Part shown: positions 1 to 64,000 of the stretch, piece by piece
How the letters are laid out: every line of letters starts with the position of its first letter
Position numbering within the stretch: position 1 is the first letter of the stretch
Made by a program: the position numbers and the translations under genes
Source: Massilia varians
Lineage (GTDB): Bacteria; Pseudomonadota; Gammaproteobacteria; Burkholderiales; Burkholderiaceae_D
DNA length: 64,000 bases
NCBI RefSeq assembly: GCF_027923905.1
Contig: NZ_AP026966.1
Span: 2,667,001-2,731,000 of the forward strand
Reading direction: 5' to 3'
Notes under the pieces: model-generated
Database searches by the model: none
What the model was told of the DNA's origin: nothing
What the model saw: the letters and a program-made list of their open reading frames with translations, nothing else

Positions 1-2
1 TG

Positions 3-416
3 GACCGCATGCATCCGTATCGCCTGGAAATGGGCACGCGCCTGAAGAACCCGCGCGGCAGCAATCTCTACGCCTTCTGGGGCGAGCGCGTGACGCAGGC
101 GCTCAACGCGCAGGTTGCGGCAACGAAGGCGGAGGCGCTGGTCAACCTGGCGTCGGAAGAGTACTTCAAGTCGGTCAAGCCCAAGCTGCTGGACGTGCCG
201 GTGATCACCCCGGTGTTCGAGGACTGGAAGAACGGCAAGTACAAGATCATCTCGTTCTTCGCCAAGCGCGCGCGCGGCCTGATGGCGCGTTATGCGGCGC
301 AGCACGGCATTCTCGATGCGCAGCAGCTCAAGGATTTCGACGTCGACGGCTACGCCTTCGATGCCGCAAGCTCGAGCGAGCACACCTGGGTGTTCCGCCG
401 CAAGCAGGCGGCCTGA
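3..416 (+). CDS. yaaA: Peroxide stress protein YaaA, C-terminal part
   Basis: The reading frame is open from the left edge, so only the last ~138 residues are present. The YRLEMGTRL stretch near the start, the central [13 protein letters not shown] segment and the YAFD...S..WVFRR ending are typical of the YaaA/DUF328 family. In E. coli YaaA lowers free intracellular iron during hydrogen peroxide stress and limits Fenton damage. The start codon lies outside the window; the ATG at 9 is internal because conserved sequence (the family's YRLEMGTRL block) begins immediately. It converges with bamD. The family call is firm; the function is by analogy with the E. coli protein. Confidence 0.9.
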
Positions 417-467
417 ACGGGCAGGGCGCGGCGGCGGCCGCGGGGGCGGCCGGCCGCGCCTGCCTGC

Positions 468-1304
468 TTACTGCAGCGCGTCTTTCGGCGCGACCTTCGG
501 GCCCGATTTCGACCAGAAGCGCCACCACGGCGCATCGCCGGCGGCGTTCGGATTCAGGAAGCGGCTGTTCGGGTAGTTCAGCACCAGCACGCGCTGGGTG
601 TCGTCGCGCAGCACCGGCATGCCGAGCTTGTCGTAGGAGCGCATCATGAGGAACAGGGCTTCCTCGCGGGCCGGCGCGTCGCTGTATTCCTGCACGGCGA
701 GTTGGGCGCGGTTGAGCGCCGCCAGGAAGGCGCCGCGGCGGAAGTAGTAGTTCGCCACGTGCACTTCGTACTGGGCCATGGCGCCCACCAGGTAGTTCAT
801 GCGCGCGATCGAGTCTTCGCGGTACTTACTGTTCGGGAACTTGTCGACCAGGGCCTTGAAGGCCGCGAAGGCTTCGCGGGTGGCTTTCGGATCGCGCTCG
901 GTCGGGTCCTGCGCGTAGATGAAGCTCAGGAAGCCGATCTGGTCGTTGAAGTTGATCAGGCCACGCAGGTAATACATATAGTCGACCTGGGCGTGGTTCG
1001 GGTGCAGCTTGATGAAGCGCTCGACCGCGGCCAGCGCCTCGGCCTGGTCACCCGCCTTGTAATGGGCGTACGCAATTTCCATCTGCGCTTGCGCAGCATA
1101 GGTGCCGAACGGGTAGTTCGATTCGAGCTGCTGGAACAGCTTGATGGCCGATTCATAGTGGCCGCCGTTCATCTCATCGCGTGCCTCAGCGTATAATTTC
1201 TCCGCTGTCAGATTTTTGGCCTTGTCGTCCGCCTTCGGCAAGATGTTGCAGGCGGACAGACTGAGGGCGCAAGCGACGACCAACACAGACAATTTTTTTT
1301 GCAT
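468..1304 (-). CDS. bamD: Outer membrane protein assembly factor BamD
   Basis: An essential lipoprotein of the BAM complex that inserts beta-barrel proteins into the outer membrane. The ATG at 1304 gives a 278-residue precursor with a lipoprotein signal (MQKK, hydrophobic core, LSAC lipobox), so the mature protein is lipidated on Cys. TPR-like helices follow (LYAEARDEMNGGHYESAI, AHYKAGDQAEALAAVERF), as in BamD/ComL. The frame stays open 11 codons further upstream, but a start there would put extra residues in front of the signal peptide. It is divergent from rluD, an arrangement common in proteobacteria. Confidence 0.95.
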   Translation of the reverse strand: MQKKLSVLVVACALSLSACNILPKADDKAKNLTAEKLYAEARDEMNGGHYESAIKLFQQLESNYPFGTYAAQAQMEIAYAHYKAGDQAEALAAVERFIKLHPNHAQVDYMYYLRGLINFNDQIGFLSFIYAQDPTERDPKATREAFAAFKALVDKFPNSKYREDSIARMNYLVGAMAQYEVHVANYYFRRGAFLAALNRAQLAVQEYSDAPAREEALFLMMRSYDKLGMPVLRDDTQRVLVLNYPNSRFLNPNAAGDAPWWRFWSKSGPKVAPKDALQ

Positions 1305-1401
1305 AGCTCTTTGCAAGAAAGTTTTACCTAGATTCAACGAACGGCTGATTATAGCCGATGGGACTCACGTGATATTAACTCCTGCGCCGAATTCGGCGGA
1401 A

Positions 1402-2415
1402 ATGCCATTAGACTCTGACCTCGACGATGAGGTGGGGTTCGAACTCCCCGCCGGTCCGGACCTGTCTCCGATCACCCTGCACTTGAACCCCGAGGTCTGC
1501 GGCCAGCGCCTCGACAAGGTGATCGCCGGCCTGGTGCCGCAGTTCTCGCGCAGCCGCCTGCAGCTCTGGTTCGAAGGCGGCTTCGTCAAGGTCGACGGCA
1601 AGCCGGCGCGCGGCAAGGACACCGCCTACGGCGACGAAACCGTGCTCATCGAACCGCAGGCCGCGCCGGAAGACACGGCATTCGCGCCCGAACCGATCGC
1701 GCTGGACATCGTCCATGAGGACGAGGACATCATCGTCATCAACAAGCCGGCCGGCCTGGTGGTGCACCCGGGCGCCGGCAACTGGTCGGGCACGCTGCTC
1801 AACGGTTTGCTGCACCATTGCCCGCAACTGGTGGGCGTGCCGCGTGCCGGCATCGTGCACCGCCTTGACAAGGATACCAGCGGCCTGATGGTGGTCGGCA
1901 AGACCTTGGCGGCCCAGACCGACCTGGTGCGCCAGCTGCAGGCGCGCAGCGTCAAGCGCGAATATTTTGCGCTGGTGTGGGGCACGCCGCAATTGTCCGG
2001 CACCGTCAACGCGGCGATGGGCCGCCACCCGCGCGACCGCGTCAAGATGGCGGTGTCGACCGGGATGTTCGGCAAGCCGGCGATCACCCATTACCAGCGC
2101 GTTGCCGTGGGCAGCCTGGACCGCCGCCCGGTCAGCCTGGTGCGCTGCAGCCTGGAGACCGGACGCACCCACCAGATCCGCGTCCACATGCAGCACCTGG
2201 GCTTCGCGCTGGTGGGCGACGCGGTCTACGGCAAGCAGCACCTGGTGCCGGTGTTCCACCGCCAGGCGCTACAGGCGCGCCGCCTCGGCCTGGTGCATCC
2301 CGGCAGCGGCGAAGCCTGCGAATGGACGGTGCCGCTGGCCGCCGACTTCGCCGAGCTGATCGCGAAGGCCGGCATCGAGGAGCCGGGCGACGACGACAGC
2401 GGCGCCGAAGCGTGA
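1402..2415 (+). CDS. rluD: 23S rRNA pseudouridine synthase RluD
   Basis: Pseudouridylates helix 69 of 23S rRNA (positions 1911/1915/1917 in E. coli), which supports ribosome assembly. The protein is 337 residues. It has an N-terminal S4-like RNA-binding domain (about residues 25-90, GQRLDKVIAGLVPQFSRSRLQ) and a catalytic domain with the HRLDKDTSGL motif, whose Asp at about residue 156 is the catalytic nucleophile, followed by GRTHQIRVH. I chose ATG 1402 because the upstream frame runs into the bamD leader and looks non-coding. The stop overlaps the start of pgeF by one base, so the two are probably translated together. Confidence 0.95.
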   Translation: MPLDSDLDDEVGFELPAGPDLSPITLHLNPEVCGQRLDKVIAGLVPQFSRSRLQLWFEGGFVKVDGKPARGKDTAYGDETVLIEPQAAPEDTAFAPEPIALDIVHEDEDIIVINKPAGLVVHPGAGNWSGTLLNGLLHHCPQLVGVPRAGIVHRLDKDTSGLMVVGKTLAAQTDLVRQLQARSVKREYFALVWGTPQLSGTVNAAMGRHPRDRVKMAVSTGMFGKPAITHYQRVAVGSLDRRPVSLVRCSLETGRTHQIRVHMQHLGFALVGDAVYGKQHLVPVFHRQALQARRLGLVHPGSGEACEWTVPLAADFAELIAKAGIEEPGDDDSGAEA

Positions 2416-3191
2416 TGGAGCGCTCCGCGCTGGTATGGCCGGACTGGCCCGATCTGCCGCCGAACGTGGGCGCGCTGGCGACCAGCCGCGACGGCGGCGT
2501 GAGCCAGGGCCCCTACGGCGACGGCAAGGGCGGCGGCGGTCTCAACCTGGGCATGCACTGCGGCGACGATCCGGACGCCGTGCGCGCCAACCGCGAGCGC
2601 CTGGAGGCCTGGCTGCCGGGCCGTCCGGCCTGGATCGCGCAGGTGCATGGCGCCGAGGTGGTCGATGCCTGCACGGTGGGCGTGAACCAGCCGGTGCGCA
2701 CCGGCGACGCCAGCGTCACGGCCGAGCCGGGCGTGGTGTGCGCCATCCTCACCGCCGACTGCCTGCCGGTGCTGTTTGCCGACCTCGAGGGCAAGGTGGT
2801 GGGCGCGGCCCACGCGGGCTGGCGCGGGCTGGCCGCCGGCGTGCTGGGCGAGACGGTGCGCGCGATGCGCGCTTCCGGCGCAGGCGAGATCACCGCCTGG
2901 ATGGGGCCGGCGATCGGCCCGCAGGCTTTCGAAGTGGGCGAGGACGTGCGCGAGGCCTTCCTTGCCGCCATGCCGGGCGACGCCACGCAGGCGGCGTTCA
3001 GGCCAAAATTTGACCAACCGGTAAAATATTTGGCCGACATGTTCGCGCTGGCGCGCCTGATGCTGGCGCTTGACGGCGTGACCCGCGTCCATGGCGGGGG
3101 CATGTGCACCTCCGGCGCGCCCCAGCGCTTTTATTCGTATCGCCGTGACCGCGTCACCGGCCGCCAGGCCAGCTTGATCTGGCTCAAGTAA
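2415..3191 (+). CDS. pgeF: Peptidoglycan editing factor PgeF (YfiH/laccase-domain)
   Basis: A 258-residue member of the DUF152/Cu-oxidase_4 (YfiH) family. In E. coli this protein corrects peptidoglycan in which L-Ser replaces L-Ala; related members also show purine nucleoside phosphorylase or multicopper-oxidase-like activity. Conserved family blocks are visible: QVHGAEV near residue 78, LTADCLPVL, AHAGWRGLAAGV, WMGPAIGPQAFEVG, and the C-terminal SYRRDRVTGRQASLIWL. The His and Cys in these blocks are the expected metal ligands. The start overlaps the rluD stop (TGATG), so they form one transcription unit. Confidence 0.92.
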   Translation: MERSALVWPDWPDLPPNVGALATSRDGGVSQGPYGDGKGGGGLNLGMHCGDDPDAVRANRERLEAWLPGRPAWIAQVHGAEVVDACTVGVNQPVRTGDASVTAEPGVVCAILTADCLPVLFADLEGKVVGAAHAGWRGLAAGVLGETVRAMRASGAGEITAWMGPAIGPQAFEVGEDVREAFLAAMPGDATQAAFRPKFDQPVKYLADMFALARLMLALDGVTRVHGGGMCTSGAPQRFYSYRRDRVTGRQASLIWLK

Positions 3192-3216
3192 GCAGGATGG
3201 CGCAAGCCCACAATGC

Positions 3217-3438
3217 TCAATCGCCGCCGCCCGGCGCCTCGCCCGGGGGCGCTGCCGCGTTGCTCCTGGCCTGCGCTTCGCGCCGCGCGCGCCGCCGTTT
3301 TGACCCTGTGAGATAAAAAACAATGGATAATGGCAGGGCGCAATAGAACAGGAACGTCATCACGCCGTGCACCACGGTCGGTTCGGTCGCCGCCATCAGG
3401 GCGACGACATAAATCCAGGCAACGGCGACGATCCACAT
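3217..3438 (-). CDS. Small two-helix membrane protein
   Basis: A 73-residue hypothetical protein with two predicted transmembrane segments (VAVAWIYVVALMAAT and VMTFLFYCALPLSIVFYLTG) followed by a basic, Ala/Pro-rich cytoplasmic tail (KRRRARREAQARSN). The ATG at 3438 is preceded by a GGGAAAG ribosome-binding site. Third-position GC and the membrane pattern support this frame. It lies between pgeF (convergent) and phaC (divergent). I do not recognise a named family and assign no function. Confidence 0.65.
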   Translation of the reverse strand: MWIVAVAWIYVVALMAATEPTVVHGVMTFLFYCALPLSIVFYLTGSKRRRARREAQARSNAAAPPGEAPGGGD

Positions 3439-3492
3439 GAGCTTTCCCAAGGTTTTTATTCTGTACCCCGATTCTAAACAACGGACGCCGAC

Positions 3493-5235
3493 ATGAACAT
3501 GCCTGACCCCCAAGCTTTCGCCGCCTCCTGGATGAGCCAGTTCACCGACCCGAGCGTGTGGCAGGGCTGGATGACGATGCCGGCCATGACCCCGCCCGCC
3601 GCCGGCGCCAACCCGCTGGCGGGCGTGCTGAAGGATTTCGGCGTCGGCATCGCCCCGGCAAAGCTGGACGGCCTGCGTGACGACTACCTGAAAAAGGCTG
3701 GCCAGTTGTGGCAGGATTTTGTCAGCGGCAAGACCCCCGAGATCCACGACAAGCGCTTTTCCAGCTCCGAATGGCGCGACAACCCGATGTCGGCCTTTTC
3801 GGCCGCCTCCTACCTGTTGAACTCGGCATTCATGCTGGCCCTGGCCGACGCCGTCGAGGCCGGCCCGCGCGAGCGCCAGAAGATCCGCTTCGCGGTCCAG
3901 CAGATGGTTGATGCCATGTCGCCGGCCAACTTCTTCGCCACCAACCCGGAGGCGCAGAAGAAGCTGATCGAGACCAAGGGCGAGAGCCTCACCAAGGGCC
4001 TGGCGAATATGCTGGCCGACATGCAGAAGGGCCGCATCTCGCAGTCCGACGAATCGGCCTTCGAGGTCGGCCGCAACGTCGGCACCGCGCCGGGCCAGGT
4101 GGTGTTCGAGAACGAGCTCTTCCAGCTGATCCAGTACACGCCGGCCACGCCGAGCGTGAAGGCGGTGCCGCTCCTGATGATCCCGCCGTGCATCAACAAG
4201 TTCTACATCCTCGACCTGCAGCCGGAGAATTCGCTGGTGCGCTATGTCGTGGAGCAGGGCAATACGGTGTTCATGGTGTCCTGGCGTAACCCGGACCGCG
4301 ATCTGGCCAAGCTGCGCTGGGACGACTACGTCGAGACGGGCGCGATCAAGGCGATCGAGGTGGTGCGCGAGATCAGCGGGCAGGACAAGACCCATGTGTT
4401 CGGATTCTGCGTGGGCGGCACCATCGCCGCCACCGCATTGGCGGTGCTGGCCGCGCGCGGCCAGCAGCCGGCCGCCAGCCTGTCGCTGCTGACCACGCTG
4501 CTCGACTTCCAGGACACCGGCGTGCTGGAAGTCTTCGTGGACGAGGCCCAGGTCAGCTTGCGCGAACAGACCCTGGGCGGCGGCGGCCTGATGCCGGGCC
4601 GCGACCTGGCCACCACCTTCTCGGCCCTGCGGCCGAACGACCTGGTGTGGAATTACGTCCAGCAGAACTACCTCAAGGGCAAGGAGCCGCCGGCCTTCGA
4701 CCTGCTGTACTGGAACGCCGACAGCACCAATCTGCCGGGCCCGATGTTCTGCTGGTACCTGCGCAACACCTACCTCGAGAACAAGCTGAAAACGCCGGGC
4801 GCCCTGAGCGTGTGCGGCGTGCCCGTGGATCTGGGCAAGATCGACTGCCCGGTATTCCTGTACGGCTCGAAGGAAGACCACATCGTGCCCTGGGAAGCCG
4901 CGTTCGCCTCGATGAACCTGCTCAATCCCAGGAATCCGAAGGCGAACCGCTACGTGCTGGGCGCTTCGGGCCACATTGCGGGCGTGATCAATCCGGCATC
5001 CAAGAACAAGCGCAGCTACTGGATCAACGACAAGACCGGCAAGGCGCGCCCGAAGACGGCTGAGGCTTGGTTTGCCGGGGCGCTTGAACACAAGGGCAGC
5101 TGGTGGCCGGAATGGGCCAGCTTCCTGGCGCAGCACGGCGGGGCCGACGTACCGGCCCCGGATGCGTTCGGGAACGAGCGCCACCGGCCGATCGAGGCGG
5201 CGCCGGGGCGCTACGTCAAGGCCCGCGCGGACTGA
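3493..5235 (+). CDS. phaC: Class I poly(3-hydroxyalkanoate) synthase PhaC
   Basis: Polymerises (R)-3-hydroxyacyl-CoA into PHA storage granules. The protein is 580 residues, normal for class I synthases. It has the PhaC N-terminal domain and an alpha/beta-hydrolase catalytic domain in which the lipase-box Ser is replaced by Cys: GFCVGG, Cys at about residue 306. The other triad residues are visible: Asp at about 462 (GSKEDHIVPW) and His at about 494 (GASGHIAGV). The next gene is the regulator phaR, but phaA and phaB are not in the window, so precursor supply is encoded elsewhere. Confidence 0.96.
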   Translation: MNMPDPQAFAASWMSQFTDPSVWQGWMTMPAMTPPAAGANPLAGVLKDFGVGIAPAKLDGLRDDYLKKAGQLWQDFVSGKTPEIHDKRFSSSEWRDNPMSAFSAASYLLNSAFMLALADAVEAGPRERQKIRFAVQQMVDAMSPANFFATNPEAQKKLIETKGESLTKGLANMLADMQKGRISQSDESAFEVGRNVGTAPGQVVFENELFQLIQYTPATPSVKAVPLLMIPPCINKFYILDLQPENSLVRYVVEQGNTVFMVSWRNPDRDLAKLRWDDYVETGAIKAIEVVREISGQDKTHVFGFCVGGTIAATALAVLAARGQQPAASLSLLTTLLDFQDTGVLEVFVDEAQVSLREQTLGGGGLMPGRDLATTFSALRPNDLVWNYVQQNYLKGKEPPAFDLLYWNADSTNLPGPMFCWYLRNTYLENKLKTPGALSVCGVPVDLGKIDCPVFLYGSKEDHIVPWEAAFASMNLLNPRNPKANRYVLGASGHIAGVINPASKNKRSYWINDKTGKARPKTAEAWFAGALEHKGSWWPEWASFLAQHGGADVPAPDAFGNERHRPIEAAPGRYVKARAD

Positions 5236-5246
5236 TGGCCTGGCGC

Positions 5247-5268
5247 GGCGGGCGAATTTTCGCCCGCC
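5247..5268 (+). terminator. Perfect hairpin after phaC
   Basis: A 10-bp perfect inverted repeat (GGCGGGCGAA / TTCGCCCGCC) with a 2-nt centre, 11 nt after the phaC stop. No U-tract follows, so it is either a weak intrinsic terminator or an mRNA-stabilising stem between phaC and phaR. Confidence 0.5.
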
Positions 5269-5355
5269 GTGCATATCAAAATAATCACGGACGTTTGTAG
5301 TCTAATAATTGCTGCACCTGCGCGCGGGTCGTGGTATGGTGTGGCCTTGTCCGTC

Positions 5356-5382
5356 CCGCAAGGCAATAAAGCTGCTTTGCGG
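5356..5382. repeat. Dyad upstream of phaR
   Basis: CCGCAAGGCA and TGCTTTGCGG form a 10-bp dyad (one G-U pair if RNA) around ATAAAGC, about 90 bp before phaR. PhaR proteins are DNA-binding autoregulators in other bacteria, so this is a candidate operator; an RNA hairpin is the alternative. Confidence 0.4.
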
Positions 5383-5471
5383 AACTGGCCGCAGGCCGGG
5401 TTTTCTGGTTACCAATCAAGAAAAAATAGCGTGCGGCCGATGCTGCCGCAACGCACAATGAGAGACATGAG

Positions 5472-6035
5472 ATGAGCAGTGTGAAAAAAAGTACTGAACG
5501 CCTGATCAAGAAATACCCGAACCGCCGTCTGTACGATACCCAGACCAGTTCCTATATCACCCTGACCGACGTGAAGCAACTGGTGCTCGACGCCGACGAG
5601 TTCACCGTCGTCGATGCCAAGACCAACGAAGACCTGACCCGCAGCATCCTGCTCCAGATCATCCTGGAAGAAGAGGCCAACGGCATCCCGATGTTCTCGA
5701 GCTCGGTCCTGGCCCAGATCATCCGCTACTACGGCCACGCGATGCAGGGCATGATGGGCTCCTACCTGGAAAAGAACGTGCAGGCCTTCACCGACATCCA
5801 GAACAAGTTCACCAGCAATGCCGCCGGCGCCCTCGAAGGCAAGCCCTTCAGCCCGGAGATGTGGACCCAGTTCATGAACGTCCAGGGCCCGATGATGCAG
5901 GGCATGATGAACAACTACATCGATCAGTCGAAGAACCTGTTCCTGCAGATGCAGGAGCAGATGCAGAGCCAGAGCAAGGCGATGTTCGGCGCCTTCCCGT
6001 TTCCGGGCATGACGCCGCCGAACGACAAGAAGTAA
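5472..6035 (+). CDS. phaR: Polyhydroxyalkanoate synthesis regulator PhaR
   Basis: A 187-residue PHB/PHA accumulation regulator. The N-terminal DNA-binding domain has the signature KKYPNRRLYDTQTSSYITL, followed by the PHB_acc domain (ILLQIILEEE, SSVLAQIIRYYGHAMQG) and a Met/Gln-rich C-terminal helix thought to bind the PHA granule. In studied bacteria PhaR represses phasin and its own gene until PHA granules titrate it away. It follows phaC after a 236-bp gap with two dyads, so it likely has its own promoter. Confidence 0.95.
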   Translation: MSSVKKSTERLIKKYPNRRLYDTQTSSYITLTDVKQLVLDADEFTVVDAKTNEDLTRSILLQIILEEEANGIPMFSSSVLAQIIRYYGHAMQGMMGSYLEKNVQAFTDIQNKFTSNAAGALEGKPFSPEMWTQFMNVQGPMMQGMMNNYIDQSKNLFLQMQEQMQSQSKAMFGAFPFPGMTPPNDKK

Positions 6036-6062
6036 TCAACAAGTCGCCGATTCGACACATCC

Positions 6063-6084
6063 GCCGGCCCTTTCCCGGGCCGGC
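6063..6084 (+). terminator. Hairpin after phaR
   Basis: GCCGGCCC and GGGCCGGC form a perfect 8-bp stem with a 6-nt loop, 27 nt after the phaR stop. There is no U-run, so termination strength is uncertain. A TACAAT hexamer at 6124-6129 may be the -10 of rimO. Confidence 0.45.
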
Positions 6085-6161
6085 AAACCCTCCCCAAGGT
6101 AGCACCGGCACACCCGGTTCGGGTACAATCGCGGATTGCCCAGATTCTTTGTCGTCCGCCC

Positions 6162-7604
6162 ATGACCGAACTCCGCCGTATTCCTGCTTCCGCCACCACC
6201 GCCGCTGAGCCAGCCGCGCCGCCGCTCGTCATCCCGAGCCCGGCCGCCGGCGTGGCGGCGCCCAAGGTCGGCTTCGTGTCGCTCGGCTGCCCGAAGGCGC
6301 TGGTCGATTCCGAGCAGATCCTGACCCAGCTGCGCGCCGAAGGCTACGAGACCGCCAAGTCCTATGACGGCGCCGACCTGGTGATCGTCAATACCTGCGG
6401 CTTCATCGACGCCGCGGTGCAGGAGTCGCTCGATGCGATCGGCGAGGCGCTGGCCGAAAACGGCAAGGTCATCGTCACCGGCTGCCTCGGCGCCAAGAAG
6501 GACGCGGACGGCGCGGACATCATCACCAAGGTGCACCCGAAGGTGCTGGCCGTGACCGGCCCGCACGCCGTCGCCGAGGTGATGGAATCGGTCCACCTGC
6601 ACCTGCCCAAGCCGCACGATCCCTTCGTCGACCTGGTGCCGGACCACGGCGTCAAGCTCACCCCGAAGCACTACGCCTACCTGAAGATCTCGGAAGGCTG
6701 CAACCACCGCTGCAGCTTCTGCATCATCCCGTCGATGCGCGGCGACCTGGTCTCGCGTCCGATCCACGAGGTGCTGCAGGAAGCGGAAAACCTGTTCAAG
6801 GCCGGCGTCAAGGAACTCCTGATCATCTCGCAGGACACCAGCGCCTACGGCGTCGACGTCAAGTTCCGCCTCGGCTTCTGGAACGGCCGCCCGGTCCGGA
6901 CCCACATGACCCAGCTCACCGAGGAACTGGGCAAGATGGCGCGCCAGTACGACGCCTGGGTGCGCATGCACTACGTCTATCCCTACCCGCACGTCGACCA
7001 GGTCATCCCCCTGATGGGCGACGGCCACGTGCTGCCTTACCTCGACATCCCGATGCAGCACGCGCACCCGGACGTCCTCAAGCGCATGAAGCGCCCGGCC
7101 AGCGGCGAGAAGAACCTGGACCGCATCCTGGCATGGCGCAAGATGAACCCGGACCTGACCATCCGCTCCACCTTCATCGCCGGCTTCCCGGGCGAGACCG
7201 AGGAGGAGTTCGAATACCTGCTGGATTTCTTGCGCGAAGCGCAGATCGACCGCCTGGGCTGCTTCGCCTATTCGCCGGTGGAGGGCGCGACCGCCAACGA
7301 GCTGGCCGATCCGGTGCCGGAGAGCGTACGCGAAGAGCGCCGCGCCCGCGTCATGCTGCTGCAGGAAGAGATTTCCCTCAAGCGCATGCAGGCCAAGGTC
7401 GGCAAGACCATGCGGGTGCTGGTCGACGAAGTCGGCGCCCGTGAGGCCGTGGGACGCACCGCCGCCGACGCGCCGGAAATCGACGGCGTGGTCCACATCA
7501 AGCGCGCCCTCCAGCCGGGCAAGGCAAAACCGCAGGTGGGCCAGTTCATCGACGTGGTGATTACCAAGGCCGATGCGCACGACCTGTGGGCCACCGTGGC
7601 ATGA
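6162..7604 (+). CDS. rimO: Ribosomal protein S12 methylthiotransferase RimO
   Basis: A radical-SAM enzyme that adds a methylthio group to the conserved Asp of ribosomal protein S12 (Asp89 in E. coli). The protein is 480 residues. It has an N-terminal MTTase domain ([12 protein letters not shown], with further Cys in NTCGF and TGCLG holding the auxiliary cluster), the radical-SAM Cys motif CNHRCSFC at about residues 180-187, and a C-terminal TRAM domain ending at [16 protein letters not shown]. The ~35 residues before the MTTase domain are Ala/Pro-rich and probably disordered. The stop overlaps the metC start by 4 nt (ATGA). Confidence 0.96.
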
Positions 7605-8764
7605 ACACGAAAACCGTGCAGACCTCGCTGATCCACAGCGACTACGAGGCGCCTGGCGGTTTCGAGGCCTTCCCGCCCGGCGTGCACCGCGCCTCCACGG
7701 TCCTGTTCGAGAACGTGGCCGCGATGCGCTCCGGGCAGTGGAAGGACAAGAGCGCCTACACCTACGGGCTGCATGGCACGCCGACCACGTTTACCCTGGA
7801 AGCGCGCCTGGCGCAGGTCGAAGGCGGCGCGCACTGCCTGCTGGCGCCGTCCGGCCTGGCGGCGATCGCGATGATCAACTTCGCGCTCCTGAAGAGCGGC
7901 GACGACGTGCTGCTGCCGGAAAACGTCTATAACCCGAACCGCGAACTGGGACGCTGGCTGTCGCAAGACTTCGGCGTGAGCGCCCGTTTCTACGACCCGA
8001 TGGTGGGGAGCGGCATCGCCGATCTGATTCAGCCGAACACGAAGCTGGTCTGGACCGAGGCCCCCGGTTCGGTCTCGATGGAAGTGCCGGACCTGCCGGC
8101 CATCTGCCGGGCCGCCAAGGACAAGGGCGTGCCGGTCGCGCTCGACAACACCTGGTCCGCCGGCCTGGCCCTGCGCGGTTTCGACGTCGGCGCCGACATC
8201 GTCATGCATGCGCTGACCAAGTACCAGTCGGGCGGGGCCGGCCTCCTGATGGGCGCGGTGATCACCCGGGACGGTGGCTTGAACGAGCGCCTGGCGCAGG
8301 CGCACATGCGCCTCGGCCTGGGCGTCGGCGCCGACGATGCCTACCTGGTGATGCGTGGCCTGCCGACCATGAAGCTGCGCTTCGAGGCGCACGACGGGGC
8401 GGCGCGCAAGGTGGCGGCCTGGCTCAAGGCGCGCCCGGAGATCGCCAAGGTGCTGCACCCGGCCTTCGAGGACTGTCCGGGCCACGCGAACTGGCGCCGC
8501 GACTTCAGCGGCGCTGGCGGCCTGTTCTCGGTGCTGTTCGATCCGCGCTATACCGAGGAGCAGACCGACCGCTTCGTCGATTCCCTGCAACTGTTCGGCC
8601 TTGGCTACAGCTGGGGCGGCCCGAACAGCCTGGTGATGCCTTACCGGATCCGGGCGATCCGCAGCCAGTGGCAGGAGCAGGGCGTGCTGGTGCGTTTTAA
8701 TATCGGCCTGGAAGACACGCGCGACCTGATCGCCGATATCGAGCAGGCCCTGGCCCGGCTGTAA
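7601..8764 (+). CDS. metC: Cystathionine beta-lyase (PLP, Cys/Met family)
   Basis: A PLP enzyme that cleaves cystathionine to homocysteine in methionine biosynthesis. The protein is 387 residues. It shows family features: [15 protein letters not shown] near the N-terminus, [10 protein letters not shown], the DNTWSAGL Asp that pairs with the PLP ring nitrogen, and the Schiff-base Lys at about residue 207 in [10 protein letters not shown]. Related members act as cystathionine gamma-synthase or -lyase, so substrate choice is inferred. The ATG overlaps the rimO stop, so the two are co-transcribed. Confidence 0.88.
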
Positions 8765-8839
8765 ACCCGCCCCGCCGGCGGTCGACCGCGACCGGCCGGC
8801 GCCATACCGCAAATCGCGGCGCTAGGCCGCGGCGCGAGC

Positions 8840-9467
8840 GTGGCCGAGCATTTCGACTACACCGGCAGCGACGGCTTCGCCTCGCTCCTGTCCTCGCTCG
8901 ACATCACGATCGCCGGCACCAACGACGCGCCGATCCTGGCCAAGGCACTGGCCGACATGCACGTCAACTTCAACAAGGCGTTCTGGTTCCAGCTGCCGGC
9001 CGGCAGCTTCGTCGACGTCGACCAGGGCGGTACCCTGGTCTACTCGGCGACCCTGGCCGACGGCTCGGCCCTGCCGTCGTGGCTGAAGTTCGACGGCGCC
9101 ACCGGCACCTTCTCCGGCACCGCGCCGAAGCAGGTCACGTCCTTCGACGTGCGCCTGAGCGCGACCGACAAGGCCAGCGGCGCCGGCGCCAACCTGTCGG
9201 TCTCGGACGTGTTCAAGCTGCACGTCAACCACGGCAACAACGGCGGCGGCAACGGTGTCGACGTGGCGCCGAACGGCCAGCAGACCGACAAGGACAGCCC
9301 GCCGGTGGACAACCCGTGGGTTCCTGCAGGCCAGCCAGAAGGTCAACGGCAAGATGCTGATGGCGCCGGCGCTCGAGAGCGGCTACCAGTATGGCGTCGA
9401 CGATGGCGGCCATGCCCAGCTGGTCGGCGTGCATGGCGGCCATGGCGCGGAGCTGTTCATCGTCTGA
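8840..9467 (+). pseudogene. Remnant of a VCBS/cadherin-like adhesin
   Basis: The first part reads as the end of a VCBS repeat (SLDITIAGTNDAP) followed by a dystroglycan-type cadherin-like/He-PIG domain (FQLPAGSFVDVD, LVYSATLADGSALPSWL, FDGATGTFSGTAP). Such domains occur in very large surface or RTX adhesins; here only ~160 residues remain. There is no convincing start: the frame continues upstream without Met, and GTG 8840 has no ribosome-binding site. The natural C-terminus (FLQASQKVNGK...GAELFIV) lies in another frame from about 9318 on, so a frameshift or deletion junction lies near 9315-9322. It appears to be a decayed 3' end. Confidence 0.7.
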
Positions 9468-9493
9468 TCGAGGACAGGCGCAGGGGCACAAAA

Positions 9494-9527
9494 AAAGGGA
9501 CGTTCGCGCTGGCGCGAACGTCCCTTT
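9494..9527. terminator. Bidirectional intrinsic terminator
   Basis: A 13-bp perfect stem (GGGACGTTCGCGC / GCGCGAACGTCCC) with a 2-nt centre, flanked by an A-run on the left and T-rich sequence on the right. It serves the adhesin remnant on + and the membrane-protein gene on -. Confidence 0.85.
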
Positions 9528-9567
9528 CTTCTTGCCGGATGCGGGGCGGACGGGCCGCCCGCCTGCT

Positions 9568-9930
9568 TCAGACCGGCATCGGGCGATTGCTGTTCAGGTC
9601 GAGGAAGCCGCGGATGATGCGGTAGGCCGCCCACAGCCAGGCCGCTCCCCACACGATCAGCGCGATCGGGATGCCGATGATGGTGATCGCCAGCACCCAG
9701 GCGACGACCGACCACACCAGGTACCACCAGAACGCCCGGATCATCCAGGTGTGATGCGAGTACACGATGGTGCCCTGGGTCTCCGGACGCTTGACGTAGT
9801 TGACGATCAGCACCAGGAGCGACAGCAGGCCGGCCGAGAACAGGAAGGTCAGGGCGTGGGCGACGTACAGGATACGCGCGAACTGCTTGGCGTCCTCGGT
9901 TCCGCGATCCATTACCAGGTCTTGCGACAT
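9568..9930 (-). CDS. DUF4870/Tic20-like integral membrane protein
   Basis: A 120-residue protein with three predicted hydrophobic segments (ILYVAHALTFLFSAGLLSLLVL, FWWYLVWSVVAWVLAITII, IALIVWGAAWLWAAYRII). The spacing resembles the DUF4870 family. The ATG at 9930 sits behind a good AAGGAGA site, which selects this start over the longer open frame. No biochemical role is known for the family, and there is no operon partner. Confidence 0.75.
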   Translation of the reverse strand: MSQDLVMDRGTEDAKQFARILYVAHALTFLFSAGLLSLLVLIVNYVKRPETQGTIVYSHHTWMIRAFWWYLVWSVVAWVLAITIIGIPIALIVWGAAWLWAAYRIIRGFLDLNSNRPMPV

Positions 9931-10048
9931 CAGTTTTCTCCTTAGAGGAACACGGGAACGCCCCGTAGGCGACGATTGTAGCAGCCAGTGCTGCCGTTTT
10001 GCCAACATGAGGGCCGAAGGCGGCTTCTTCAAGACCGGCGCCGCGGTC

Positions 10049-10486
10049 TCACCTCAGCTGCGATTCGACCCAGGCGGCCAGGCGGCCGGCATCCATGGCC
10101 CCGGATTGGCGCGCCACTTCGCGGCCGCCACGGAACAGCGCCAGGGTCGGGATGCTGCGGATGGCGAACTGTGCCGCCAGGTCCTGGCTGCGTTCGGTAT
10201 CGACCTTGAGCAGGCGCAGCGCCGGCTCGAGCCGCTGCGCCGCCTGGGCGAAGTGCGGCGCCATCATCTTGCAGGGGCCGCACCACTCGGCCCAGAAATC
10301 GACCAGCACCGGAATGTCGTTGCGGCCCACATGTTTCTGGAAACGCGCGCTGTCGACGTCGAGCGGGCGGCCGGTAAACAGGGCCTGGGCGCACTTGCCG
10401 CACACGGGCGCATCGCGCAGTCGCTCGGGCGCCAGCCGGTTCACCGCATCGCAGTGCGGGCAGACGATATGGATCGGTTCGCTCAT
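10049..10486 (-). CDS. trxC: Thioredoxin 2 (TrxC)
   Basis: A cytoplasmic thiol-disulfide reductase induced by oxidative stress in related bacteria. The protein is 145 residues. It has an N-terminal zinc site formed by two CxxC pairs (Cys 9/12 and 29/32), then a thioredoxin fold with the active site WCGPC (Cys 69 and 72) and cis-Pro in SIPTLALF. The zinc finger distinguishes TrxC from TrxA. A strong AAGGAGG site precedes ATG 10486. Confidence 0.95.
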   Translation of the reverse strand: MSEPIHIVCPHCDAVNRLAPERLRDAPVCGKCAQALFTGRPLDVDSARFQKHVGRNDIPVLVDFWAEWCGPCKMMAPHFAQAAQRLEPALRLLKVDTERSQDLAAQFAIRSIPTLALFRGGREVARQSGAMDAGRLAAWVESQLR

Positions 10487-10591
10487 CGGGTCCTCCTTCG
10501 TTGACAGACCTGGGTATTGTAAGCGGAACATCATGCGCCGCCCTCGCAGCGCGTTTCGTAGAATGGCGTCATTGCCATCATTGCCAGATTT

Positions 10592-11380
10592 ATGACAGAT
10601 CACGCCAATGTGCCGGGCCGCCTGCTGGTCGGCTGTGCCGGCTGGAGCCTGCCCAAGGCCGATGCCTCTTCGTTTCCCGTCGAGGGCAGCCACCTGGAAC
10701 GCTACGCCGCCGTGTTTCCCATGGTCGAAATCAACTCGTCCTTCTACCGTCCGCACCGTCCGGCGACCTATGCCAAGTGGGCCGCCTGCGTGCCCGACGA
10801 CTTCCGCTTCGCGGTCAAGGTGCCGCGGGCGATCACGCACGACGCCCGCATGGAAGACGTGGAGCAGCTGCTGGTGCAGTTCGCCGCCGAGGCCGGGGAG
10901 CTGGGCGACAAGCTGGGCTGCCTGCTGGTGCAGCTGCCGCCCAAGTTCGGCTTCGTCGACGAGACCGCCCGCAGCTTCTTCCGCCAGCTGCATGCGCTCT
11001 TCGGCACGACCATCGCGTTCGAGGCGCGCCATCCGGGCTGGTTCTCGGAGGCGGCGACCGCGCTGCTGGCCGAAAGCCGCGTCACCCGCGTGATCGCCGA
11101 CCCCGCCGCCGGCCAGCCCGGCCCGCACGTGCCGACCAGCAGCGACGCGGTCTACGTGCGCCTGCACGGCACGCCGCGCATCTACTACTCCAGATACTCG
11201 CCGGAGTATGTCGAGTCGGTGCGGCGCGAACTGGCGCGCCAGACGGCGGCCGGGCGCACCTGCTGGTGCGTGTTCGATAACACGGCGGCCTTCGAGGCCG
11301 TGCCGAACGCCCTGCAACTGCTGCACGGCCCGGACGGGCAGATGCTGGACGAGTCCGCCATACCGCCAGCGCCATGGTGA
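10592..11380 (+). CDS. DUF72 domain-containing protein
   Basis: A 262-residue DUF72 (YecE-like) protein with a predicted TIM-barrel fold. Family blocks visible are GCAGWSLPK near the N-terminus, YAAVFPMVEINSSFYRPH, FRFAVKVPRAITH, LLVQLPPKFGF, FEARHPGWF and VRLHGTPRIYY. The conserved Asn/Asp/His/Arg cluster suggests an enzyme, but no reaction is established. The ORF overlaps the next gene by 7 nt, so both are translated from one mRNA. Confidence 0.88.
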   Translation: MTDHANVPGRLLVGCAGWSLPKADASSFPVEGSHLERYAAVFPMVEINSSFYRPHRPATYAKWAACVPDDFRFAVKVPRAITHDARMEDVEQLLVQFAAEAGELGDKLGCLLVQLPPKFGFVDETARSFFRQLHALFGTTIAFEARHPGWFSEAATALLAESRVTRVIADPAAGQPGPHVPTSSDAVYVRLHGTPRIYYSRYSPEYVESVRRELARQTAAGRTCWCVFDNTAAFEAVPNALQLLHGPDGQMLDESAIPPAPW

Positions 11381-12156
11381 CCGCCAGCTTCCGCTTCTAC
11401 GACGTGCTCGGCGACTTCCTGCCGCGCGAACGGCGCGGGCGCGAATTCAGCACCCCGTGCGCGCGCGCGGCCACGGCCAAGCACATGATCGAGGCGCTGG
11501 GCGTGCCGCACACGGAAGTCGAGCTACTGCTGGTCAACGGCGCGTCGAGCGGCTTCGATCACCTCCTGCGCGAAGGCGACCGGGTGGCCGCCTATCCGGC
11601 CTTCGGGACGCTCGACGTGCGCCCGCTGCAGCGCCTGCGCCACTGGCCCGAAGGGCGCCTGCGCTTCGTGGCCGACGCCCACCTGGGCGCGCTGGCGCGG
11701 CTGCTGCGCATGGCCGGCTACGACACGCTCTACGACAACCATTACCAGGACGGGCAGCTCGAGCGCATCGCGTTCGAGGAAGGGCGGGTGCTGCTCACGC
11801 GCGATCGCGACCTGCTCAAGCGCCGCGGCGTCGAACTGGGCTGCTACCTGCACGCGCTCGCGCCCGAGGCGCAGCTGCGCGAGCTGTTTGCGCGCCTGCG
11901 TCTGGGCCCCGGGATGCGGCCGTTCTCGCTGTGCCTGCACTGCAACCTGCCCTTGCACCCGGTCGCCAAGGCGGTGGTCGCCGGGCGCCTGCCGCCGCGG
12001 GTCGCCGAGCTGCACCGGGAGTTCACCACGTGCCGCCACTGCGGCCGGGTGTACTGGAAGGGCTCGCACCACGCGCGCATGGCAGCGCTCCTGCGGGGCG
12101 TGGCGGCGCCCCCGGCTGATGTAGAATTGCCGCCGACCCCTGACTCCCATTCCTGA
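11374..12156 (+). CDS. Mut7-C RNAse domain protein with N-terminal ubiquitin-like domain
   Basis: A 260-residue two-domain protein. The N-terminal ~85 residues match the Mut7-C ubiquitin (ThiS/MoaD-like) type (FRFYDVLGDFL, HMIEALGVPHTEVELLLVNG). The rest matches the Mut7-C PIN-like RNAse domain (RFVADAHLGALARLLRMAGYDTLYD, VLLTRDRDLLKRRGVE) with a C-terminal zinc ribbon (CLHCN and CRHCGRVYWKGSH). The acidic residues of the PIN-like core are present. A nuclease role is inferred from the domain name only. Confidence 0.85.
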   Translation: MVTASFRFYDVLGDFLPRERRGREFSTPCARAATAKHMIEALGVPHTEVELLLVNGASSGFDHLLREGDRVAAYPAFGTLDVRPLQRLRHWPEGRLRFVADAHLGALARLLRMAGYDTLYDNHYQDGQLERIAFEEGRVLLTRDRDLLKRRGVELGCYLHALAPEAQLRELFARLRLGPGMRPFSLCLHCNLPLHPVAKAVVAGRLPPRVAELHREFTTCRHCGRVYWKGSHHARMAALLRGVAAPPADVELPPTPDSHS

Positions 12157-12160
12157 CAGC

Positions 12161-12577
12161 GTGAGCGAGCACCTTCCGCCGTTTCCTTTCCCCGTCCGCA
12201 CGGAGTGCCCGCCGGGCGCCTGCGTGTGCGAACGCGACCGTGTGATGGCCGATCCCGGGGCCGACCACCGGCCGCTGGCGCTGACCCGCCAGCAGGAACA
12301 GAAGCTGGTCGAGCGCATCGAGCGCGTCGAGAGCTACGCCGACCTCAAGCACGTGCAGGAGCTGATCCGCAAGAACCTGGGCGCCGAGCTGCGCATCGAG
12401 CCGGGCCCGAACGAGGTGCGCACGGTGCGCGGGATCATCGTCGTGCTGGAAGAAAAACCCGGCTTGTGCAAGAAAGCGCGCCAGTCGGTGCCGGCGGCGG
12501 TGCGCCGCTGCCTGAACGAGCGCCCCGAGATTGCCTACGCCTTGCTGGATGCCCACGACCTGTTTGCTTCCCGCTAG
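12161..12577 (+). CDS. Hypothetical protein with Cys-rich N-terminus
   Basis: A 138-residue protein I do not recognise. The GTG start at 12161 is 2 nt after the Mut7-C gene, suggesting coupling; an ATG at 12245 is an alternative that would drop the first 28 residues. Residues 15-25 hold a Cys cluster (CPPGACVCER) that could bind metal. The middle is helical and charged (QQEQKLVERIERVESYADLKHVQELI), and a beta segment follows (VRGIIVVLEEKPGLCKKAR). Codon use is typical of the window, so it is likely real. Confidence 0.6.
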   Translation: MSEHLPPFPFPVRTECPPGACVCERDRVMADPGADHRPLALTRQQEQKLVERIERVESYADLKHVQELIRKNLGAELRIEPGPNEVRTVRGIIVVLEEKPGLCKKARQSVPAAVRRCLNERPEIAYALLDAHDLFASR

Positions 12578-12659
12578 CGCCGCCGCACGCGTTTCGCTTG
12601 GCTCTTATACAATGTGCACGAGGCGGCAACAGCCGCATGCATTCATCAGGAGAACAGCA

Positions 12660-13049
12660 ATGTCGGGCTACAGCATCAACATCGAAGAGAAAACCCTGGC
12701 CGGAAACAACTTCCGCGAAGTGCTCTACACCACCGCGCGCAGCCAACTGGTCATCATGACCCTGCAGCCGGGCGAAGAGATCGGCCTCGAGCAGCATGAA
12801 GGCCACGACCAGTTCATCCGCGTCGAGGCGGGCGAGGGCGTCGCCATCCTGGATGGCGAAGAGCACAAGCTGGAAGACGGCGTCGCGGTGGTGGTCCCGG
12901 CCGGCACCGAGCATAACGTCATCAATACCTCGAAGACCGAGCCGATGCGCCTGTACACCCTGTACACTCCGCCGGAGCATCCGGACGGCATCGTCCACGC
13001 CACCAAGGCCGAGGCGGACGAGTACGAACGCCAGCACCACGGCCATTGA
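12660..13049 (+). CDS. Cupin domain-containing protein
   Basis: A 129-residue single-domain cupin. Motif 1 is visible as GEEIGLEQHEGHDQFIRVEAGEG, with the metal-binding His, His, Glu pattern. Motif 2 is PAGTEHNVINTS, giving the last His. Small cupins of this type bind a metal and may be isomerases or dioxygenases; the substrate is unknown. The ATG at 12660 has a clear AGGAGA site, and a TACAAT -10-like box lies at 12608-12613. Confidence 0.85.
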   Translation: MSGYSINIEEKTLAGNNFREVLYTTARSQLVIMTLQPGEEIGLEQHEGHDQFIRVEAGEGVAILDGEEHKLEDGVAVVVPAGTEHNVINTSKTEPMRLYTLYTPPEHPDGIVHATKAEADEYERQHHGH

Positions 13050-13069
13050 CGGCTTGCCGCGGGCATGAA

Positions 13070-13095
13070 AAAGGCCGGCATGCGTGCCGGCCTTT
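13070..13095. terminator. Intrinsic terminator after cupin gene
   Basis: An 11-bp perfect stem (AAAGGCCGGCA / TGCCGGCCTTT) with a TGCG loop, A-rich before and T-rich after. It can act in both directions between the convergent cupin and lipoprotein genes. Confidence 0.8.
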
Positions 13096-13109
13096 CTATG
13101 CGCATGCGC

Positions 13110-13529
13110 TCAGCGCCGCCAATGGTAGGGGAAACGGGTGCCGATGTGGCCGCCCCAGCCGCGATGGTGCCCCCAGCCGCGGCCGAAGTTGAAGCCGAGA
13201 CCGATCGAGACCGGCGGATAGTAGTAGCGCGGCTGGTAGATCGGCTCCGGCACGTACACCGGCTGCGGCACGTAGACCGGCGCCGGCTGCACATAGACCG
13301 GCGCCTGCTGCACCACCACCGGTGCGCTGCTATAGGTGGTGGTTCCGGCGTCCCCGGCGGCGGCCGCACGGGCGCCGGTGCCCAAGGGCACCGGCGTGAC
13401 GGACACGACCTGCCACTGGCTCGGATCGCCAGAACGCGGATAGGCCTGGCTGCCGTAGTAGTTCGGGCCGGGCGCAGCGCAGCCGGCCAGCACGGCCAGC
13501 GACGCGGTAACAATGATGAGTTTCTTCAT
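13110..13529 (-). CDS. Tyr/Pro/Gly-rich lipoprotein
   Basis: A 139-residue precursor with a lipoprotein signal (MKKLIIVTASLAVLAGC) and therefore lipidated at Cys. The mature part is low complexity: repeated VYV-P-P units (PVYVQPAPVYVPQPVYVPEPIY) followed by a Gly/His-rich end (GRGWGHHRGWGGH). A good AGGAGG site precedes ATG 13529. The composition suggests a cell-envelope structural role; no named family is assigned. Confidence 0.8.
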   Translation of the reverse strand: MKKLIIVTASLAVLAGCAAPGPNYYGSQAYPRSGDPSQWQVVSVTPVPLGTGARAAAAGDAGTTTYSSAPVVVQQAPVYVQPAPVYVPQPVYVPEPIYQPRYYYPPVSIGLGFNFGRGWGHHRGWGGHIGTRFPYHWRR

Positions 13530-13624
13530 GACGGTCCTCCTGATGCCATCATGATAGGAAAATCGGTGCACTGTGCCGCGCGAAATTACACCCTGTTACA
13601 GACGCCCGGGCCCGCGACATCCGC

Positions 13625-14968
13625 TCAGCCGACCTCCGGCGCGCTCAGCGCGGTCAATCGCCGCAGCGGCACGGCAGCGGCCAGGGCCTGGTAGCCGGCA
13701 TCGTTCGGGTGCAGCCCGTCGCCGCTGTTGTACGCACTGCGCAGGTAGTCCGGCGCCGCCGGATCGGCCAGCACCCGGTCCCAGTCGACCAGGGCGTCGA
13801 ACGCGTTGGCCGTACGCAGCCAGCTGTTGACCTGCTGGCGCACGGTTTCGCGCGCCGCCGAGTTTCGCCCGGAACCCTGGATCGGCGGCAGCGTCGCCCC
13901 GACGATCGTGACGCCGCGTGCCCGCGCGCGCATGATCAGCTGGCGATATCCGTTGATCAGGTCGTCGCGCATCCGGGTCAGGGCGGTACTGGACGCCAGG
14001 ATGATGTCGTTGATGCCGATCGCCACGATCGCGGACTCGACCCCGGGCGTGGCCAGCACGTCCCAATCGAAGCGTTCGAGCACGTCGTGGCCGGCCAGCA
14101 GCGCGTTCGGGTCGTCCACCAGTAGCCGGTTGCCGGCGATCCCCCGGTTCACCACCCCGATCCGTCCCGCCGTGCCCAGCTCCGCCTGCAGCCGGCGCGC
14201 CAGGTAGTCCGGCCAGCGCCGGTTCTGGTTCACGGTGCTGCCCTGGCCGTCGGTGAGCGAGTCGCCGATCGCCACGACGCAGGGCGCGCCGACGTCGACG
14301 TCCACTTCGGTGAGGAAGGGCCAGGACGCGAAGCTGCGCGTATAGCTGAACGTGGTGTTGGCCGCCGCATTGCCCGTGGCGACATAGGTCGAGGACCAGG
14401 AGTCACGGTGCAGCGTGCTGGCCCTGGCCGGCGCGCTGGCGGGAAAATACAGGCTGATGGCCAGGTCGGCGAAAGGGGCGAGCTGGAAGAACAGGGGATC
14501 GGACAGGACGGCGGCGCCGGGCTGGATGCTGACGTAGCTCCTGCCGCCGAAGGTCAGCGGATGGTTCGAGCCCGCGACGACCGCTTGCGCGCTGCCGCGC
14601 AGGCCGATCCAGGCGGCGTCGATGGCGAGCGGCGCGCTGCCCATCTGGTTCGACAGGCGCACGCGCACGCGGTTGCCGCCGATGCTGGCGCGTACGGCCA
14701 TGCGGATTGTCTGGCCGCTGAAGTTGTAATCGTAGTAGCTGCCGGCGGGGGCCGGTCCGGCCGGCGCGCATCCCCAGCTTGCGCACCAGCCGGGCAGCGA
14801 CTGTGCCGCGGCACCGAAGGGCGCCAAGGCTAGACTGCCTGCCAGGGCCGGCACGCCGAGGACGAAGCGCCGCCGGTTGTGGTCGGGAGTGCTGCACGTG
14901 TGGGCAGAATCGTGTGGATGGGAATCGGAAACGGACGGAAGCGACGTGCGGAAGGCCGGAATGGACAT
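13625..14968 (-). CDS. Tat-exported SGNH/GDSL hydrolase
   Basis: A 447-residue secreted hydrolase. Residues ~30-56 form a twin-arginine signal (NRRRFVLG, hydrophobic core, GAAAQS cleavage). About 150 residues of beta-rich N-terminal domain precede the SGNH core, which has the GDSL block IGDSLTDGQGS (nucleophile Ser), the GIND block (IGINDIIL) and the catalytic DxxH (GDGLHPNDAGY). Related proteins deacetylate or de-esterify carbohydrates, so a polysaccharide esterase is plausible. The ATG has an AGGAG site. Confidence 0.85.
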   Translation of the reverse strand: MSIPAFRTSLPSVSDSHPHDSAHTCSTPDHNRRRFVLGVPALAGSLALAPFGAAAQSLPGWCASWGCAPAGPAPAGSYYDYNFSGQTIRMAVRASIGGNRVRVRLSNQMGSAPLAIDAAWIGLRGSAQAVVAGSNHPLTFGGRSYVSIQPGAAVLSDPLFFQLAPFADLAISLYFPASAPARASTLHRDSWSSTYVATGNAAANTTFSYTRSFASWPFLTEVDVDVGAPCVVAIGDSLTDGQGSTVNQNRRWPDYLARRLQAELGTAGRIGVVNRGIAGNRLLVDDPNALLAGHDVLERFDWDVLATPGVESAIVAIGINDIILASSTALTRMRDDLINGYRQLIMRARARGVTIVGATLPPIQGSGRNSAARETVRQQVNSWLRTANAFDALVDWDRVLADPAAPDYLRSAYNSGDGLHPNDAGYQALAAAVPLRRLTALSAPEVG

Positions 14969-15083
14969 GGCATGCTCCTGACGAGTGAGGCGCAGCCGCG
15001 GCGCGGCCGCACCAATACCATAGACCAGCAGCGCTGCTCATCCAATCATGCGCGTCAGTTTCCTTGAGCTGCCTCTTGGTTTC

Positions 15084-15136
15084 TTACGGAACAAACGAAC
15101 TATCGGAAACTTATGTCAATGAACAAGGTTCCGTAA
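15084..15136. repeat. Inverted repeat between GDSL hydrolase and serB
   Basis: TTACGGAAC (15084-15092) and GTTCCGTAA (15128-15136) are perfect 9-bp inverted arms 35 nt apart, in the gap upstream of the GDSL gene and downstream of serB. This could be a regulator site for the GDSL gene; nothing else is recognisable in this 180-bp gap. Confidence 0.3.
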
Positions 15137-15147
15137 ACTCATCACAT

Positions 15148-15996
15148 TCACTGGAGAACCGTGAGCAGACCATCCAGGCCCGAGAAGTTCAGGGCTAGCG
15201 CGGCCTGCGCGCGCACCACCGGCTTGGCGCGGAAGGCCACCGACAGGCCGGCGATGCCCATCATTTTCAGGTCGTTGGCGCCGTCGCCCATCACGATGGC
15301 CTGGCGCGGCTCCAGGCCGTACTGCGCGCAGACGCGCTGGACGGTACGCATCTTTTCTTCCGCATCGACGATGCCGCCGAGCACGCGGCCGGTCAGCTTG
15401 CCGTCCGCCACCTCCAGCACGTTCGCATGCGCGACGTCGAGCGACAGGCGCTGCTGCAGGCGCTCGGTGAAGAAGGTGAAGCCGCCCGACACCAGGAGGG
15501 TCTTCAGTCCCGCCGCCTGCACTGCCTTCAGCATCGCTTCGCCGCCCATCGAGATGCGCAGGCGCTCGTCGTAGACGCGCTCCAGGCTTGACGCAGCGAG
15601 CCCTTCGAGCAGGGCCACGCGGCGCGTCAGGCTGGCCGCGAAATCCAGTTCGCCGCGCATGGCCGCCTCGGTGATCTCGGCCACCTGGGGCTTGAGGCCC
15701 TGCATGTCGGCGATCTCGTCGATGCACTCGATGGTGATCAGGGTCGAGTCCATGTCCATGGCCACCAGGCCGAAATCACGCAGCGTGCGCCCGGCTTCGA
15801 TGAAGCAGGCATCGACCCCGGCCTCGAAGGCAGCGGCGTCGACGCGGTCCTTCAGCTGCGCCGAGAAAGGGACATCCTCGCAGCGCAGGGCATGGTCGCC
15901 GAGGCGGGTCTCGCGGCTTGGCTTGGCCAGCGCGGCCAGGCCCTCGAGCGTGTCGAAAGAGGCCTGCGGCCCCTGCAGCACCAGGTTCATCGTCAT
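15148..15996 (-). CDS. serB: Phosphoserine phosphatase SerB
   Basis: Last step of L-serine biosynthesis: O-phospho-L-serine to L-serine. The protein is 282 residues. It is a HAD-superfamily enzyme with motif I MDMDSTLI (nucleophile Asp), motif II LLVSGGFTFF, and motif III/IV VMGDGANDLKMM. The N-terminal ~75 residues form a shorter regulatory region than in ACT-containing homologues. The ATG at 15996 lies just downstream of the mfd stop (16005) in the same direction, so serB is probably read from the mfd transcript. Confidence 0.95.
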   Translation of the reverse strand: MTMNLVLQGPQASFDTLEGLAALAKPSRETRLGDHALRCEDVPFSAQLKDRVDAAAFEAGVDACFIEAGRTLRDFGLVAMDMDSTLITIECIDEIADMQGLKPQVAEITEAAMRGELDFAASLTRRVALLEGLAASSLERVYDERLRISMGGEAMLKAVQAAGLKTLLVSGGFTFFTERLQQRLSLDVAHANVLEVADGKLTGRVLGGIVDAEEKMRTVQRVCAQYGLEPRQAIVMGDGANDLKMMGIAGLSVAFRAKPVVRAQAALALNFSGLDGLLTVLQ

Positions 15997-16004
15997 TGTG
16001 TTTC

Positions 16005-19000
16005 TCAAGCGAGCAGTTGTTTGATGGTCTGTTTTACCTGCGTCACGCGGGCCGCCAGGTCGGGCATGCTGGCGCTGATGCGCAGCTTGTCCTGGCCGGC
16101 CAGCTTGATGTGGCGGTTCTTCTGGATCAGCGTGATGATCTTGACCGGATCGATCGGCGGCTTTTCCATGAACTGCAGGTTGGCGGCTTCGCCGTGGGCG
16201 TCGATCTTGACGATGCCGACCGACTTCGCCGCGATGCGCAGGCGGTGAGTCTCGATCAGGGCCTTGACCTGGTCCGGCATCTTGCCGAAGCGGTCGATCA
16301 GCTCTTCCTGCATGGCGTCGATCCGCTCCTGGCTTTCGCAGTTGGCAAGGCGCTTGTAGATCGACAGGCGCTCGTGCACGTCGCCGCAGTAGTCGGACGG
16401 CAGCAGGGCCGGCACGTGCAGGTTGATCTCGGTGGTCGAGGACAGCGGCGCGGCCAGGTCGGGCTCCTTGCCCGCCTTCAGCGACTTCACGGCGGCATTG
16501 AGCATGTCGGAGTACAGCTGGAAGCCGACTTCCAGCATCTCGCCCGATTGATTTTCGCCCAGCACCTCGCCGGCGCCGCGGATTTCCAGGTCGTGCATGG
16601 CCAGGTAGAAGCCGCTGCCCAGTTCCTCCATCGCCTGGATCGCATCCAGGCGGCGTTGCGCCTGCTTGGTCAGGCCGCTCACGTCGCTCACCAGGAGATA
16701 GGCATAGGCCTGGTGGTGCGAGCGTCCCACGCGGCCGCGCAGCTGGTGCAGCTGGGCCAGGCCGAAGCGGTCGGCGCGGTGCATGATGATGGTGTTCGCG
16801 GTCGGCACGTCGATGCCGGTCTCGATGATGGTCGTGCACAGCAGGATGTTGAAGCGCTGCTGGACGAAGTCGCGCATCACCTTCTCCAGGTCGCGCTCGT
16901 GCATCTGGCCGTGGGCCACGCCGATGCGCGCTTCCGGCAGGAGTTCCTGCAGCATGGCGCGGCGGTTCTCGATGGTCTCGACCTCGTTGTGCAGGAAGTA
17001 GATCTGGCCGCCGCGCTTCAGTTCGCGCAGGCAGGCTTCGCGGATGATGGAGCCGTCCTCGCTGCGCACGAAGGTCTTGATCGCCAGGCGCTTCTGCGGC
17101 GCGGTGGCGATGATGGAAAAGTCGCGCAGGCCTTCGAGCGCCATGCCGAGGGTGCGCGGGATCGGCGTCGCGGTCAGGGTCAGGACGTCGACCTCGGCGC
17201 GCAGGGCCTTCAAGGCCTCTTTCTGGCGCACGCCGAAGCGGTGTTCCTCGTCGATGATCACCAGCCCCAGGCGCGTGAACTTCACGTCCGAAGAGAGCAG
17301 CTTGTGGGTGCCGATCACGATGTCGAGCGTGCCGTCGGCCATGCCCTTGATCGCATTGTTGATTTCTTTGCCCGTCCGGAAGCGCGACAGCTCGGCGATC
17401 TTCACCGGCCAGTCGGCGAAGCGGTCGGCGAAGGTCTGCGCGTGCTGCTCGGCCAGCAGGGTGGTCGGGGCCAGGATCGCGACCTGCTTGCCGCCCATGA
17501 CGGCGATGAAGGCCGCCCGCAAGGCCACCTCGGTCTTGCCGAAGCCGACGTCGCCGCACACCAGCCGGTCCATCGGACGGCCCGAGGTCATGTCCTTGAT
17601 GACGTTGTGGATGGCCTCGAGCTGGTCCGGGGTTTCGTCGAAGCCGAAGCTGGCGGCGAAGTTCTCGTAGTCGGTGCTCGAGTACTCGAAAGCGTGACCC
17701 TGGCGCGCAGCGCGGCGCGCATACAGGTTGAGCAGTTCGGCGGCGGTGTCGCGCACCTGCTCGGCGGCTTTGCGCTTGGCCTTGTCCCACTGGCCGGAGC
17801 CGAGGGCGTGCAGCGGCGCATCTTCCGGCGAGGTGCCCGAGTAGCGCGAGATCACGTGCAGCTGCGAGACCGGCACGTACAGCTTGGTCTCCTTGGCGTA
17901 CTCCAGGTGCAGGAACTCGGTCTCGCCTTCGCCGAGATCCATGCTCATCAAGCCCATGTAGCGGCCGATGCCGTGGTTGATGTGCACCACCGGGTCGCCG
18001 ATCTTCAGCTCCGACAGGTCGCGCACCATCGATTCGACCTGGCTGGTCGCTTCCTGCTTCTTCTTGCCGGCGCGCCGGCCCGAGCCCGCATACAGCTCGG
18101 TCTCGGTGATGAACACCATGCGATCGGCATGGTCGTCGCACAGTTCAAATCCGGCCTGCAGCGGCGCCACGCCGAGCGCCAGTTTCGCGCTTGAAGCGCG
18201 CAAGCCCGCGAAGCCTTCGACGGGCGCCAGTTCCAGTCCGTATTCGTGGAAGTATTGCTGCAGGGTTTCGCGCCGGCCGGCCGAGTCGGCGACGATCATC
18301 ACCCGCGCATCCTGGCGCAGGAGGTAGGCCCGCAGGTTCGTCAGCGGATCGTCCAGGCGGCGGTTGACCGCGATGTCCGGGATCGGCGCCGACAGCTCCG
18401 AGGCCGGCGCGGCCGCATCCCTGGCGATGGTCCAGCGGCCGTGCGGCTTGGCGCAGGTGAAGAATTGCTCCGCGCCCAGGAACAGTTCGCGCGGCTCGAG
18501 GATCGGCCGTTCGCGGTCGCTTTTCAGGAATTTGTAGCGCGACTCGGTATCGAGCCAGAAGCGCTGGATCGCCGCTTCGATGTCGCCCACCAGGGCCAGC
18601 ATGGCGTCCTCGGGCAGGTAATCGAACAGGGTCGCGGTTTCTTCGAAAAACAGCGGCAGGTAGTACTCGATGCCGGCCGAGGCAATGCCGTTGCCGATGT
18701 CGCGGTAGATCGGCGAGCGCGAAGGATCGCCCTCGAAGCGCTCGCGCCAGCGGCCGCGGAAAGCGGTGCGCGCGGCTTCGTCCATCGGGAATTCGCGGCC
18801 CGGCAGCAGGCGCACTTCCTTGACCGGATACAGCGAGCGCTGGGTATCGGCATCGAAGGTACGGATCGACTCGATCTCGTCCCCGAACAAATCGAGGCGG
18901 TAGGGCAGCACCGAGCCCATCGGGAACAGGTCGATCAGGCCGCCGCGCACCGAGTATTCGCCCGGCGACATCACCTGCGACACGTGCGTATAGCCGGCCA

Positions 19001-19451
19001 GGGTGAGCTGGGCCTTCAGCCTGGCCTCGTCCAGCCGTTCGCCTTGCCGGAAGAAGAAGGTGTAGGCTGCCAGGAAGGACGGCGGGGCCAGCCGCACCAG
19101 CGCGGTGGTGGCCGGCACCAGCAGCACGTCGCAGTGGCCGTTGCGGATCTCGTGCAGCGTGGCCAGGCGTTCGGACACCAGGTCCTGGTGCGGCGAGAAC
19201 GCGTCGTAGGGCAGGGTTTCCCAGTCCGGCAACAGGTGGCAGGACAACTTGCCGTCCGCGAACCAGGGTATCTCGTCGAGCAGGCGCTGGCCGTCGCTGG
19301 CATTGGCCACGACCACGGTCAGCATCTGATTCGTGCCCTTCAACGCCAGCGCGGCAGTGGCGAGCGCATACGCGTCGCTCGAGCCGTGCAGGGCGGGCAG
19401 GGCAAAACGGGTTCCTGGCTTGGGGAGATTTTTCTTGAGATCGAAGGGCAT
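16005..19451 (-). CDS. mfd: Transcription-repair coupling factor Mfd
   Basis: Removes stalled RNA polymerase at DNA lesions and recruits UvrA. The protein is 1148 residues, the usual size. In order it has a UvrB-like N-terminal module, the CarD-like RNA polymerase-interacting domain (about residues 480-570, PVVHINHGIGRYMGL), the RecG-like helicase with Walker A (GDVGFGKTE) and the DEEH box (IIDEEHRFG), and the TRCF C-terminal domain. I start at ATG 19451; the frame continues to a TTG at 19487 but without a ribosome-binding site. Confidence 0.96.
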   Translation of the reverse strand: MPFDLKKNLPKPGTRFALPALHGSSDAYALATAALALKGTNQMLTVVVANASDGQRLLDEIPWFADGKLSCHLLPDWETLPYDAFSPHQDLVSERLATLHEIRNGHCDVLLVPATTALVRLAPPSFLAAYTFFFRQGERLDEARLKAQLTLAGYTHVSQVMSPGEYSVRGGLIDLFPMGSVLPYRLDLFGDEIESIRTFDADTQRSLYPVKEVRLLPGREFPMDEAARTAFRGRWRERFEGDPSRSPIYRDIGNGIASAGIEYYLPLFFEETATLFDYLPEDAMLALVGDIEAAIQRFWLDTESRYKFLKSDRERPILEPRELFLGAEQFFTCAKPHGRWTIARDAAAPASELSAPIPDIAVNRRLDDPLTNLRAYLLRQDARVMIVADSAGRRETLQQYFHEYGLELAPVEGFAGLRASSAKLALGVAPLQAGFELCDDHADRMVFITETELYAGSGRRAGKKKQEATSQVESMVRDLSELKIGDPVVHINHGIGRYMGLMSMDLGEGETEFLHLEYAKETKLYVPVSQLHVISRYSGTSPEDAPLHALGSGQWDKAKRKAAEQVRDTAAELLNLYARRAARQGHAFEYSSTDYENFAASFGFDETPDQLEAIHNVIKDMTSGRPMDRLVCGDVGFGKTEVALRAAFIAVMGGKQVAILAPTTLLAEQHAQTFADRFADWPVKIAELSRFRTGKEINNAIKGMADGTLDIVIGTHKLLSSDVKFTRLGLVIIDEEHRFGVRQKEALKALRAEVDVLTLTATPIPRTLGMALEGLRDFSIIATAPQKRLAIKTFVRSEDGSIIREACLRELKRGGQIYFLHNEVETIENRRAMLQELLPEARIGVAHGQMHERDLEKVMRDFVQQRFNILLCTTIIETGIDVPTANTIIMHRADRFGLAQLHQLRGRVGRSHHQAYAYLLVSDVSGLTKQAQRRLDAIQAMEELGSGFYLAMHDLEIRGAGEVLGENQSGEMLEVGFQLYSDMLNAAVKSLKAGKEPDLAAPLSSTTEINLHVPALLPSDYCGDVHERLSIYKRLANCESQERIDAMQEELIDRFGKMPDQVKALIETHRLRIAAKSVGIVKIDAHGEAANLQFMEKPPIDPVKIITLIQKNRHIKLAGQDKLRISASMPDLAARVTQVKQTIKQLLA

Positions 19452-19576
19452 TGAGCGCGCAGTGACGTTCGCAACAGTGGTGGGCAATTATAGACGAATG
19501 GTCGGCGCCGCGCCGGGCAGGACGCCCGGGCGAATCGTCATCCTGGCCGCGCTGCCGGTTTTTTGCGAGGTGAAGA

Positions 19577-20260
19577 ATGAGAAGTGCAATGAAGCATTTT
19601 TCCGATCCGGGCGCGGTCGCGCATTACCACCAGGGGCCGCCGTGCCTGGTGCCGGGATTGTCCGACCTGCAGCGCATGGCGCGGGTCCTGCTGGCCGAAC
19701 GCGCGCCCACGGACGCCCGGATCCTGGTGCTGGGCGCCGGCGGCGGGCTGGAACTGAAGGCCTTTGCCGAGGCCCAGCCCGGATGGTCGTTCGATGGCGT
19801 CGATCCCTCGCGCGCGATGCTCGAACTGGCGCACGACACCGTGGGGGAACATGGCGGGCGGGTGCGGCTGCATGAAGGCTACGTGGACGCCGCGCCGGCC
19901 GGTCCCTTCGATGCCGCGGCCTGCCTGCTGACCATGCACTTCATGCCGCCGTGCGAGCGGCGCCATGCGATGCGCGTCATCCGCCGGCGCCTGCGGCGCG
20001 GCGCGCCCTTCGTGGTGGCCCACATGAGCGTGGCCGGGGACGAGGACGAACGCGCGCTCTGGCTGGCACGCGACGAGGCCTATGCGGTGGCCGCCGGCGC
20101 GCCGCCCGAGCAGGCGCGCCAGCGCCGCGAACTGATCGAGCGGGTCTTGCCGGTGCTGGCGCCGGAGCAGGACGAGGCGCTGCTGCGCGACGAGGGCTTC
20201 AAGGAGGTCAGCATGTTCTACGCGGCCGGCGTGTTCCGGGGCTGGGTCGGCTACGCTTGA
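19577..20260 (+). CDS. Class I SAM-dependent methyltransferase
   Basis: A 227-residue Rossmann-fold methyltransferase. Motif I is ILVLGAGGGLELK (SAM glycine loop), the acidic residue ending strand 2 is in FDGVDPSRAMLELA, and motif III is AAACLLTMHFMPP. The substrate is unknown. A GAGGTGA site precedes ATG 19577. It is transcribed away from mfd and converges with the HDOD gene. Confidence 0.85.
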   Translation: MRSAMKHFSDPGAVAHYHQGPPCLVPGLSDLQRMARVLLAERAPTDARILVLGAGGGLELKAFAEAQPGWSFDGVDPSRAMLELAHDTVGEHGGRVRLHEGYVDAAPAGPFDAAACLLTMHFMPPCERRHAMRVIRRRLRRGAPFVVAHMSVAGDEDERALWLARDEAYAVAAGAPPEQARQRRELIERVLPVLAPEQDEALLRDEGFKEVSMFYAAGVFRGWVGYA

Positions 20261-20279
20261 TGTCATGCCGACTGCGCAC

Positions 20280-21242
20280 TTACTTTGCGCTCGGCCCCAT
20301 CCTGTCGAAGATCCGGCGCTCGGCCTCGGACAGGCTGGCCGCCAGTTGCAACGCTTCGGGGATGTCGTCGTCGCACAGCACGCGCAGCGTGGCGAGGCGC
20401 TCGCCTTGGTGCAGCGCCGCGGCGAGCGGCGTGGCGTCAAGACGGCCGGCCTGCAGGATCGCCTGGCCGACCGCCGGCGGAAACTCCCACAGTTGCGCGA
20501 TTCCTGCCGACAGCCTGCGCGCGCTGTCCAGCAAGGCGCGGGCGAAGACATCGGATGGCGGCAGCGGCGCCGCGCCGGCCAGCCCGTCCATCAGGCGCAG
20601 CGCGACGACCAGCCCGACGTTGTGCATCAGTCCCGCCAGCGTGGCCTCGAAAGGATCGGCCCCGCGGGCGGGCGCCGCCATGCTCGCCGCCAGCGCGCAC
20701 TGCTCGGATTGGCGCCAGAGCTGCGGCGCGACGCGCCGCGCCAGGTGTCCGCTCTGGGTGCCGATCAGCGGCCGGAAGGCGACCCGCGCCAGCAGCATGC
20801 GCAAGCCGTTTTGCCCCAGCAGCATCAAGGCGCCCTCGATGTTCGCGATCGGCGCGGTGGCACGGTAGTACGGACTGTTGACCTCGCGGATGACGTGCGC
20901 CACCAGCGTGACATCCTGCGCCACCTGGCGCGCCAGTTCGCCCGCCGAGCTGGTCTCGTCGCGCAGGCTGCGCAGCAGTTGCGGGATCACGGCCGGCACC
21001 CGCGGCACCAGGTCGGCGGCCGCTTCCGGCTGGCGCGCCAGGCGCCTCAGCTCATCGAGAATCAATTGCTCGGGCATGTAGCCGGCATGGGCCGGCCCGC
21101 CCGCAAGCCAGCGGTAAAAGGCCAGGTCGAGGTCGTACGATGGTGGCGGATTTACAACGCCGGGGGGTGGGGAAGCAGCCGCTGCGGATGATTGCGCCCG
21201 CTGCGCTGCGCTGCCGAACAGGCGTGCGAGCCAGTGTTTCAT
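20280..21242 (-). CDS. HDOD domain signalling protein
   Basis: A 320-residue protein whose residues ~80-300 match the HDOD domain, a catalytically inactive relative of HD phosphohydrolases (VAQDVTLVAHVIREVNSPYY, GALMLLGQNGLRMLLARV, ATLAGLMHNVGLV). The MH..G remnant of the HD site is visible but the full metal site is not. HDOD proteins often sit near c-di-GMP or chemotaxis genes, and the neighbouring block (21778-25310) is c-di-GMP related. I start at ATG 21242 (MKHWLARLFG). Confidence 0.85.
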   Translation of the reverse strand: MKHWLARLFGSAAQRAQSSAAAASPPPGVVNPPPSYDLDLAFYRWLAGGPAHAGYMPEQLILDELRRLARQPEAAADLVPRVPAVIPQLLRSLRDETSSAGELARQVAQDVTLVAHVIREVNSPYYRATAPIANIEGALMLLGQNGLRMLLARVAFRPLIGTQSGHLARRVAPQLWRQSEQCALAASMAAPARGADPFEATLAGLMHNVGLVVALRLMDGLAGAAPLPPSDVFARALLDSARRLSAGIAQLWEFPPAVGQAILQAGRLDATPLAAALHQGERLATLRVLCDDDIPEALQLAASLSEAERRIFDRMGPSAK

Positions 21243-21333
21243 TGTGGGCGCAAGGGGAAAGTGCAACGGGCGGCAGCCCGGCTGTGCAAGCGCGCGGCGG
21301 CCGCAGGGAATGCGCGCCGCCGGCGCCTGCCGT

Positions 21334-21612
21334 TCAGCGGCCGGTTCCGGAGGTCGAGGAGTTGGTCGCCGGCGGGGTGGTGGTGGTGCTCGGGTTGGTG
21401 GTGCCGGTGTTGCTGCCGCTCTGGCCCGAGCCGCCCGTGGTGTCGGAGCTGGTGCCGGTGCCCACGTTGCCGGAGGCGCTCGAGCTGCCGGTGCCGGTCG
21501 TGCCCATGCTCGCGTCCGAGCTGCTGGCGTCGGTACCGGTGCCGGTGGTGTTGCAGGCTGCCAGCGACAGGGCCATGACGCCGCCCAGCAGGACGGTATG
21601 GATCTTGTTCAT
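21334..21612 (-). CDS. Small Ser/Thr/Gly-rich lipoprotein
   Basis: A 92-residue precursor with a lipoprotein signal ending in ALSLAAC. The mature ~73 residues are almost entirely Gly, Ser, Thr and Asn (TGTGTDASSSDASMG). It has a strong GAGGAGA site. The low complexity prevents any functional call. Confidence 0.75.
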   Translation of the reverse strand: MNKIHTVLLGGVMALSLAACNTTGTGTDASSSDASMGTTGTGSSSASGNVGTGTSSDTTGGSGQSGSNTGTTNPSTTTTPPATNSSTSGTGR

Positions 21613-21777
21613 TCGTATTCTCCTCGATGTGGTTGGGTCGGACCATCATGCGAGGTGTACGGTGCAGGTGAAATAGGAACAAAACTTCAGTCGGTGTAGG
21701 AGCGCGCGTACATACTCGCCGGGCGGCAGGCGCAGCCCCCAGGCTGCAGGGCGGGCAATGTCGGGTTGGCACGCCGC

Positions 21778-23556
21778 TTACGCAGCGATTTTCTCGTGAC
21801 CGGCCAGCCATGCCAGCAAGGCGTCCGACGGCAGCGGCCGGCTGTAGAAGTAGCCCTGGCCCTTGGCGCAGCACTGGGCGCGCACGATGTCGGCCTGGGA
21901 CTGGGTCTCGATGCCTTCGGCGACCGTCTTCATGCCCAGGCTCTGGGCCACCTTGACGGTCGCTTCGATCAGCACCCGGTGGTGGTGGCTGGTGTCGGCC
22001 TGGCTCACGAAGGAGCGGTCGATCTTGACCGTGTCCACCGGCAGCAGGTGCAGGCTGGACAGCGACGAGTAGCCGGTGCCGAAGTCGTCCAGGGCCAGCT
22101 GGATGCCGAGCGCCTTCAGTTCGTGCAGGCGCTGCTGGATGCCCTGGTCCTGCGCCGCCAGGCTTTCGGTGACCTCGAGCTGGAGCTGCTCCGGCGCGAT
22201 GCCGGTGACCTGCAGCACGCGGCGCACGCTGTCGATCCAGCCCGGCTGCCCGAGCTGGGCGCGCGACAGGTTCACCGCGATCCGGCGCGGCGCCCCTTCG
22301 CCCAGGCGCGCTTGCCAGTCCATGAAGTCGCGGCAGGAGCGTTCGAGCACGAAGTCGCCGACCGCGCCGATCAGGCCGCACTCTTCGGCGACAGCAATGA
22401 ATTCGACCGGCGGCACGATGCCGCGCTGCGGATGGCGCCAGCGCACCAGCGCCTCGACGCCGGCCGCGTAATCGGTGCCGCCGTCGGGCAGCAGGCCGAC
22501 CACCGGCTGGTAGACGACGAACAGCTGTTCCTCGGCCAGGGCCTGGCGCAGCTCGGCCTCGATGCCGGCGCGGCGCTCGGCGCGCTCGCGCATCGCCGCT
22601 TCGAACACCAGGTGGCGCGCGCCGCCGGCGCGCTTGGCCTCGACCATCGCGATGCCGGCGTCGCGCAGGACCTCGTCGGCGTCGCGCGCGCCGCAGCCGA
22701 CCGATTCGGCGCCCCAGGCCAGGCCCAGGCTGGTGCCGCACACGACCTCATGCCCCTGCACCCGGTAGGGCAGGGCCAGCGCATCGAGGATGCGCCCGGC
22801 CACCCGCCCGGCATCCTCGCGCGAACGCATCCCGTCGAGCACCACCACGAATTCGTCGCCGCCCACGCGCGCGGCCAGCTGGCCGGTACCGCTGGCGGTG
22901 TCGATGCGGTCGCTCGGCGGGCGCAGCGCGCCGCGGATGCGGTCGGCGATCTGCACCAGCAGTTCGTCGCCGGCCGCCTGGCCGAGGGTGTCGTTGATCT
23001 GGCGGAAGCGGTCGCAGTTCATGAACAGCACCGCGAAGTTCAGCTCGGCATGCGCCCCGGCCGCCAGCGGCCGCGTCACCAGGTGCTGCAGCTGCTCGCG
23101 CACCGCTTCGCGGTTCGGCATGCGGGTGAGCGCATCGGTGCGGGCGGCATTGCGCAGGCGGCGCAGCAGGGTCTCCTGCTCGCGCTGCACTTCCAGGGTG
23201 GCGTCGGTGACGACCGCCATCAGGCGCTCGCTGTCGAGCTTCATCAGGCTGATCGCCAGCACCTGCGGGCTGCCCGGCGCGGTGAGCTCGGGCGGCAGGG
23301 TGGCGCGCAGGCCTTCGCAGATGACGCCCGAAGCCTCGCTGAAACTCGCGGCCAGCTGCGGCAGTTGCGGCGCGATCGGCGCCAGCACCGCATACAGGTT
23401 GTCCAGGCCGCTGTTCGGGGCGACCGGCATCAGGAGGTTCGACGCCATCGGGTTGAGCATCTCGACGGTGCCGTCGGGCGTTATCTGGGCCAGCCCGATC
23501 GGCGCGCGGTACAGGAACTGCACCAGGGCCTCGTAGGCATCGCTCGGGTCATGCAT
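21778..23556 (-). CDS. PAS-GGDEF-EAL c-di-GMP protein
   Basis: A 592-residue c-di-GMP enzyme. Residues ~10-125 are a PAS-like sensor related to that of the upstream cyclase. The GGDEF domain (~135-320) has an intact GGDEF motif at 232-236 but no RxxD inhibitory site in front of it. The EAL domain (~335-590) has EAL at 368-370, NLSRAQL, LEVTES, DDFGTGYSSL, KIDRSF and VAEGIET, so the phosphodiesterase site looks complete. The ATG at 23556 has an AAGGAG site and overlaps the cyclase stop by 8 nt. It is the last gene of the pyp operon. Net synthesis or breakdown cannot be told from sequence. Confidence 0.9.
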   Translation of the reverse strand: MHDPSDAYEALVQFLYRAPIGLAQITPDGTVEMLNPMASNLLMPVAPNSGLDNLYAVLAPIAPQLPQLAASFSEASGVICEGLRATLPPELTAPGSPQVLAISLMKLDSERLMAVVTDATLEVQREQETLLRRLRNAARTDALTRMPNREAVREQLQHLVTRPLAAGAHAELNFAVLFMNCDRFRQINDTLGQAAGDELLVQIADRIRGALRPPSDRIDTASGTGQLAARVGGDEFVVVLDGMRSREDAGRVAGRILDALALPYRVQGHEVVCGTSLGLAWGAESVGCGARDADEVLRDAGIAMVEAKRAGGARHLVFEAAMRERAERRAGIEAELRQALAEEQLFVVYQPVVGLLPDGGTDYAAGVEALVRWRHPQRGIVPPVEFIAVAEECGLIGAVGDFVLERSCRDFMDWQARLGEGAPRRIAVNLSRAQLGQPGWIDSVRRVLQVTGIAPEQLQLEVTESLAAQDQGIQQRLHELKALGIQLALDDFGTGYSSLSSLHLLPVDTVKIDRSFVSQADTSHHHRVLIEATVKVAQSLGMKTVAEGIETQSQADIVRAQCCAKGQGYFYSRPLPSDALLAWLAGHEKIAA

Positions 23557-24904
23557 GCTTGCGATCTCCTTCGGGTTGATGGGCGGGGCTGGACCCCAGT
23601 TCGGGGCGCCAGCGTTCGACGCGGTTGCGCCCGGCGCGCTTGGCCGCGTACAGGGCCTGGTCGGCGCGCTGGAGCAGCAGGTCGATGCCCCCGGCGCCAT
23701 CGTCCAGGCTGGCGACCCCGAGGCTGACAGTGTAGTGGATCCGCGCGCCCTCGAAGAGCACGGCCTGCGAGGCCACGCTGGAACGCAGGCGTTCGGCCAC
23801 CACCGCCGCGCGCGCCAGGTCGGTGGACGGCAGCAGCACCGCGAACTCCTCGCCGCCGATGCGCGCCGCGACGTCGACTTCGCGGAAGGTCTCGCCCAGG
23901 ATCGCGGCCAGGTGCTGGAGCACGGCGTCGCCGCCCGGATGGCCGTGGCGGTCGTTGATGGCCTTGAAATGGTCGGCGTCGATCGCGATCACGGCGGTCG
24001 GGCGCGGCACCGTCATGCTGCGGCTCAGTTCCTGCTCGGCGGCCTCGAAGAAGGCGCGCCGGTTGGCCAGCCCGGTGAGGTAGTCGCCGAAGGCCTCGCG
24101 GCGGCGCCGTTCGCTGGCTTCGCGCTTGTCGGTGATGTCGCGCACGATCAGGCAATAGGCCGGACCCTCCGCGTCGAAACCGCAGGGCGGATCGCGTTCG
24201 GGCAGGGGCGCGATCAGGGCGCTGCCCCAGAAGCTGCTGCCGTCGGCCCGCACGCGCTTGCCTTCGTCCAGGCTCCAGCCGTCGCGCTCGGCGTCGCGCA
24301 GGCGGTCGAGCAGGCGTTCCGGGGTCATCGCATCGAGCGGATAGAAGATCGAATACGGTCGGCCCACCGCATCCTGGCCGAAGCCGGTGACGCGGCCGAT
24401 GCTGGGGTTCCAGTCGGTGATGCGGCCTTGCGCGTCGAGGCCGACCAGGGCGTAGTCGGTGATGCCGGTGAGGATGGCGTTGAGCCAGGCGTCGTTCTGG
24501 CGCAGCTGGCGCTCGCGCCTGACTTGCAGGGTGACGTCGTCGATCACGGCCATGATGCGCTGCGCGTCGAGCTTGAGCAGGGTGATGGCGAGGATCTGCG
24601 GAATCTTCTTGCCGGCGCCGCCGGCGTTCAGGTGCACGTGCAGGCCGTCGCAGATCTTGCCCGACGGCCGGGCGTAGTCGGCGCACAGGTGGCGCAGCTC
24701 GGGCGCCACGGCTTCCAGCGCGGTAAACAGATTGTCCAGGCCGCCGTCGCGCGACAGCGGCATCAGGAGCTGGGCCGAGATCGGGTTCATCATGACGATG
24801 GCGCCATCGATGTCGGCCTGTACCAGGCCCACCGGGGCCAGGTACAGGAACTGGATCAGGGCTTCGTGTTCAGCCCGCAGTGCGTCGATCTCGTCCATGC
24901 CCAT
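23549..24904 (-). CDS. PAS-PAS-GGDEF diguanylate cyclase
   Basis: A 451-residue enzyme making c-di-GMP from two GTP. The first PAS-like sensor (~14-130) is paralogous to that of the downstream GGDEF-EAL protein. A canonical PAS/PAC follows (~140-265, ITDYALVGLDAQGRITDWN). The GGDEF domain has GGEEF at 350-354 and the RxxD product-inhibition site (Arg341, Asp344) at the canonical five-residue spacing, so it should be active and feedback-controlled. There is no transmembrane segment. It starts 16 nt after the pyp stop and overlaps the next gene, so it is co-transcribed with the photoreceptor gene. Confidence 0.92.
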   Translation of the reverse strand: MGMDEIDALRAEHEALIQFLYLAPVGLVQADIDGAIVMMNPISAQLLMPLSRDGGLDNLFTALEAVAPELRHLCADYARPSGKICDGLHVHLNAGGAGKKIPQILAITLLKLDAQRIMAVIDDVTLQVRRERQLRQNDAWLNAILTGITDYALVGLDAQGRITDWNPSIGRVTGFGQDAVGRPYSIFYPLDAMTPERLLDRLRDAERDGWSLDEGKRVRADGSSFWGSALIAPLPERDPPCGFDAEGPAYCLIVRDITDKREASERRRREAFGDYLTGLANRRAFFEAAEQELSRSMTVPRPTAVIAIDADHFKAINDRHGHPGGDAVLQHLAAILGETFREVDVAARIGGEEFAVLLPSTDLARAAVVAERLRSSVASQAVLFEGARIHYTVSLGVASLDDGAGGIDLLLQRADQALYAAKRAGRNRVERWRPELGSSPAHQPEGDRKHA

Positions 24905-24920
24905 GTCTTGCCGCCGCCGC

Positions 24921-25310
24921 TCAGCGCTGGCGCTGGACCAGCACGTAGCGGTTGCCGCTCGCCGGGCTGGCCAGCAGGCGCAGGGCGACCTTGACCGGGC
25001 GCATGCGCAGGGTCAGGACGTAGTCGATGGTATCGTCCAGCGCGCTGCCGTCGTCCAGCGCGTCTTCGAAGCGCTGGGCCACCATGAAGTTGTTCAGGCA
25101 GGGCGCGACGTTGGTGAACAGCGGCTGGCCGATCACGCGCTGCGGCGACAGGCCGGCCGCCTGCGACTCGAAGGCGTTGTAGCGCTGGACCTTGCTGTCG
25201 GCATCGAAGCCGATCACGCCGAAGTCGAGCTGGTCGAGCTGCTCCGGCGAACAGTTGTCAAGCCGGGAAGCCAGGTCGGCGGTCGAAAACGACAGGGTAG
25301 GGGCGTTCAT
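24921..25310 (-). CDS. pyp: Photoactive yellow protein (PYP)
   Basis: A 129-residue single PAS-fold protein that aligns without large gaps to Halorhodospira halophila PYP from LDFG to the C-terminus. The chromophore Cys (Cys69 in H. halophila) is at residue 71 in NVAPC. Tyr42 and Glu46, which hydrogen-bond the p-coumaroyl phenolate, correspond to Tyr44 and Glu48 (RYNAFE), with identical 27-residue Tyr-Cys spacing. The MRPVKV block matches MTPTKV around Met100. Thr50 and Arg52 are replaced by Ala and Leu. PYPs bind p-coumarate as a thioester and enter a blue-light photocycle. I chose ATG 25310 because it gives the family length; ATG 25355 would add 15 residues. It heads an operon with two c-di-GMP genes and is divergent from the chromophore-activating ligase. 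Confidence 0.9.
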   Translation of the reverse strand: MNAPTLSFSTADLASRLDNCSPEQLDQLDFGVIGFDADSKVQRYNAFESQAAGLSPQRVIGQPLFTNVAPCLNNFMVAQRFEDALDDGSALDDTIDYVLTLRMRPVKVALRLLASPASGNRYVLVQRQR

Positions 25311-25498
25311 GGCGGTAAGATGCGTTCGTTGATTTGAGGAAATTGATGTTGACATGCCGCTAGCCCTCTGTCAATTGTGCGCGGCCCGTTGTTGACACTT
25401 TGCGTTGTCGAATTACACGCTTGCGCCGATTGACGGCGCGGTTGACAGGTTTTGCGGCGGGCGGCACCATCGTCGGCCCGCACTGTTTCCTTGCCATC
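25311..25498. promoter_or_regulatory. Divergent pyp / coumarate-ligase control region
   Basis: A 188-bp region between the two divergent starts. Perfect TTGACA hexamers occur on + at 25350, 25392 and 25442, and on - at 25374-25369. The minus-strand one has CAACAT 17 nt further on and would place the pyp transcript start just upstream of ATG 25310. The + copy at 25442 has CACCAT at 17-nt spacing before the ligase start. The -10 matches are weak, so regulated promoters are likely; no known operator was recognised. Confidence 0.4.
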
Positions 25499-26743
25499 AT
25501 GACTGTCCATACCGTTCCCGATCCCCACTGGTGGAGCCACCGGCCGACCCTGCTGCGGGTCCTGTCCGACCTGCTGGCCGGGGAGCTGGCGCTGATGCGT
25601 CCCGGCATTGCACGGCGCCCGCCGCCCTGGCCGCCCGAGCTCGACCTGGTGGCCGACCTCGGGGCCGATTCGCTCGAATTGCTGGGCCTGGCCACCGCCA
25701 TGGAGCAGGTGCTGGGGATCGGCTGCATCGGCGAAGAGCGGGTGCTGGCCAATCCGCGGCTCGGCGCCTGGCTCGAGGCGGCGGCTTCCGGGCTGGAGCA
25801 GGGCGGCGGAACGATCCGTTTCCGCACGTCGGGCAGCTCGGGCGCCCCCAAGGACTGCTCCCATCTGCTCGCCGACCTGTGGCAGGAGACCGGCGCGCTG
25901 GCCGCCCTGTTTGCGGACACGCGCCGCATCGTCAGCCTGGTTCCCTCGCACCATATCTACGGCTTCCTGTTCACGGTCCTGCTGCCGCGCGCACGCGGCC
26001 TCGATCCGGCCGCGCTGCTCGACTTGCGCGGCGCCTCGCCCGGCGCGGTGGCGCGGCAGTTGGCGCCCGGCGACCTGGTGGTCGGCTTTCCCGATTTCTG
26101 GCGCGCGTTCGCGCCGGTGGCCGGAACCCTGCCGCCGCGGGTGTTTGGCGTGAGCTCGAGCGCCCCCTGCCCGGACGAGGTGGCGCGCGTGGTCACGGAC
26201 GCGGGCCTTGCCAGGCTGGTGCAGGTCTACGGCAGTTCGGAGACGGCCGGCGTCGGCTGGCGCGACAGCCCGGACGAGGATTACCGCCTGTTCCCCTACT
26301 GGAAGGCGGGCAGCGATGCGGGGCTGATCGCGCGGCGCTGCGCGGACGGGGGCGTGCGCAACTTCGCCTTGCAGGACCGGCTGGCCTGGAGCGCGCCGGG
26401 ACGCTTTCGCCCGCTGGGGCGGATCGACCATGCGGTGCAGGTCGGCGGCGTCAACGTCTTTCCCGGCTACGTGGCCGAGGTGCTGCGCATGCACCCGCTT
26501 GTCGAAGACGCGGTGGTGCGCGCCATGCGCCCGGATGAGGGGCAGCGCCTGAAGGCTTACGTGGTGCCGCGCGCGGGCGTGCCGCCGGAGGGCAACCCGG
26601 AAGCGGCGGCGCTGCGCGCCGAACTGGTCGCATGGATGGCCGAGCGCCTGTCGACGCCGGAGCGGCCCGCCGCCTACTCGTTCGGCGCCGCGCTGCCGCG
26701 CCAGGCCAGCGGCAAGCTGTCGGACTGGATTATCGACGCCTGA
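25499..26743 (+). CDS. pcl: 4-coumarate-CoA ligase, PYP chromophore-activation type
   Basis: A 414-residue AMP-forming ligase, clearly shorter than ordinary acyl-CoA synthetases and close to the PYP-associated 4-coumarate ligase family (TIGR02372). ATP-binding motif TSGSSGAPK is at ~110-118, the adenylate motif VYGSSET in the middle, GRIDHAVQVGGVNVFPGY next, and the catalytic Lys of the last motif in RQASGKLSDWI. Residues ~48-98 look like an acyl-carrier domain with a DSL motif (Ser58). Its expected role is to make p-coumaroyl-CoA, which then loads onto the Cys of PYP. It is divergent from pyp. The specific substrate is inferred from family and neighbourhood. Confidence 0.85.
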   Translation: MTVHTVPDPHWWSHRPTLLRVLSDLLAGELALMRPGIARRPPPWPPELDLVADLGADSLELLGLATAMEQVLGIGCIGEERVLANPRLGAWLEAAASGLEQGGGTIRFRTSGSSGAPKDCSHLLADLWQETGALAALFADTRRIVSLVPSHHIYGFLFTVLLPRARGLDPAALLDLRGASPGAVARQLAPGDLVVGFPDFWRAFAPVAGTLPPRVFGVSSSAPCPDEVARVVTDAGLARLVQVYGSSETAGVGWRDSPDEDYRLFPYWKAGSDAGLIARRCADGGVRNFALQDRLAWSAPGRFRPLGRIDHAVQVGGVNVFPGYVAEVLRMHPLVEDAVVRAMRPDEGQRLKAYVVPRAGVPPEGNPEAAALRAELVAWMAERLSTPERPAAYSFGAALPRQASGKLSDWIIDA

Positions 26744-26752
26744 GGCAAGGCC

Positions 26753-29158
26753 TCAGAACAGCGGGGATGGCGCGGGCGGCGGCGCTGGGGGCGTCGCCGG
26801 CGCCGGGGGAGCGGGCGGCGGCGCGGGCGGCTCGCCCGTGAGCGGATCCACTTCCACTTCCACCGGCGGATTGTCGAGCCCCGGATCGATGTCGATCGCG
26901 CGCAGGTCGGGGCGCTCGACGAATTCCTCGAACACCCAGTCGTCGTTCTCGCGCACCAGGCCGTCCGGCTCCAGCTGTTCTTCCTGCGGCGCTACCTTGG
27001 CCAGGGCCACCCGCATGTAGTCGATCCAGATCGGCAGCGCCAGGGTGGCGCCGAATTCGCGCCCGCCCAGCGAGCGCGGTTCGTCGTAGCCCATCCAGGC
27101 CACCGCCACCACCTTGCCGCCGTAGCCGGCGAACCAGCCGTCGATGGCGTCGTTGGTGGTGCCGGTCTTGCCGGCGATATCGAGGCGTCCCAACTGCTTC
27201 ACCGAGGCCGCACCGGTGCCGTAGCGGGCCACGTCGCGCAGCATGGAATTCAGTACGAAGGCACTGCGCGGGTCGATGACGCGCTCGCCCTCCTGGCGCG
27301 CGGCCGGCTTGTTCTCCAGCAGGATGTTGCCGTTGCCGTCGCGGATCTGGGCGATCAGGTAAGGCTTGACCCGGTAGCCGCCGTTGGCGAACACCGCATA
27401 GGCGCCCGCCATCTGCAGCGGCGTCACCGCGCCGGTGCCCAGCGCCAGCGTCAGGTTCTTCGGGTGCCTGGGCAGGTCGAAGCCGAAGCGGCCCAGGTAG
27501 TCATGGGTGTAGTCGGTGCCGAGCGCGCGCTGCAGGCGCACGGTGGGCACGTTCTTCGAATGCGCGAGCGAGTAGCGCATCGTGATCGGGCCGTCGAACA
27601 CGCCGTCGTCGTTTTGCGGCGACCAGGTCTGGCCGGCGTTCTCGCCCGGCATGTCGAGCGGCTCGTCGAGGATGCGGGTGCCCGGCGAATAACCTTTGTC
27701 CAGCGCCGCTGCGTACACGAAGGGCTTGATCGCCGAACCCGGCTGGCGCCAGGCCTGGGTCACGTGATTGAACTTCTGCAGGTTGTAGTCGAAGCCGCCC
27801 ACCAGCGCGTGGTAGGCGCCGGTGTCGGCGTCGATGGCGACAAAGGCGGCCGCCACCTGCGGCACCTGGGTGATGGCCCAGCCATCCTTGCCTTTTTCCT
27901 TGCGCTCGCTGATGCGCACCACGGCGCCCGGGGCGATGCGCAGCGCCTCTTTCGCGTTCGCCGCCAGGCCGCGCGCCGCGAACTTCAGGCCCGCGCCCTC
28001 TATCGTCACTTCCTCGCCGCTGAGCAGCTCGACCCGCACTGCCTGGGGCGAGGCCGCCAGCACCACCGCCGGCAGCAGGCCGTCGCTGGGGGTGCGCTTC
28101 TGCAGGGCCTCGATGACCGCTTCCTCACGCTCGAGCGGGTCCTGCGGCAGGACGATGCGCGCCTCCGGGCCGCGGTAGCCGTGGCGCTGGTCGTAGTCGA
28201 GCACGTTGCGCCGCACCGACTCGTAGGCCGCGTCCTGCTCGGCCTTCAGGATGGTGGTGGTCACGACGATGCCGCGCTCGTAGGCTTGTTCCCCGAGCTG
28301 GGCGAACACGGCCTGGCGCGCCAGCTCGGCGACATAGTCGGCCTTGGTATCGAAGACCTGGCCGCCGCGGCGGATGCGCAGCGGTTCGGCCAGGGCTTGC
28401 CGGTACTCCGCTTCCGTTATCTGGCCGAGCTTGAGCAGGCGCTCGAGCACCGCGTGCTGGCGCTGCTGCGCGCGCTTCGGGTTGGCGATCGGGTTGTGGC
28501 GTGAGGGGTTCTGCGGCAGGCCGGCCAGCATCGCGGTTTCGGCCAGGGTCAGCTCGTCGAGCGTCTTGCCGAAGTAGCTGCGCGCCGCGCTGGAAAAACC
28601 ATAGGAACGGTTGCCCAGGAAGATCTGGTTCATGTACAGCTCGAGGATCTGGTCCTTGGTGAGCGCGTCCTCGATGCGGTAGGCCAGCGCGACCTCGGTG
28701 ATCTTGCGCGACAAGACCTTCTCCTTGGAGAGGAAGAAGTTGCGCGCCACCTGCATCGTGATGGTCGAGGCGCCGCCGGAGCCGAAGCCGCCGCGCAGGT
28801 TGGTGTACACGGCGCGCATGGCGCCGCGCCAGTCGATGCCCTGGTGCTGGTAGAAGTGCGCGTCCTCGATGGCGAGCAGCGCCTGCTTCATGCGCGTCGG
28901 GATCTTGTCGATGGTAACGAAGTCGCGCCGCTCGACGCCGAATTCGCCGATCAGGTGATTGTCGAGCGTGTAGACGCGCAGCGGGATCTTGGGCTGGTAA
29001 TCGAGGACCGCATCGATCTTCGGCACGTTCGGCAGGACCACCGTCATGGCATAGATGGCAATGCCCGCCGCCAGCGCGAGCAGCGCGGCCAGCGAGAAGA
29101 ACAGGAACATCCGGAGACGGCGGGGGCGTTTGGCGGTCGGCTGGGAAGGCTGGGTCAC
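26753..29158 (-). CDS. mrcA: Penicillin-binding protein 1A
   Basis: A bifunctional peptidoglycan synthase: transglycosylase plus transpeptidase. It has a short cytoplasmic N-terminus, one membrane anchor (MFLFFSLAALLALAAGIAIY), the GT51 domain with catalytic Glu in AIEDAHFYQHQGID, then the transpeptidase domain with SxxK (PGSAIKPF), SKN (AHSKNVP) and KTGTT. The C-terminal ~35 residues are Pro/Ala-rich. I start at GTG 29158 because the 21 codons between it and ATG 29221 use codons rare here (ATA, TTA, CCA, AGT) and contain a promoter-like TTGGAG-17-TACAAT. ATG 29221 has a good GGAGGT site and is the alternative. Confidence 0.94.
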   Translation of the reverse strand: MTQPSQPTAKRPRRLRMFLFFSLAALLALAAGIAIYAMTVVLPNVPKIDAVLDYQPKIPLRVYTLDNHLIGEFGVERRDFVTIDKIPTRMKQALLAIEDAHFYQHQGIDWRGAMRAVYTNLRGGFGSGGASTITMQVARNFFLSKEKVLSRKITEVALAYRIEDALTKDQILELYMNQIFLGNRSYGFSSAARSYFGKTLDELTLAETAMLAGLPQNPSRHNPIANPKRAQQRQHAVLERLLKLGQITEAEYRQALAEPLRIRRGGQVFDTKADYVAELARQAVFAQLGEQAYERGIVVTTTILKAEQDAAYESVRRNVLDYDQRHGYRGPEARIVLPQDPLEREEAVIEALQKRTPSDGLLPAVVLAASPQAVRVELLSGEEVTIEGAGLKFAARGLAANAKEALRIAPGAVVRISERKEKGKDGWAITQVPQVAAAFVAIDADTGAYHALVGGFDYNLQKFNHVTQAWRQPGSAIKPFVYAAALDKGYSPGTRILDEPLDMPGENAGQTWSPQNDDGVFDGPITMRYSLAHSKNVPTVRLQRALGTDYTHDYLGRFGFDLPRHPKNLTLALGTGAVTPLQMAGAYAVFANGGYRVKPYLIAQIRDGNGNILLENKPAARQEGERVIDPRSAFVLNSMLRDVARYGTGAASVKQLGRLDIAGKTGTTNDAIDGWFAGYGGKVVAVAWMGYDEPRSLGGREFGATLALPIWIDYMRVALAKVAPQEEQLEPDGLVRENDDWVFEEFVERPDLRAIDIDPGLDNPPVEVEVDPLTGEPPAPPPAPPAPATPPAPPPAPSPLF

Positions 29159-29312
29159 TACGAAACTCTCGAGGGATGGCCGTAAGTACGAAAAGGGTAC
29201 GGCGCATTGTATCCGCCGCATTGCAAACCTCCAAACTGCTTTCATTCCATTTCGGCATATGAGATAGTCACGCCTTCTGTTTTACCCAAGCGTGCATACC
29301 CGAGGAACACCC

Positions 29313-31592
29313 ATGCCCTACGATTCACCCTCCAATACCAGCGCGGCCGGCTTCAAGCCCTATATTCCGGCCAGCGCGAACCTGCCCGAGTTCACACTGC
29401 GCGCCCTGATCATGGGCACGGTGCTGGGCATGATCTTCGGCGCCTCCTCCCTGTACCTGGTGCTCAAGGTCGGCCTGACCGTGAGCGCCTCGATTCCGGT
29501 GGCGGTCATCGCCATCACCCTGTTCCACACGGCGAAGAAGTTCGGCGCCCGCGAATCGACCATCCTCGAGAACAGCATCACGCAGACCGCCGGTTCGGCG
29601 GGCGAGTCGCTGGCCTTCGGCCTGGGCGTGACCATGCCGGCGATCATGATCCTCGGTTTCGACCTCGAGATCTCGCGCGTGATGCTGGTCGGCGTGCTGG
29701 GCGGCCTGCTGGGCATCCTGATGATGATCCCGATGCGCCGCACCATGATCGTCGACGCCCACCGCGAGCTGAAGTACCCCGAAGGCACGGCCTGCGCCGA
29801 GGTGCTCAAGGCCGCGGCCACCGAGACCTCGCGCGCGGCTGCGGGCGAGGCGCGCGAGGACGGGTCGGACGCCGCCGTTGAGGCCAAGCGCCGCGCCATG
29901 CTGATCTTCGGCGGCTTCGGCATCGGCCTGGCCTACAAGACCCTGAGCGTGTCCTTCAAGGGCTGGCGCGACTACGTCAACTTCGAATTCGGCAATCCGC
30001 TCAAGGGCGGCTCGGCCGGCGCCGAAGTCTCCCCTGAGCTGCTCGGCGTGGGCTACATCATCGGCCCGCGCATCGCCCTGACCATGGCGGCCGGCGGCGT
30101 GCTCTCCTACCTGCTCCTGATCCCGATGATCAAGTTCTTCGGCGAGCTCTTGACCGTGCCGCTGGCGCCTGCCACCACCCTGATCCGCGACATGGGCCCG
30201 GACGACATCCGCAACGCCTACGTGCTGTACATCGGCGCGGGCGCGGTGGCGGCCGGCGGCCTGATCGCCCTGGCGCGCTCGATGCCGGCCATCTGGAACG
30301 GCTTGAAGAGCGGCCTGTCGAGCATGAACAAGAGCCGGGCGGCGGGTGCGGCGGCCGACAAGACGCTGCGCACCGAACAGGACATCCCGCTGAAATGGGT
30401 CCTGATCGGCTGCCTGGCCATCATCGCCATCATTACCGTGGCCACGCCGCTGCACATGAACCTGCTGGGCGCGCTGCTGATCCTGGTGTTCGGCTTCCTG
30501 TTCGCCACCGTGTCCTCGCGCCTGACCGGCGAAGTCGGCTCGTCCTCGAACCCGATCTCGGGCATGGCGGTGGCTACCTTGCTGTTTACCTGCCTGATCT
30601 TCCTGGTGATGGGCTGGACCGGCGGCCAGTACTACGTCACCGCGCTGTCGGTCGGCGCCATCGTCTGCATCGCGGCGAGCAATGCCGGCACCACCTCGCA
30701 AGACCTGAAGACCGGCTTCCTGGTCGGCTCCACGCCGCGCCTGCAGCAGTACGCGATCCTGTGCGGGGCCCTGGCCTCGGCGCTGATCCTGGGGCCGATC
30801 CTGCTCAAGCTGAACGAAGCGGGCACCGTGTACGTGCCGGCGGCGCAGGTGGCGCCGGGCCTGAAGGTGGACGCGTCGAAGCTGACCGAAACGGCGCAAC
30901 TGCACGGCCCGCAGGCCGCGGGCGACGCCAACACCTACAAGGTCTGGCAGAAGACCGACACCGCGGGCGGCCCGGCCGGCAAGTACCTGGTGGCTGCCGA
31001 CGGCAGCCTGGCCTACCTGGTCGACCCGGGCATCAACGGCACCCACAAGGTCCGCCCCGACGGGACCGAAGTCAAGAAGTACGATGCGCCCAAGGCGGTG
31101 CTGATGTCCTACATCATCAAGGGCATCCTCGACCAGGAACTGCCGTGGACGCTAGTGCTGTTCGGCGTGATGATCTCGGTGGTGCTCGAGATGGCGGGCG
31201 TGCACGCGCTGGCCTTCTCGGTGGGCGTCTACCTGCCGCTGATCTCGACGCTGCCGATCGCGGTGGGCGGCATCGTGCGCTGGCTGACCGACCGCCGCAA
31301 CAGCAAACTGCCGCAGTACGAGAAGCTCAATGCGGAAGAGCGCCAGGCCGCGGGCGACCGCAGCTCGGGCACCCTGCTGGCGTCGGGCTATATCGCGGGC
31401 GGTGCGCTGGCCGGCATCATCATCGCCATCACGGCCGGCGTGCTGACCGACTTCGACAGCACCATGGCCAAGTGGGCGGAAGCCTCCAACCCCTTCTTCG
31501 CCGGGCCGAACGCCAATCTGCTGACCCTGATCCCGTATGGCCTGATCATCGCGCTGCTGTACTGGGTGGCGCGGGAGAAGGCGAAGAAGTAA
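29313..31592 (+). CDS. OPT family oligopeptide transporter
   Basis: A 759-residue integral membrane protein of the oligopeptide transporter (OPT) superfamily, with about 14-16 hydrophobic segments. Family blocks are FTLRALIMGTVLGMIFGASSLYL near the N-terminus, SITQTAGSAGESLAFG, a KYPEGTACAEVL block, and NAGTTSQDLKTGFLVG in the second half. Members move peptides or metal chelates with protons; the substrate here is unknown. The ATG at 29313 has a GAGGA site. A strong terminator follows, now split from its downstream context by an IS. Confidence 0.92.
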   Translation: MPYDSPSNTSAAGFKPYIPASANLPEFTLRALIMGTVLGMIFGASSLYLVLKVGLTVSASIPVAVIAITLFHTAKKFGARESTILENSITQTAGSAGESLAFGLGVTMPAIMILGFDLEISRVMLVGVLGGLLGILMMIPMRRTMIVDAHRELKYPEGTACAEVLKAAATETSRAAAGEAREDGSDAAVEAKRRAMLIFGGFGIGLAYKTLSVSFKGWRDYVNFEFGNPLKGGSAGAEVSPELLGVGYIIGPRIALTMAAGGVLSYLLLIPMIKFFGELLTVPLAPATTLIRDMGPDDIRNAYVLYIGAGAVAAGGLIALARSMPAIWNGLKSGLSSMNKSRAAGAAADKTLRTEQDIPLKWVLIGCLAIIAIITVATPLHMNLLGALLILVFGFLFATVSSRLTGEVGSSSNPISGMAVATLLFTCLIFLVMGWTGGQYYVTALSVGAIVCIAASNAGTTSQDLKTGFLVGSTPRLQQYAILCGALASALILGPILLKLNEAGTVYVPAAQVAPGLKVDASKLTETAQLHGPQAAGDANTYKVWQKTDTAGGPAGKYLVAADGSLAYLVDPGINGTHKVRPDGTEVKKYDAPKAVLMSYIIKGILDQELPWTLVLFGVMISVVLEMAGVHALAFSVGVYLPLISTLPIAVGGIVRWLTDRRNSKLPQYEKLNAEERQAAGDRSSGTLLASGYIAGGALAGIIIAITAGVLTDFDSTMAKWAEASNPFFAGPNANLLTLIPYGLIIALLYWVAREKAKK

Positions 31593-31611
31593 AGGTAAGG
31601 ACGTAAACGAC

Positions 31612-31642
31612 AATGGCCCGGATCGCTCCGGGCCATTTTTTT
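31612..31642 (+). terminator. Intrinsic terminator of OPT gene (IS target)
   Basis: An 11-bp perfect stem (AATGGCCCGGA / TCCGGGCCATT) with a TCGC loop and a run of seven T. The last 8 nt (ATTTTTTT) are the target-site duplication of the adjacent insertion sequence, so the IS entered the T-tract. Confidence 0.9.
31635..31642. repeat. Target-site duplication, left copy
   Basis: ATTTTTTT, matching the copy at 32956-32963 on the far side of the IS. Eight base pairs is the usual duplication length for ISL3 elements. Confidence 0.85.
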
Positions 31643-31667
31643 GGTTCTTCACGGATTTCCGGGAAAC
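31643..31667. repeat. IS left terminal inverted repeat
   Basis: A 25-bp terminal repeat beginning GGTTCTTCACGGAT; it pairs with 32931-32955. Confidence 0.88.
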
Positions 31668-32851
31668 GCGGCTTTGATCTTCAGAAAGAAGAAGTCGCTG
31701 TCCCGGTAGCCGTAAGCCATTCGCTTCATCACTTTGATACGGTTGTTGATGCCTTCGAGCTGGCCGGTATGCATCGGCCAGCGCAGCCGTGCTGCGATGC
31801 CTCGCCAGTAAGGCTTGAGTTTCGCAGCGAACTTTCTTAACGGCTCGATGCCGCTATCGCGCGCCATCTTGAGCCAGCTGCGCCAGGCGAGGAGCCACTG
31901 CCACCCACCAGATGTCTGCCATAGTTCCTTGAGTGCCGTCTTCATCACGTACACCGTCATCAAGGCCTGGTTGGCAGCGAGCAGCTCGTCCAGATTGGCC
32001 TGCTGGGCCGGCGGGACGTTTTCCCGGTTGCGCAGCAACAGCCAACGAGAACGCTTGACGACTTTGCGCTGGGGCCGGTCGTCTCGCAAGCGGTTCGCCT
32101 CGTCGACGCGTACCCGGTCGATCACCTCTCGGCCGTACTTGGCGATAACGTGGAACAGGTCGTAGACCACACGCGCCTTCGGACATTGCTGACGAACTTC
32201 CAGGTCGAACGCAGTGTTCATGTCCATCGCGACGGCCTCGATGTTGGCGCAGCGTTCAGGGCCGAGCCATTCAAAGAATGGGCGGATGGCTTCGCGGCTG
32301 CGGCCTTCGCCAACCCACAAGACCTGCCTGCTGTCTGCATCGAGCACGACAGTGGCGTAACGATGCCCCTTGAACAGTGCAAACTCGTCCATGACGAGCC
32401 GAGTTGGTTGTGCTGCAGGCAAAGCGGCCAGTTCACGTTCCAGCTTGGCACGCTCGATATTGCGCACCGTTTCCCAGTGCAGCTGCACCAGTTTGCATAC
32501 GTGGGCAACGGGCAGCTTCTCGCACCACAAGCCTACAAACTCGGCCAGGGAACGAGTCACCCGGGCATGGCGATCCAACCAGGCCACGCGCTCCGTACGA
32601 GTACCGCATTGACCGCAGCGCAGGCGCCTCAAAGGTACACGCAGCCACACAGGTAAGCCGAACATCGGCATGTCGCGGACGATGCGCACGCCTGCTTCAT
32701 GTACCTGATGGCAGTGATGGTGACAGCCGCCACATACCATCGGCGCTGCCGGGTCCCGGCGTAGATCGATCCATACCGCGCCAGCCCGGCGCTCCAGTTT
32801 CGATGCAATGAACCCTTCCCAGAACGGGAGGGCGAGATTATGATTCGTCAT
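31649..32851 (-). CDS. ISL3 family transposase
   Basis: A 400-residue DDE transposase. The N-terminal zinc-binding region has CGGCHHHCH and a second pair CGQCGT. A helix-turn-helix-like segment follows (HVCKLVQLHWETVRNIE), and the catalytic core has VMDEFALFKGH, MDMNTAF, and YDLFHVIAKY as in ISL3 members. The C-terminus has LEGINNRIKVMKRMAYGYRD with the catalytic Glu. I start at ATG 32851; a GTG at 32887 is possible. The frame is intact, so the enzyme is probably functional. Confidence 0.92.
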   Translation of the reverse strand: MTNHNLALPFWEGFIASKLERRAGAVWIDLRRDPAAPMVCGGCHHHCHQVHEAGVRIVRDMPMFGLPVWLRVPLRRLRCGQCGTRTERVAWLDRHARVTRSLAEFVGLWCEKLPVAHVCKLVQLHWETVRNIERAKLERELAALPAAQPTRLVMDEFALFKGHRYATVVLDADSRQVLWVGEGRSREAIRPFFEWLGPERCANIEAVAMDMNTAFDLEVRQQCPKARVVYDLFHVIAKYGREVIDRVRVDEANRLRDDRPQRKVVKRSRWLLLRNRENVPPAQQANLDELLAANQALMTVYVMKTALKELWQTSGGWQWLLAWRSWLKMARDSGIEPLRKFAAKLKPYWRGIAARLRWPMHTGQLEGINNRIKVMKRMAYGYRDSDFFFLKIKAAFPGNP

Positions 32852-32930
32852 GAAAGCGGTGGGAAAAGCAGGTTTTGTTGATCGCACAACAAGTCTAGCT
32901 CTTCTTCACCGCTTTCTTGTTTTTAGGATT

Positions 32931-32955
32931 GCTTCCCGCTAATCCGTGATGAACC
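32931..32955. repeat. IS right terminal inverted repeat
   Basis: Its reverse complement begins GGTTCATCACGGAT, differing from the left end at 4 of 25 positions. Confidence 0.88.
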
Positions 32956-32963
32956 ATTTTTTT
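32956..32963. repeat. Target-site duplication, right copy
   Basis: ATTTTTTT, identical to 31635-31642. Confidence 0.85.
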
Positions 32964-32980
32964 TGGGGGGCTGGCTGAGC

Positions 32981-33901
32981 TTACACGAAGGCCAGGTCGT
33001 GATGGCGGATCGCGTCGTCCAGCCAGTCCCGGGTATGGCCGAAACGGTAGCCAAGCGCCCTGGCGCGCGAGGTGTCGAGCGCCAAAGGCGTGGCGAAATC
33101 GAAGGGCGACAGCACGCCCGGCTGGGCCGGCGCCACCTTCACGGTGCGCGGGGTCTCGTCGAGCACCGCGGCCACGCGCGCGTGCAGGTCGAAGCTCGAG
33201 AGCGCGCCGTCGCAGGCGGCGTTGACCGCGCCGCGGAAGTCCTGCATGCCGGTCCACAGCAGGAAGTCAGCCGCTTCCTGGGCTTCCATGAACGAGACCT
33301 TGGCCGCCGCGTTGGCGTACGGCAGGGTGGCGCGCATCCGTACCAGGTCGACATAGTGGGCCAGCCTGCCGGTGAAGTCTTCGGGGCCGCCCAGCACGTG
33401 GGCCAGGCGCACGGTGGCGAGCGGCAGGCTGCCGTCGCGTTCCAGGTAGGCTTCGGCCTGGATCTTGCCCGAGACGTAGCATTCGATGGCGCGCGCCGGG
33501 TCGTGCCAGGGATAGGCGGTATCGATGCGCTGCGCCAGCACCGGCAGGTCGCTTTCCAGGAAGGCCGATTCGCGCGGCGCCAGTTCGCGGTAGGCGTCGA
33601 TGGTGGAAGTCATGACGTAGCGTCCCACCTTGCCGGCGAACACCCGCACCGAGATGGCAGCGTCCAGCGGCGAATAGCACATCTGGTCGAACACGACGTC
33701 GAAGGCCGCGTCGCGGAAGGCGTTGCGCATCGCCGCTTCGCTGCGCCGGTCGACCCGGATGCGCGTGATCCGTTCGCCGAAGGGGTCCGGCGCATAGCCA
33801 CGGGTGGCAATGCTGACACGATGCCCTGCACGCAGCAGGCGCTGCACCAGGAGTTTGCCGAAATAACGGGTACCGCCGATCACCAATACATTCTTTGGCA
33901 T
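32981..33901 (-). CDS. NAD(P)-dependent epimerase/reductase-like protein
   Basis: A 306-residue Rossmann-fold protein of the extended short-chain dehydrogenase type. The nucleotide-binding loop VLVIGGTRYFGKLLVQ is at the N-terminus. Downstream blocks are VMTSTIDAY (active-site Ser/Thr region), PWHDPARAIECYVSGKIQAEAYL (Tyr and Lys of a YxxxK-like site) and ATVRLAHVLGGPEDF. It resembles the NAD-dependent epimerase family that includes mRNA-binding CSP41-like members. The substrate is unknown. The ATG at 33901 has an AAGGAAAAG site; the longer open frame upstream is not coding-like. It is divergent from the LysR gene, which may control it. Confidence 0.82.
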   Translation of the reverse strand: MPKNVLVIGGTRYFGKLLVQRLLRAGHRVSIATRGYAPDPFGERITRIRVDRRSEAAMRNAFRDAAFDVVFDQMCYSPLDAAISVRVFAGKVGRYVMTSTIDAYRELAPRESAFLESDLPVLAQRIDTAYPWHDPARAIECYVSGKIQAEAYLERDGSLPLATVRLAHVLGGPEDFTGRLAHYVDLVRMRATLPYANAAAKVSFMEAQEAADFLLWTGMQDFRGAVNAACDGALSSFDLHARVAAVLDETPRTVKVAPAQPGVLSPFDFATPLALDTSRARALGYRFGHTRDWLDDAIRHHDLAFV

Positions 33902-33931
33902 GACTTTTCCTTGTAGGATCGCGTATATTTT

Positions 33932-33942
33932 CTGCAAAGCAG
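33932..33942. promoter_or_regulatory. Dyad in divergent epimerase/LysR region
   Basis: CTGC-AAA-GCAG, a short perfect dyad midway in the 90-bp gap between divergent genes, next to TATATT (33924-33929). The position fits a LysR-type operator, but the match is short. Confidence 0.3.
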
Positions 33943-33991
33943 CAAAAACCTTCAACCGAGAAAAAGTACAGACATTGAATAAGAAAAACTT

Positions 33992-34906
33992 ATGCATGGA
34001 GGGGGCTTGAAACCCTTACGCAGCTTGTCCGGCCTGATCGACTTCGAGTGCGCCGCCCGCTGGGGCAGCTTCAAGCTGGCGGCGCGCGAACTGCACAAGA
34101 CGCCGGCGGCGGTCAGCCTGCAGGTCAAGCAGCTGGAGGAGAACATCGGATTCCCCCTGTTCGTGCGGCATCCGCGCCACATCGCGCTGACCGAGAAGGG
34201 CCAGGAGCTGGCGAGCGCCACCGGGCGCATGCTGGCCGACCTGCGCGCCAAGGTAGCGGCGCTGCAGCGCGGCGACGAGGAAGCGGTGCTGCGGATCTCG
34301 ACCACGCACTCGTTCGCGATCAAGTGGCTGGTGCCGCGCATGCACCGCTTCACCAAGCTGTATCCCGAGCTCGACATCCGCATCGACTCCAACGACGCGC
34401 CGGTGGACCTGCAGGCCGACAGCACCGACGTGGCGGTACGCTATGGGCCGGTAGCCGAGGGCGACCCGACCGTGCTGTTCCGCGAGCGCCTGGTGCCGGT
34501 CTACAGCCCCGAGCTGCTGGCGCCCGGCCAGGACGCCTTGAGCTTGGCCGACCTGGCGCAGCATCACCTCTTGGTGGTGCAGTCACCCGAGGCCTGGCTG
34601 CAGCTGCTGAACGAAAACCGTGCGCTCAAGGGCAAGTACGACTTCTCGCGCGTGTACACGCACTGGGGCGTGCTGGTGCAGGCGGCGGTGGCCGGGCAGG
34701 GGGTGGCGTTGGTGCCCTACGGGATCGCGTTCGGCGACATCCAGTCCGGCGCGCTGCGCCAGATTCCTTGCAAGAGCGCGCGCTTCCAGAGCGGCTACCG
34801 CTTCCTGGTCAATCCGCACAAGGAGCACATGCTCAAGGTGCAGCGCTTCAGGGAATGGATGGTGGCGGAGATGCGCGCGATGGAAGCGACGCTGGACCGG
34901 CGCTGA
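33992..34906 (+). CDS. LysR family transcriptional regulator (GcvA-like)
   Basis: A 304-residue regulator. The winged helix-turn-helix is at ~10-70 (DFECAARWGSFKLAARELHKTPAAVSLQVKQLEE), then a substrate-binding domain of the GcvA-like subgroup (LRISTTHSFAIKWLVPRM, DVAVRYGPVAEGDP). It probably senses a small molecule and controls the divergent epimerase gene and itself. The start is uncertain: ATG 33992 has no clear ribosome-binding site, while TTG 34007 follows a GGAGGGGG stretch and would remove five residues. A strong terminator follows. Confidence 0.9.
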   Translation: MHGGGLKPLRSLSGLIDFECAARWGSFKLAARELHKTPAAVSLQVKQLEENIGFPLFVRHPRHIALTEKGQELASATGRMLADLRAKVAALQRGDEEAVLRISTTHSFAIKWLVPRMHRFTKLYPELDIRIDSNDAPVDLQADSTDVAVRYGPVAEGDPTVLFRERLVPVYSPELLAPGQDALSLADLAQHHLLVVQSPEAWLQLLNENRALKGKYDFSRVYTHWGVLVQAAVAGQGVALVPYGIAFGDIQSGALRQIPCKSARFQSGYRFLVNPHKEHMLKVQRFREWMVAEMRAMEATLDRR

Positions 34907-34927
34907 AGGGCGCGGCCGCCAACAAAG

Positions 34928-34954
34928 AACGGCAGCCCGCGGGCTGCCGTTTTT
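34928..34954 (+). terminator. Intrinsic terminator after LysR gene
   Basis: A perfect 24-nt palindrome (AACGGCAGCCCG / CGGGCTGCCGTT) followed by TTTT. The group II intron begins 6 nt after it. Confidence 0.9.
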
Positions 34955-34959
34955 ACATG

Positions 34960-36816
34960 GTGCGCCCAGCATGGGCGCACTCCTGCGGGTGCAAGTCCCG
35001 TCGCGAGCTGACCACAGTGAGCGAAGTGAAGCGCAACTGCATGAGGGTAACCGAGTGTGGGAAGGAAGCGTGGAGCGTAAATCATGAGCCGAGGAACACG
35101 AATCGCATAGAAGGCGTTGCCGATCAGGGCGAGCGGGCCATGAATCGCGAAGCTCTTGTGGTCAAGGAGAGGTGGCGTAGATGCGGCGGTTGTGTGATGA
35201 AGGAGTGCGGCCCTTACCTGGGGACGCCCCGCCTTGTGCCTGAAAGGGCGACGAAAAAAAAATCGGAGCGGGGTCTCAGCAGAGGTCATAGTAGTTGGAG
35301 GTAGCGCCGGGAAGGCTCGACTCCGCCGACGAAGGACCGAACGAGTAGGAGTGAATCCGATATGTCGATGCAGAAGGCACAGCGTCAGATGCCCGCTAAC
35401 GCGGGGCGGGAAGCCGTAGGGCAAGGTGAAGCCATGCTCGATGCTTTCAGCGACGAAGCGTTCTGCCCGCGGCATGCAACCGGAGGCACAGGGTCGGCGC
35501 TGCTGCAAACGGCGCTGACGACAGAGAACTTGCGGCGGGCGTTCAAGCGTGTACGGGCCAATAAGGGAGCTGCCGGCGTGGATGGACTGGACATTGACCA
35601 GACCTCGCGTCTACTGGCGACCGAGTGGCTGCACATACGTGAACAACTGCTTGCAGGGACGTATCGGCCCAGCCCGGTACGTCGGGTGACGATTCCGAAG
35701 CCCGATGGTGGCGAGCGCGAGCTCGGCATTCCGACGGTGACGGATCGCCTGATCCAGCAAGCACTGCTACAGGTGCTGCAACCGATCCTTGACCCCACTT
35801 TCAGTGAGCACAGCTATGGTTTTCGGCCGGGCAGGCGTGCGCAGGATGCGGTGTTAGCCGCTCAGGCATACGTCCAGTCCGGGTTGAGAATCGTGGTGGA
35901 CGTGGACTTGTCGAAATTCTTCGACCGGGTCAACCATGACATCCTGATCGATCGCCTGAAGAAACGCATCGACGACGCCCGAGTGATCCGGCTGGTCCGT
36001 GCCTATCTGAACAGCGGCATCATGGACCATGGCGTGGTGCAGGAGCGAAGCGAAGGAACGCCGCAAGGCGGGCCATTGAGTCCGCTGCTTGCCAACGTGA
36101 TGCTCGATGAAGTGGACAAGGAACTGGAACGGCGCGGCCATCGCTTTGCACGCTACGCCGACGATGCGAATGTGTATGTGCGCAGCAGGCGGGCGGGTGA
36201 GCGGGTGATGGGGCTGCTGCGGCGCTGCTATGCCAAGTTGCACCTCGTGGTCAACGAGGGCAAGAGCGCGGTAGCTAGCGTCTTCGGCCGCAAGTTCCTC
36301 GGTTACAGCCTGTGGGTGGCGCGTGGAGGCGAAATCAAACGCAAGGTGGCTGACAAGCCGCTGCAAGCGTTCAAGCAACGTATTCGGGAGCTGACCTGCC
36401 GTTCCGGCGGACGCAGCATGCCGGATGTGGTGCAGGGACTTCGTTCCTATATGCTGGGTTGGAAAGGGTACTTCCAGTTGGCGCAAACCCCAAAGGTCTG
36501 GCGCGGACTCGATGAATGGTTGCGGCACAGGCTGCGAGCTATCCAGCTCAAGCACTGGAAACGCGGAAGCACCATGTATCGGGAACTGCTCAAGCTTGGG
36601 GCTTGGCCGTCGGCAGCAAGGCACGTGGCGGCGAACAGCCGCCGCTGGTGGCACAACAGCGATAGGCTACTCAAAACAGTGATGACTATCGGCTATTTCG
36701 ACCGACTGGGCGTACCCCGCCTGTCTTGACCTCAACTACTCGAACCGCCCGGTGCGGACCCGCATGCCGGGTGGTGTGGCAGGGGAGCGGCCCTCAGGGC
36801 CGTCCCCTATGCCGAT
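34960..36816 (+). mobile_element. Group II intron with maturase
   Basis: A retroelement of ~1.86 kb. The 5' end GTGCG matches the group II boundary consensus. The ~400 nt before the ORF (34960-35361) is non-coding and highly structured, with short stems such as GTGCGCCC/GGGCGCAC: ribozyme domains I-III. After the ORF, 36737-36775 reads as domain V (GAACCGCCCGGTGCGG, GCATGCCGGGTGG). 36777-36814 forms a domain VI stem (GGCAGGGGAGCGGCCC / GGGCCGTCCCC), and the element ends GAT, fitting the AY 3' boundary. It lies directly behind a terminator hairpin, the target habit of class C introns, though I do not assign the class from the protein. The 3' end is accurate to a few bases. Confidence 0.85.
35362..36729 (+). 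CDS. ltrA: Group II intron reverse transcriptase/maturase
   Basis: A 455-residue intron-encoded protein. The RT domain (~50-330) has KGAAGVDGLDI, SYGFRPGRRAQDAV, VDVDLSKFFDRVNHD, TPQGGPLSPLLANV and the catalytic YADD in RYADDANVYV. The maturase (X) domain (~345-455) has YMLGWKGYFQLAQ and LRAIQLKHWKRG. No HNH endonuclease is present, so mobility would rely on single-stranded or replication-fork targets. The ATG at 35362 has an AGGAG site. The frame is intact. Confidence 0.95.
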   Translation: MSMQKAQRQMPANAGREAVGQGEAMLDAFSDEAFCPRHATGGTGSALLQTALTTENLRRAFKRVRANKGAAGVDGLDIDQTSRLLATEWLHIREQLLAGTYRPSPVRRVTIPKPDGGERELGIPTVTDRLIQQALLQVLQPILDPTFSEHSYGFRPGRRAQDAVLAAQAYVQSGLRIVVDVDLSKFFDRVNHDILIDRLKKRIDDARVIRLVRAYLNSGIMDHGVVQERSEGTPQGGPLSPLLANVMLDEVDKELERRGHRFARYADDANVYVRSRRAGERVMGLLRRCYAKLHLVVNEGKSAVASVFGRKFLGYSLWVARGGEIKRKVADKPLQAFKQRIRELTCRSGGRSMPDVVQGLRSYMLGWKGYFQLAQTPKVWRGLDEWLRHRLRAIQLKHWKRGSTMYRELLKLGAWPSAARHVAANSRRWWHNSDRLLKTVMTIGYFDRLGVPRLS

Positions 36817-36829
36817 CTGACGATGACGC

Positions 36830-38332
36830 TTACTTCACGCCGTGCATCAGTTTCTGGATGAGCGGTGCCAGCAGGAACAGCAGCACGCCGCCGCCCAGCA
36901 GGATCCAGAAGCCGAAGGTGTAGCCTTCCAGCGCCGAAGTGACCGACATGCCGGTTTCGCCCGACACGTGCGAGGCGAAGATGCCCGACAGGTTGTTGCC
37001 GATACCGGTCGACAGGAACCAGCCGCCCATGCCCAGGCCGACCAGGCGGGTCGGGGCCAGCTTGGTGACCATCGACAGACCGATCGGCGACAGGCACAGC
37101 TCACCGATCGACTGGATCGCGTAGACCATGAACAGGGTCCAGAACGGGATCTTGCCGTGGTCGTCGATCAGCTGGGTCAGCGCGTACATCAAGAGGCCGA
37201 AGGCCAGCGCATTGAAGATGATGCCCAGGCCGAACTTGCGCGGGATCGACGGGTTCACGTTGCGCTTGCCCATGGCGACCCAGATGGCGGCGATGATCGG
37301 CGCGCACACGATGATGGCCACCGAGTTCACCGACTGGAACCAGGCCACCGGGAAGATCCAGCCGCCGAAGTCGCGGTTCACGATCTGGTCGGCCAGGAAG
37401 GTGAACGAGCTGCCGGCCTGCTCGAAGAAGCACCAGAACAGGATGTTGAAGAAGAAGATAATCATCATGGCGATGGTCTTGTCTCGCGAGACCTTGCCTT
37501 CGCGGACGCCTTCGACGATCAGCATCAGGGCCAGGGCGATGAACAGGATGCTCAGGACGATTTGCAGGTTCTCGGCGCCGGCCTGCAGCAGCAGGTAGAC
37601 GCCCGGGATCACCACGACCGAGCCCAGCACCACGGCCACCAGGCGCTTCGGGCTGGCCAGCTCGCCGGTCGGCGCGCCGATGCCCTTGAGCTGCTTGCGG
37701 CCCATGTAGAACCAGAACAGCGAGATCAGCATGCCGATGCCGGAGGCGATGAAGACGATCTTGTAGGCCGGGGTGTCGCCGGTGTTGAAGACGTTCTGGG
37801 CCAGTTGCTGGGTCAGGATCGGCGAGAGGAAGGCGCCGGCGTTGATGCCCATGTAGAAGATGGTGAAGCCCGAATCGCGGCGGGTGTCGTTCAGCGTGTA
37901 CAGCTGGCCGACCATGGCCGAGATGTTCGGCTTGAACATGCCGTTGCCAACGATGATGGTGGCCAGGCCGAGCTTGAAGACGTCCGGGTTCGGGACGGCA
38001 ATCATGAACAGGCCGGCCGCCATGAAGATGGCGCCGACCAGGATCGAGCGCTGATAACCGATGACGCGGTCGGCGATGTAGCCGCCGAACACGGCGCCGG
38101 CGTACACCAGCGCGAGGTAGGAACCGTAGGTGAGGTTGGCGTCGGCCTGGCCGACGGCGTTGCCGTCATAGAACTGGGCGACGATATAGAGCACCAGGGC
38201 CCAACGAATGCCGTAGAACGCGAAACGCTCCCAGAATTCGGTCATGAACAGCATCCATAACGGCGCTGGATGGCCCATGATCTGCTTGAATTCTGGGATC
38301 GGTCCCTTGGCTGAAGTAGCTGCACCGCTCAT
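36830..38332 (-). CDS. POT family proton-dependent di/tripeptide transporter
   Basis: A 500-residue MFS transporter of the POT/PTR2 family with about 14 hydrophobic segments. The ExxER proton-coupling motif is visible as EFWERFAFYG, and the PTR signature GNGMFKPNISAMVGQLY and FTIFYMGINAGAFLSPIL are present. It imports di- and tripeptides with protons. The ATG at 38332 has a strong GGGAGGAA site. Its 3' end is only 14 nt from the group II intron. Confidence 0.93.
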   Translation of the reverse strand: MSGAATSAKGPIPEFKQIMGHPAPLWMLFMTEFWERFAFYGIRWALVLYIVAQFYDGNAVGQADANLTYGSYLALVYAGAVFGGYIADRVIGYQRSILVGAIFMAAGLFMIAVPNPDVFKLGLATIIVGNGMFKPNISAMVGQLYTLNDTRRDSGFTIFYMGINAGAFLSPILTQQLAQNVFNTGDTPAYKIVFIASGIGMLISLFWFYMGRKQLKGIGAPTGELASPKRLVAVVLGSVVVIPGVYLLLQAGAENLQIVLSILFIALALMLIVEGVREGKVSRDKTIAMMIIFFFNILFWCFFEQAGSSFTFLADQIVNRDFGGWIFPVAWFQSVNSVAIIVCAPIIAAIWVAMGKRNVNPSIPRKFGLGIIFNALAFGLLMYALTQLIDDHGKIPFWTLFMVYAIQSIGELCLSPIGLSMVTKLAPTRLVGLGMGGWFLSTGIGNNLSGIFASHVSGETGMSVTSALEGYTFGFWILLGGGVLLFLLAPLIQKLMHGVK

Positions 38333-38588
38333 GCGGTTCCTCCCGAAATAGTTATATGTAACGACGATTTTTTTGGTGGAATATCTGTATGCCGGAAATT
38401 CCAATAGGCACGCATTTTAGTGTAAATCGACCATCGCAAGCGAACTTTTTCGGCTTGTGGTATTGACGCTTTCCCATGGTTCGCGCCAGCTCATGGAATG
38501 CCCCCAATCGGGGCGCAAAACCATGCGCTTTGGCGTATATTGGCAAACAGGCCAATCCGTATTACCGATCGAAAGGGAAAACAAAACC

Positions 38589-39959
38589 ATGACCCAAGAT
38601 GTTGTCGATGTTCTTATCTCTCCGGAAGGCCGCCTCGAAGTCCTGTCGAAAGCCGAAGTCGCCAAGCTGCTCGACACCAGCAAGAGCGGCCTGTATGACA
38701 TATTCAGAAAATGCGCACTGGCCGTGCTCAATACCGGCAGTTCGATCGACGACGGCAAGGAACTGCTCGAACGCTACCGCGATTTCCAGATCAGCATCCT
38801 GCAGCGCGAGCGCGGCATCAAGCTCGACATCCGCAGCGCGCCCGCCCATGCCTTTGTCGATGGCAAGATGATTCGCGGTATCCACGAGCACCTGTTCTCG
38901 GTGTTGCGCGATATCGTCTATGTCCATTTCGATATCACCTCCAATCCCAAATTCGACCTGAACCGCCCCGATGGCATCACCGACGCCGTCTTCCACATCC
39001 TGCGCAATGCCAATGTGCTGCAGCCGCAGCGCAGTCCGAACATGGTGGTGTGCTGGGGCGGCCACTCGATCAACCGCGTCGAGTACACCTACACCAAGGA
39101 AGTCGGCTATGCGCTCGGGCTGCGCGAACTGGATATCTGCACCGGCTGCGGTCCCGGCGCCATGAAAGGGCCGATGAAGGGGGCCGCCATCGGCCACTCG
39201 AAACAGCGTATCCGCAGCGGGCGTTATCTCGGCATTTCCGAGCCGGGCATCATCGCGGCCGAATCGCCGAACCCGATCGTCAGCGACCTGGTCATCATGC
39301 CGGACATCGAAAAGCGCCTCGAGGCCTTTGTCCGCACCGGCCACGGCATCATCGTGTTCCCGGGCGGCGCCGGCACGGCCGAGGAAATCCTGTATATCCT
39401 GGGCATCCTGCTGCATCCGGATAATGCGGAAATGCCGTTCCCGTTGATCTTCACCGGCCCGGCGACGGCGGGTGCGTATTTCGAACAGATCGATCACTTC
39501 ATCGGCCTGACGCTTGGCGAGAAGGCGCAGAAGCGCTACAAGATCATCATCGACGACCCCGACGCGGTAGCCAAGGAAATGTATGCCGGCATCCAGGCGG
39601 TGCGCGAATTCCGCAAGGCGCACAGCGACGCCTATTACTTCAACTGGCGCCTGAAGATCGATCCCGAATTCCAGAAGCCGTTCCGCCCGACCCACGAGAA
39701 CATGCGCAACCTGAACCTGCACCGTGATCAGGCATCGCACCTGCTGGCGGCGGATTTGCGCCGGGCATTCTCGGGCATCGTCGCCGGCAACGTGAAGGAA
39801 GAAGGCATCCACGCGATCGAGCAGCACGGCAAGTACGAGATCCAGGGCGAAAGCGCGATCATGGAGCCGATGGATGCGCTGCTGGCCTCGTTCGTGGAGC
39901 AGAGCCGGATGAAACTGCCGGGCAAGGCGTACACGCCTTGCTATACCATCGTTCAGTGA
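38589..39959 (+). CDS. ppnN: Nucleotide 5'-monophosphate nucleosidase PpnN
   Basis: Cleaves the N-glycosidic bond of purine and pyrimidine monophosphates; the E. coli enzyme (YgdH) is stimulated by (p)ppGpp. The protein is 456 residues, close to E. coli PpnN at 454. An N-terminal DUF4478-like domain precedes the LOG-fold core with GCGPGAMKGPMKGA and PGGAGTAEE (substrate-binding Lys/Glu and ribose-phosphate loop). I start at ATG 38589 after an AAAGGGA stretch; the open frame upstream is not coding-like. Confidence 0.93.
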   Translation: MTQDVVDVLISPEGRLEVLSKAEVAKLLDTSKSGLYDIFRKCALAVLNTGSSIDDGKELLERYRDFQISILQRERGIKLDIRSAPAHAFVDGKMIRGIHEHLFSVLRDIVYVHFDITSNPKFDLNRPDGITDAVFHILRNANVLQPQRSPNMVVCWGGHSINRVEYTYTKEVGYALGLRELDICTGCGPGAMKGPMKGAAIGHSKQRIRSGRYLGISEPGIIAAESPNPIVSDLVIMPDIEKRLEAFVRTGHGIIVFPGGAGTAEEILYILGILLHPDNAEMPFPLIFTGPATAGAYFEQIDHFIGLTLGEKAQKRYKIIIDDPDAVAKEMYAGIQAVREFRKAHSDAYYFNWRLKIDPEFQKPFRPTHENMRNLNLHRDQASHLLAADLRRAFSGIVAGNVKEEGIHAIEQHGKYEIQGESAIMEPMDALLASFVEQSRMKLPGKAYTPCYTIVQ

Positions 39960-40043
39960 TAGTTTGAGGTTGCGTTCTGCTGCGCGTTGATCTCGCTGCT
40001 TATTGAACGCGTGGGCAGGAAACCTGCCCACCCTACGAGTAAC

Positions 40044-40080
40044 AAAAAAGGCGGCTCTGCTTGCGCAGGCCGCCTTTTTT
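40044..40080. terminator. Bidirectional terminator between ppnN and lysS
   Basis: AAAAAAGGCGGC...GCCGCCTTTTTT with inner CTGC/GCAG pairing, one bulged T and a TTGC loop. The A-run before and T-run after let it serve both convergent genes. Confidence 0.9.
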
Positions 40081-40097
40081 AATACGCTGGCAAACGC

Positions 40098-41633
40098 TTA
40101 GTCTTCCTTGCGCAGGTGCGGGAACAGCAGCACGTCGCGGATGTTCGGCGAGTCGGTGATCAGCATCATCAGGCGGTCGATGCCGATGCCGCAGCCGCCA
40201 GCCGGCGGCATGCCGTATTCCAGCGCGCGGATGTAGTCGGCGTCGTAGAACATCGCCTCGTCGTCGCCCGCATCCTTGGCGGCCACCTGCGACAGGAAGC
40301 GCGCGGCCTGGTCTTCCGGATCGTTCAGCTCCGAGAAGCCGTTGGCGATCTCGCGGCCCACCATGAACAGCTCGAAGCGCTCGGTGATGCCTTCGCGGCT
40401 GTCCGAGGCGCGCGCCAGCGGCGACACTTCCACAGGATAGTCGATGATGAAGGTCGGTTCCCAGAGCAGGGCTTCGGCGGTTTCTTCGAACAGCGCCAGC
40501 TGCAGCGCGCCCAGGCCCGAGGTGGCGAAGGGCTTGACGCCGAACTTGAGCAGTTCCTGCTTCAGGAAGTCCATCGAACCCAGCTGCTCCGGGGTGTAGC
40601 CGGGCGCGTACTTGTCGATCGCTTCCACGATGGTCAGGCGCTGGAAGGGCTTGGACAGGTCCAGCTCACGGCCGCCATAGGTCAGCACCGCGCTGCCGTT
40701 GGAGTCGATCGCCGCCTGGCGGATCACCTGTTCGGTGAAGTCCATGATCCACTTGTAGTCGGTATAGGCCGCGTAGAATTCCATCATCGTGAATTCCGGG
40801 TTGTGACGGACCGACACGCCTTCGTTGCGGAAGTTGCGGTTGATCTCGAACACGCGGTCGAAGCCGCCCACCACCAGGCGCTTCAGGTAGAGTTCCGGCG
40901 CGATGCGCAGGTACATTTCCATGTCGAGCGCGTTATGGTGGGTGATGAAAGGCTTGGCCGCGGCGCCGCCCGGGATCGGGTGCAGCATCGGGGTCTCGAC
41001 TTCCATGAAGCCGTGCTTTTCCATGAAGCGGCGCATCGAGGACATCGCGGCAGTGCGGGCCTTGAAGGTGCGGCGCGTCTCTTCGTTCATGATCAGGTCG
41101 ACGTAGCGCTGGCGGTACTTGGTCTCCTGGTCGGCCAGGCCGTGGAACTTGTCCGGCAGCGGGCGCAGGGCCTTGGAGATCAGGCGCAGCTTCGTCACCT
41201 TGATGGTCAGCTCGTCGACCTTGGTCTTGAACAGCGTGCCTTCCACGCCCAGGATGTCGCCCAGGTCGTAGCTGCGCAGGGCTTCCATCGCTTCCTCGCC
41301 GGCGGAATCGACCGTGATGTAGATCTGGATGCGACCGCTGGCCGACGGGCCCGAGCTGTCCTGCAGGGTCGCGAAGGCGGCCTTCTTGCCGGCTTCGCGG
41401 CGCAGCATCATGCGGCCGGCCAGCACCACGTTGACGGGTTCGGCTTCCAGCTCTTCGCGGGTCTTGCCATTGTAGGTCTCGACCAGGTCGGCGGCCTTGT
41501 CCTGCGGGACGAAGTCGTTGGGGAAGGGATTGCCCTGCTGGCGCAGCGCGGCCAGCTTGGCGCGGCGCTCGGCCATGATCTTGTTTTCATCGAGCGCCAC
41601 CACTGGCGCCTGGTCTTGGTTTTCCGTAGTCAT
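40098..41633 (-). CDS. lysS: Lysyl-tRNA synthetase, class II
   Basis: Charges tRNA-Lys. The protein is 511 residues. It has an N-terminal OB-fold anticodon-binding domain ([20 protein letters not shown]) and a class II catalytic core with motif 1 ([23 protein letters not shown]), motif 2 ([20 protein letters not shown]) and motif 3 ([15 protein letters not shown]). The ATG at 41633 has no strong ribosome-binding site. Confidence 0.97.
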
Positions 41634-41660
41634 GATTGGATAGACAGTTTTTGTTAGGTT

Positions 41661-42323
41661 TCAGGCGAACAGCAGTTCGGCCTTCAGTTCGGTGAAGTCG
41701 CGCACGATGGCGATCACGTTGTCGAAGCCGGCGAAGCTGGAAGCGGGCAGGGTGGTCGTCAGGACGACGCAGGACATGCCCGCACGGCGCGCCGCTTCCA
41801 CGCCCAGCGGCGCGTCCTCGAACACGATGCAGTGCGCGGGCGGCACGCCGCACAGCTCGGCCGCTTTCAGGAACACGTCCGGATGCGGCTTGCCGCGGGC
41901 CACGTCCGTTGCGCCGACGATGGCGTCGAAGTGGCGGCGCAGGTCCAGGCCGTCGAGGGTGAACGCGACGTTGGCGGGCGGTGCCGCGGTGCCGACCGCC
42001 AGCTTCACGCCCTGCGCCTTGGCTTGCGCGATCAGCGCATCGAAGCCGTCCACGGCCTTCAGGTGCGGCGCGTACAGCTCGCGGTACACCGATTCCTTCT
42101 CGTGGTTGAGCAGGGTCACTTCATCGTCGCCCAGGTGCGCGCCGAGGTAGCTGCGGACGATCTCGCCGCCCTGGCGGCCCGCCGTCGCCCGGAAGAATTC
42201 GTCCGGGTCGATTGCCTGGCCGCGGCGCTCGAAGAAGGTGATCCACGAGCGCGTATGGAAGGCCATGTTGTCGACGATGGTGCCGTCCATGTCGAACACG
42301 AAGGCGCGTTGCGGCGTGCTCAT
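41661..42323 (-). CDS. HAD family phosphatase (beta-phosphoglucomutase-like)
   Basis: A 220-residue HAD subfamily IA hydrolase. Motif I FDMDGTIVDN carries the nucleophile Asp, motif II is VGTAAPP, motif III includes KPHPDVF, and motif IV is FEDAPLGVEAA. A cap domain of ~65 residues follows motif I. Relatives hydrolyse sugar phosphates, phosphoglycolate or nucleotides; the substrate cannot be read from sequence. It lies 3 nt after the prfB stop in the same direction, so it is co-transcribed with prfB. Confidence 0.88.
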   Translation of the reverse strand: MSTPQRAFVFDMDGTIVDNMAFHTRSWITFFERRGQAIDPDEFFRATAGRQGGEIVRSYLGAHLGDDEVTLLNHEKESVYRELYAPHLKAVDGFDALIAQAKAQGVKLAVGTAAPPANVAFTLDGLDLRRHFDAIVGATDVARGKPHPDVFLKAAELCGVPPAHCIVFEDAPLGVEAARRAGMSCVVLTTTLPASSFAGFDNVIAIVRDFTELKAELLFA

Positions 42324-42326
42324 CGA

Positions 42327-43431
42327 TTACACGCCCTGCTTCAGGGAAGCGGAGATGAAGTCGTCCAGGTCGCCGTCCAGCACGTTTTTGGTGTTGCCGG
42401 TTTCAAAGCCGGTACGCAGGTCCTTGATGCGCGACTGGTCCAGCACGTAGGAGCGGATCTGGTGGCCCCAGCCGACGTCGGTCTTGGAGTCTTCCAGCTT
42501 CTGCTGCTCGCTCATGCGATTGCGCAGTTCGAGTTCGTACAGCTTGGCGCGCAGCATGTCCCAGGCTTCGGCCTTGTTGCGATGCTGCGAGCGGTCGTTC
42601 TGGCACTGCACCACGATGCCCGACGGGGCGTGCGTCAGGCGCACCGCGGAGTCGGTCTTGTTGATGTGCTGACCGCCCGCGCCCGATGCGCGGTAGGTGT
42701 CGATGCGCACGTCGGCCGGGTTGATCTCGATTTCGATCGAGTCGTCCACTTCCGGGTACACGAACAGCGAGGTGAACGAGGTGTGGCGGCCATTGGCCGA
42801 GTCGAACGGCGACTTGCGCACCAGGCGGTGCACGCCGGTCTCGGTGCGCAGGTGGCCGTAGGCGTACTCGCCGTCGACCTTGATGGTGGCGGTCTTGATG
42901 CCCGCGACTTCACCCTCGGACATCTCCATCACCTCGGCCTTGAAGCCCTTGCGCTCGCAGTAGCGCAGGTATTGGCGCAGCAGCATCGAGGCCCAGTCCT
43001 GGGCTTCGGTACCGCCGGCGCCGGCCTGGATGTCGATGAAGCAATTGGCATGGTCCATCGGGTTGCTGAACATCCGGCGGAATTCCATCGACTCGATGAC
43101 TTTCTGGATCTCCTCGGCGTCGCCGCCGATCGATTCCAGGGTGCCGTGGTCGCCTTCTTCCTTCGCCATCTCGAACAGGTCGGCTGCATCAAGCAGGTCA
43201 TTGCGCGCTTTCTCGAGCGTCAGCACGACGCCTTCGAGCGCCTTCTTTTCCTTGCCGAGGTCCTGGGCCCGTTTCTGGTCGTTCCAGACGGACGGGTCTT
43301 CGAGTTCCTGGTTGACCTGTTCTAGTTTCTCCGACTTGCGATCGAAGTCAAAGATACCTCCGAAGTTCGGCTTCACGGCTGGTCAGGTCGTTCAGCAGGG
43401 CGGAGATGGCGTTGATGCGTTCAGCTTCCAT
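42327..43431 (-). CDS. prfB: Peptide chain release factor 2, with programmed +1 frameshift
   Basis: RF2 recognises UGA and UAA and releases the nascent chain. The gene reads 27 codons from ATG 43431 ([16 protein letters not shown]...), then meets an in-frame UGA at 43350-43348. A +1 shift on CUU continues as GAC TTC GAT, giving ~367 residues. The stop-recognition region is present and the peptidyl-transferase motif is [19 protein letters not shown]. The frame alone from 43376 would lack the true N-terminus. It is followed by the HAD gene. Confidence 0.96.
43348..43362 (-). promoter_or_regulatory. prfB autoregulatory frameshift site
   Basis: On the minus strand the sequence is CGGAGGTATCTTTGAC: an internal Shine-Dalgarno GGAGG three bases before CUU, followed by UGA C. 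This is the classic RF2 feedback site: low RF2 lets ribosomes pause at UGA and slip +1. Confidence 0.95.
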
Positions 43432-43586
43432 GGTCTTGGTAGTCTTTTAAGGGGGTTAAACTGGCGTTGAAACGAACCTTCGATTATACCCCAGGACGCC
43501 AGCAGGCCGGCAGGCACGATTGGCCTAGCTTGCTACCGGGCATGGTGCTGGCATATCATCCCCGGGTTCCGTTCACCGCACACCCC

Positions 43587-45608
43587 ATGGCCATCCACTT
43601 GCGTTACCAAATCTGCATCGCGCTCGCCCCGGCGCTTCTCAGCCTTTCCGTGCCGGCCGCCGCGGCCCCGAAGGCGCCCGCCGCCGGCACCACCGCGCAT
43701 CTCGCCGTGCTGGAAACGACCGACCTGCATTCGAACCTGGTCGGCTACGACTACTACAAGCTGGCGCCCGAGCCCTCGCACGGCCTCGACCGCACCGCCA
43801 CGCTGATCCAGCAGGCGCGCAAGGAATTCCCGAATACCTTCCTGCTCGACAATGGCGACACCATCCAGGGTACCGCGCTGGCCGATTACCAGGCGCTGGT
43901 CAAACCGCTGCGCTGCGACGAAACCCTCGGCATCTACAAGGTGATGAATGCGCTGAAGTATGACGGCGCGGGCGTCGGCAACCACGAATTCAACTACGGA
44001 CTCGGTTTCCTCAATCAGGTCACCGGCAACCGCTTCCAGGTGGACGGCATCGACCAGCCAACGCGCTGCGCCGGCCCGGCTTTCCCCATGGTGCTGGCGA
44101 ACGTCTACAGCGCCAAGACCAAAAAGCCGCTGTTCAGCCCTTATGCGATCGTCGACAAGGAAGTCAGCGCGATCGATGCCAGGGGCAAGCCGGTCAAGGC
44201 CATCGTGCGGGTCGGCATCATCAGCTTCACGCCGCCGACCATCATGGAATGGGACAAGCGCTGGCTCGAAGGCCGCGTCTACACCACCGGCGTGCGCGAG
44301 GCCGCGCAGAAGTACGTGCCCGAGATGCGCAAGAAGGGCGCCGACCTGGTCATCGCGATCTCGCACGGCGGCCTGGATGCCAGCCCGTACACGCCGGCCA
44401 TGGAAAACGCCAACTGGTACCTGGCCAAGGTGGACGGCATCGACGCCATGCTGCTGGGCCACTCGCACCAGCTGTTCCCGAATGCCAATAGCACCGCGCC
44501 GCAGTTCGACCTGCCGGGCGTGGACAAGGCAAAGGGCCTGGTGCACGGCGTGCCGACCGTGATGGCCAACCTGTGGGGCAAGCACCTGGGCGTGATCGGC
44601 CTGCACCTGAAGCACGACGGCAAGCGCTGGATCGTCGAGAAGGACAAGACACGGGTCGAAGCGCGCGCGGCGCAGACTGGGGCCAAGACCTGGGTCGAGG
44701 CCGATCCGGCCGTCATGGCCCTGGTGAAGGAGGAGCACGAGGCGACCATCCGTTACGTGAAGACGCCGGTCGGCTCGACCTCCTTCCGCATGTCGAGCTA
44801 TTTCGCCGACGTCGGCGACATCTCGGCGCTGCAGGTCGTCAACCAGGCCCAGACCGACTACGTGCGCAAGTACGTGGCCGCCAACCTGCCGCAGTACCAG
44901 GACCTGCCGGTGCTGTCGGTGACGGCGCCCTTCAAGAGCGGCAATGCCGGCCCGGCCGATTACACCGACGTCGAGGCGGGCGACCTGGCCCTGAACAATG
45001 CCGCCGACCTCTACCTGTACCCGAACTCGCTGTACGCGGTAAAGGTGGACGGCGCAGGGCTGAAGGCCTGGCTGGAAAAGGCGGCGCAGCGCTTCCATAC
45101 CATCGACCCGGCCAAGCGAGAACCGCAGGCGCTGGTCAACCCGGCGACGCCCAGCTATAACTTCGACACCATCACCTCGCCGGACGTCTCCTACGAGATC
45201 GACGTGACGCGCGCCCCGGGCGAACGGATCCGCAATCTGACCTGGCGCGGCAAGCCGGTGGCGGCGCAGCAGGAATTCCTGGTCGCCACCAACAACTACC
45301 GCGCCAGCGGCGGCGGCCACTTCCCGGGCCTGGACGGCAGCAGGACCGTGATCGCCTCGCCCGACAACAACCGCGACCTCCTGATCGCCTACGTGCGCGC
45401 AGCGAAGAAGCTGACGCGTGAGGCCAATGCATCGGCGCGCAGCTGGCGCTTCACGCCCGTGAAGACAGCGGGGCCTGTTGTGTTCTCGTCGGCGCCGGGC
45501 ATGGTCGGGCTGGCGCGCGAGGCCGGAGTGGGCAATGTCACCCAGATCGCGGACGACGACGGCCGCGGCAAGGGCACGGCGCTGTACGCGATCGACCTGT
45601 CGCAATGA
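43587..45608 (+). CDS. cpdB: 2',3'-cyclic-nucleotide 2'-phosphodiesterase/3'-nucleotidase
   Basis: A periplasmic enzyme for nucleotide scavenging. The precursor is 673 residues with a signal peptide (IALAPALLSLSVPAAAA). The metallophosphoesterase domain has TTDLHSN, LLDNGDTIQG, GNHEFNYG, ISHGGLD and GHSHQLF metal ligands. The C-terminal 5'-nucleotidase domain includes NAADLYLYPNSLYAVKVDG. I start at ATG 43587 because it gives a normal signal peptide; no strong ribosome-binding site is seen. The stop overlaps the next start by 4 nt. Confidence 0.92.
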   Translation: MAIHLRYQICIALAPALLSLSVPAAAAPKAPAAGTTAHLAVLETTDLHSNLVGYDYYKLAPEPSHGLDRTATLIQQARKEFPNTFLLDNGDTIQGTALADYQALVKPLRCDETLGIYKVMNALKYDGAGVGNHEFNYGLGFLNQVTGNRFQVDGIDQPTRCAGPAFPMVLANVYSAKTKKPLFSPYAIVDKEVSAIDARGKPVKAIVRVGIISFTPPTIMEWDKRWLEGRVYTTGVREAAQKYVPEMRKKGADLVIAISHGGLDASPYTPAMENANWYLAKVDGIDAMLLGHSHQLFPNANSTAPQFDLPGVDKAKGLVHGVPTVMANLWGKHLGVIGLHLKHDGKRWIVEKDKTRVEARAAQTGAKTWVEADPAVMALVKEEHEATIRYVKTPVGSTSFRMSSYFADVGDISALQVVNQAQTDYVRKYVAANLPQYQDLPVLSVTAPFKSGNAGPADYTDVEAGDLALNNAADLYLYPNSLYAVKVDGAGLKAWLEKAAQRFHTIDPAKREPQALVNPATPSYNFDTITSPDVSYEIDVTRAPGERIRNLTWRGKPVAAQQEFLVATNNYRASGGGHFPGLDGSRTVIASPDNNRDLLIAYVRAAKKLTREANASARSWRFTPVKTAGPVVFSSAPGMVGLAREAGVGNVTQIADDDGRGKGTALYAIDLSQ

Positions 45609-45994
45609 AGCGCCTCATGGTAGCGGCCCTGGCGGCCGCCCTGCTGGCCCAGCCGGCCCTGGCCCAGCATGGGGACGAGGCCGATATCGCCCTGCGGCGC
45701 GGCATGATGCATCGCGACGGCGGCGATGCGGCGCTGGCCGCGCACTGGCTGGGCGTGGCTGCGGCGCGCGGGGTGCCGGAGGCGATGTTCCTGCTGGCGA
45801 ACATGCTGATCGAGGGCGACGGCGTGCCGAAGGACGAGGCGGCCGCGCGGCGCTGGCTGGAAGCGGCCACGCAACTGGATTATCCGGAGGCCTGGCAGCA
45901 GCTGGGGATGATGGAACAGGATCCGGAGAAGGCGGCGCAGTATTTCCGGCGGGCGGCGCATGCGCTCACGCACCGCGCCGAGGGCAAGCGCTAG
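45605..45994 (+). CDS. Sel1-repeat periplasmic protein
   Basis: A 129-residue precursor with a signal peptide (AALAAALLAQPALAQ). It has two to three Sel1/TPR-like units (AAHWLGVAAARGVPEAMFLLANML, ARRWLEAATQLDYPEAWQQLGMM). These usually mediate protein-protein contacts. The ATGA overlap with cpdB shows translational coupling; a role with CpdB is only inferred. Confidence 0.82.
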   Translation: MKRLMVAALAAALLAQPALAQHGDEADIALRRGMMHRDGGDAALAAHWLGVAAARGVPEAMFLLANMLIEGDGVPKDEAAARRWLEAATQLDYPEAWQQLGMMEQDPEKAAQYFRRAAHALTHRAEGKR

Positions 45995-46009
45995 GACGGC
46001 GCACCCCGA

Positions 46010-46330
46010 TCAATGCAGCTGTTTCTTCTCCGGCTGCACCAGCACGAAAGGACTCACCACCGACGCCCACAGCGTCGCGTCGGACTGGGTCCAGGTTTGC
46101 GCCTGCAGGTCGCTGACCTTGGCCACCGTGCCCGCAGTCATCCACTTCATGATGCTGTCCTTGTCGTCGTGCGCGATGCGCAGGGCGACCTCGATCAGGT
46201 CCAGTTCCTCGCTCACGTAGATCACCGAACCGCTGGCGAAATGGCGCTCCAGTTCGCTCCATTTGACGCGGCCGGTTTCGCGGTTGATCTTGTCGTGCAG
46301 CTCGGTGTCTTTTTCGGGATTGGTCTTCAT
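46010..46330 (-). CDS. DUF2288 family protein
   Basis: A 106-residue protein matching DUF2288: INRETGRVKWSELERHFASGSVIYVSEELDLIEVA and VAKVSDLQAQTW. It is cytoplasmic, with unknown function. It is encoded on the same strand as the RES/Xre pair and 12 nt downstream of it, possibly on the same transcript. Confidence 0.82.
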   Translation of the reverse strand: MKTNPEKDTELHDKINRETGRVKWSELERHFASGSVIYVSEELDLIEVALRIAHDDKDSIMKWMTAGTVAKVSDLQAQTWTQSDATLWASVVSPFVLVQPEKKQLH

Positions 46331-46342
46331 ATTCTTCGATTG

Positions 46343-47023
46343 CTAGGTGATCTCGACCGTCGGTTGCGGCGAACCTGCCCATGTTAACCGATAGGTCTGC
46401 GCCTTGCGCACATTGCCCACCAGTGCGGGGCGAAAACAGGCGAGGTTGGTGCCCTTCGGGTCGCGCACGCTCGGATAGAGGATGCCCATCGAATCCCGTT
46501 CCAACAGCTCGGCGGCCAGCGCCTGCGAGGCGATGTAGCTGTCCGGATCCAAGCAGGCTTGATAGGCATCGGCGCCGCGCAGGTCGTGAAAGCCGGCGCT
46601 GAAGTCGGCCAGCAGCATCTGGTAGCTGACGCTGTCGTCGAAGCGCCTGATTTCGGCATACTCGACCGTCTTGTGGAAGATGACTTCCGCCAGGGCGGTC
46701 TCGGCCGCGAAGGCGCAATACCAGGCGCCGCGTTCGCCGTCGTTGAAACGGCTGCCTTCCGGGCGCGCATAGGTGAAGGCCGCGTTGATGATGCGGAAAT
46801 TCGGAACCCCGAACACCAGTTCGTCCATCCCGATGCCCGGCAGCAGGCCGGACTCGCCGCGCAGGCGCTCGTTGGTGGCGTTGTCGAGGTCGAACAGGTC
46901 GCGCAGGACCTCGTCGTTCTCGGCCAGCGGCGCCAGCACGGAATCCTCGACGTCGGCGAAGCGCGACGGGATCAGGCGGCAGGTGTCGAACTGGCGCAGC
47001 TGGGTAATTTTAAGCAGCGGCAA
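46343..47023 (-). CDS. RES domain toxin (NAD+ phosphorylase type)
   Basis: A 226-residue RES-domain protein. Conserved polar residues are in SRFNDGERGAWYCAFAAETALAEVIFH (Arg, Tyr, Glu of the RES fold), with Ser in the later region GILYPSVRDPKGTNLACF. RES toxins (Res, MbcT) degrade NAD+ and arrest growth. No ATG fits. TTG 47023 lies 9 nt after a GGAGG formed by the antitoxin's last codons and starts 2 nt after its stop. The antitoxin is immediately upstream. Confidence 0.85.
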   Translation of the reverse strand: MPLLKITQLRQFDTCRLIPSRFADVEDSVLAPLAENDEVLRDLFDLDNATNERLRGESGLLPGIGMDELVFGVPNFRIINAAFTYARPEGSRFNDGERGAWYCAFAAETALAEVIFHKTVEYAEIRRFDDSVSYQMLLADFSAGFHDLRGADAYQACLDPDSYIASQALAAELLERDSMGILYPSVRDPKGTNLACFRPALVGNVRKAQTYRLTWAGSPQPTVEIT

Positions 47024-47025
47024 GG

Positions 47026-47466
47026 TCAGAGACCTCCGCGGCGTGCGTCCAGCAGCTTGCGCACCGTCTGCATGGCGATCAGGCCGCCGGCCAGCATGTA
47101 GGCCAGCGGGCTGCGGCCGGCGAACACCGGATTGGTATTGGGCAGATGCACCCATTCGTCGGCGAGCTTGTCGCCATACAGGATATGCAGGGCCTTGTAG
47201 ATGCCCAGCAGGTAGGAGATCCGGGTGATGCGGTCGACCTCGAGTACCCGGTCCGGGTTCTTCTTCCAGTCGTAATAGGAGGACGAGGAGAGGCCGCCGA
47301 GCAGCTCGCGCGCATCGTCGTCGCGCACCTGCCAGGCCCCCGCCAGCTTGAAGAAACCTTTCAGGGCCGAGCGCGACAGGCGCTCGCGCTCGGTCCGTGA
47401 ATTCAGGTCGACCAGGGTCGCCGGTTCGAAACGGCTTTTTGGGTAGGAGTAGGCTAGGCTCATCAT
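47026..47466 (-). CDS. Xre/MbcA/ParS-type antitoxin
   Basis: A 146-residue antitoxin for the adjacent RES toxin. It has an Xre-like DNA-binding segment (~25-75, RSALKGFFKLAGAWQVRDDDARELLGGLSSSSYYDW, split by family convention) and a C-terminal DUF2384 (MbcA/ParS) domain (RITRISYLLGIYKALHILYG, WVHLPNTNPVFAGRSPLAYM) that blocks the toxin active site. ATG 47463 is as likely as 47466 because of its better distance to GGAGA. It probably represses its own promoter. Confidence 0.9.
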   Translation of the reverse strand: MMSLAYSYPKSRFEPATLVDLNSRTERERLSRSALKGFFKLAGAWQVRDDDARELLGGLSSSSYYDWKKNPDRVLEVDRITRISYLLGIYKALHILYGDKLADEWVHLPNTNPVFAGRSPLAYMLAGGLIAMQTVRKLLDARRGGL

Positions 47467-47486
47467 AATTCTCCGTAATTGGATTC

Positions 47487-47505
47487 CTTATACTCCGATT
47501 TCGGA
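47487..47505 (-). promoter_or_regulatory. Promoter/operator of the RES-Xre operon
   Basis: The palindrome TCCGA-TT-TCGGA (47494-47505) sits directly upstream of a TATAAG -10 (minus strand, 47492-47487), ~20 bp before the antitoxin start. The position between the -35 and -10 fits autorepression. Confidence 0.5.
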
Positions 47506-47616
47506 CCGATGGCAACTGCTGGTTGTCAGCCTTGCGCGACCGTGACAGAATTATTGATCTTGCTGTATAGAAAAAAGCTTAATAAAAGCCCGTACGACAG
47601 TTCAGGAGACACCTAG

Positions 47617-48084
47617 ATGCGCCTGCGTTCGCTATCCCTTCTTGCTGCATGCCTGATGCTGGCCGCCGCGGCCGCAAGTTCCGGCACCTACGCCCGCGAT
47701 TCGAACAGCGAGTTGAAACGTCAGGTCATGGAAGCGGAACGCCGGTTCGCCGCCACCATGAAGGCGCGCGATTTCGAGGCCTTCAAGCGCCATATCGCGG
47801 ACGAGGCGATCTTCTTCGGTGCGGAGGGGCCGCTACGCGGCAAGGGAGCGATCGCCAGGGGCTGGCGCCAGTACTACGACAAGCCGCAGGCGCCGTTCTC
47901 CTGGGAGCCGGAAGAGGTGGAAGTGGTTGATTCGGGCACGCTGGCCTACAGCGGCGGGCCGATCTACAACGCGGCCGGCCAGCGCATCGGCCGCTTCAAT
48001 TCGATCTGGCGCCTGAAGGCGCCGGGGCAGTGGGAAATCGTCTTCGACCGCGGCTCGAACTTCGTGCCGCCCGCAAAAAAATAA
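47617..48084 (+). CDS. DUF4440/SnoaL-like secreted protein
   Basis: A 155-residue precursor with a signal peptide (SLLAACLMLAAAAASSGTYA). The rest is an NTF2-like fold of the DUF4440 type (LKRQVMEAERRFAATMKARDFEAFKRHIADEAIFFG, split: helices then FSWEPEEVEVVDSGTLAYS and WEIVFDRGSNF). The pocket may bind a small ligand; the role is unknown. The ATG has an AGGAGA site. Confidence 0.82.
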   Translation: MRLRSLSLLAACLMLAAAAASSGTYARDSNSELKRQVMEAERRFAATMKARDFEAFKRHIADEAIFFGAEGPLRGKGAIARGWRQYYDKPQAPFSWEPEEVEVVDSGTLAYSGGPIYNAAGQRIGRFNSIWRLKAPGQWEIVFDRGSNFVPPAKK

Positions 48085-48089
48085 CACCC

Positions 48090-48173
48090 GGGGTCAGGTT
48101 GACATTTGGACACGAGCTCGAGCGTTACACGATGGTACTGCTCAGCCCGTGTCTGAATGTCAGACCTGACCCC
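48090..48173. repeat. REP-like long palindrome
   Basis: Arms 48090-48114 and 48148-48173 are near-perfect inverted copies of GGGGTCAGGTCTGACATTC...ACACG, with a few mismatches and one indel around a 33-nt loop. It lies between convergent genes and may also act as a terminator. From memory, GGGGTCAGGTCTGACATT elements are scattered in many Oxalobacteraceae genomes. Confidence 0.75.
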
Positions 48174-48182
48174 ATCGTTTAA

Positions 48183-49886
48183 TCACGCAGGCTCGGCGTG
48201 CTCGACCAGCAGCTGCACCTTGGTCACGCCGTTGTACTCGTTCGCATCCAGCCGGAACGCGACCCGGGCCCGCTCCGGCAGGCTGTCGGCATGCCCGAAC
48301 CAGATCGCGTCGTAGCGGCGGCCGTTCTTTTCCAGCAGCAGCTTGAGGTGGCGCTCCTTCAGGATGCGCTGGCTTACCACCCGGAACTCGTCGCAGAATA
48401 CCGGCGGCGCGAAGCCCTGGCCCCAGACCTGGCCGTCCATCTCCTCGATGAAGCCGGTGCAGTAGAACTCGTCCTCGAGCGGGCCGTCGGTTTCGATGAT
48501 GCGTTCCAGTTGCGCCTCGGTCAGCCAGGCCTTGCCGACCGCCTCGAAGGCCTGCTGGAAGCTGTCGAAGTGGTCGGCGCGGATGGACAGGCCGGCCGCC
48601 ATTGCGTGGCCGCCGAACTTGTCGATGAGGCCGGGCACGCGCTTGGACACCAGGTCGAGCGCGTCTCGCAGGTGAAAGCCCGGGATCGAGCGGCCCGAGC
48701 CCTTGATCCAGCCGTCACCGGCCGGGGCGAAGGTGATGGTCGGCCGGTAGAACTTTTCCTTCAGGCGCGAGGCGACGATGCCGATCACGCCCTGGTGCCA
48801 GCCTTCGTCGAACACGCTGATCGTGCTGGATCCCGAGGGCTCGAAGCTGTCCAGGTGGAGCAGGGCGGTGTCCTGCATCTCGGCCTCGATCTCGCGCCGC
48901 TTCAGATTGATCTCGTTGAGCTGCTGGGCAATCGCCCAGGCGCGACCGACGTCGTCCGTCACCAGGCACTCGATCCCGAGCGACATGTCTTCCAGCCGGC
49001 CGGCGGCGTTCAGGCGCGGACCCAGCGCGAAGCCGAGATCGAAGGGCGAGGCGCAGCGCGCCTCGCGGCCCGCCACCCGGAACAGGGCCGCCACGCCGGC
49101 ATGCATGCGGCCCGCGCGCATGCGCTTGATGCCCTGCGCGACCAGGATGCGGTTGTTGGCGTCGAGCCTGACCACGTCGGCCACCGTGCCCAGCGCCACC
49201 AGGTCGAGCAGGCTGTCGAGCTTGGGCTGGGTCTGGGCGTCGAACACGCCGCGCCGGCGCAGTTCGGCCCGCAGCGCCAGCAGCACGTAGAACACCACGC
49301 CGACGCCGGCCAGGTGCTTGCTGGGGAAGCCGCACTCGGGCTGGTTCGGGTTGACGATCACGCGCGCTGGCGGCAAGGCGTCGCCCGGCAGGTGGTGGTC
49401 GGTGACCACGACTTCGATGCCGCGCCGGTTGGCTTCCAGAACGCCATCGATGCTGGCGATGCCGTTGTCGACCGTGATGATGATGTCGGGCGACTTCTCG
49501 CGGGCCGTCAGCTCGACGATCTCGGGCGTCAGGCCGTAGCCGTACTCGAAGCGGTTCGGGACGATGTAGTCGACCTGCGCGCCCATCATGCGCAGGCCGC
49601 GCAGGGCGACCGCGCAGGCGGTGGCGCCGTCGCAGTCGTAGTCGGCGACGATGGTCATGCGCTTGCCGGCTGCGATGGAGTCAGCCAGGAAGCTGGCGGC
49701 CGCTTCGATGTGTTTCAGGCCGCCGGGCGGCACCAGGGCCGCCAGCTCGCTGGAGAGCTCGCGCACGTCGAGCAGGCCACGCGCCGCGTAGATGCGCGCG
49801 AGGACCGGATGGACCCCGCCCTGGCGCAGCATCTCGGAGGTGCGGAAAGGACAGGGGCGGGTGGTGATACGGGTTGCAATGCTCAA
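48183..49886 (-). CDS. recJ: Single-stranded-DNA-specific exonuclease RecJ
   Basis: A 5'-3' ssDNA exonuclease in recombination and mismatch repair. The protein is 567 residues. The DHH domain has VADYDCDGATA, ITVDNGI and VVTDHHLPG; the DHHA1 domain has GPRLNAAGRLEDM and GRSIPGFHLRDAL with GGHAMAAG; a C-terminal OB-like domain follows. The start is TTG 49886 (MSIATRITTRPCPF), only 7 nt from the upstream gene's stop, so the two are coupled. Confidence 0.95.
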   Translation of the reverse strand: MSIATRITTRPCPFRTSEMLRQGGVHPVLARIYAARGLLDVRELSSELAALVPPGGLKHIEAAASFLADSIAAGKRMTIVADYDCDGATACAVALRGLRMMGAQVDYIVPNRFEYGYGLTPEIVELTAREKSPDIIITVDNGIASIDGVLEANRRGIEVVVTDHHLPGDALPPARVIVNPNQPECGFPSKHLAGVGVVFYVLLALRAELRRRGVFDAQTQPKLDSLLDLVALGTVADVVRLDANNRILVAQGIKRMRAGRMHAGVAALFRVAGREARCASPFDLGFALGPRLNAAGRLEDMSLGIECLVTDDVGRAWAIAQQLNEINLKRREIEAEMQDTALLHLDSFEPSGSSTISVFDEGWHQGVIGIVASRLKEKFYRPTITFAPAGDGWIKGSGRSIPGFHLRDALDLVSKRVPGLIDKFGGHAMAAGLSIRADHFDSFQQAFEAVGKAWLTEAQLERIIETDGPLEDEFYCTGFIEEMDGQVWGQGFAPPVFCDEFRVVSQRILKERHLKLLLEKNGRRYDAIWFGHADSLPERARVAFRLDANEYNGVTKVQLLVEHAEPA

Positions 49887-49893
49887 AATAGGC

Positions 49894-50910
49894 TCAACTC
49901 AATCGTTCCAGGGTCGGCCGGCGCCAGAATTTGCGCTGGGCCATGGCGGTCGTGGTGAATTCGGCAAGGGTCTCGCGGTTGCTCAGGACCAGCTTGAGCT
50001 CCTTCATGCGGCCTTGCACCAGCGCCGCATGCAACGGCGCGAACAGTTTTTCTTCCAGGTGCTGGACTTGCTGCACCCAGGTGCCCCAGTCGGAGGCGAT
50101 GGCGGCGTCCGCCAGGTGGCCCACGACGAGCAGGCCGTCCTGCGCCAGCGCCCCGTCCAGGCCGTCGAGCGATGCGAGGGCTTCGCTGGACAGGCCGCGG
50201 ACCCATCCGGGCACGCCGATGCTGGCCACCCGGCCGGCCGCACGCGTCGCGTCGCTGGCAGCGCCCCACAGCCAGAAGGAGTTTACGCCAGGGAGGCGGC
50301 GCGCCTCGCGCGCGGCGTTCACCGGGTGGGTATGCCACAGCATCTGCACTTCGTTCTGCAGCCGGCGCAGGGGCAGGGCCTGCTTCCCGCGCGGGACGAA
50401 GTCGCTCAGGTCCATGCCCACCACCGTGTCCGGGGTGGCGGCCTCGATGCCGGTCCAGTCGTCGGCGCGCAGGAACCAGGTCTGGGCATCGCCGTACAGC
50501 AGCGGATGGCCAATCTCCTCGCACAGCGGACGGGCCGCCTGGTACAGGGCGCGGCTTTCATCCTCGCTTAAGCCTAGATGGCGCAGGTCGGCCATCATCG
50601 AATGGCTGCGCGCGATCTGGATGTGGGCCGGGTTGACGATATACCAGGTGCCGCCCGCCGGATCGAGGCCGAAGCCGCGCATGGCGGCGGCGGCGAAGGC
50701 CGGCAGGCCCTCCGGCGACAGCCCGAGCGTCCGGGCCAGCCACTGTTCGTGCGGCAGGGCGCGTGCGGTATCCAGGGCGGCCTTGCGTTCGAAGGCGCTG
50801 GTACGGGACAGTAGGGCGGCCAGCGCCGGGGTCTGCAGGGCACGGACCAGGTCGGACGCGAATTCGGGAAGCGGCAGCAGGTGGGGCAGGACAAGCGTAA
50901 TGTGCGACAT
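49894..50910 (-). CDS. Conserved protein upstream of recJ
   Basis: A 338-residue cytoplasmic protein without transmembrane segments. Recognisable stretches are HITLVLPHLLPLPE at the start, GGTWYIVNPAHIQIARSHSMM, LWHTHPVNAAREARRLPGVNSFWLWG and GRMKELKLVLSNRETLAEF. Similar proteins beside recJ in other betaproteobacteria are sometimes labelled phosphoglycerate mutase-like, but I see no phosphatase or mutase signature and treat the function as unknown. It is coupled to recJ. Confidence 0.7.
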   Translation of the reverse strand: MSHITLVLPHLLPLPEFASDLVRALQTPALAALLSRTSAFERKAALDTARALPHEQWLARTLGLSPEGLPAFAAAAMRGFGLDPAGGTWYIVNPAHIQIARSHSMMADLRHLGLSEDESRALYQAARPLCEEIGHPLLYGDAQTWFLRADDWTGIEAATPDTVVGMDLSDFVPRGKQALPLRRLQNEVQMLWHTHPVNAAREARRLPGVNSFWLWGAASDATRAAGRVASIGVPGWVRGLSSEALASLDGLDGALAQDGLLVVGHLADAAIASDWGTWVQQVQHLEEKLFAPLHAALVQGRMKELKLVLSNRETLAEFTTTAMAQRKFWRRPTLERLS

Positions 50911-51066
50911 ACCGCTATTTTAGGGCAAATACGCGTGCAGCGAATGGCCATGCAGCGGCCGCGTCCCGCGCTCGCCACACGCGAGATGATTTCTTTTGCG
51001 CCATAAAAGTCCGATGTCTGGCACACTCACGGGTTGGCAAACCAATAACGCAGATTAACGGATTTC

Positions 51067-52347
51067 ATGAGCATCACCCACAAGCTGCCTTACGAATGGC
51101 AGGTCGGCCTGCGCTACACCCGCGCCGGCAAGCGTAGCGGGCGCAACAGCTTCATTTCCTTCATCTCGATGGCCTCGGTGGCCGGCATCGCGCTCGGCGT
51201 GGCCGCGCTGATCGTGGTGCTGTCGGTGATGAACGGCTTCCAGAAGGAGGTGACCGCGCGCATGCTGTCGGTGCTGGCCCACGTGGAGGTGTTCGACGCG
51301 CGCGGCGAGATGCCGGGCTGGCGCACTTCCATCCAGGAAGCGCTGCGCAATCCGGAAGTGCGCGCCGCCGCGCCCTTCGCCGAGACCCAGGCCATGCTGC
51401 TGAGCGACGGCGTGATGAAGCCGGTGCTGCTGCGCGGGATCGACCCGGCCCAGGAGGTGAAGGTGTCGGATGTGTCGAAGCACATGCGCGAAGGGCGTTT
51501 CGACAGCTTGCAGCCGGGTTCGTACAACGTGATCATCGGCCGCGCGCTGGCCAAGTCGCTCGACGTCGGCGTGGGCGACCGGGTGACGCTCCTGATGGCT
51601 GCCACCCCGGCGCAGGCGCAAGGGCCGGCCCAGGGCGGCGCGCTGCCGCGTACCCGGCCGCTGACCGTGAGCGGCATCTTCGAGGCCGGCCATTTCGAGT
51701 TCGATTCCGCGCTGGCCTTCGCCAACATAGAGGACGCCCAGGCGCTGGCCGGCGTCTCGGCGCCGGCGGGCATCCGCCTGCGCCTGGCCGACATGGACCA
51801 GGCGCCGCGGGTGGCGAGCGAGCTGCATGGCAGCATGTCGGGCGAACTGTTCATCCGCGACTGGTCCAAGGTCAACGCGATCTGGTTCGCCGCCGTGGAA
51901 TCGCAGAAGCGCATGATGTTCATCATCCTGACCATGATCGTGGCGGTGGCGGCGTTCAACCTGGTCTCCACCCTGGTCATGACGGTGCGCGACAAGCAGT
52001 CCGACATCGCCATCCTGCGCACCCTGGGCGCCTCGCCGCGCTCGGTGATGACGATCTTCATGGTGCAGGGCACCCTGGTGGGCGTGCTCGGCGCCGGGCT
52101 GGGCGTGGCGCTCGGCGTGGCGGTGGCCCTCAACATCGACGTCATCGTGCCCTTCATCGAGCGGCTGTTCCAGGTGCAGTTCCTGTCGCAGGAGGTCTAC
52201 CTGATCAGCGAGATCCCCTCGCAGCTGCGCTGGGGCGACGTCGGCTGGATCGGCGGCGTGGCCGTGCTGCTGGCCTTCGTGGCGACCCTGTACCCGAGCT
52301 GGTCGGCGGCGCGCGTGAAGCCGGCCGAGGCCCTCAGGTATGAATGA
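51067..52347 (+). CDS. lolC: Lipoprotein-releasing permease LolC/E, copy 1
   Basis: A 426-residue inner-membrane permease of the LolCDE complex that extracts outer-membrane lipoproteins for LolA. It has one N-terminal transmembrane helix ([19 protein letters not shown]), a large periplasmic domain (~45-265) and three C-terminal helices ([52 protein letters not shown]). The end PAEALRYE is typical. It is followed by a paralogue at 52440 and by lolD. Confidence 0.93.
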   Translation: MSITHKLPYEWQVGLRYTRAGKRSGRNSFISFISMASVAGIALGVAALIVVLSVMNGFQKEVTARMLSVLAHVEVFDARGEMPGWRTSIQEALRNPEVRAAAPFAETQAMLLSDGVMKPVLLRGIDPAQEVKVSDVSKHMREGRFDSLQPGSYNVIIGRALAKSLDVGVGDRVTLLMAATPAQAQGPAQGGALPRTRPLTVSGIFEAGHFEFDSALAFANIEDAQALAGVSAPAGIRLRLADMDQAPRVASELHGSMSGELFIRDWSKVNAIWFAAVESQKRMMFIILTMIVAVAAFNLVSTLVMTVRDKQSDIAILRTLGASPRSVMTIFMVQGTLVGVLGAGLGVALGVAVALNIDVIVPFIERLFQVQFLSQEVYLISEIPSQLRWGDVGWIGGVAVLLAFVATLYPSWSAARVKPAEALRYE

Positions 52348-52439
52348 GTACGAATGAGGATGCCGCACTTGACGATGACAACCTGGCCACCCATGTGCCT
52401 CCTGTGGCACACTGCGGCCTCGCAACGACGACCCAGAAC

Positions 52440-53705
52440 ATGAGACTCACCCAGAATCTGCCGTACGAATGGCTGGTCGGCCTGCGCTACACGCGCGCCG
52501 GCAAGCGCAGCGGCCGCAACAGCTTCATTTCCTTCATCTCCCTGATCTCCGTGTCCGGCATCGCGCTGGGCGTGGCGGCCCTGATCATCGTCCTGTCGGT
52601 GATGAACGGCTTCCAGAAGCAGGTCACCGACCGCATGCTGTCGGTGCTGGCCCATATCGAGGTGTTCGATCAAAGCGGCAGCATGCCGGACTGGCGCGCC
52701 GCCGGCCGCGAAGCGCTCAAGAACCCCGCGGTGCGCGGGGTCGCCCCTTTCGTCGAGACCCAGGGCCTGCTGGAAGGCCATGGTGTGATGCGCCCGTCGG
52801 TGATCCGCGGCGTGCTGCCTTCGGAAGAGCCCAAGGTGTCCGACGTCGCCAGGCAGCTCACCCAGGGCAGCCTGGATTCGCTCAAGCCCGGCGCCTATAA
52901 CATCGTGCTGGGCTATGCGCTGGCGCGCGCGCTGAACGTCGGCATCGGCGACAAGGTCACCATGCTGCTGGCGCAGGGCCAGATCACCCCGGCCGGCCTG
53001 CTGCCGCGCAGCCGCAGCTTCACCGTGTCCGGCATTTTCGAGGCCGGCCACATGGACTTCGACGCGGCGCTGTCCTTCATCCACGTCGAGGATGCGCAGC
53101 GCATGGAGCGCCTGCCGGCGCCGATGGGCCTGCGCCTGCGCATCGCCGACATGCGCCAGGCCCCGATCGTGGCCGAGGAACTCAAGAAATCCATGCCGGG
53201 CGACCTGGAAATGCGCGACTGGTCCAAGCTCAACGCCAACTGGTTCGCCGCCGTACAGACCGAGAAGAAGATGATGTTCATCATCCTCACCCTGATCATC
53301 GCGGTGGCCGCGTTCAACCTGGTGTCCACCCTGGTGATGACGGTGACCGACAAGCAGGCCGACATCGCGATCCTGCGCACCCTGGGCGCCTCGCCGCGCT
53401 CGATCATGAAGATCTTCATGGTGCAGGGCGCGCTGGTCGGCATCATCGGCACCGTCCTGGGCGTGGGCGGCGGCGTGCTGGTGGCACTGAACATCGACGT
53501 CATCGTCCCCTTCATCGAAAGTGTGCTGGGAGTGCAGTTCTTGTCGAAAGATATCTACCTGATCAGCGCGGTGCCGTCCGACCTGCGCTGGCCGGACGTT
53601 TTCAAGATCGGCGGCGTATCGGTGCTGCTGGCGTTTGCTGCGACCCTGTACCCGAGCTGGGCGGCGTCGCGCGTAAAACCTGCGGAGGCGCTGCGTTATG
53701 AATGA
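52440..53705 (+). CDS. lolE: Lipoprotein-releasing permease LolC/E, copy 2
   Basis: A 421-residue paralogue of the preceding permease with the same topology, roughly two-thirds identical by eye. Identical blocks include [31 protein letters not shown] and [15 protein letters not shown] start at ATG 52440 ([11 protein letters not shown]), matching the first copy; an open frame back to 52344 overlaps the first gene and adds 32 unlike residues. It probably acts as the LolE partner of copy 1, which is why I use that symbol; the assignment could be reversed. Confidence 0.9.
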
Positions 53706-54405
53706 TTCCCCCAATAAGCCAACCACCCCTGTGTTGTCCTGCCGCGGCCTGGGCAAGACCTTCAAGCAGGGCGACTACAGCGTCAAGGTCCTGGACGGCA
53801 TCGACTTCGCGATCTACCGCGGCGAGCGCGTGGCCATCGTCGGCGCGTCCGGCTCCGGCAAGTCGACGCTGCTGCACCTGCTGGGCGGACTGGACACCCC
53901 ATCGACCGGTTCCGTGACCCTGCTGGGCGAGGATTTCGCGACCCTGTCCGAGACCCGGCGCGGCGAGCTGCGCAACTCCTCGCTCGGCTTCGTCTACCAG
54001 TTCCACCACCTGCTGCCGGAGTTCTCGGCCCTCGACAACGTTTTGATGCCCCTGATGATCCGGCGCGAGGCGCGCGCGCCAGCCCTGAAGAAAGCCGAAG
54101 CGATTCTCGGGCGCGTGGGCCTGGGCAAGCGCGTGGTGCACCGTCCGGGCGAGCTGTCGGGCGGCGAGCGCCAGCGCGTGGCCCTGGCGCGCGCGCTGGT
54201 CACCGAACCGGCCTGCGTGCTGGCCGACGAACCGACCGGTAACCTCGACCACAGCACCGCGCAGTCGATTTTCGACCTGATGCTGGAGCTGTCGCGCACC
54301 CTCGGCACCGCCTTTGTCATCGTCACCCACGACATGGAGCTGGCGCGCCGCTGCGACCGCGTGTTCCGCCTGACCGAACACGGCCTGCAGGCGGTGGAGA
54401 ACTAG
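53698..54405 (+). CDS. lolD: Lipoprotein-releasing ATPase LolD
   Basis: A 235-residue ABC ATPase that powers LolCE. Walker A is GASGSGKST, the Q-loop is in [16 protein letters not shown], the signature is LSGGERQR, Walker B is [11 protein letters not shown] and the switch His is in VTHD. It overlaps the second permease gene by 8 nt, so it belongs to the same operon. Confidence 0.96.
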
Positions 54406-54407
54406 GG

Positions 54408-55211
54408 ATGTGGATCGACACCCACTGCCACCTGGATGCGCACGAATTCGGCCACGGGTCGCTGGATGTGGCCGCGCAGGCAAGAGCGGCTGGCGTGTCG
54501 ATGATCGTCGCGATGGCGATCGAGCGCGGCAATTTCGGCGCCGTGGCCGAGCTGGCCGCGCGGGCGCCGAACGTCACCTATGCGCTGGGCATCCACCCGA
54601 TCTGCGTGCCGCAGGCGCAGGATGAAGACCTGCTGGTGCTGCGCAGCGCGGTGGAAGCGGCCCTGGGCGATCCCAACTTCGTCGGAGTCGGCGAGATCGG
54701 CCTGGATTTCTTCATTCCACGGCTGTGCGAACCGGACATGCGCGAGAAGCAGGAGCGCTTCCTGCGCGAACAGCTGCGCATCGCGCGCGACTTCGGCCTG
54801 CCGGTGATGCTGCACGTGCGCCGCTCGCAGGACCAGGTGCTCAAGCACTTACGCCAGATCCGGCCCCCGGCCGGCATCGCGCACGCCTTCAATGGCAGCT
54901 TCCAGCAGGCGCAGAATTTCATCGACCTGGGTTTTCACCTCGGCTTCGGCGGCGCCATGACCTTTACGCGCGCGCTGCAGATCCGGCGCCTGGCGGCCGA
55001 GCTGCCGCTCACGGCGATCGTGCTGGAGACCGATTCGCCGGACATCGCGCCGTCCTGGATCCACCCGGGGCTCAACACGCCCGACCAGCTGCCGGGCATC
55101 GGCGCCGCCCTGGCCGGGCTGCGCGGGATCGGCGTGGACGCCGTGCGGGAAGCGGTCCACCGCAATACGCTGGCGGCGATTCCGCGGCTGGCAAGCTACC
55201 CGCTGCGTTAG
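54408..55211 (+). CDS. tatD: TatD family deoxyribonuclease
   Basis: A 267-residue TIM-barrel metallohydrolase. The DTHCHLD motif at the N-terminus, the GIHPI block, GEIGLDFF and VLETDSPDIAP hold the metal ligands. TatD proteins have 3'-5' DNase activity and act in DNA repair or turnover. It starts 2 nt after lolD. Confidence 0.93.
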   Translation: MWIDTHCHLDAHEFGHGSLDVAAQARAAGVSMIVAMAIERGNFGAVAELAARAPNVTYALGIHPICVPQAQDEDLLVLRSAVEAALGDPNFVGVGEIGLDFFIPRLCEPDMREKQERFLREQLRIARDFGLPVMLHVRRSQDQVLKHLRQIRPPAGIAHAFNGSFQQAQNFIDLGFHLGFGGAMTFTRALQIRRLAAELPLTAIVLETDSPDIAPSWIHPGLNTPDQLPGIGAALAGLRGIGVDAVREAVHRNTLAAIPRLASYPLR

Positions 55212-55389
55212 TAGATTACTACTAAACCTTTTCTTCGGTAGCATTCCGTGCGCCGTCCGGTAGCGGCGACCGTGGCTGTTCTGCTTAGTTCGCCCAAAGC
55301 ATGCTGACCGCACGCAATGCCGTAGCTCAACCCTTCTGCCAAGATGCACTCTTCGCTGCCACTGCAGCACAGCCACTACGGAGAGTGAT

Positions 55390-58191
55390 TTGGACAGCGC
55401 GAGCGAATTCCTGCGGATGCTCAGGCACGAGAAGTCGCTGACGACCGCCCACCGGCCGATCCGGATGCGCTTGGGCCATGCCGACCACCTGGCCGACGAA
55501 CTGCTGCTGCCGCAGCGGGTGCAGGGCCACGAATCGGTGTGCGGCGGCTTCGAATACGTGATCACCTGCGTCGCCGACACCCCGCGCCTCCCGCTCAAGG
55601 AACTCATCGCGCTTCCCGCCGAACTGCAAATGGTCACCGACCGCGGCCAGCTGCGCAGCATCTGCGGCATCGTCGCCGAGGCGCGCGCCGGCGACCACGA
55701 CGGCGGCCTGGCGGTCTACCAGCTGGTGCTGCGCGATGCCCTGGCGGTCATGGAAAAGCGCGTCAACAGCCGCGTCTTCCGCTACCAGAACGAACTCGAG
55801 ATCGTGCAGGTCCTGTTCGACGAATGGCGCCAGTCCAACAGCGTCATGGCCAGCGCCTTCGACTACGAACTCGACCCGCTGTTCGACATGCGCCTGTACC
55901 CGCCGCGCGAACAGACCATGCAGCACAACGAATCCGACGCCGCCTTCGTGCGCCGCCTGCTCAAGCGCCGCGGCATCGCCTGGACCTTCCGCCCGGGCCG
56001 TGCCCGTGCCGGCAGCGCCGACCAGGACGCCGACGACACCCCGGTCCACACCCTGGTGCTGTTCTCCGACCCGGCTTCGCTGCCGCGCAGCGCCGCCGGC
56101 AGCGTGCGCTACCACCGCGACCACGCCACCGAGGAGCGCGACACCGTGGTTTCCTGGTGCGCCGCGCGGCGCCTGCAGCCGGGCAGCATCACCCGCCACA
56201 GCTGGGATTACCGCAACCCCAGCGGCACCCAGTTCATGAGCACCACCGCGCGCAGCATGGCCGACCAGGGCCGCAGCGGCAACGCGCTGGCGGCCAGCCT
56301 GGACGACTACCTGGTCGAGATGCCGCATGCCGGCAACGACGTCGAGGATCACTGGCGGCTCGGCCAGGTGCGAATGAACCGGCACGAATTCGACACCAAG
56401 TGCTTCCATGGCGAAGGCAGCGTGCGCGACCTGTGCGCGGGCGAGTACTTCAGCCTGAGCGGCCACCCCGAGATCGACGCCCACCCCGAAACCGAACGCG
56501 ATTTCGTCGTGACCGCGGTCTGGATGGAAGCCGAGAACAACCTGCCGGCCGACCTGTCGGCGCGCGTGCGCCGCCTGATGGGGCCCTACACCCCGGGCGA
56601 TGCCATGCTGGCGCCGAACGAACATCCGGTGGCCGGCGACGGCGTGCGGGTGCGGATGCGCTTCGATTGCGTGCGGCGCGGCATCCCGCTGGTGCCGGCC
56701 TTCGATCCGCGCACCGACCTGCCGCATCCCCAGCTGCAAAGCGCCATCGTCACCGGACCGCCGGGCGAGGAGGTGCATTGCGACGCGCTGGGGCGGGTGA
56801 AGATCCGCTTCCCGGGCATGCGCTCGCTCGACCACAAGCATGCGCACGGCGCCGGGGCCTCGGATACCCCGGCCGATTCGGCCTGGGTGCGGGTGGCGTC
56901 GAACTGGGCCGGCAACGGACCCGGCGCCAACCAGCAGTGCGGCACGCTGTCGCTGCCGCGCGTCGGCAGCGAAGTCCTGGTGGCCTTCCTGGGCGGCGAC
57001 CCGGACCGGCCGGTGGTCCTGTCGCAGGTCTTCAACCAGCGCGGCGAGCCGCCGGCCTTGAGCCGGGCCGGCGGCCTGCCCGGGAACCGTTACCTGTCGG
57101 GCACCCGCACCCGCGAGATCGGCGGCGGGCGCGGCAACCAGCTGCGCTTCGACGACACTCGCGGCGAGATCAGCGCCCAGCTGGCGAGCGATCATGGCGC
57201 TTCGCAACTGAACCTCGGCTGGCTGACGCAACCTAAGGCCAACGGCACGGCCGCGCCGCGCGGCGAAGGCGCCGAGCTGCGCAGCGACCATAGCGTGGCG
57301 ATCCGCGGCAAGGAAGGCGTGCTCCTGAGCGCGGAGGCGGCGCCGGCCGCCGAGGGCGCGCAGCTGGCGCGCGCCGGCCTGGTCGGTCTCGCCGAACTGA
57401 TGCAAAGCATCGCGGACGAGGTGGCCAAGCTCGCGGAACAGCATACGGATGATGAGCCGAGCGCGCAGCGCCTGGGCGACCTGTCCGACAAGCTGCGGCG
57501 CTGGGACCAAGGCTCCAACGTGGCGCCGGGCGACAAGGGCGCCGAGCCGATCGTGGCCGTGACCGCCCCGGCGGGCATCATGCTGGCCAGCCAGGACAAT
57601 GTCGCGCTCGGATCGGAGACCCAGCTCGACATGGTCAGTGGCGGCGATGCGCGCACCTCGGCCGGAAAGAACATCTTCCTGCGCGCCGCGCGCGGGATCA
57701 GTGCGTTTGCCCAGGCACTGGGAATCAAGCTGGTGGCGGGGCGGGGCAACGTCCTGCTGGAGGCCCACCAGGGCAATGTCGAGGTCAAGTCCTCGGGCAA
57801 GATCAGCCTGATCTCGGCGGAAGCGATCCATATCGAAGCACCGGTGGTCCGGATCATCTCGCAGGGCGCGCAGACGGAATGGGGTAATGACACAATCACG
57901 CTGCAAAGCGCCGGCCAGCACATCATCAACGCAAGCGGGCTCACCCGCGGGCCCGCTGGTGGTGGCAATCCGACAAAGCCCGACTTCGCGAAAAGCGCAT
58001 TGAAAGCCACGGAACGTGTTGTCCTGCGCCATCTCCAAACGCGCGAACCGATTCCACACCAGAATTATATTGCCCACCTCAGTGACGGCAAGACCATCCA
58101 GGGCACCAGCGACGCGGAAGGGCGCACCGAGCTGGTGCAGAGCGACGAACTGGGGCCGGTGCGCTTCGAGCTTCTTCCGTCATCCATCTAA
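55390..58191 (+). CDS. vgrG: Type VI secretion tip protein VgrG
   Basis: A 933-residue spike protein at the tip of the T6SS tube. The gp27-like N-terminal half (~20-400) has HADHLADELLLPQRVQGHESVCGGFEYVITC, split as in VgrG. The gp5/OB fold is at ~440-520 (GRVKIRFPGM, WVRVASNWAGNGPG), then the DUF2345 beta-helix (~590-830), and a C-terminal ~60-residue beta domain (YIAHLSDGKTIQGTSDAEGRT) that resembles effector-binding transthyretin-like tails. The start is TTG 55390 behind GGAGAG. The lipase effector follows directly. Confidence 0.94.
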   Translation: MDSASEFLRMLRHEKSLTTAHRPIRMRLGHADHLADELLLPQRVQGHESVCGGFEYVITCVADTPRLPLKELIALPAELQMVTDRGQLRSICGIVAEARAGDHDGGLAVYQLVLRDALAVMEKRVNSRVFRYQNELEIVQVLFDEWRQSNSVMASAFDYELDPLFDMRLYPPREQTMQHNESDAAFVRRLLKRRGIAWTFRPGRARAGSADQDADDTPVHTLVLFSDPASLPRSAAGSVRYHRDHATEERDTVVSWCAARRLQPGSITRHSWDYRNPSGTQFMSTTARSMADQGRSGNALAASLDDYLVEMPHAGNDVEDHWRLGQVRMNRHEFDTKCFHGEGSVRDLCAGEYFSLSGHPEIDAHPETERDFVVTAVWMEAENNLPADLSARVRRLMGPYTPGDAMLAPNEHPVAGDGVRVRMRFDCVRRGIPLVPAFDPRTDLPHPQLQSAIVTGPPGEEVHCDALGRVKIRFPGMRSLDHKHAHGAGASDTPADSAWVRVASNWAGNGPGANQQCGTLSLPRVGSEVLVAFLGGDPDRPVVLSQVFNQRGEPPALSRAGGLPGNRYLSGTRTREIGGGRGNQLRFDDTRGEISAQLASDHGASQLNLGWLTQPKANGTAAPRGEGAELRSDHSVAIRGKEGVLLSAEAAPAAEGAQLARAGLVGLAELMQSIADEVAKLAEQHTDDEPSAQRLGDLSDKLRRWDQGSNVAPGDKGAEPIVAVTAPAGIMLASQDNVALGSETQLDMVSGGDARTSAGKNIFLRAARGISAFAQALGIKLVAGRGNVLLEAHQGNVEVKSSGKISLISAEAIHIEAPVVRIISQGAQTEWGNDTITLQSAGQHIINASGLTRGPAGGGNPTKPDFAKSALKATERVVLRHLQTREPIPHQNYIAHLSDGKTIQGTSDAEGRTELVQSDELGPVRFELLPSSI

Positions 58192-58207
58192 GCTGTCGGG
58201 AACCGTC

Positions 58208-59950
58208 ATGCGTGAACCGACCAGGCCGTTGCCTCCGCTCGTCCCTCTGTCGCATGGCGGTTGGGAAGTAAATTCATTCATGTCCTCGGCGGACTACACC
58301 ATCCGCGGCCTCGGACTTGTCCCTCCCAACAAGATTGTCCCGGTCATTGTTGTACCGGGCATCATGGGGACGAACCTTCGGGCCAAACAAAAACTGCGAT
58401 TGGGGCGCCTAGAGGATGAGCGGAATAAGATGGTCGAACCCGGCCGGCCTACTTGGCGCCCGCCTAACGGTGGTAGTGAAGGCCTCAAGGCGGCGAACAT
58501 CTGGGACATGTATACGCCGCGGGAGCGTCAATTGCTGTTAGACGCAGCCACGCTGGAAGTGGACCCAGACGGCCCTGTCGTCATACCTAAGTCCGAGGAC
58601 AGCTATGTACTGGCCGAGCGCGACCTTCGGGAACGCGGTTGGGGCGAATTGCATGCCGACTCGTATGGCGGACTTCTCTACGCCTTGCAGACTCGCTTGA
58701 ATCAAACGTTCGGGTTTGATGAGCATGGCCAAAAGCGCTTCGTCCAACAGCATTGGAAGGAGGTAATGGCCTGTGATCCTCGGCGATGGGGGCTCCGCCA
58801 GTTCGCGCCCCTCACGGAAGAACACCTCGTGAAGCATGCCGAGTACTACTTTCCCGTCTATGCCGTTGGATACTGCTGGCTACAAGATTGTAAGACGTCA
58901 GCGGAAATGCTGGAAAAGCGCATTCTTCACATCATCAATTCGTGGAAAGCGGCGAAGCGACAATGTTCGAAAGTAATCCTAGTGACGCATTCAATGGGCG
59001 GCTTGGTTGCTAGAGCGTGCGCGATGCGCATTCCCGACAAGATTGCCGGCGTCATCCATGGTGTCATGCCAGCACTGGGTGCACCAGTTGCCTATCGCAG
59101 GCTTGCATCTGGGACAGAGCCGTTTTCACCGAATAGTTCACCTCTCAAGAAATTTGCAGACTCCAGGGTGGCTATGATTTTGGGAAATCGCGCTGACAAG
59201 ACGACGCCTGTCTTAGCTACATCGCCAGGAGCGCTTGAGCTTTTGCCGAATCACTTATATCCACATCCCTGGTTGCACGTTCGCGTGTTCAGGTTCCTCA
59301 GCGGAACGCAAGGGGCGAATCCGCCGGGAAAAAGCGGCGCATACGGGTACCAGACAAAACCGAATGATGCATTGTCCTTTCCCAATGCAAATCTGCAGAA
59401 TCCCTACGATCTGTATCGTGACATGAAATTTTGGTTTCGCTTGGTTAATCCGGAGCTCGCCGATCCAGCTGGCAAATATGCCAACAATAAACGTGGCGGA
59501 GTAGTGTCTGCAATTAAGAAGGGAATTAATACTGCCGAGACCTTCCATAGAACGCTTGGGGACTACTATCACCCTAATACCTACGCTTTCTATGGAGACG
59601 ATAAAGAGCAGCTCTCATTTGGGCAGGTCAGGTGGGTTGCCCTTCAGCCGGCAGATTCAGCAACGGCGCTCACGCCGGCCAATCTGACAGCCGCGCGGTA
59701 TATCGGCCAGTCTGAAACTGGACAGCGGCGCGTACTTGTCGAGGGCAAGACCGAGCTTCGTTTTGCACCCGATCAGCAGGACGCTCGAGGTGACGGGACC
59801 GTACCGCATCAATCCGGCGCTGGGCCGGCGGGCAAAGTCAAACAGGTGTTTGCGACGGAGGGCTACGACCACCAAGGATCGTATAACAATGATCACATGC
59901 TCATGTTAACGCTCCGATTGATTACCAAGATCGTCCAGGAGATCTCGTGA
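58208..59950 (+). CDS. T6SS lipase effector, Tle4-like
   Basis: A 580-residue alpha/beta-hydrolase. VVPGIMGTNLR near the N-terminus is the oxyanion region, and the nucleophile elbow is THSMGG with Ser at about residue 262; the usual first Gly is Thr. The C-terminal GDGTVPHQS supplies the acid. It sits between vgrG and genes for Tli4-like immunity proteins, the arrangement of the P. aeruginosa VgrG-Tle4-Tli4 locus. It is expected to attack phospholipids of target cells. GC is clearly lower than in vgrG. Confidence 0.85.
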   Translation: MREPTRPLPPLVPLSHGGWEVNSFMSSADYTIRGLGLVPPNKIVPVIVVPGIMGTNLRAKQKLRLGRLEDERNKMVEPGRPTWRPPNGGSEGLKAANIWDMYTPRERQLLLDAATLEVDPDGPVVIPKSEDSYVLAERDLRERGWGELHADSYGGLLYALQTRLNQTFGFDEHGQKRFVQQHWKEVMACDPRRWGLRQFAPLTEEHLVKHAEYYFPVYAVGYCWLQDCKTSAEMLEKRILHIINSWKAAKRQCSKVILVTHSMGGLVARACAMRIPDKIAGVIHGVMPALGAPVAYRRLASGTEPFSPNSSPLKKFADSRVAMILGNRADKTTPVLATSPGALELLPNHLYPHPWLHVRVFRFLSGTQGANPPGKSGAYGYQTKPNDALSFPNANLQNPYDLYRDMKFWFRLVNPELADPAGKYANNKRGGVVSAIKKGINTAETFHRTLGDYYHPNTYAFYGDDKEQLSFGQVRWVALQPADSATALTPANLTAARYIGQSETGQRRVLVEGKTELRFAPDQQDARGDGTVPHQSGAGPAGKVKQVFATEGYDHQGSYNNDHMLMLTLRLITKIVQEIS

Positions 59951-61707
59951 TGAATTGGCTCCGGAGCCGGCCGGCAAGAATGCTGGCCGGAGCTCTGTGC
60001 GCGGGATTGGTCGCCACATGGGCGGTGGGCAAAGTATTGGATAAACGCGAATTAAGCCGACGAGACCAACATGAGGTAGCTCGAATGACCGACAAAATGA
60101 AGACCGTATGTGTCGGCAGGTTCCTGATTGACGTGCCGGAAGAAGCCGAAATTGAACTGAGACAGGCGCGCATCGATGGTTTCGACATCTCGGCTTTCAA
60201 CGAAACCGAAGAGGAGTTCCAGAAGCGCGTTGCCGAGCGGGAGTTGCAGATCAGGTCCAAGCCGGACTGGCGTGGCGGTAACAAGAACCTGGAGTCCGCG
60301 AGGGAGGTGACGACAGGCAGCGGCCTCTCCGGCGCGATTTTCATACACAGTCGGACGGTGGAAGAAGGAACGCAGGGCAACGGTCTAGGCGGAGTGGAGC
60401 GCTATCGCGATGAGGGCATTACGACGGAAGCCCTCGTGCATGCCCATGGCGTAAGCGTCGACCTGTTCTTTGAAGACAGAAATCCTGACTTAATCGAGGA
60501 TCTTCCCACGCTGGTTAGTCAACTTGTAGCGAACCCGGACAACCGTATTCCTACCGAGCCGGGATTTTGCATGGATCGCGTCTATGTTCGCGATCCGCTC
60601 AGCGCCGGTCAACGCGAGCAAATTATGCTATTCGGCCGGCTGCCACATCATCCGGATGTCGAGTTCATGTTCATTGTTTCGGCCGGACTGAAACCCGAGC
60701 CACATGGGGTACTGGCAAGGAGTGACGCTGTGCACGAAGGGCTGTCGATGGCTGATCGAATGCGTATCACTAGATTACGAGCGGCGCCCCGCGAAATTGG
60801 CGGCCTAAAGGGGGAGGAGGTGGCGGAATTGGTAGTCGAGAATAATGAAGCACGTGGTCACAGTTTTTGGTGGGAAGTGAACGGGACCGAAAACAACGTC
60901 TTCGTCCCACACGTCGTACTCAGGATGAGTACCGGAAATGGCAATCGACAACCCGTTTCCTCCTCGCTGTCGGACGGCGCCGCACTTGGATTATGGGACA
61001 AGATCTCGTCCAGTGTTCGTCTACGACCGACCGAATCTGTGGCGAGCAAACCCGTCAAAGCGACGCCAACGCCGCTCGGCACATATGCATCGGCCGGCGA
61101 GCGTTGCCCTGAAAGCGGCTGGTGGCTCTGTGGTGATGGTGGTAATGGTATCGGTGTGCTCGGCGGCCAGCGACAGTACATCAAGAAAGGCGATCTCATG
61201 CCCCAGGCGCTGCTGCTTCCTCCCCGTACCCTGTGGGACAAGGTCCGTGGAATGCAGTCGAGTTATGAATCAAAGAATCCAACCAGTTGGAAACTTGTCG
61301 ACCACCGTGCGCGTAAGAGATTGCCGCCGCGGTTGCCATTAGCGAAGGCTTCGACACCGGCTGGCACAACGGTTGCTGTAGGCGAATCACTCAGCGTGGG
61401 TAATGCCAACGTGGCAATTGGCAGCTATTTCTCGACTGGCGTCCCATGTCCAGCAAGCGGCTGGTGGCGCTGTGAAGAGTCGCATGCGCTTGATGGAACT
61501 AGATGGTTTGCACAGGGCAGCTTGTTGCCACCTGCGACATTTACTGTCGCACCAGGCATCTTTGGTCATTCGGCTAGCGCACCACAAGCAATTCAACGTC
61601 GTAGTGCATGGCGCCTGATGCGTCTTGCAGATGTCGCCGAGCAGTCAGCTAGCGAAACTGACGAGCGTGATCAGTTCGGTCTGTCGCCATCCGGCCGGCA
61701 GGTATAG
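59950..61707 (+). CDS. Tli4-like immunity protein with CPxSGWWxC tail
   Basis: A 585-residue exported protein: a membrane anchor or signal (MLAGALCAGLVATWAVG), then a Tli4-type domain (KTVCVGRFLIDVPEEAEIE, FCMDRVYVRDPLS, HSFWWEVNGTENNVFVPH). After ~350 it carries two copies of a short module centred on CPESGWWLC (~386-394) and CPASGWWRC (~500-508), each followed by LLPP. The first half protects against the neighbouring lipase by inference; the tail is absent from the second immunity gene. The start overlaps the effector stop (TGATG). Confidence 0.85.
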   Translation: MNWLRSRPARMLAGALCAGLVATWAVGKVLDKRELSRRDQHEVARMTDKMKTVCVGRFLIDVPEEAEIELRQARIDGFDISAFNETEEEFQKRVAERELQIRSKPDWRGGNKNLESAREVTTGSGLSGAIFIHSRTVEEGTQGNGLGGVERYRDEGITTEALVHAHGVSVDLFFEDRNPDLIEDLPTLVSQLVANPDNRIPTEPGFCMDRVYVRDPLSAGQREQIMLFGRLPHHPDVEFMFIVSAGLKPEPHGVLARSDAVHEGLSMADRMRITRLRAAPREIGGLKGEEVAELVVENNEARGHSFWWEVNGTENNVFVPHVVLRMSTGNGNRQPVSSSLSDGAALGLWDKISSSVRLRPTESVASKPVKATPTPLGTYASAGERCPESGWWLCGDGGNGIGVLGGQRQYIKKGDLMPQALLLPPRTLWDKVRGMQSSYESKNPTSWKLVDHRARKRLPPRLPLAKASTPAGTTVAVGESLSVGNANVAIGSYFSTGVPCPASGWWRCEESHALDGTRWFAQGSLLPPATFTVAPGIFGHSASAPQAIQRRSAWRLMRLADVAEQSASETDERDQFGLSPSGRQV

Positions 61708-61775
61708 CGCCTCTGCCATGTTGGGCGCTCACTTAGTTCCCACAATGCCTGTTGCCGAACTGGCTAGGAGTCTAC

Positions 61776-62888
61776 ATGACACGTTCGTTAAAGACCTGGC
61801 TGGTGGTCGTCCTTGCCGGAGTAGTCGTCGTTGCTTTGGGGCGAAGCTTCGAAAAGCATCTTGATGAGGAGAAGCGTGGAGGCTCGCAAATCGTCGAAAA
61901 GATAATGACGGTCTGTATAGGACGATTCTTAATTGACATGCCGGCAGAGGCGCTATACGAACTTCACGGTTCGCGTATCGACGGATTCGATATTGTCGCC
62001 TTTGAAGAATCGGATGCCGGGTTCCAGGAGCGTGTTCTTGCGCGAAAGGCCCAAATTGAAGCAACTACTGATCGTTTCGGGAAGCGCGATAACCTGGAAG
62101 TGTTTAGGAAGGTGAAGAACGACCATGGAGTTTGGGGTCACATCTTCGTTCACGGTAGGGATGTGACTGAAGGTCAGTCCTCTGACGGACTTACCGTCGA
62201 ACGCTACCGCTACGAGAGTGTCTCGGTTGAGGCACTCGTCCATGTCGACGGAATTAGCATCGATGTTTCTGCACCCGATTATGATCCGGAGTCGATACGA
62301 AATCTCACGAAATTGATCGCGCAGATCGCTCCTAATCTAGAAAACCGAATTCCGATCGAGCACGGGTTTTGCATCGATCGTGCTTTCGTCCGTGACCCAC
62401 TAAGTGCTGACCAGGGCGAACAGATCACGATGGTGGCGCGACTGCCAAATCGACCTGATATCCTGTTCAACATGATTCTGGCTGCAGGTACTGAACCGGA
62501 TCGGGAAGGTTTGCTCCAACGAGCGGCTGAGTCGAGCACTAGGCTGACTGATGCTCAGTCGAAGCGCGTAAAAACGCTGCGTGCTGAAAAACGGGTTATC
62601 GGAGGGATTATCGGTGAGGAACTAGTCGAGCGCTTCCTCGAGAATGAGGGCACGGTGGTCCATAGCTTTTGGTGGGAAGTGAACGGTACCCAAGACAATG
62701 TCTTCGTTCCGCATTTGGTATTCAGAATGGACACTGGTCACAGTGATAACGGGCCCGTTCGTTCTTCACTGTCGGATCTTGCGGCACTCCGATTATGGGA
62801 CAAGATCGCCTCCAGCATCCGTTTGCGGCCGATAAGCGCTCGGAATGTGACCCAGCACTTACCGCCGCTAAGCCCGACCAAGAAATAA
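61776..62888 (+). CDS. Second Tli4-like immunity protein
   Basis: A 370-residue paralogue of the previous protein's first half: N-terminal anchor (WLVVVLAGVVVVALG), then MTVCIGRFLIDMPAEA, FCIDRAFVRDPLSADQGEQI and HSFWWEVNGTQDNVFVPH. It lacks the Cys/Trp tail. ATG 61776 has an AGGAG site. Low GC like its neighbour. Duplicated immunity genes could broaden protection against related lipases. Confidence 0.85.
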   Translation: MTRSLKTWLVVVLAGVVVVALGRSFEKHLDEEKRGGSQIVEKIMTVCIGRFLIDMPAEALYELHGSRIDGFDIVAFEESDAGFQERVLARKAQIEATTDRFGKRDNLEVFRKVKNDHGVWGHIFVHGRDVTEGQSSDGLTVERYRYESVSVEALVHVDGISIDVSAPDYDPESIRNLTKLIAQIAPNLENRIPIEHGFCIDRAFVRDPLSADQGEQITMVARLPNRPDILFNMILAAGTEPDREGLLQRAAESSTRLTDAQSKRVKTLRAEKRVIGGIIGEELVERFLENEGTVVHSFWWEVNGTQDNVFVPHLVFRMDTGHSDNGPVRSSLSDLAALRLWDKIASSIRLRPISARNVTQHLPPLSPTKK

Positions 62889-62977
62889 CCATTGCCGTCT
62901 AAGCTTAGCTGAGTTTCCGCAAACCCAAACACCGCAATTCAGCTACATTCCAGCTTTCCCCCGCAAGGAGAGCGGAC

Positions 62978-63286
62978 GTGACCCACAAGCGCTTCTATAT
63001 CCGCGCCGGCGCCACCACCACGGCGGGCGGCACCGTCAGGGCTTCGAGCAGTTTCACCACCCTGGACGGCATGCCGATCGCGCGCGAAGGCGATCCGGTC
63101 GACTGCCCCGCATGCGGCGAGCAAGGCGTCATCCAGTGCGTCATGCCGCGCCTTCCCGACCAGTCCGAGGGCAAGGAGTGCGCGCTGAGCGACGACCTGT
63201 GCATCTGCGCCTGTTCGCCCCCGCCCAGGCTGGTCGCCGACCAGTTCCACGACTTCCAGCTCGTCGCCGACAGCCCCACTCCCTAG
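62978..63286 (+). CDS. PAAR domain protein
   Basis: A 102-residue PAAR protein that caps the VgrG spike (GATTTAGGTVRASSSFTTLDGMPIAREGDPVDCPACG). The metal-binding pattern of His/Cys is provided by the Cys-rich centre. The GTG at 62978 has a strong AAGGAG site. GC returns to the chromosomal level, so PAAR and vgrG match each other better than the cargo between them. Confidence 0.88.
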   Translation: MTHKRFYIRAGATTTAGGTVRASSSFTTLDGMPIAREGDPVDCPACGEQGVIQCVMPRLPDQSEGKECALSDDLCICACSPPPRLVADQFHDFQLVADSPTP

Positions 63287-63321
63287 CGCAACCACCCCGG
63301 CCATAGCCGCGCCTCCGGCCC

Positions 63322-64000
63322 ATGCGCTGCGCGATCCTCGCCTTCGTCGCCGGGGTGTGCTGGCTGCAGACGCGCGCCGAACTGCCGCCACCCGCCCACT
63401 TGGCAGGCGCGCTTGTGGCGGCGCTGCTCTTGTTCACAGTGCGCAAATTCGCCGCGACCCTGCTCGCCGCCGCCATCCTCGGCGTAGCATGGTCGGCCTG
63501 GCTGGCCCACCTCGCCCTGGCCGACGTGCTGCCGCGCGAGCAGGAAGGCAAAGACGTCGCCGTCGTCGGCACCGTCGACAGCCTGCCGCATGAATTCGAC
63601 GGTGGGACACGCTTCAACCTGCGCGTCGAACGGGTCCTGAGCCCGGACGCCACGGTCCCGCAGCGCATCGCCGTCTCCTGGTACGGGCAGCATGCGGCCA
63701 CGGACAGCCAGACGCCTGTGCAGCCCGGCGAGCGCTGGCAGCTGGTGGTGCGCCTGCAGCGACCGCACGGCAATGCCAACCCCTACGGCTTCGACTACGA
63801 AGCCTGGTTGCTCGAGCAGGGCGTGCGCGCCACCGGCTACGTCCGTCCCGCCGGGCCGCGCAACGTCCGGCTCGACGCCTTCGTGCCGCGTCCCGCACAC
63901 GTGGTGGAACGCGCTCGCGCCGCACTGCGCCGCCACATCCTGCAGAACATGGAGGGCAAGCGCTACGCCGGGGTGATCGTGGCCCTGGTGATCGGCGACC
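63322..64000 (+). CDS. comEC: DNA internalisation protein ComEC/Rec2, N-terminal part
   Basis: The frame is open to the right edge; 226 codons are seen. Two or three N-terminal transmembrane segments (AILAFVAGVCWLQ, LAGALVAALLLFTV, LLAAAILGVAWSAWLAHLAL) precede a DUF4131/OB-like domain (VVGTVDSLPHEFDGGTRFNLRV, GERWQLVVRLQRPHGNANPYGFDYE) and the conserved YAGVIVALVIGD leading into the competence domain. ComEC forms the inner-membrane channel for DNA uptake. It normally follows tatD in related genomes; here the T6SS island intervenes. Confidence 0.92.
   Translation, partial: MRCAILAFVAGVCWLQTRAELPPPAHLAGALVAALLLFTVRKFAATLLAAAILGVAWSAWLAHLALADVLPREQEGKDVAVVGTVDSLPHEFDGGTRFNLRVERVLSPDATVPQRIAVSWYGQHAATDSQTPVQPGERWQLVVRLQRPHGNANPYGFDYEAWLLEQGVRATGYVRPAGPRNVRLDAFVPRPAHVVERARAALRRHILQNMEGKRYAGVIVALVIGD

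Follow-up and report, generated by a model that had tools for sequence, protein, structure and literature searches.

The photoactive yellow protein (PYP) encoded in the 64,000-nucleotide stretch of Massilia varians DNA analysed here (the window) would, in the reading that we favour at a probability of roughly 70%, be a clade C blue-light sensor at the head of a three-gene operon linking light to c-di-GMP and set c-di-GMP through both enzymes encoded behind it. This reading is built on homology, the chromophore-pocket triad, gene order, GGDEF and EAL motifs, the co-occurrence of the PYP with a PAS-like N-terminal domain (N-PAS) and a carrier-like domain in the adjoining p-coumarate:CoA ligase (pCL), all of which are visible in the sequence. 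The features concerned are as follows.

21778 to 23556, minus strand: predicted GGDEF-EAL protein (N-PAS-GGDEF-EAL), from its GGDEF, EALVR and DDFGTG motifs and Pfam matches.
23152 to 23556, minus strand: N-PAS domain 2, within the GGDEF-EAL protein, 48% identical to domain 1.
23549 to 24904, minus strand: predicted diguanylate cyclase of 451 residues (N-PAS-PAS-GGDEF), from its GGEEF and RxxD motifs and Pfam matches.
24497 to 24904, minus strand: N-PAS domain 1 (cyclase residues 1 to 136), PAS-like, without a Pfam family.
24921 to 25310, minus strand: PYP (clade C) of 129 residues, from its translation, matches to PYPs in the PDB and TIGR02373 (81.2 bits).
25098 to 25100, minus strand: codon of the predicted chromophore residue Cys71, within the PYP gene.
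25311 to 25498, no strand assigned: divergent intergenic region of 188 bp between PYP and pCL, with TTGACA counted over 46 loci and the window.
25499 to 26743, plus strand: predicted PYP-type pCL of 414 residues, matched by TIGR02372, PF00501 and PF13193.
25529 to 25795, plus strand: acyl-carrier-protein-like domain of the pCL (about residues 11 to 99), from an acyl carrier protein (ACP) profile match and the DSL motif.
25670 to 25672, plus strand: codon of pCL Ser58 (Asp57-Ser58-Leu59), within LGADSLEL.

Judged by its matches to PYPs in the PDB, by TIGR02373 being its sole NCBIfam match and by the retained triad and spacing, the open reading frame at 24921 to 25310 encodes a real PYP homologue, with a similarity far beyond chance. 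The preliminary description had given these coordinates correctly and without a strand, which is the minus strand, and had mentioned neither the chromophore ligase nor the c-di-GMP operon; the plus-strand reading of the same interval is merely the opposite strand of the PYP gene. It had also placed the gene in a betaproteobacterial chromosome, in agreement with the single 5.58-Mb contig and with Massilia alkalitolerans as the nearest named relative (93%). A PDB search with the 129-residue protein gave 1mzu (PPR) as the top match (E = 7e-17), together with chains named photoactive yellow protein (E = 5e-16 and weaker), which we take to be those of Halorhodospira; residues 6 to 127 aligned onto residues 4 to 124 of these chains, so that the end-to-end alignment previously claimed was recovered over nearly the full length of the single domain. 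TAL-effector repeat chains were also present in the match list (E = 2e-8 and weaker) and were taken as a repeat artefact, since none of them had a single stretch that passed. Scanning of named genomes yielded 120 stretches with the pattern, 46 of which encode a PYP relative (the 46 named loci). Tyr44, Glu48 and Cys71 align with Halorhodospira Tyr42, Glu46 and Cys69 with a Tyr-Cys spacing of 27 in both proteins, as described earlier, and all three residues were invariant in the 47 sequences compared (46 named loci and the window), as were Leu54 and Met103, with Ala52 present in 46 of 47. The HMM check proposed in the preliminary description gave a mixed outcome, with a TIGR02373 match (E = 6e-23) but a score of 81.2 bits against a curated cut-off of 143.05 bits, so that the refutation stated there formally applies; the model is a poor test here, as it recovers only about 20% of PYP homologues according to the consulted part of PMC9664959, and on both grounds we filed the protein under the PYP family and not as a TIGR02373 equivalog. 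Pfam returned PAS_4 at 25.9 bits, just over its cut-off of 23.1.

Like Halorhodospira halophila PYP, the window protein is a single domain of about 125 residues with the pocket triad and the 27-residue Tyr-Cys spacing; it differs in having Ala52 for Thr50 and Leu54 for Arg52, one additional residue in the loop ahead of the last third, and replacements of Phe92, Phe96 and Trp119 (Ile95, Leu99 and Tyr122, respectively), while the Met100 equivalent is retained as Met103. We know of no spectrum or photocycle for this protein. Ala50 and Leu52 are the PYP family consensus in the part of PMC12826048 consulted. Loss of Phe92, Phe96 and Trp119, retention of Met100 and GGDEF/EAL neighbours were used as the marks of clade C, and the window PYP carried all of them; as read from this residue signature and its gene neighbours, it is a member of that already recognised clade. 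In the available part of PMC9664959, where clade C (group 6) was described in 2022 as mostly proteobacterial, especially from Burkholderiales, and often located beside GGDEF genes, its proteins likewise keep the equivalents of Tyr42, Glu46, Cys69 and Met100 and lose Phe92, Phe96 and Trp119, have GGDEF/EAL neighbours and include relatives labelled 'phosphonate transporter', and we found no difference from this description in the PYP itself. The same source, as far as consulted, states that by 2022 no member of clade C had been characterised.

PYPs had been portrayed in the preliminary description as known mainly from halophilic and purple bacteria with scattered examples elsewhere, a picture that is out of date because the surveys, in the parts consulted, list 789 (PMC9664959) and 984 (PMC12826048) homologues and because 53 of 62 genomes of the genus gave a PYP match. 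The PYP gene was retained at 57-93% identity across the 46 named loci, which belong mostly to Massilia/Telluria and also to Duganella, Noviherbaspirillum, Herbaspirillum, Paucibacter and Methyloversatilis. At the level of the order, 12 of 399 genomes matched PYP at E values up to 1e-6, 11 of them with a clade C-like protein, and the match in one of these 11 (G603) contains an in-frame stop. The twelfth, genome G566, carried four weak PYP-like copies (about 30% identity) within 3.5 kb (G566:C1:133893-137373) and had no N-PAS match. In eight genomes of the genus (G001, G007, G016, G024, G032, G033, G067 and G081) there was a second PYP (29-35% identity) with a pCL of its own alongside, and the pCLs of the seven second-type loci fetched out of these eight contained the DSL motif. 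In plasmid records, the pairing of PYP and cyclase is annotated in Caballeronia, Indioceanicola, Methylobacterium, Sphingomonas, Rhizobium and Polymorphobacter, and four plasmid PYP genes, that of the Comamonadaceae plasmid CP099603 among them, are annotated as 'phosphonate transporter' in public records. Elsewhere in the window, a group II intron lies at 35041 to 36729 on the plus strand, with an Rfam RF02001 match at 35041 to 35211 (100.7 bits) followed by a reverse transcriptase/maturase reading frame at 35362 to 36729 (plus strand), and an ISL3-family transposase gene (31649 to 32887, minus strand) lies where the G+C content is lower than around PYP.

The three minus-strand genes are closely packed. 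The cyclase gene starts 16 bp after the PYP stop codon, and its own stop overlaps by 8 bp the likely start of the GGDEF-EAL gene, an ATG at 23556 that follows a GGAG box (the mechanically called reading frame starts at 23700). A match to the cyclase gene was located directly behind PYP in all 46 named loci and spanned the GGDEF domain in 37 of them; it ended before GGDEF in L068, L069 and L099, covered only N-PAS in L074, L078, L081 and L089, where a single N-PAS-GGDEF-EAL protein remains, was cut by the contig end in L092 and was partial at 30% in L098. The GGDEF-EAL protein came next in order in 42 of the 46 loci. For comparison, the consulted part of PMC12826048 lists GGDEF genes in 29 pyp operons and pCL in 42. 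The biofilm system of Idiomarina loihiensis (van der Horst 2009, as cited in PMC9664959), with which we compared the locus by its description only, likewise has a PYP beside a GGDEF gene and a proposed light control of biofilm; its PYP belongs to clade A according to the available part of PMC9664959, whereas the window has two c-di-GMP enzymes with a common PAS-like N-terminus.

This N-terminus, N-PAS, is about 135 residues long and opens both c-di-GMP enzymes. No Pfam family covers it, a single weak match to an unrelated family being obtained among the ten members scanned; its best PDB matches were weak (WalK, E = 0.03), and profile comparison with PYP was also weak (probability 37%, E = 4e-4). 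Cys85 of N-PAS was present in 79 of the 87 copies compared and in all 10 sequences of a wider alignment. The domain was present in every one of the 46 named PYP loci, with two copies in 39 and one copy in 7. Among the 62 genus genomes, 53 had both PYP and N-PAS, 8 had neither and none had PYP alone; in G006, N-PAS was found without PYP on a contig of 3,683 bp that ends inside the domain, and the PYP gene may therefore have been cut off. Among the 399 genomes of the order, the 11 with a clade C-like PYP were exactly those in which N-PAS was detected, the 388 others (G566 included) giving no match. In plasmid records, 8 of the 9 clade C-like PYPs (45-67% identity) had N-PAS as a neighbour, with none alongside a PYP of only 30% identity (L105). 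On the Comamonadaceae plasmid CP099603 (L110), whose PYP is 67% identical, no N-PAS match was obtained on the plasmid record, an empty search that constitutes weak evidence. The PYP gene of L110 is followed, on the opposite strand, by a gene of 4.1 kb for a large PAS protein, a BLUF photoreceptor gene and a cyclase gene. From this distribution we infer that N-PAS is the receiver of the PYP signal; the near-strict co-occurrence is not proof of binding, because inheritance or loss of the whole operon as a unit would produce the same pattern. A link between N-PAS and clade C PYPs was not found in the published literature searched, which included the available parts of PMC9664959 and PMC12826048.

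On the other side of the PYP gene, the divergent intergenic region carries a TTGACA hexamer 64 bp before PYP, with an equivalent 62-90 bp before PYP in 35 of the 46 named loci; of the 29 loci that have a ligase match, 27 also carry the hexamer in the opposite orientation. A scan of this region for consensus promoters returned none that passed. We considered a conserved regulator site (TTGACA/TGTCAA) and rejected it, as the pattern would instead fit two divergent -35-like hexamers and the PYP-facing TTGACA is missing in the Duganella loci and others.

A pCL match lay beside PYP in those 29 loci, divergent and near full length in 27, in the other orientation in L090 and as a 62-residue fragment in L081. 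The remaining 17 of the 46 loci had no pCL alongside PYP, with some of the contigs ending early, and Cys71, Tyr44 and Glu48 were kept in all 17. No PYP-type pCL was found in 10 of the 53 PYP-bearing genus genomes, in 6 of which the first-look candidates were only partly scored; a longer 4CL-like gene (104-120 bits) was present in 3 of these 10 (G008, G011 and G035), and the other 7 had weaker matches. Since Cys71 stays invariant where no pCL lies alongside, another ligase probably serves PYP in these loci. Regarding the supply of p-coumarate, two aromatic amino acid lyases were detected when the genome was searched, one of which is hutH (683.5 bits, over the cut-off). The second is located about 0.9 Mb from PYP, in a cluster that we regard as aryl-polyene-type because it contains ketosynthases, an ApeP-like dehydratase and a ligase-ApeI fusion, and this lyase could supply p-coumarate; none lay beside PYP among the window neighbours scanned.

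The pCL gene adjoins the PYP gene divergently, and its product matched the PYP-type ligase model TIGR02372 over residues 53 to 407 (314.3 bits, E = 9e-94), just under the cut-off of 334.7, which was exceeded in only one of the 62 genus genomes, by a match beside a second-type PYP. It contains TSGSSGAPK at residues 110 to 118 and SGK at 404 to 406, which we take to be the adenylation P-loop and the site of the C-terminal catalytic lysine, respectively. Pfam AMP-binding aligned to the protein only from profile position 170 of 384, beginning at residue 110, and in contrast to the usual adenylation domain, a carrier-like domain would stand in place of the missing first part. This N-terminus resembles acyl carrier proteins of PF00550 in its LGADSLE motif and in the match of its family profile to ACP structures; it differs in that the window pCL remained below the Pfam cut-off of 20.8 (16.1 bits for the whole pCL and 18.9-19.3 bits for the fragment) and in that the first helix lies outside the match. 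PF00550 matched 8 of 15 family N-terminal fragments at E values up to 1, and a profile built from 15 diverse pCL N-termini retrieved acyl carrier proteins from the PDB with E values down to 1.1e-5, the match spanning positions 33 to 90 of the 93 in the profile. This search returned 89 sequences at E values up to 0.1, and among the 60 listed all but PigH had names of the ACP, ACPM, NDUAB1 or NDUFAB1 type, the NDUAB1/NDUFAB1-type complex I subunit presumably being the mitochondrial ACP. Asp57-Ser58-Leu59 was invariant in 240 of 240 relatives (window included) while most neighbouring positions varied; the set takes the best 120 ligases from a search with 1563 proteins and the best 120 from another with 2605, and close relatives therefore dominate it. 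The broader pattern (L/F)(G/A)xDS(L/I)(E/D) was present in all 41 ligases of a second set, in which the window is counted twice (also as L040) and which comprises 32 loci from the G-numbered genomes (the genus and one further genus of its family) plus six named genera, namely Caballeronia, Indioceanicola, Niveispirillum, Methylobacterium, Sphingomonas and Rhizobium; the Caballeronia M1242 ligase has DSI, and that of Indioceanicola sits in a pyp-pcl-ammonia-lyase cluster. The longer 4CL-like ligases of the same genomes matched TIGR02372 only from position 96-99 and have no carrier-like part, while the model itself matched 15 of 15 carrier-like fragments, an indirect sign that the founding pCLs of Halorhodospira and Rhodobacter may share the domain. 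Given this ACP-like N-terminus with its invariant Asp-Ser-Leu, pCL may load the chromophore through a carrier arm of its own. Chromophore transfer by such an arm was not found in the open-access literature consulted, subscription papers and survey supplements lying outside the scope of the search.

In the favoured reading, the PYP gene and then those for the N-PAS-PAS-GGDEF and N-PAS-GGDEF-EAL proteins would be co-transcribed in this order, and the divergently encoded pCL would activate p-coumarate for attachment as a thioester to Cys71, giving the holo-protein. Blue light would isomerise the chromophore and change the shape of PYP, which would then contact the PAS-like N-terminal domain common to both enzymes, and this contact would shift the balance between c-di-GMP synthesis and breakdown in one direction or the other, so that attachment and biofilm would in turn be affected. 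Several observations weigh against this reading: both equivalog cut-offs were missed (PYP, 81.2 of 143.05 bits; pCL, 314.3 of 334.7 bits), a PYP-type pCL was lacking in the 10 of 53 genus genomes and 17 of 46 loci mentioned above, CP099603 had no N-PAS match on the plasmid, and the gene group is altered in L068, L069 and L099 (cyclase match without GGDEF) and in L074, L078, L081 and L089 (one N-PAS enzyme). A more elaborate version, in which pCL adenylates p-coumarate, binds it to a phosphopantetheine on its N-terminal carrier domain and delivers it from there to apo-PYP without free p-coumaroyl-CoA, and in which PYP and N-PAS form a light-switched PAS-PAS complex, is offered tentatively as a scheme that we consider rather unlikely in full.

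Four alternatives were weighed against these proposals. The view of the protein as an ordinary PAS domain whose cysteine is a coincidence, which the PAS_4 match would allow, deserves hardly any credence in view of the near full-length PYP matches, the sole NCBIfam match, the triad with its spacing and the adjoining PYP-type ligase; the earlier judgement that it is unlike a generic PAS domain is thus borne out, as a PYP homologue that keeps its chromophore-pocket triad. A genuine PYP could also have lost p-coumarate binding and act as a light-independent PAS sensor or a scaffold for the two enzymes, which would accord with the ten genus genomes lacking a detected PYP-type pCL and with the clade-wide loss of Phe92, Phe96 and Trp119; the invariance of Cys71, Tyr44 and Glu48 in all 47 sequences, the 17 loci with no adjoining pCL included, and the pCL next to the gene in the window make this improbable. 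Only slightly better placed, and still unlikely, is a PYP that binds p-coumarate and sends its signal to another target, such as chemotaxis or gene expression, with the c-di-GMP genes as neighbours by history only. Links from other PYPs to chemoreceptors and to histidine kinases are described (PMC12826048 and PMC9664959, as far as consulted), and at one locus a clade C-like PYP has a large PAS protein and a BLUF gene as neighbours but no N-PAS; against this, a cyclase match follows PYP at every named locus, and all PYP-bearing genomes of the genus, like all those of the order sample with a clade C-like PYP, also contain N-PAS.

The fourth alternative concerns only the carrier arm and leaves light sensing untouched. 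The carrier-like domain may bear no phosphopantetheine and be a relic that serves structure or docking, with pCL an ordinary CoA ligase; to this we assign somewhat less than an even chance. Sub-threshold PP-binding scores of the window pCL point in this direction, as do the statements in the consulted part of PMC12826048 that the activity of pCL was demonstrated by experiment and that pCL joins p-coumarate to CoA; the Asp-Ser-Leu that is constant amid varying neighbours in the 240 best-scoring relatives, and the retrieval of acyl carrier proteins from the PDB by the family profile, argue against a relic.

PYP is a model protein for photochemistry. Its signal transduction chain is described as an important gap in the consulted part of a 2025 survey (PMC12826048), and N-PAS, through its near-strict co-occurrence, is a concrete candidate receiver for the PYP signal. 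The carrier-like domain bears on the pigment loading of PYPs linked to a ligase of this kind and could explain how such a ligase works without the first part of the usual adenylation domain. Collectively, the value of the locus lies in two testable leads, a signalling partner and a route of pigment loading, within a well-conserved gene group.
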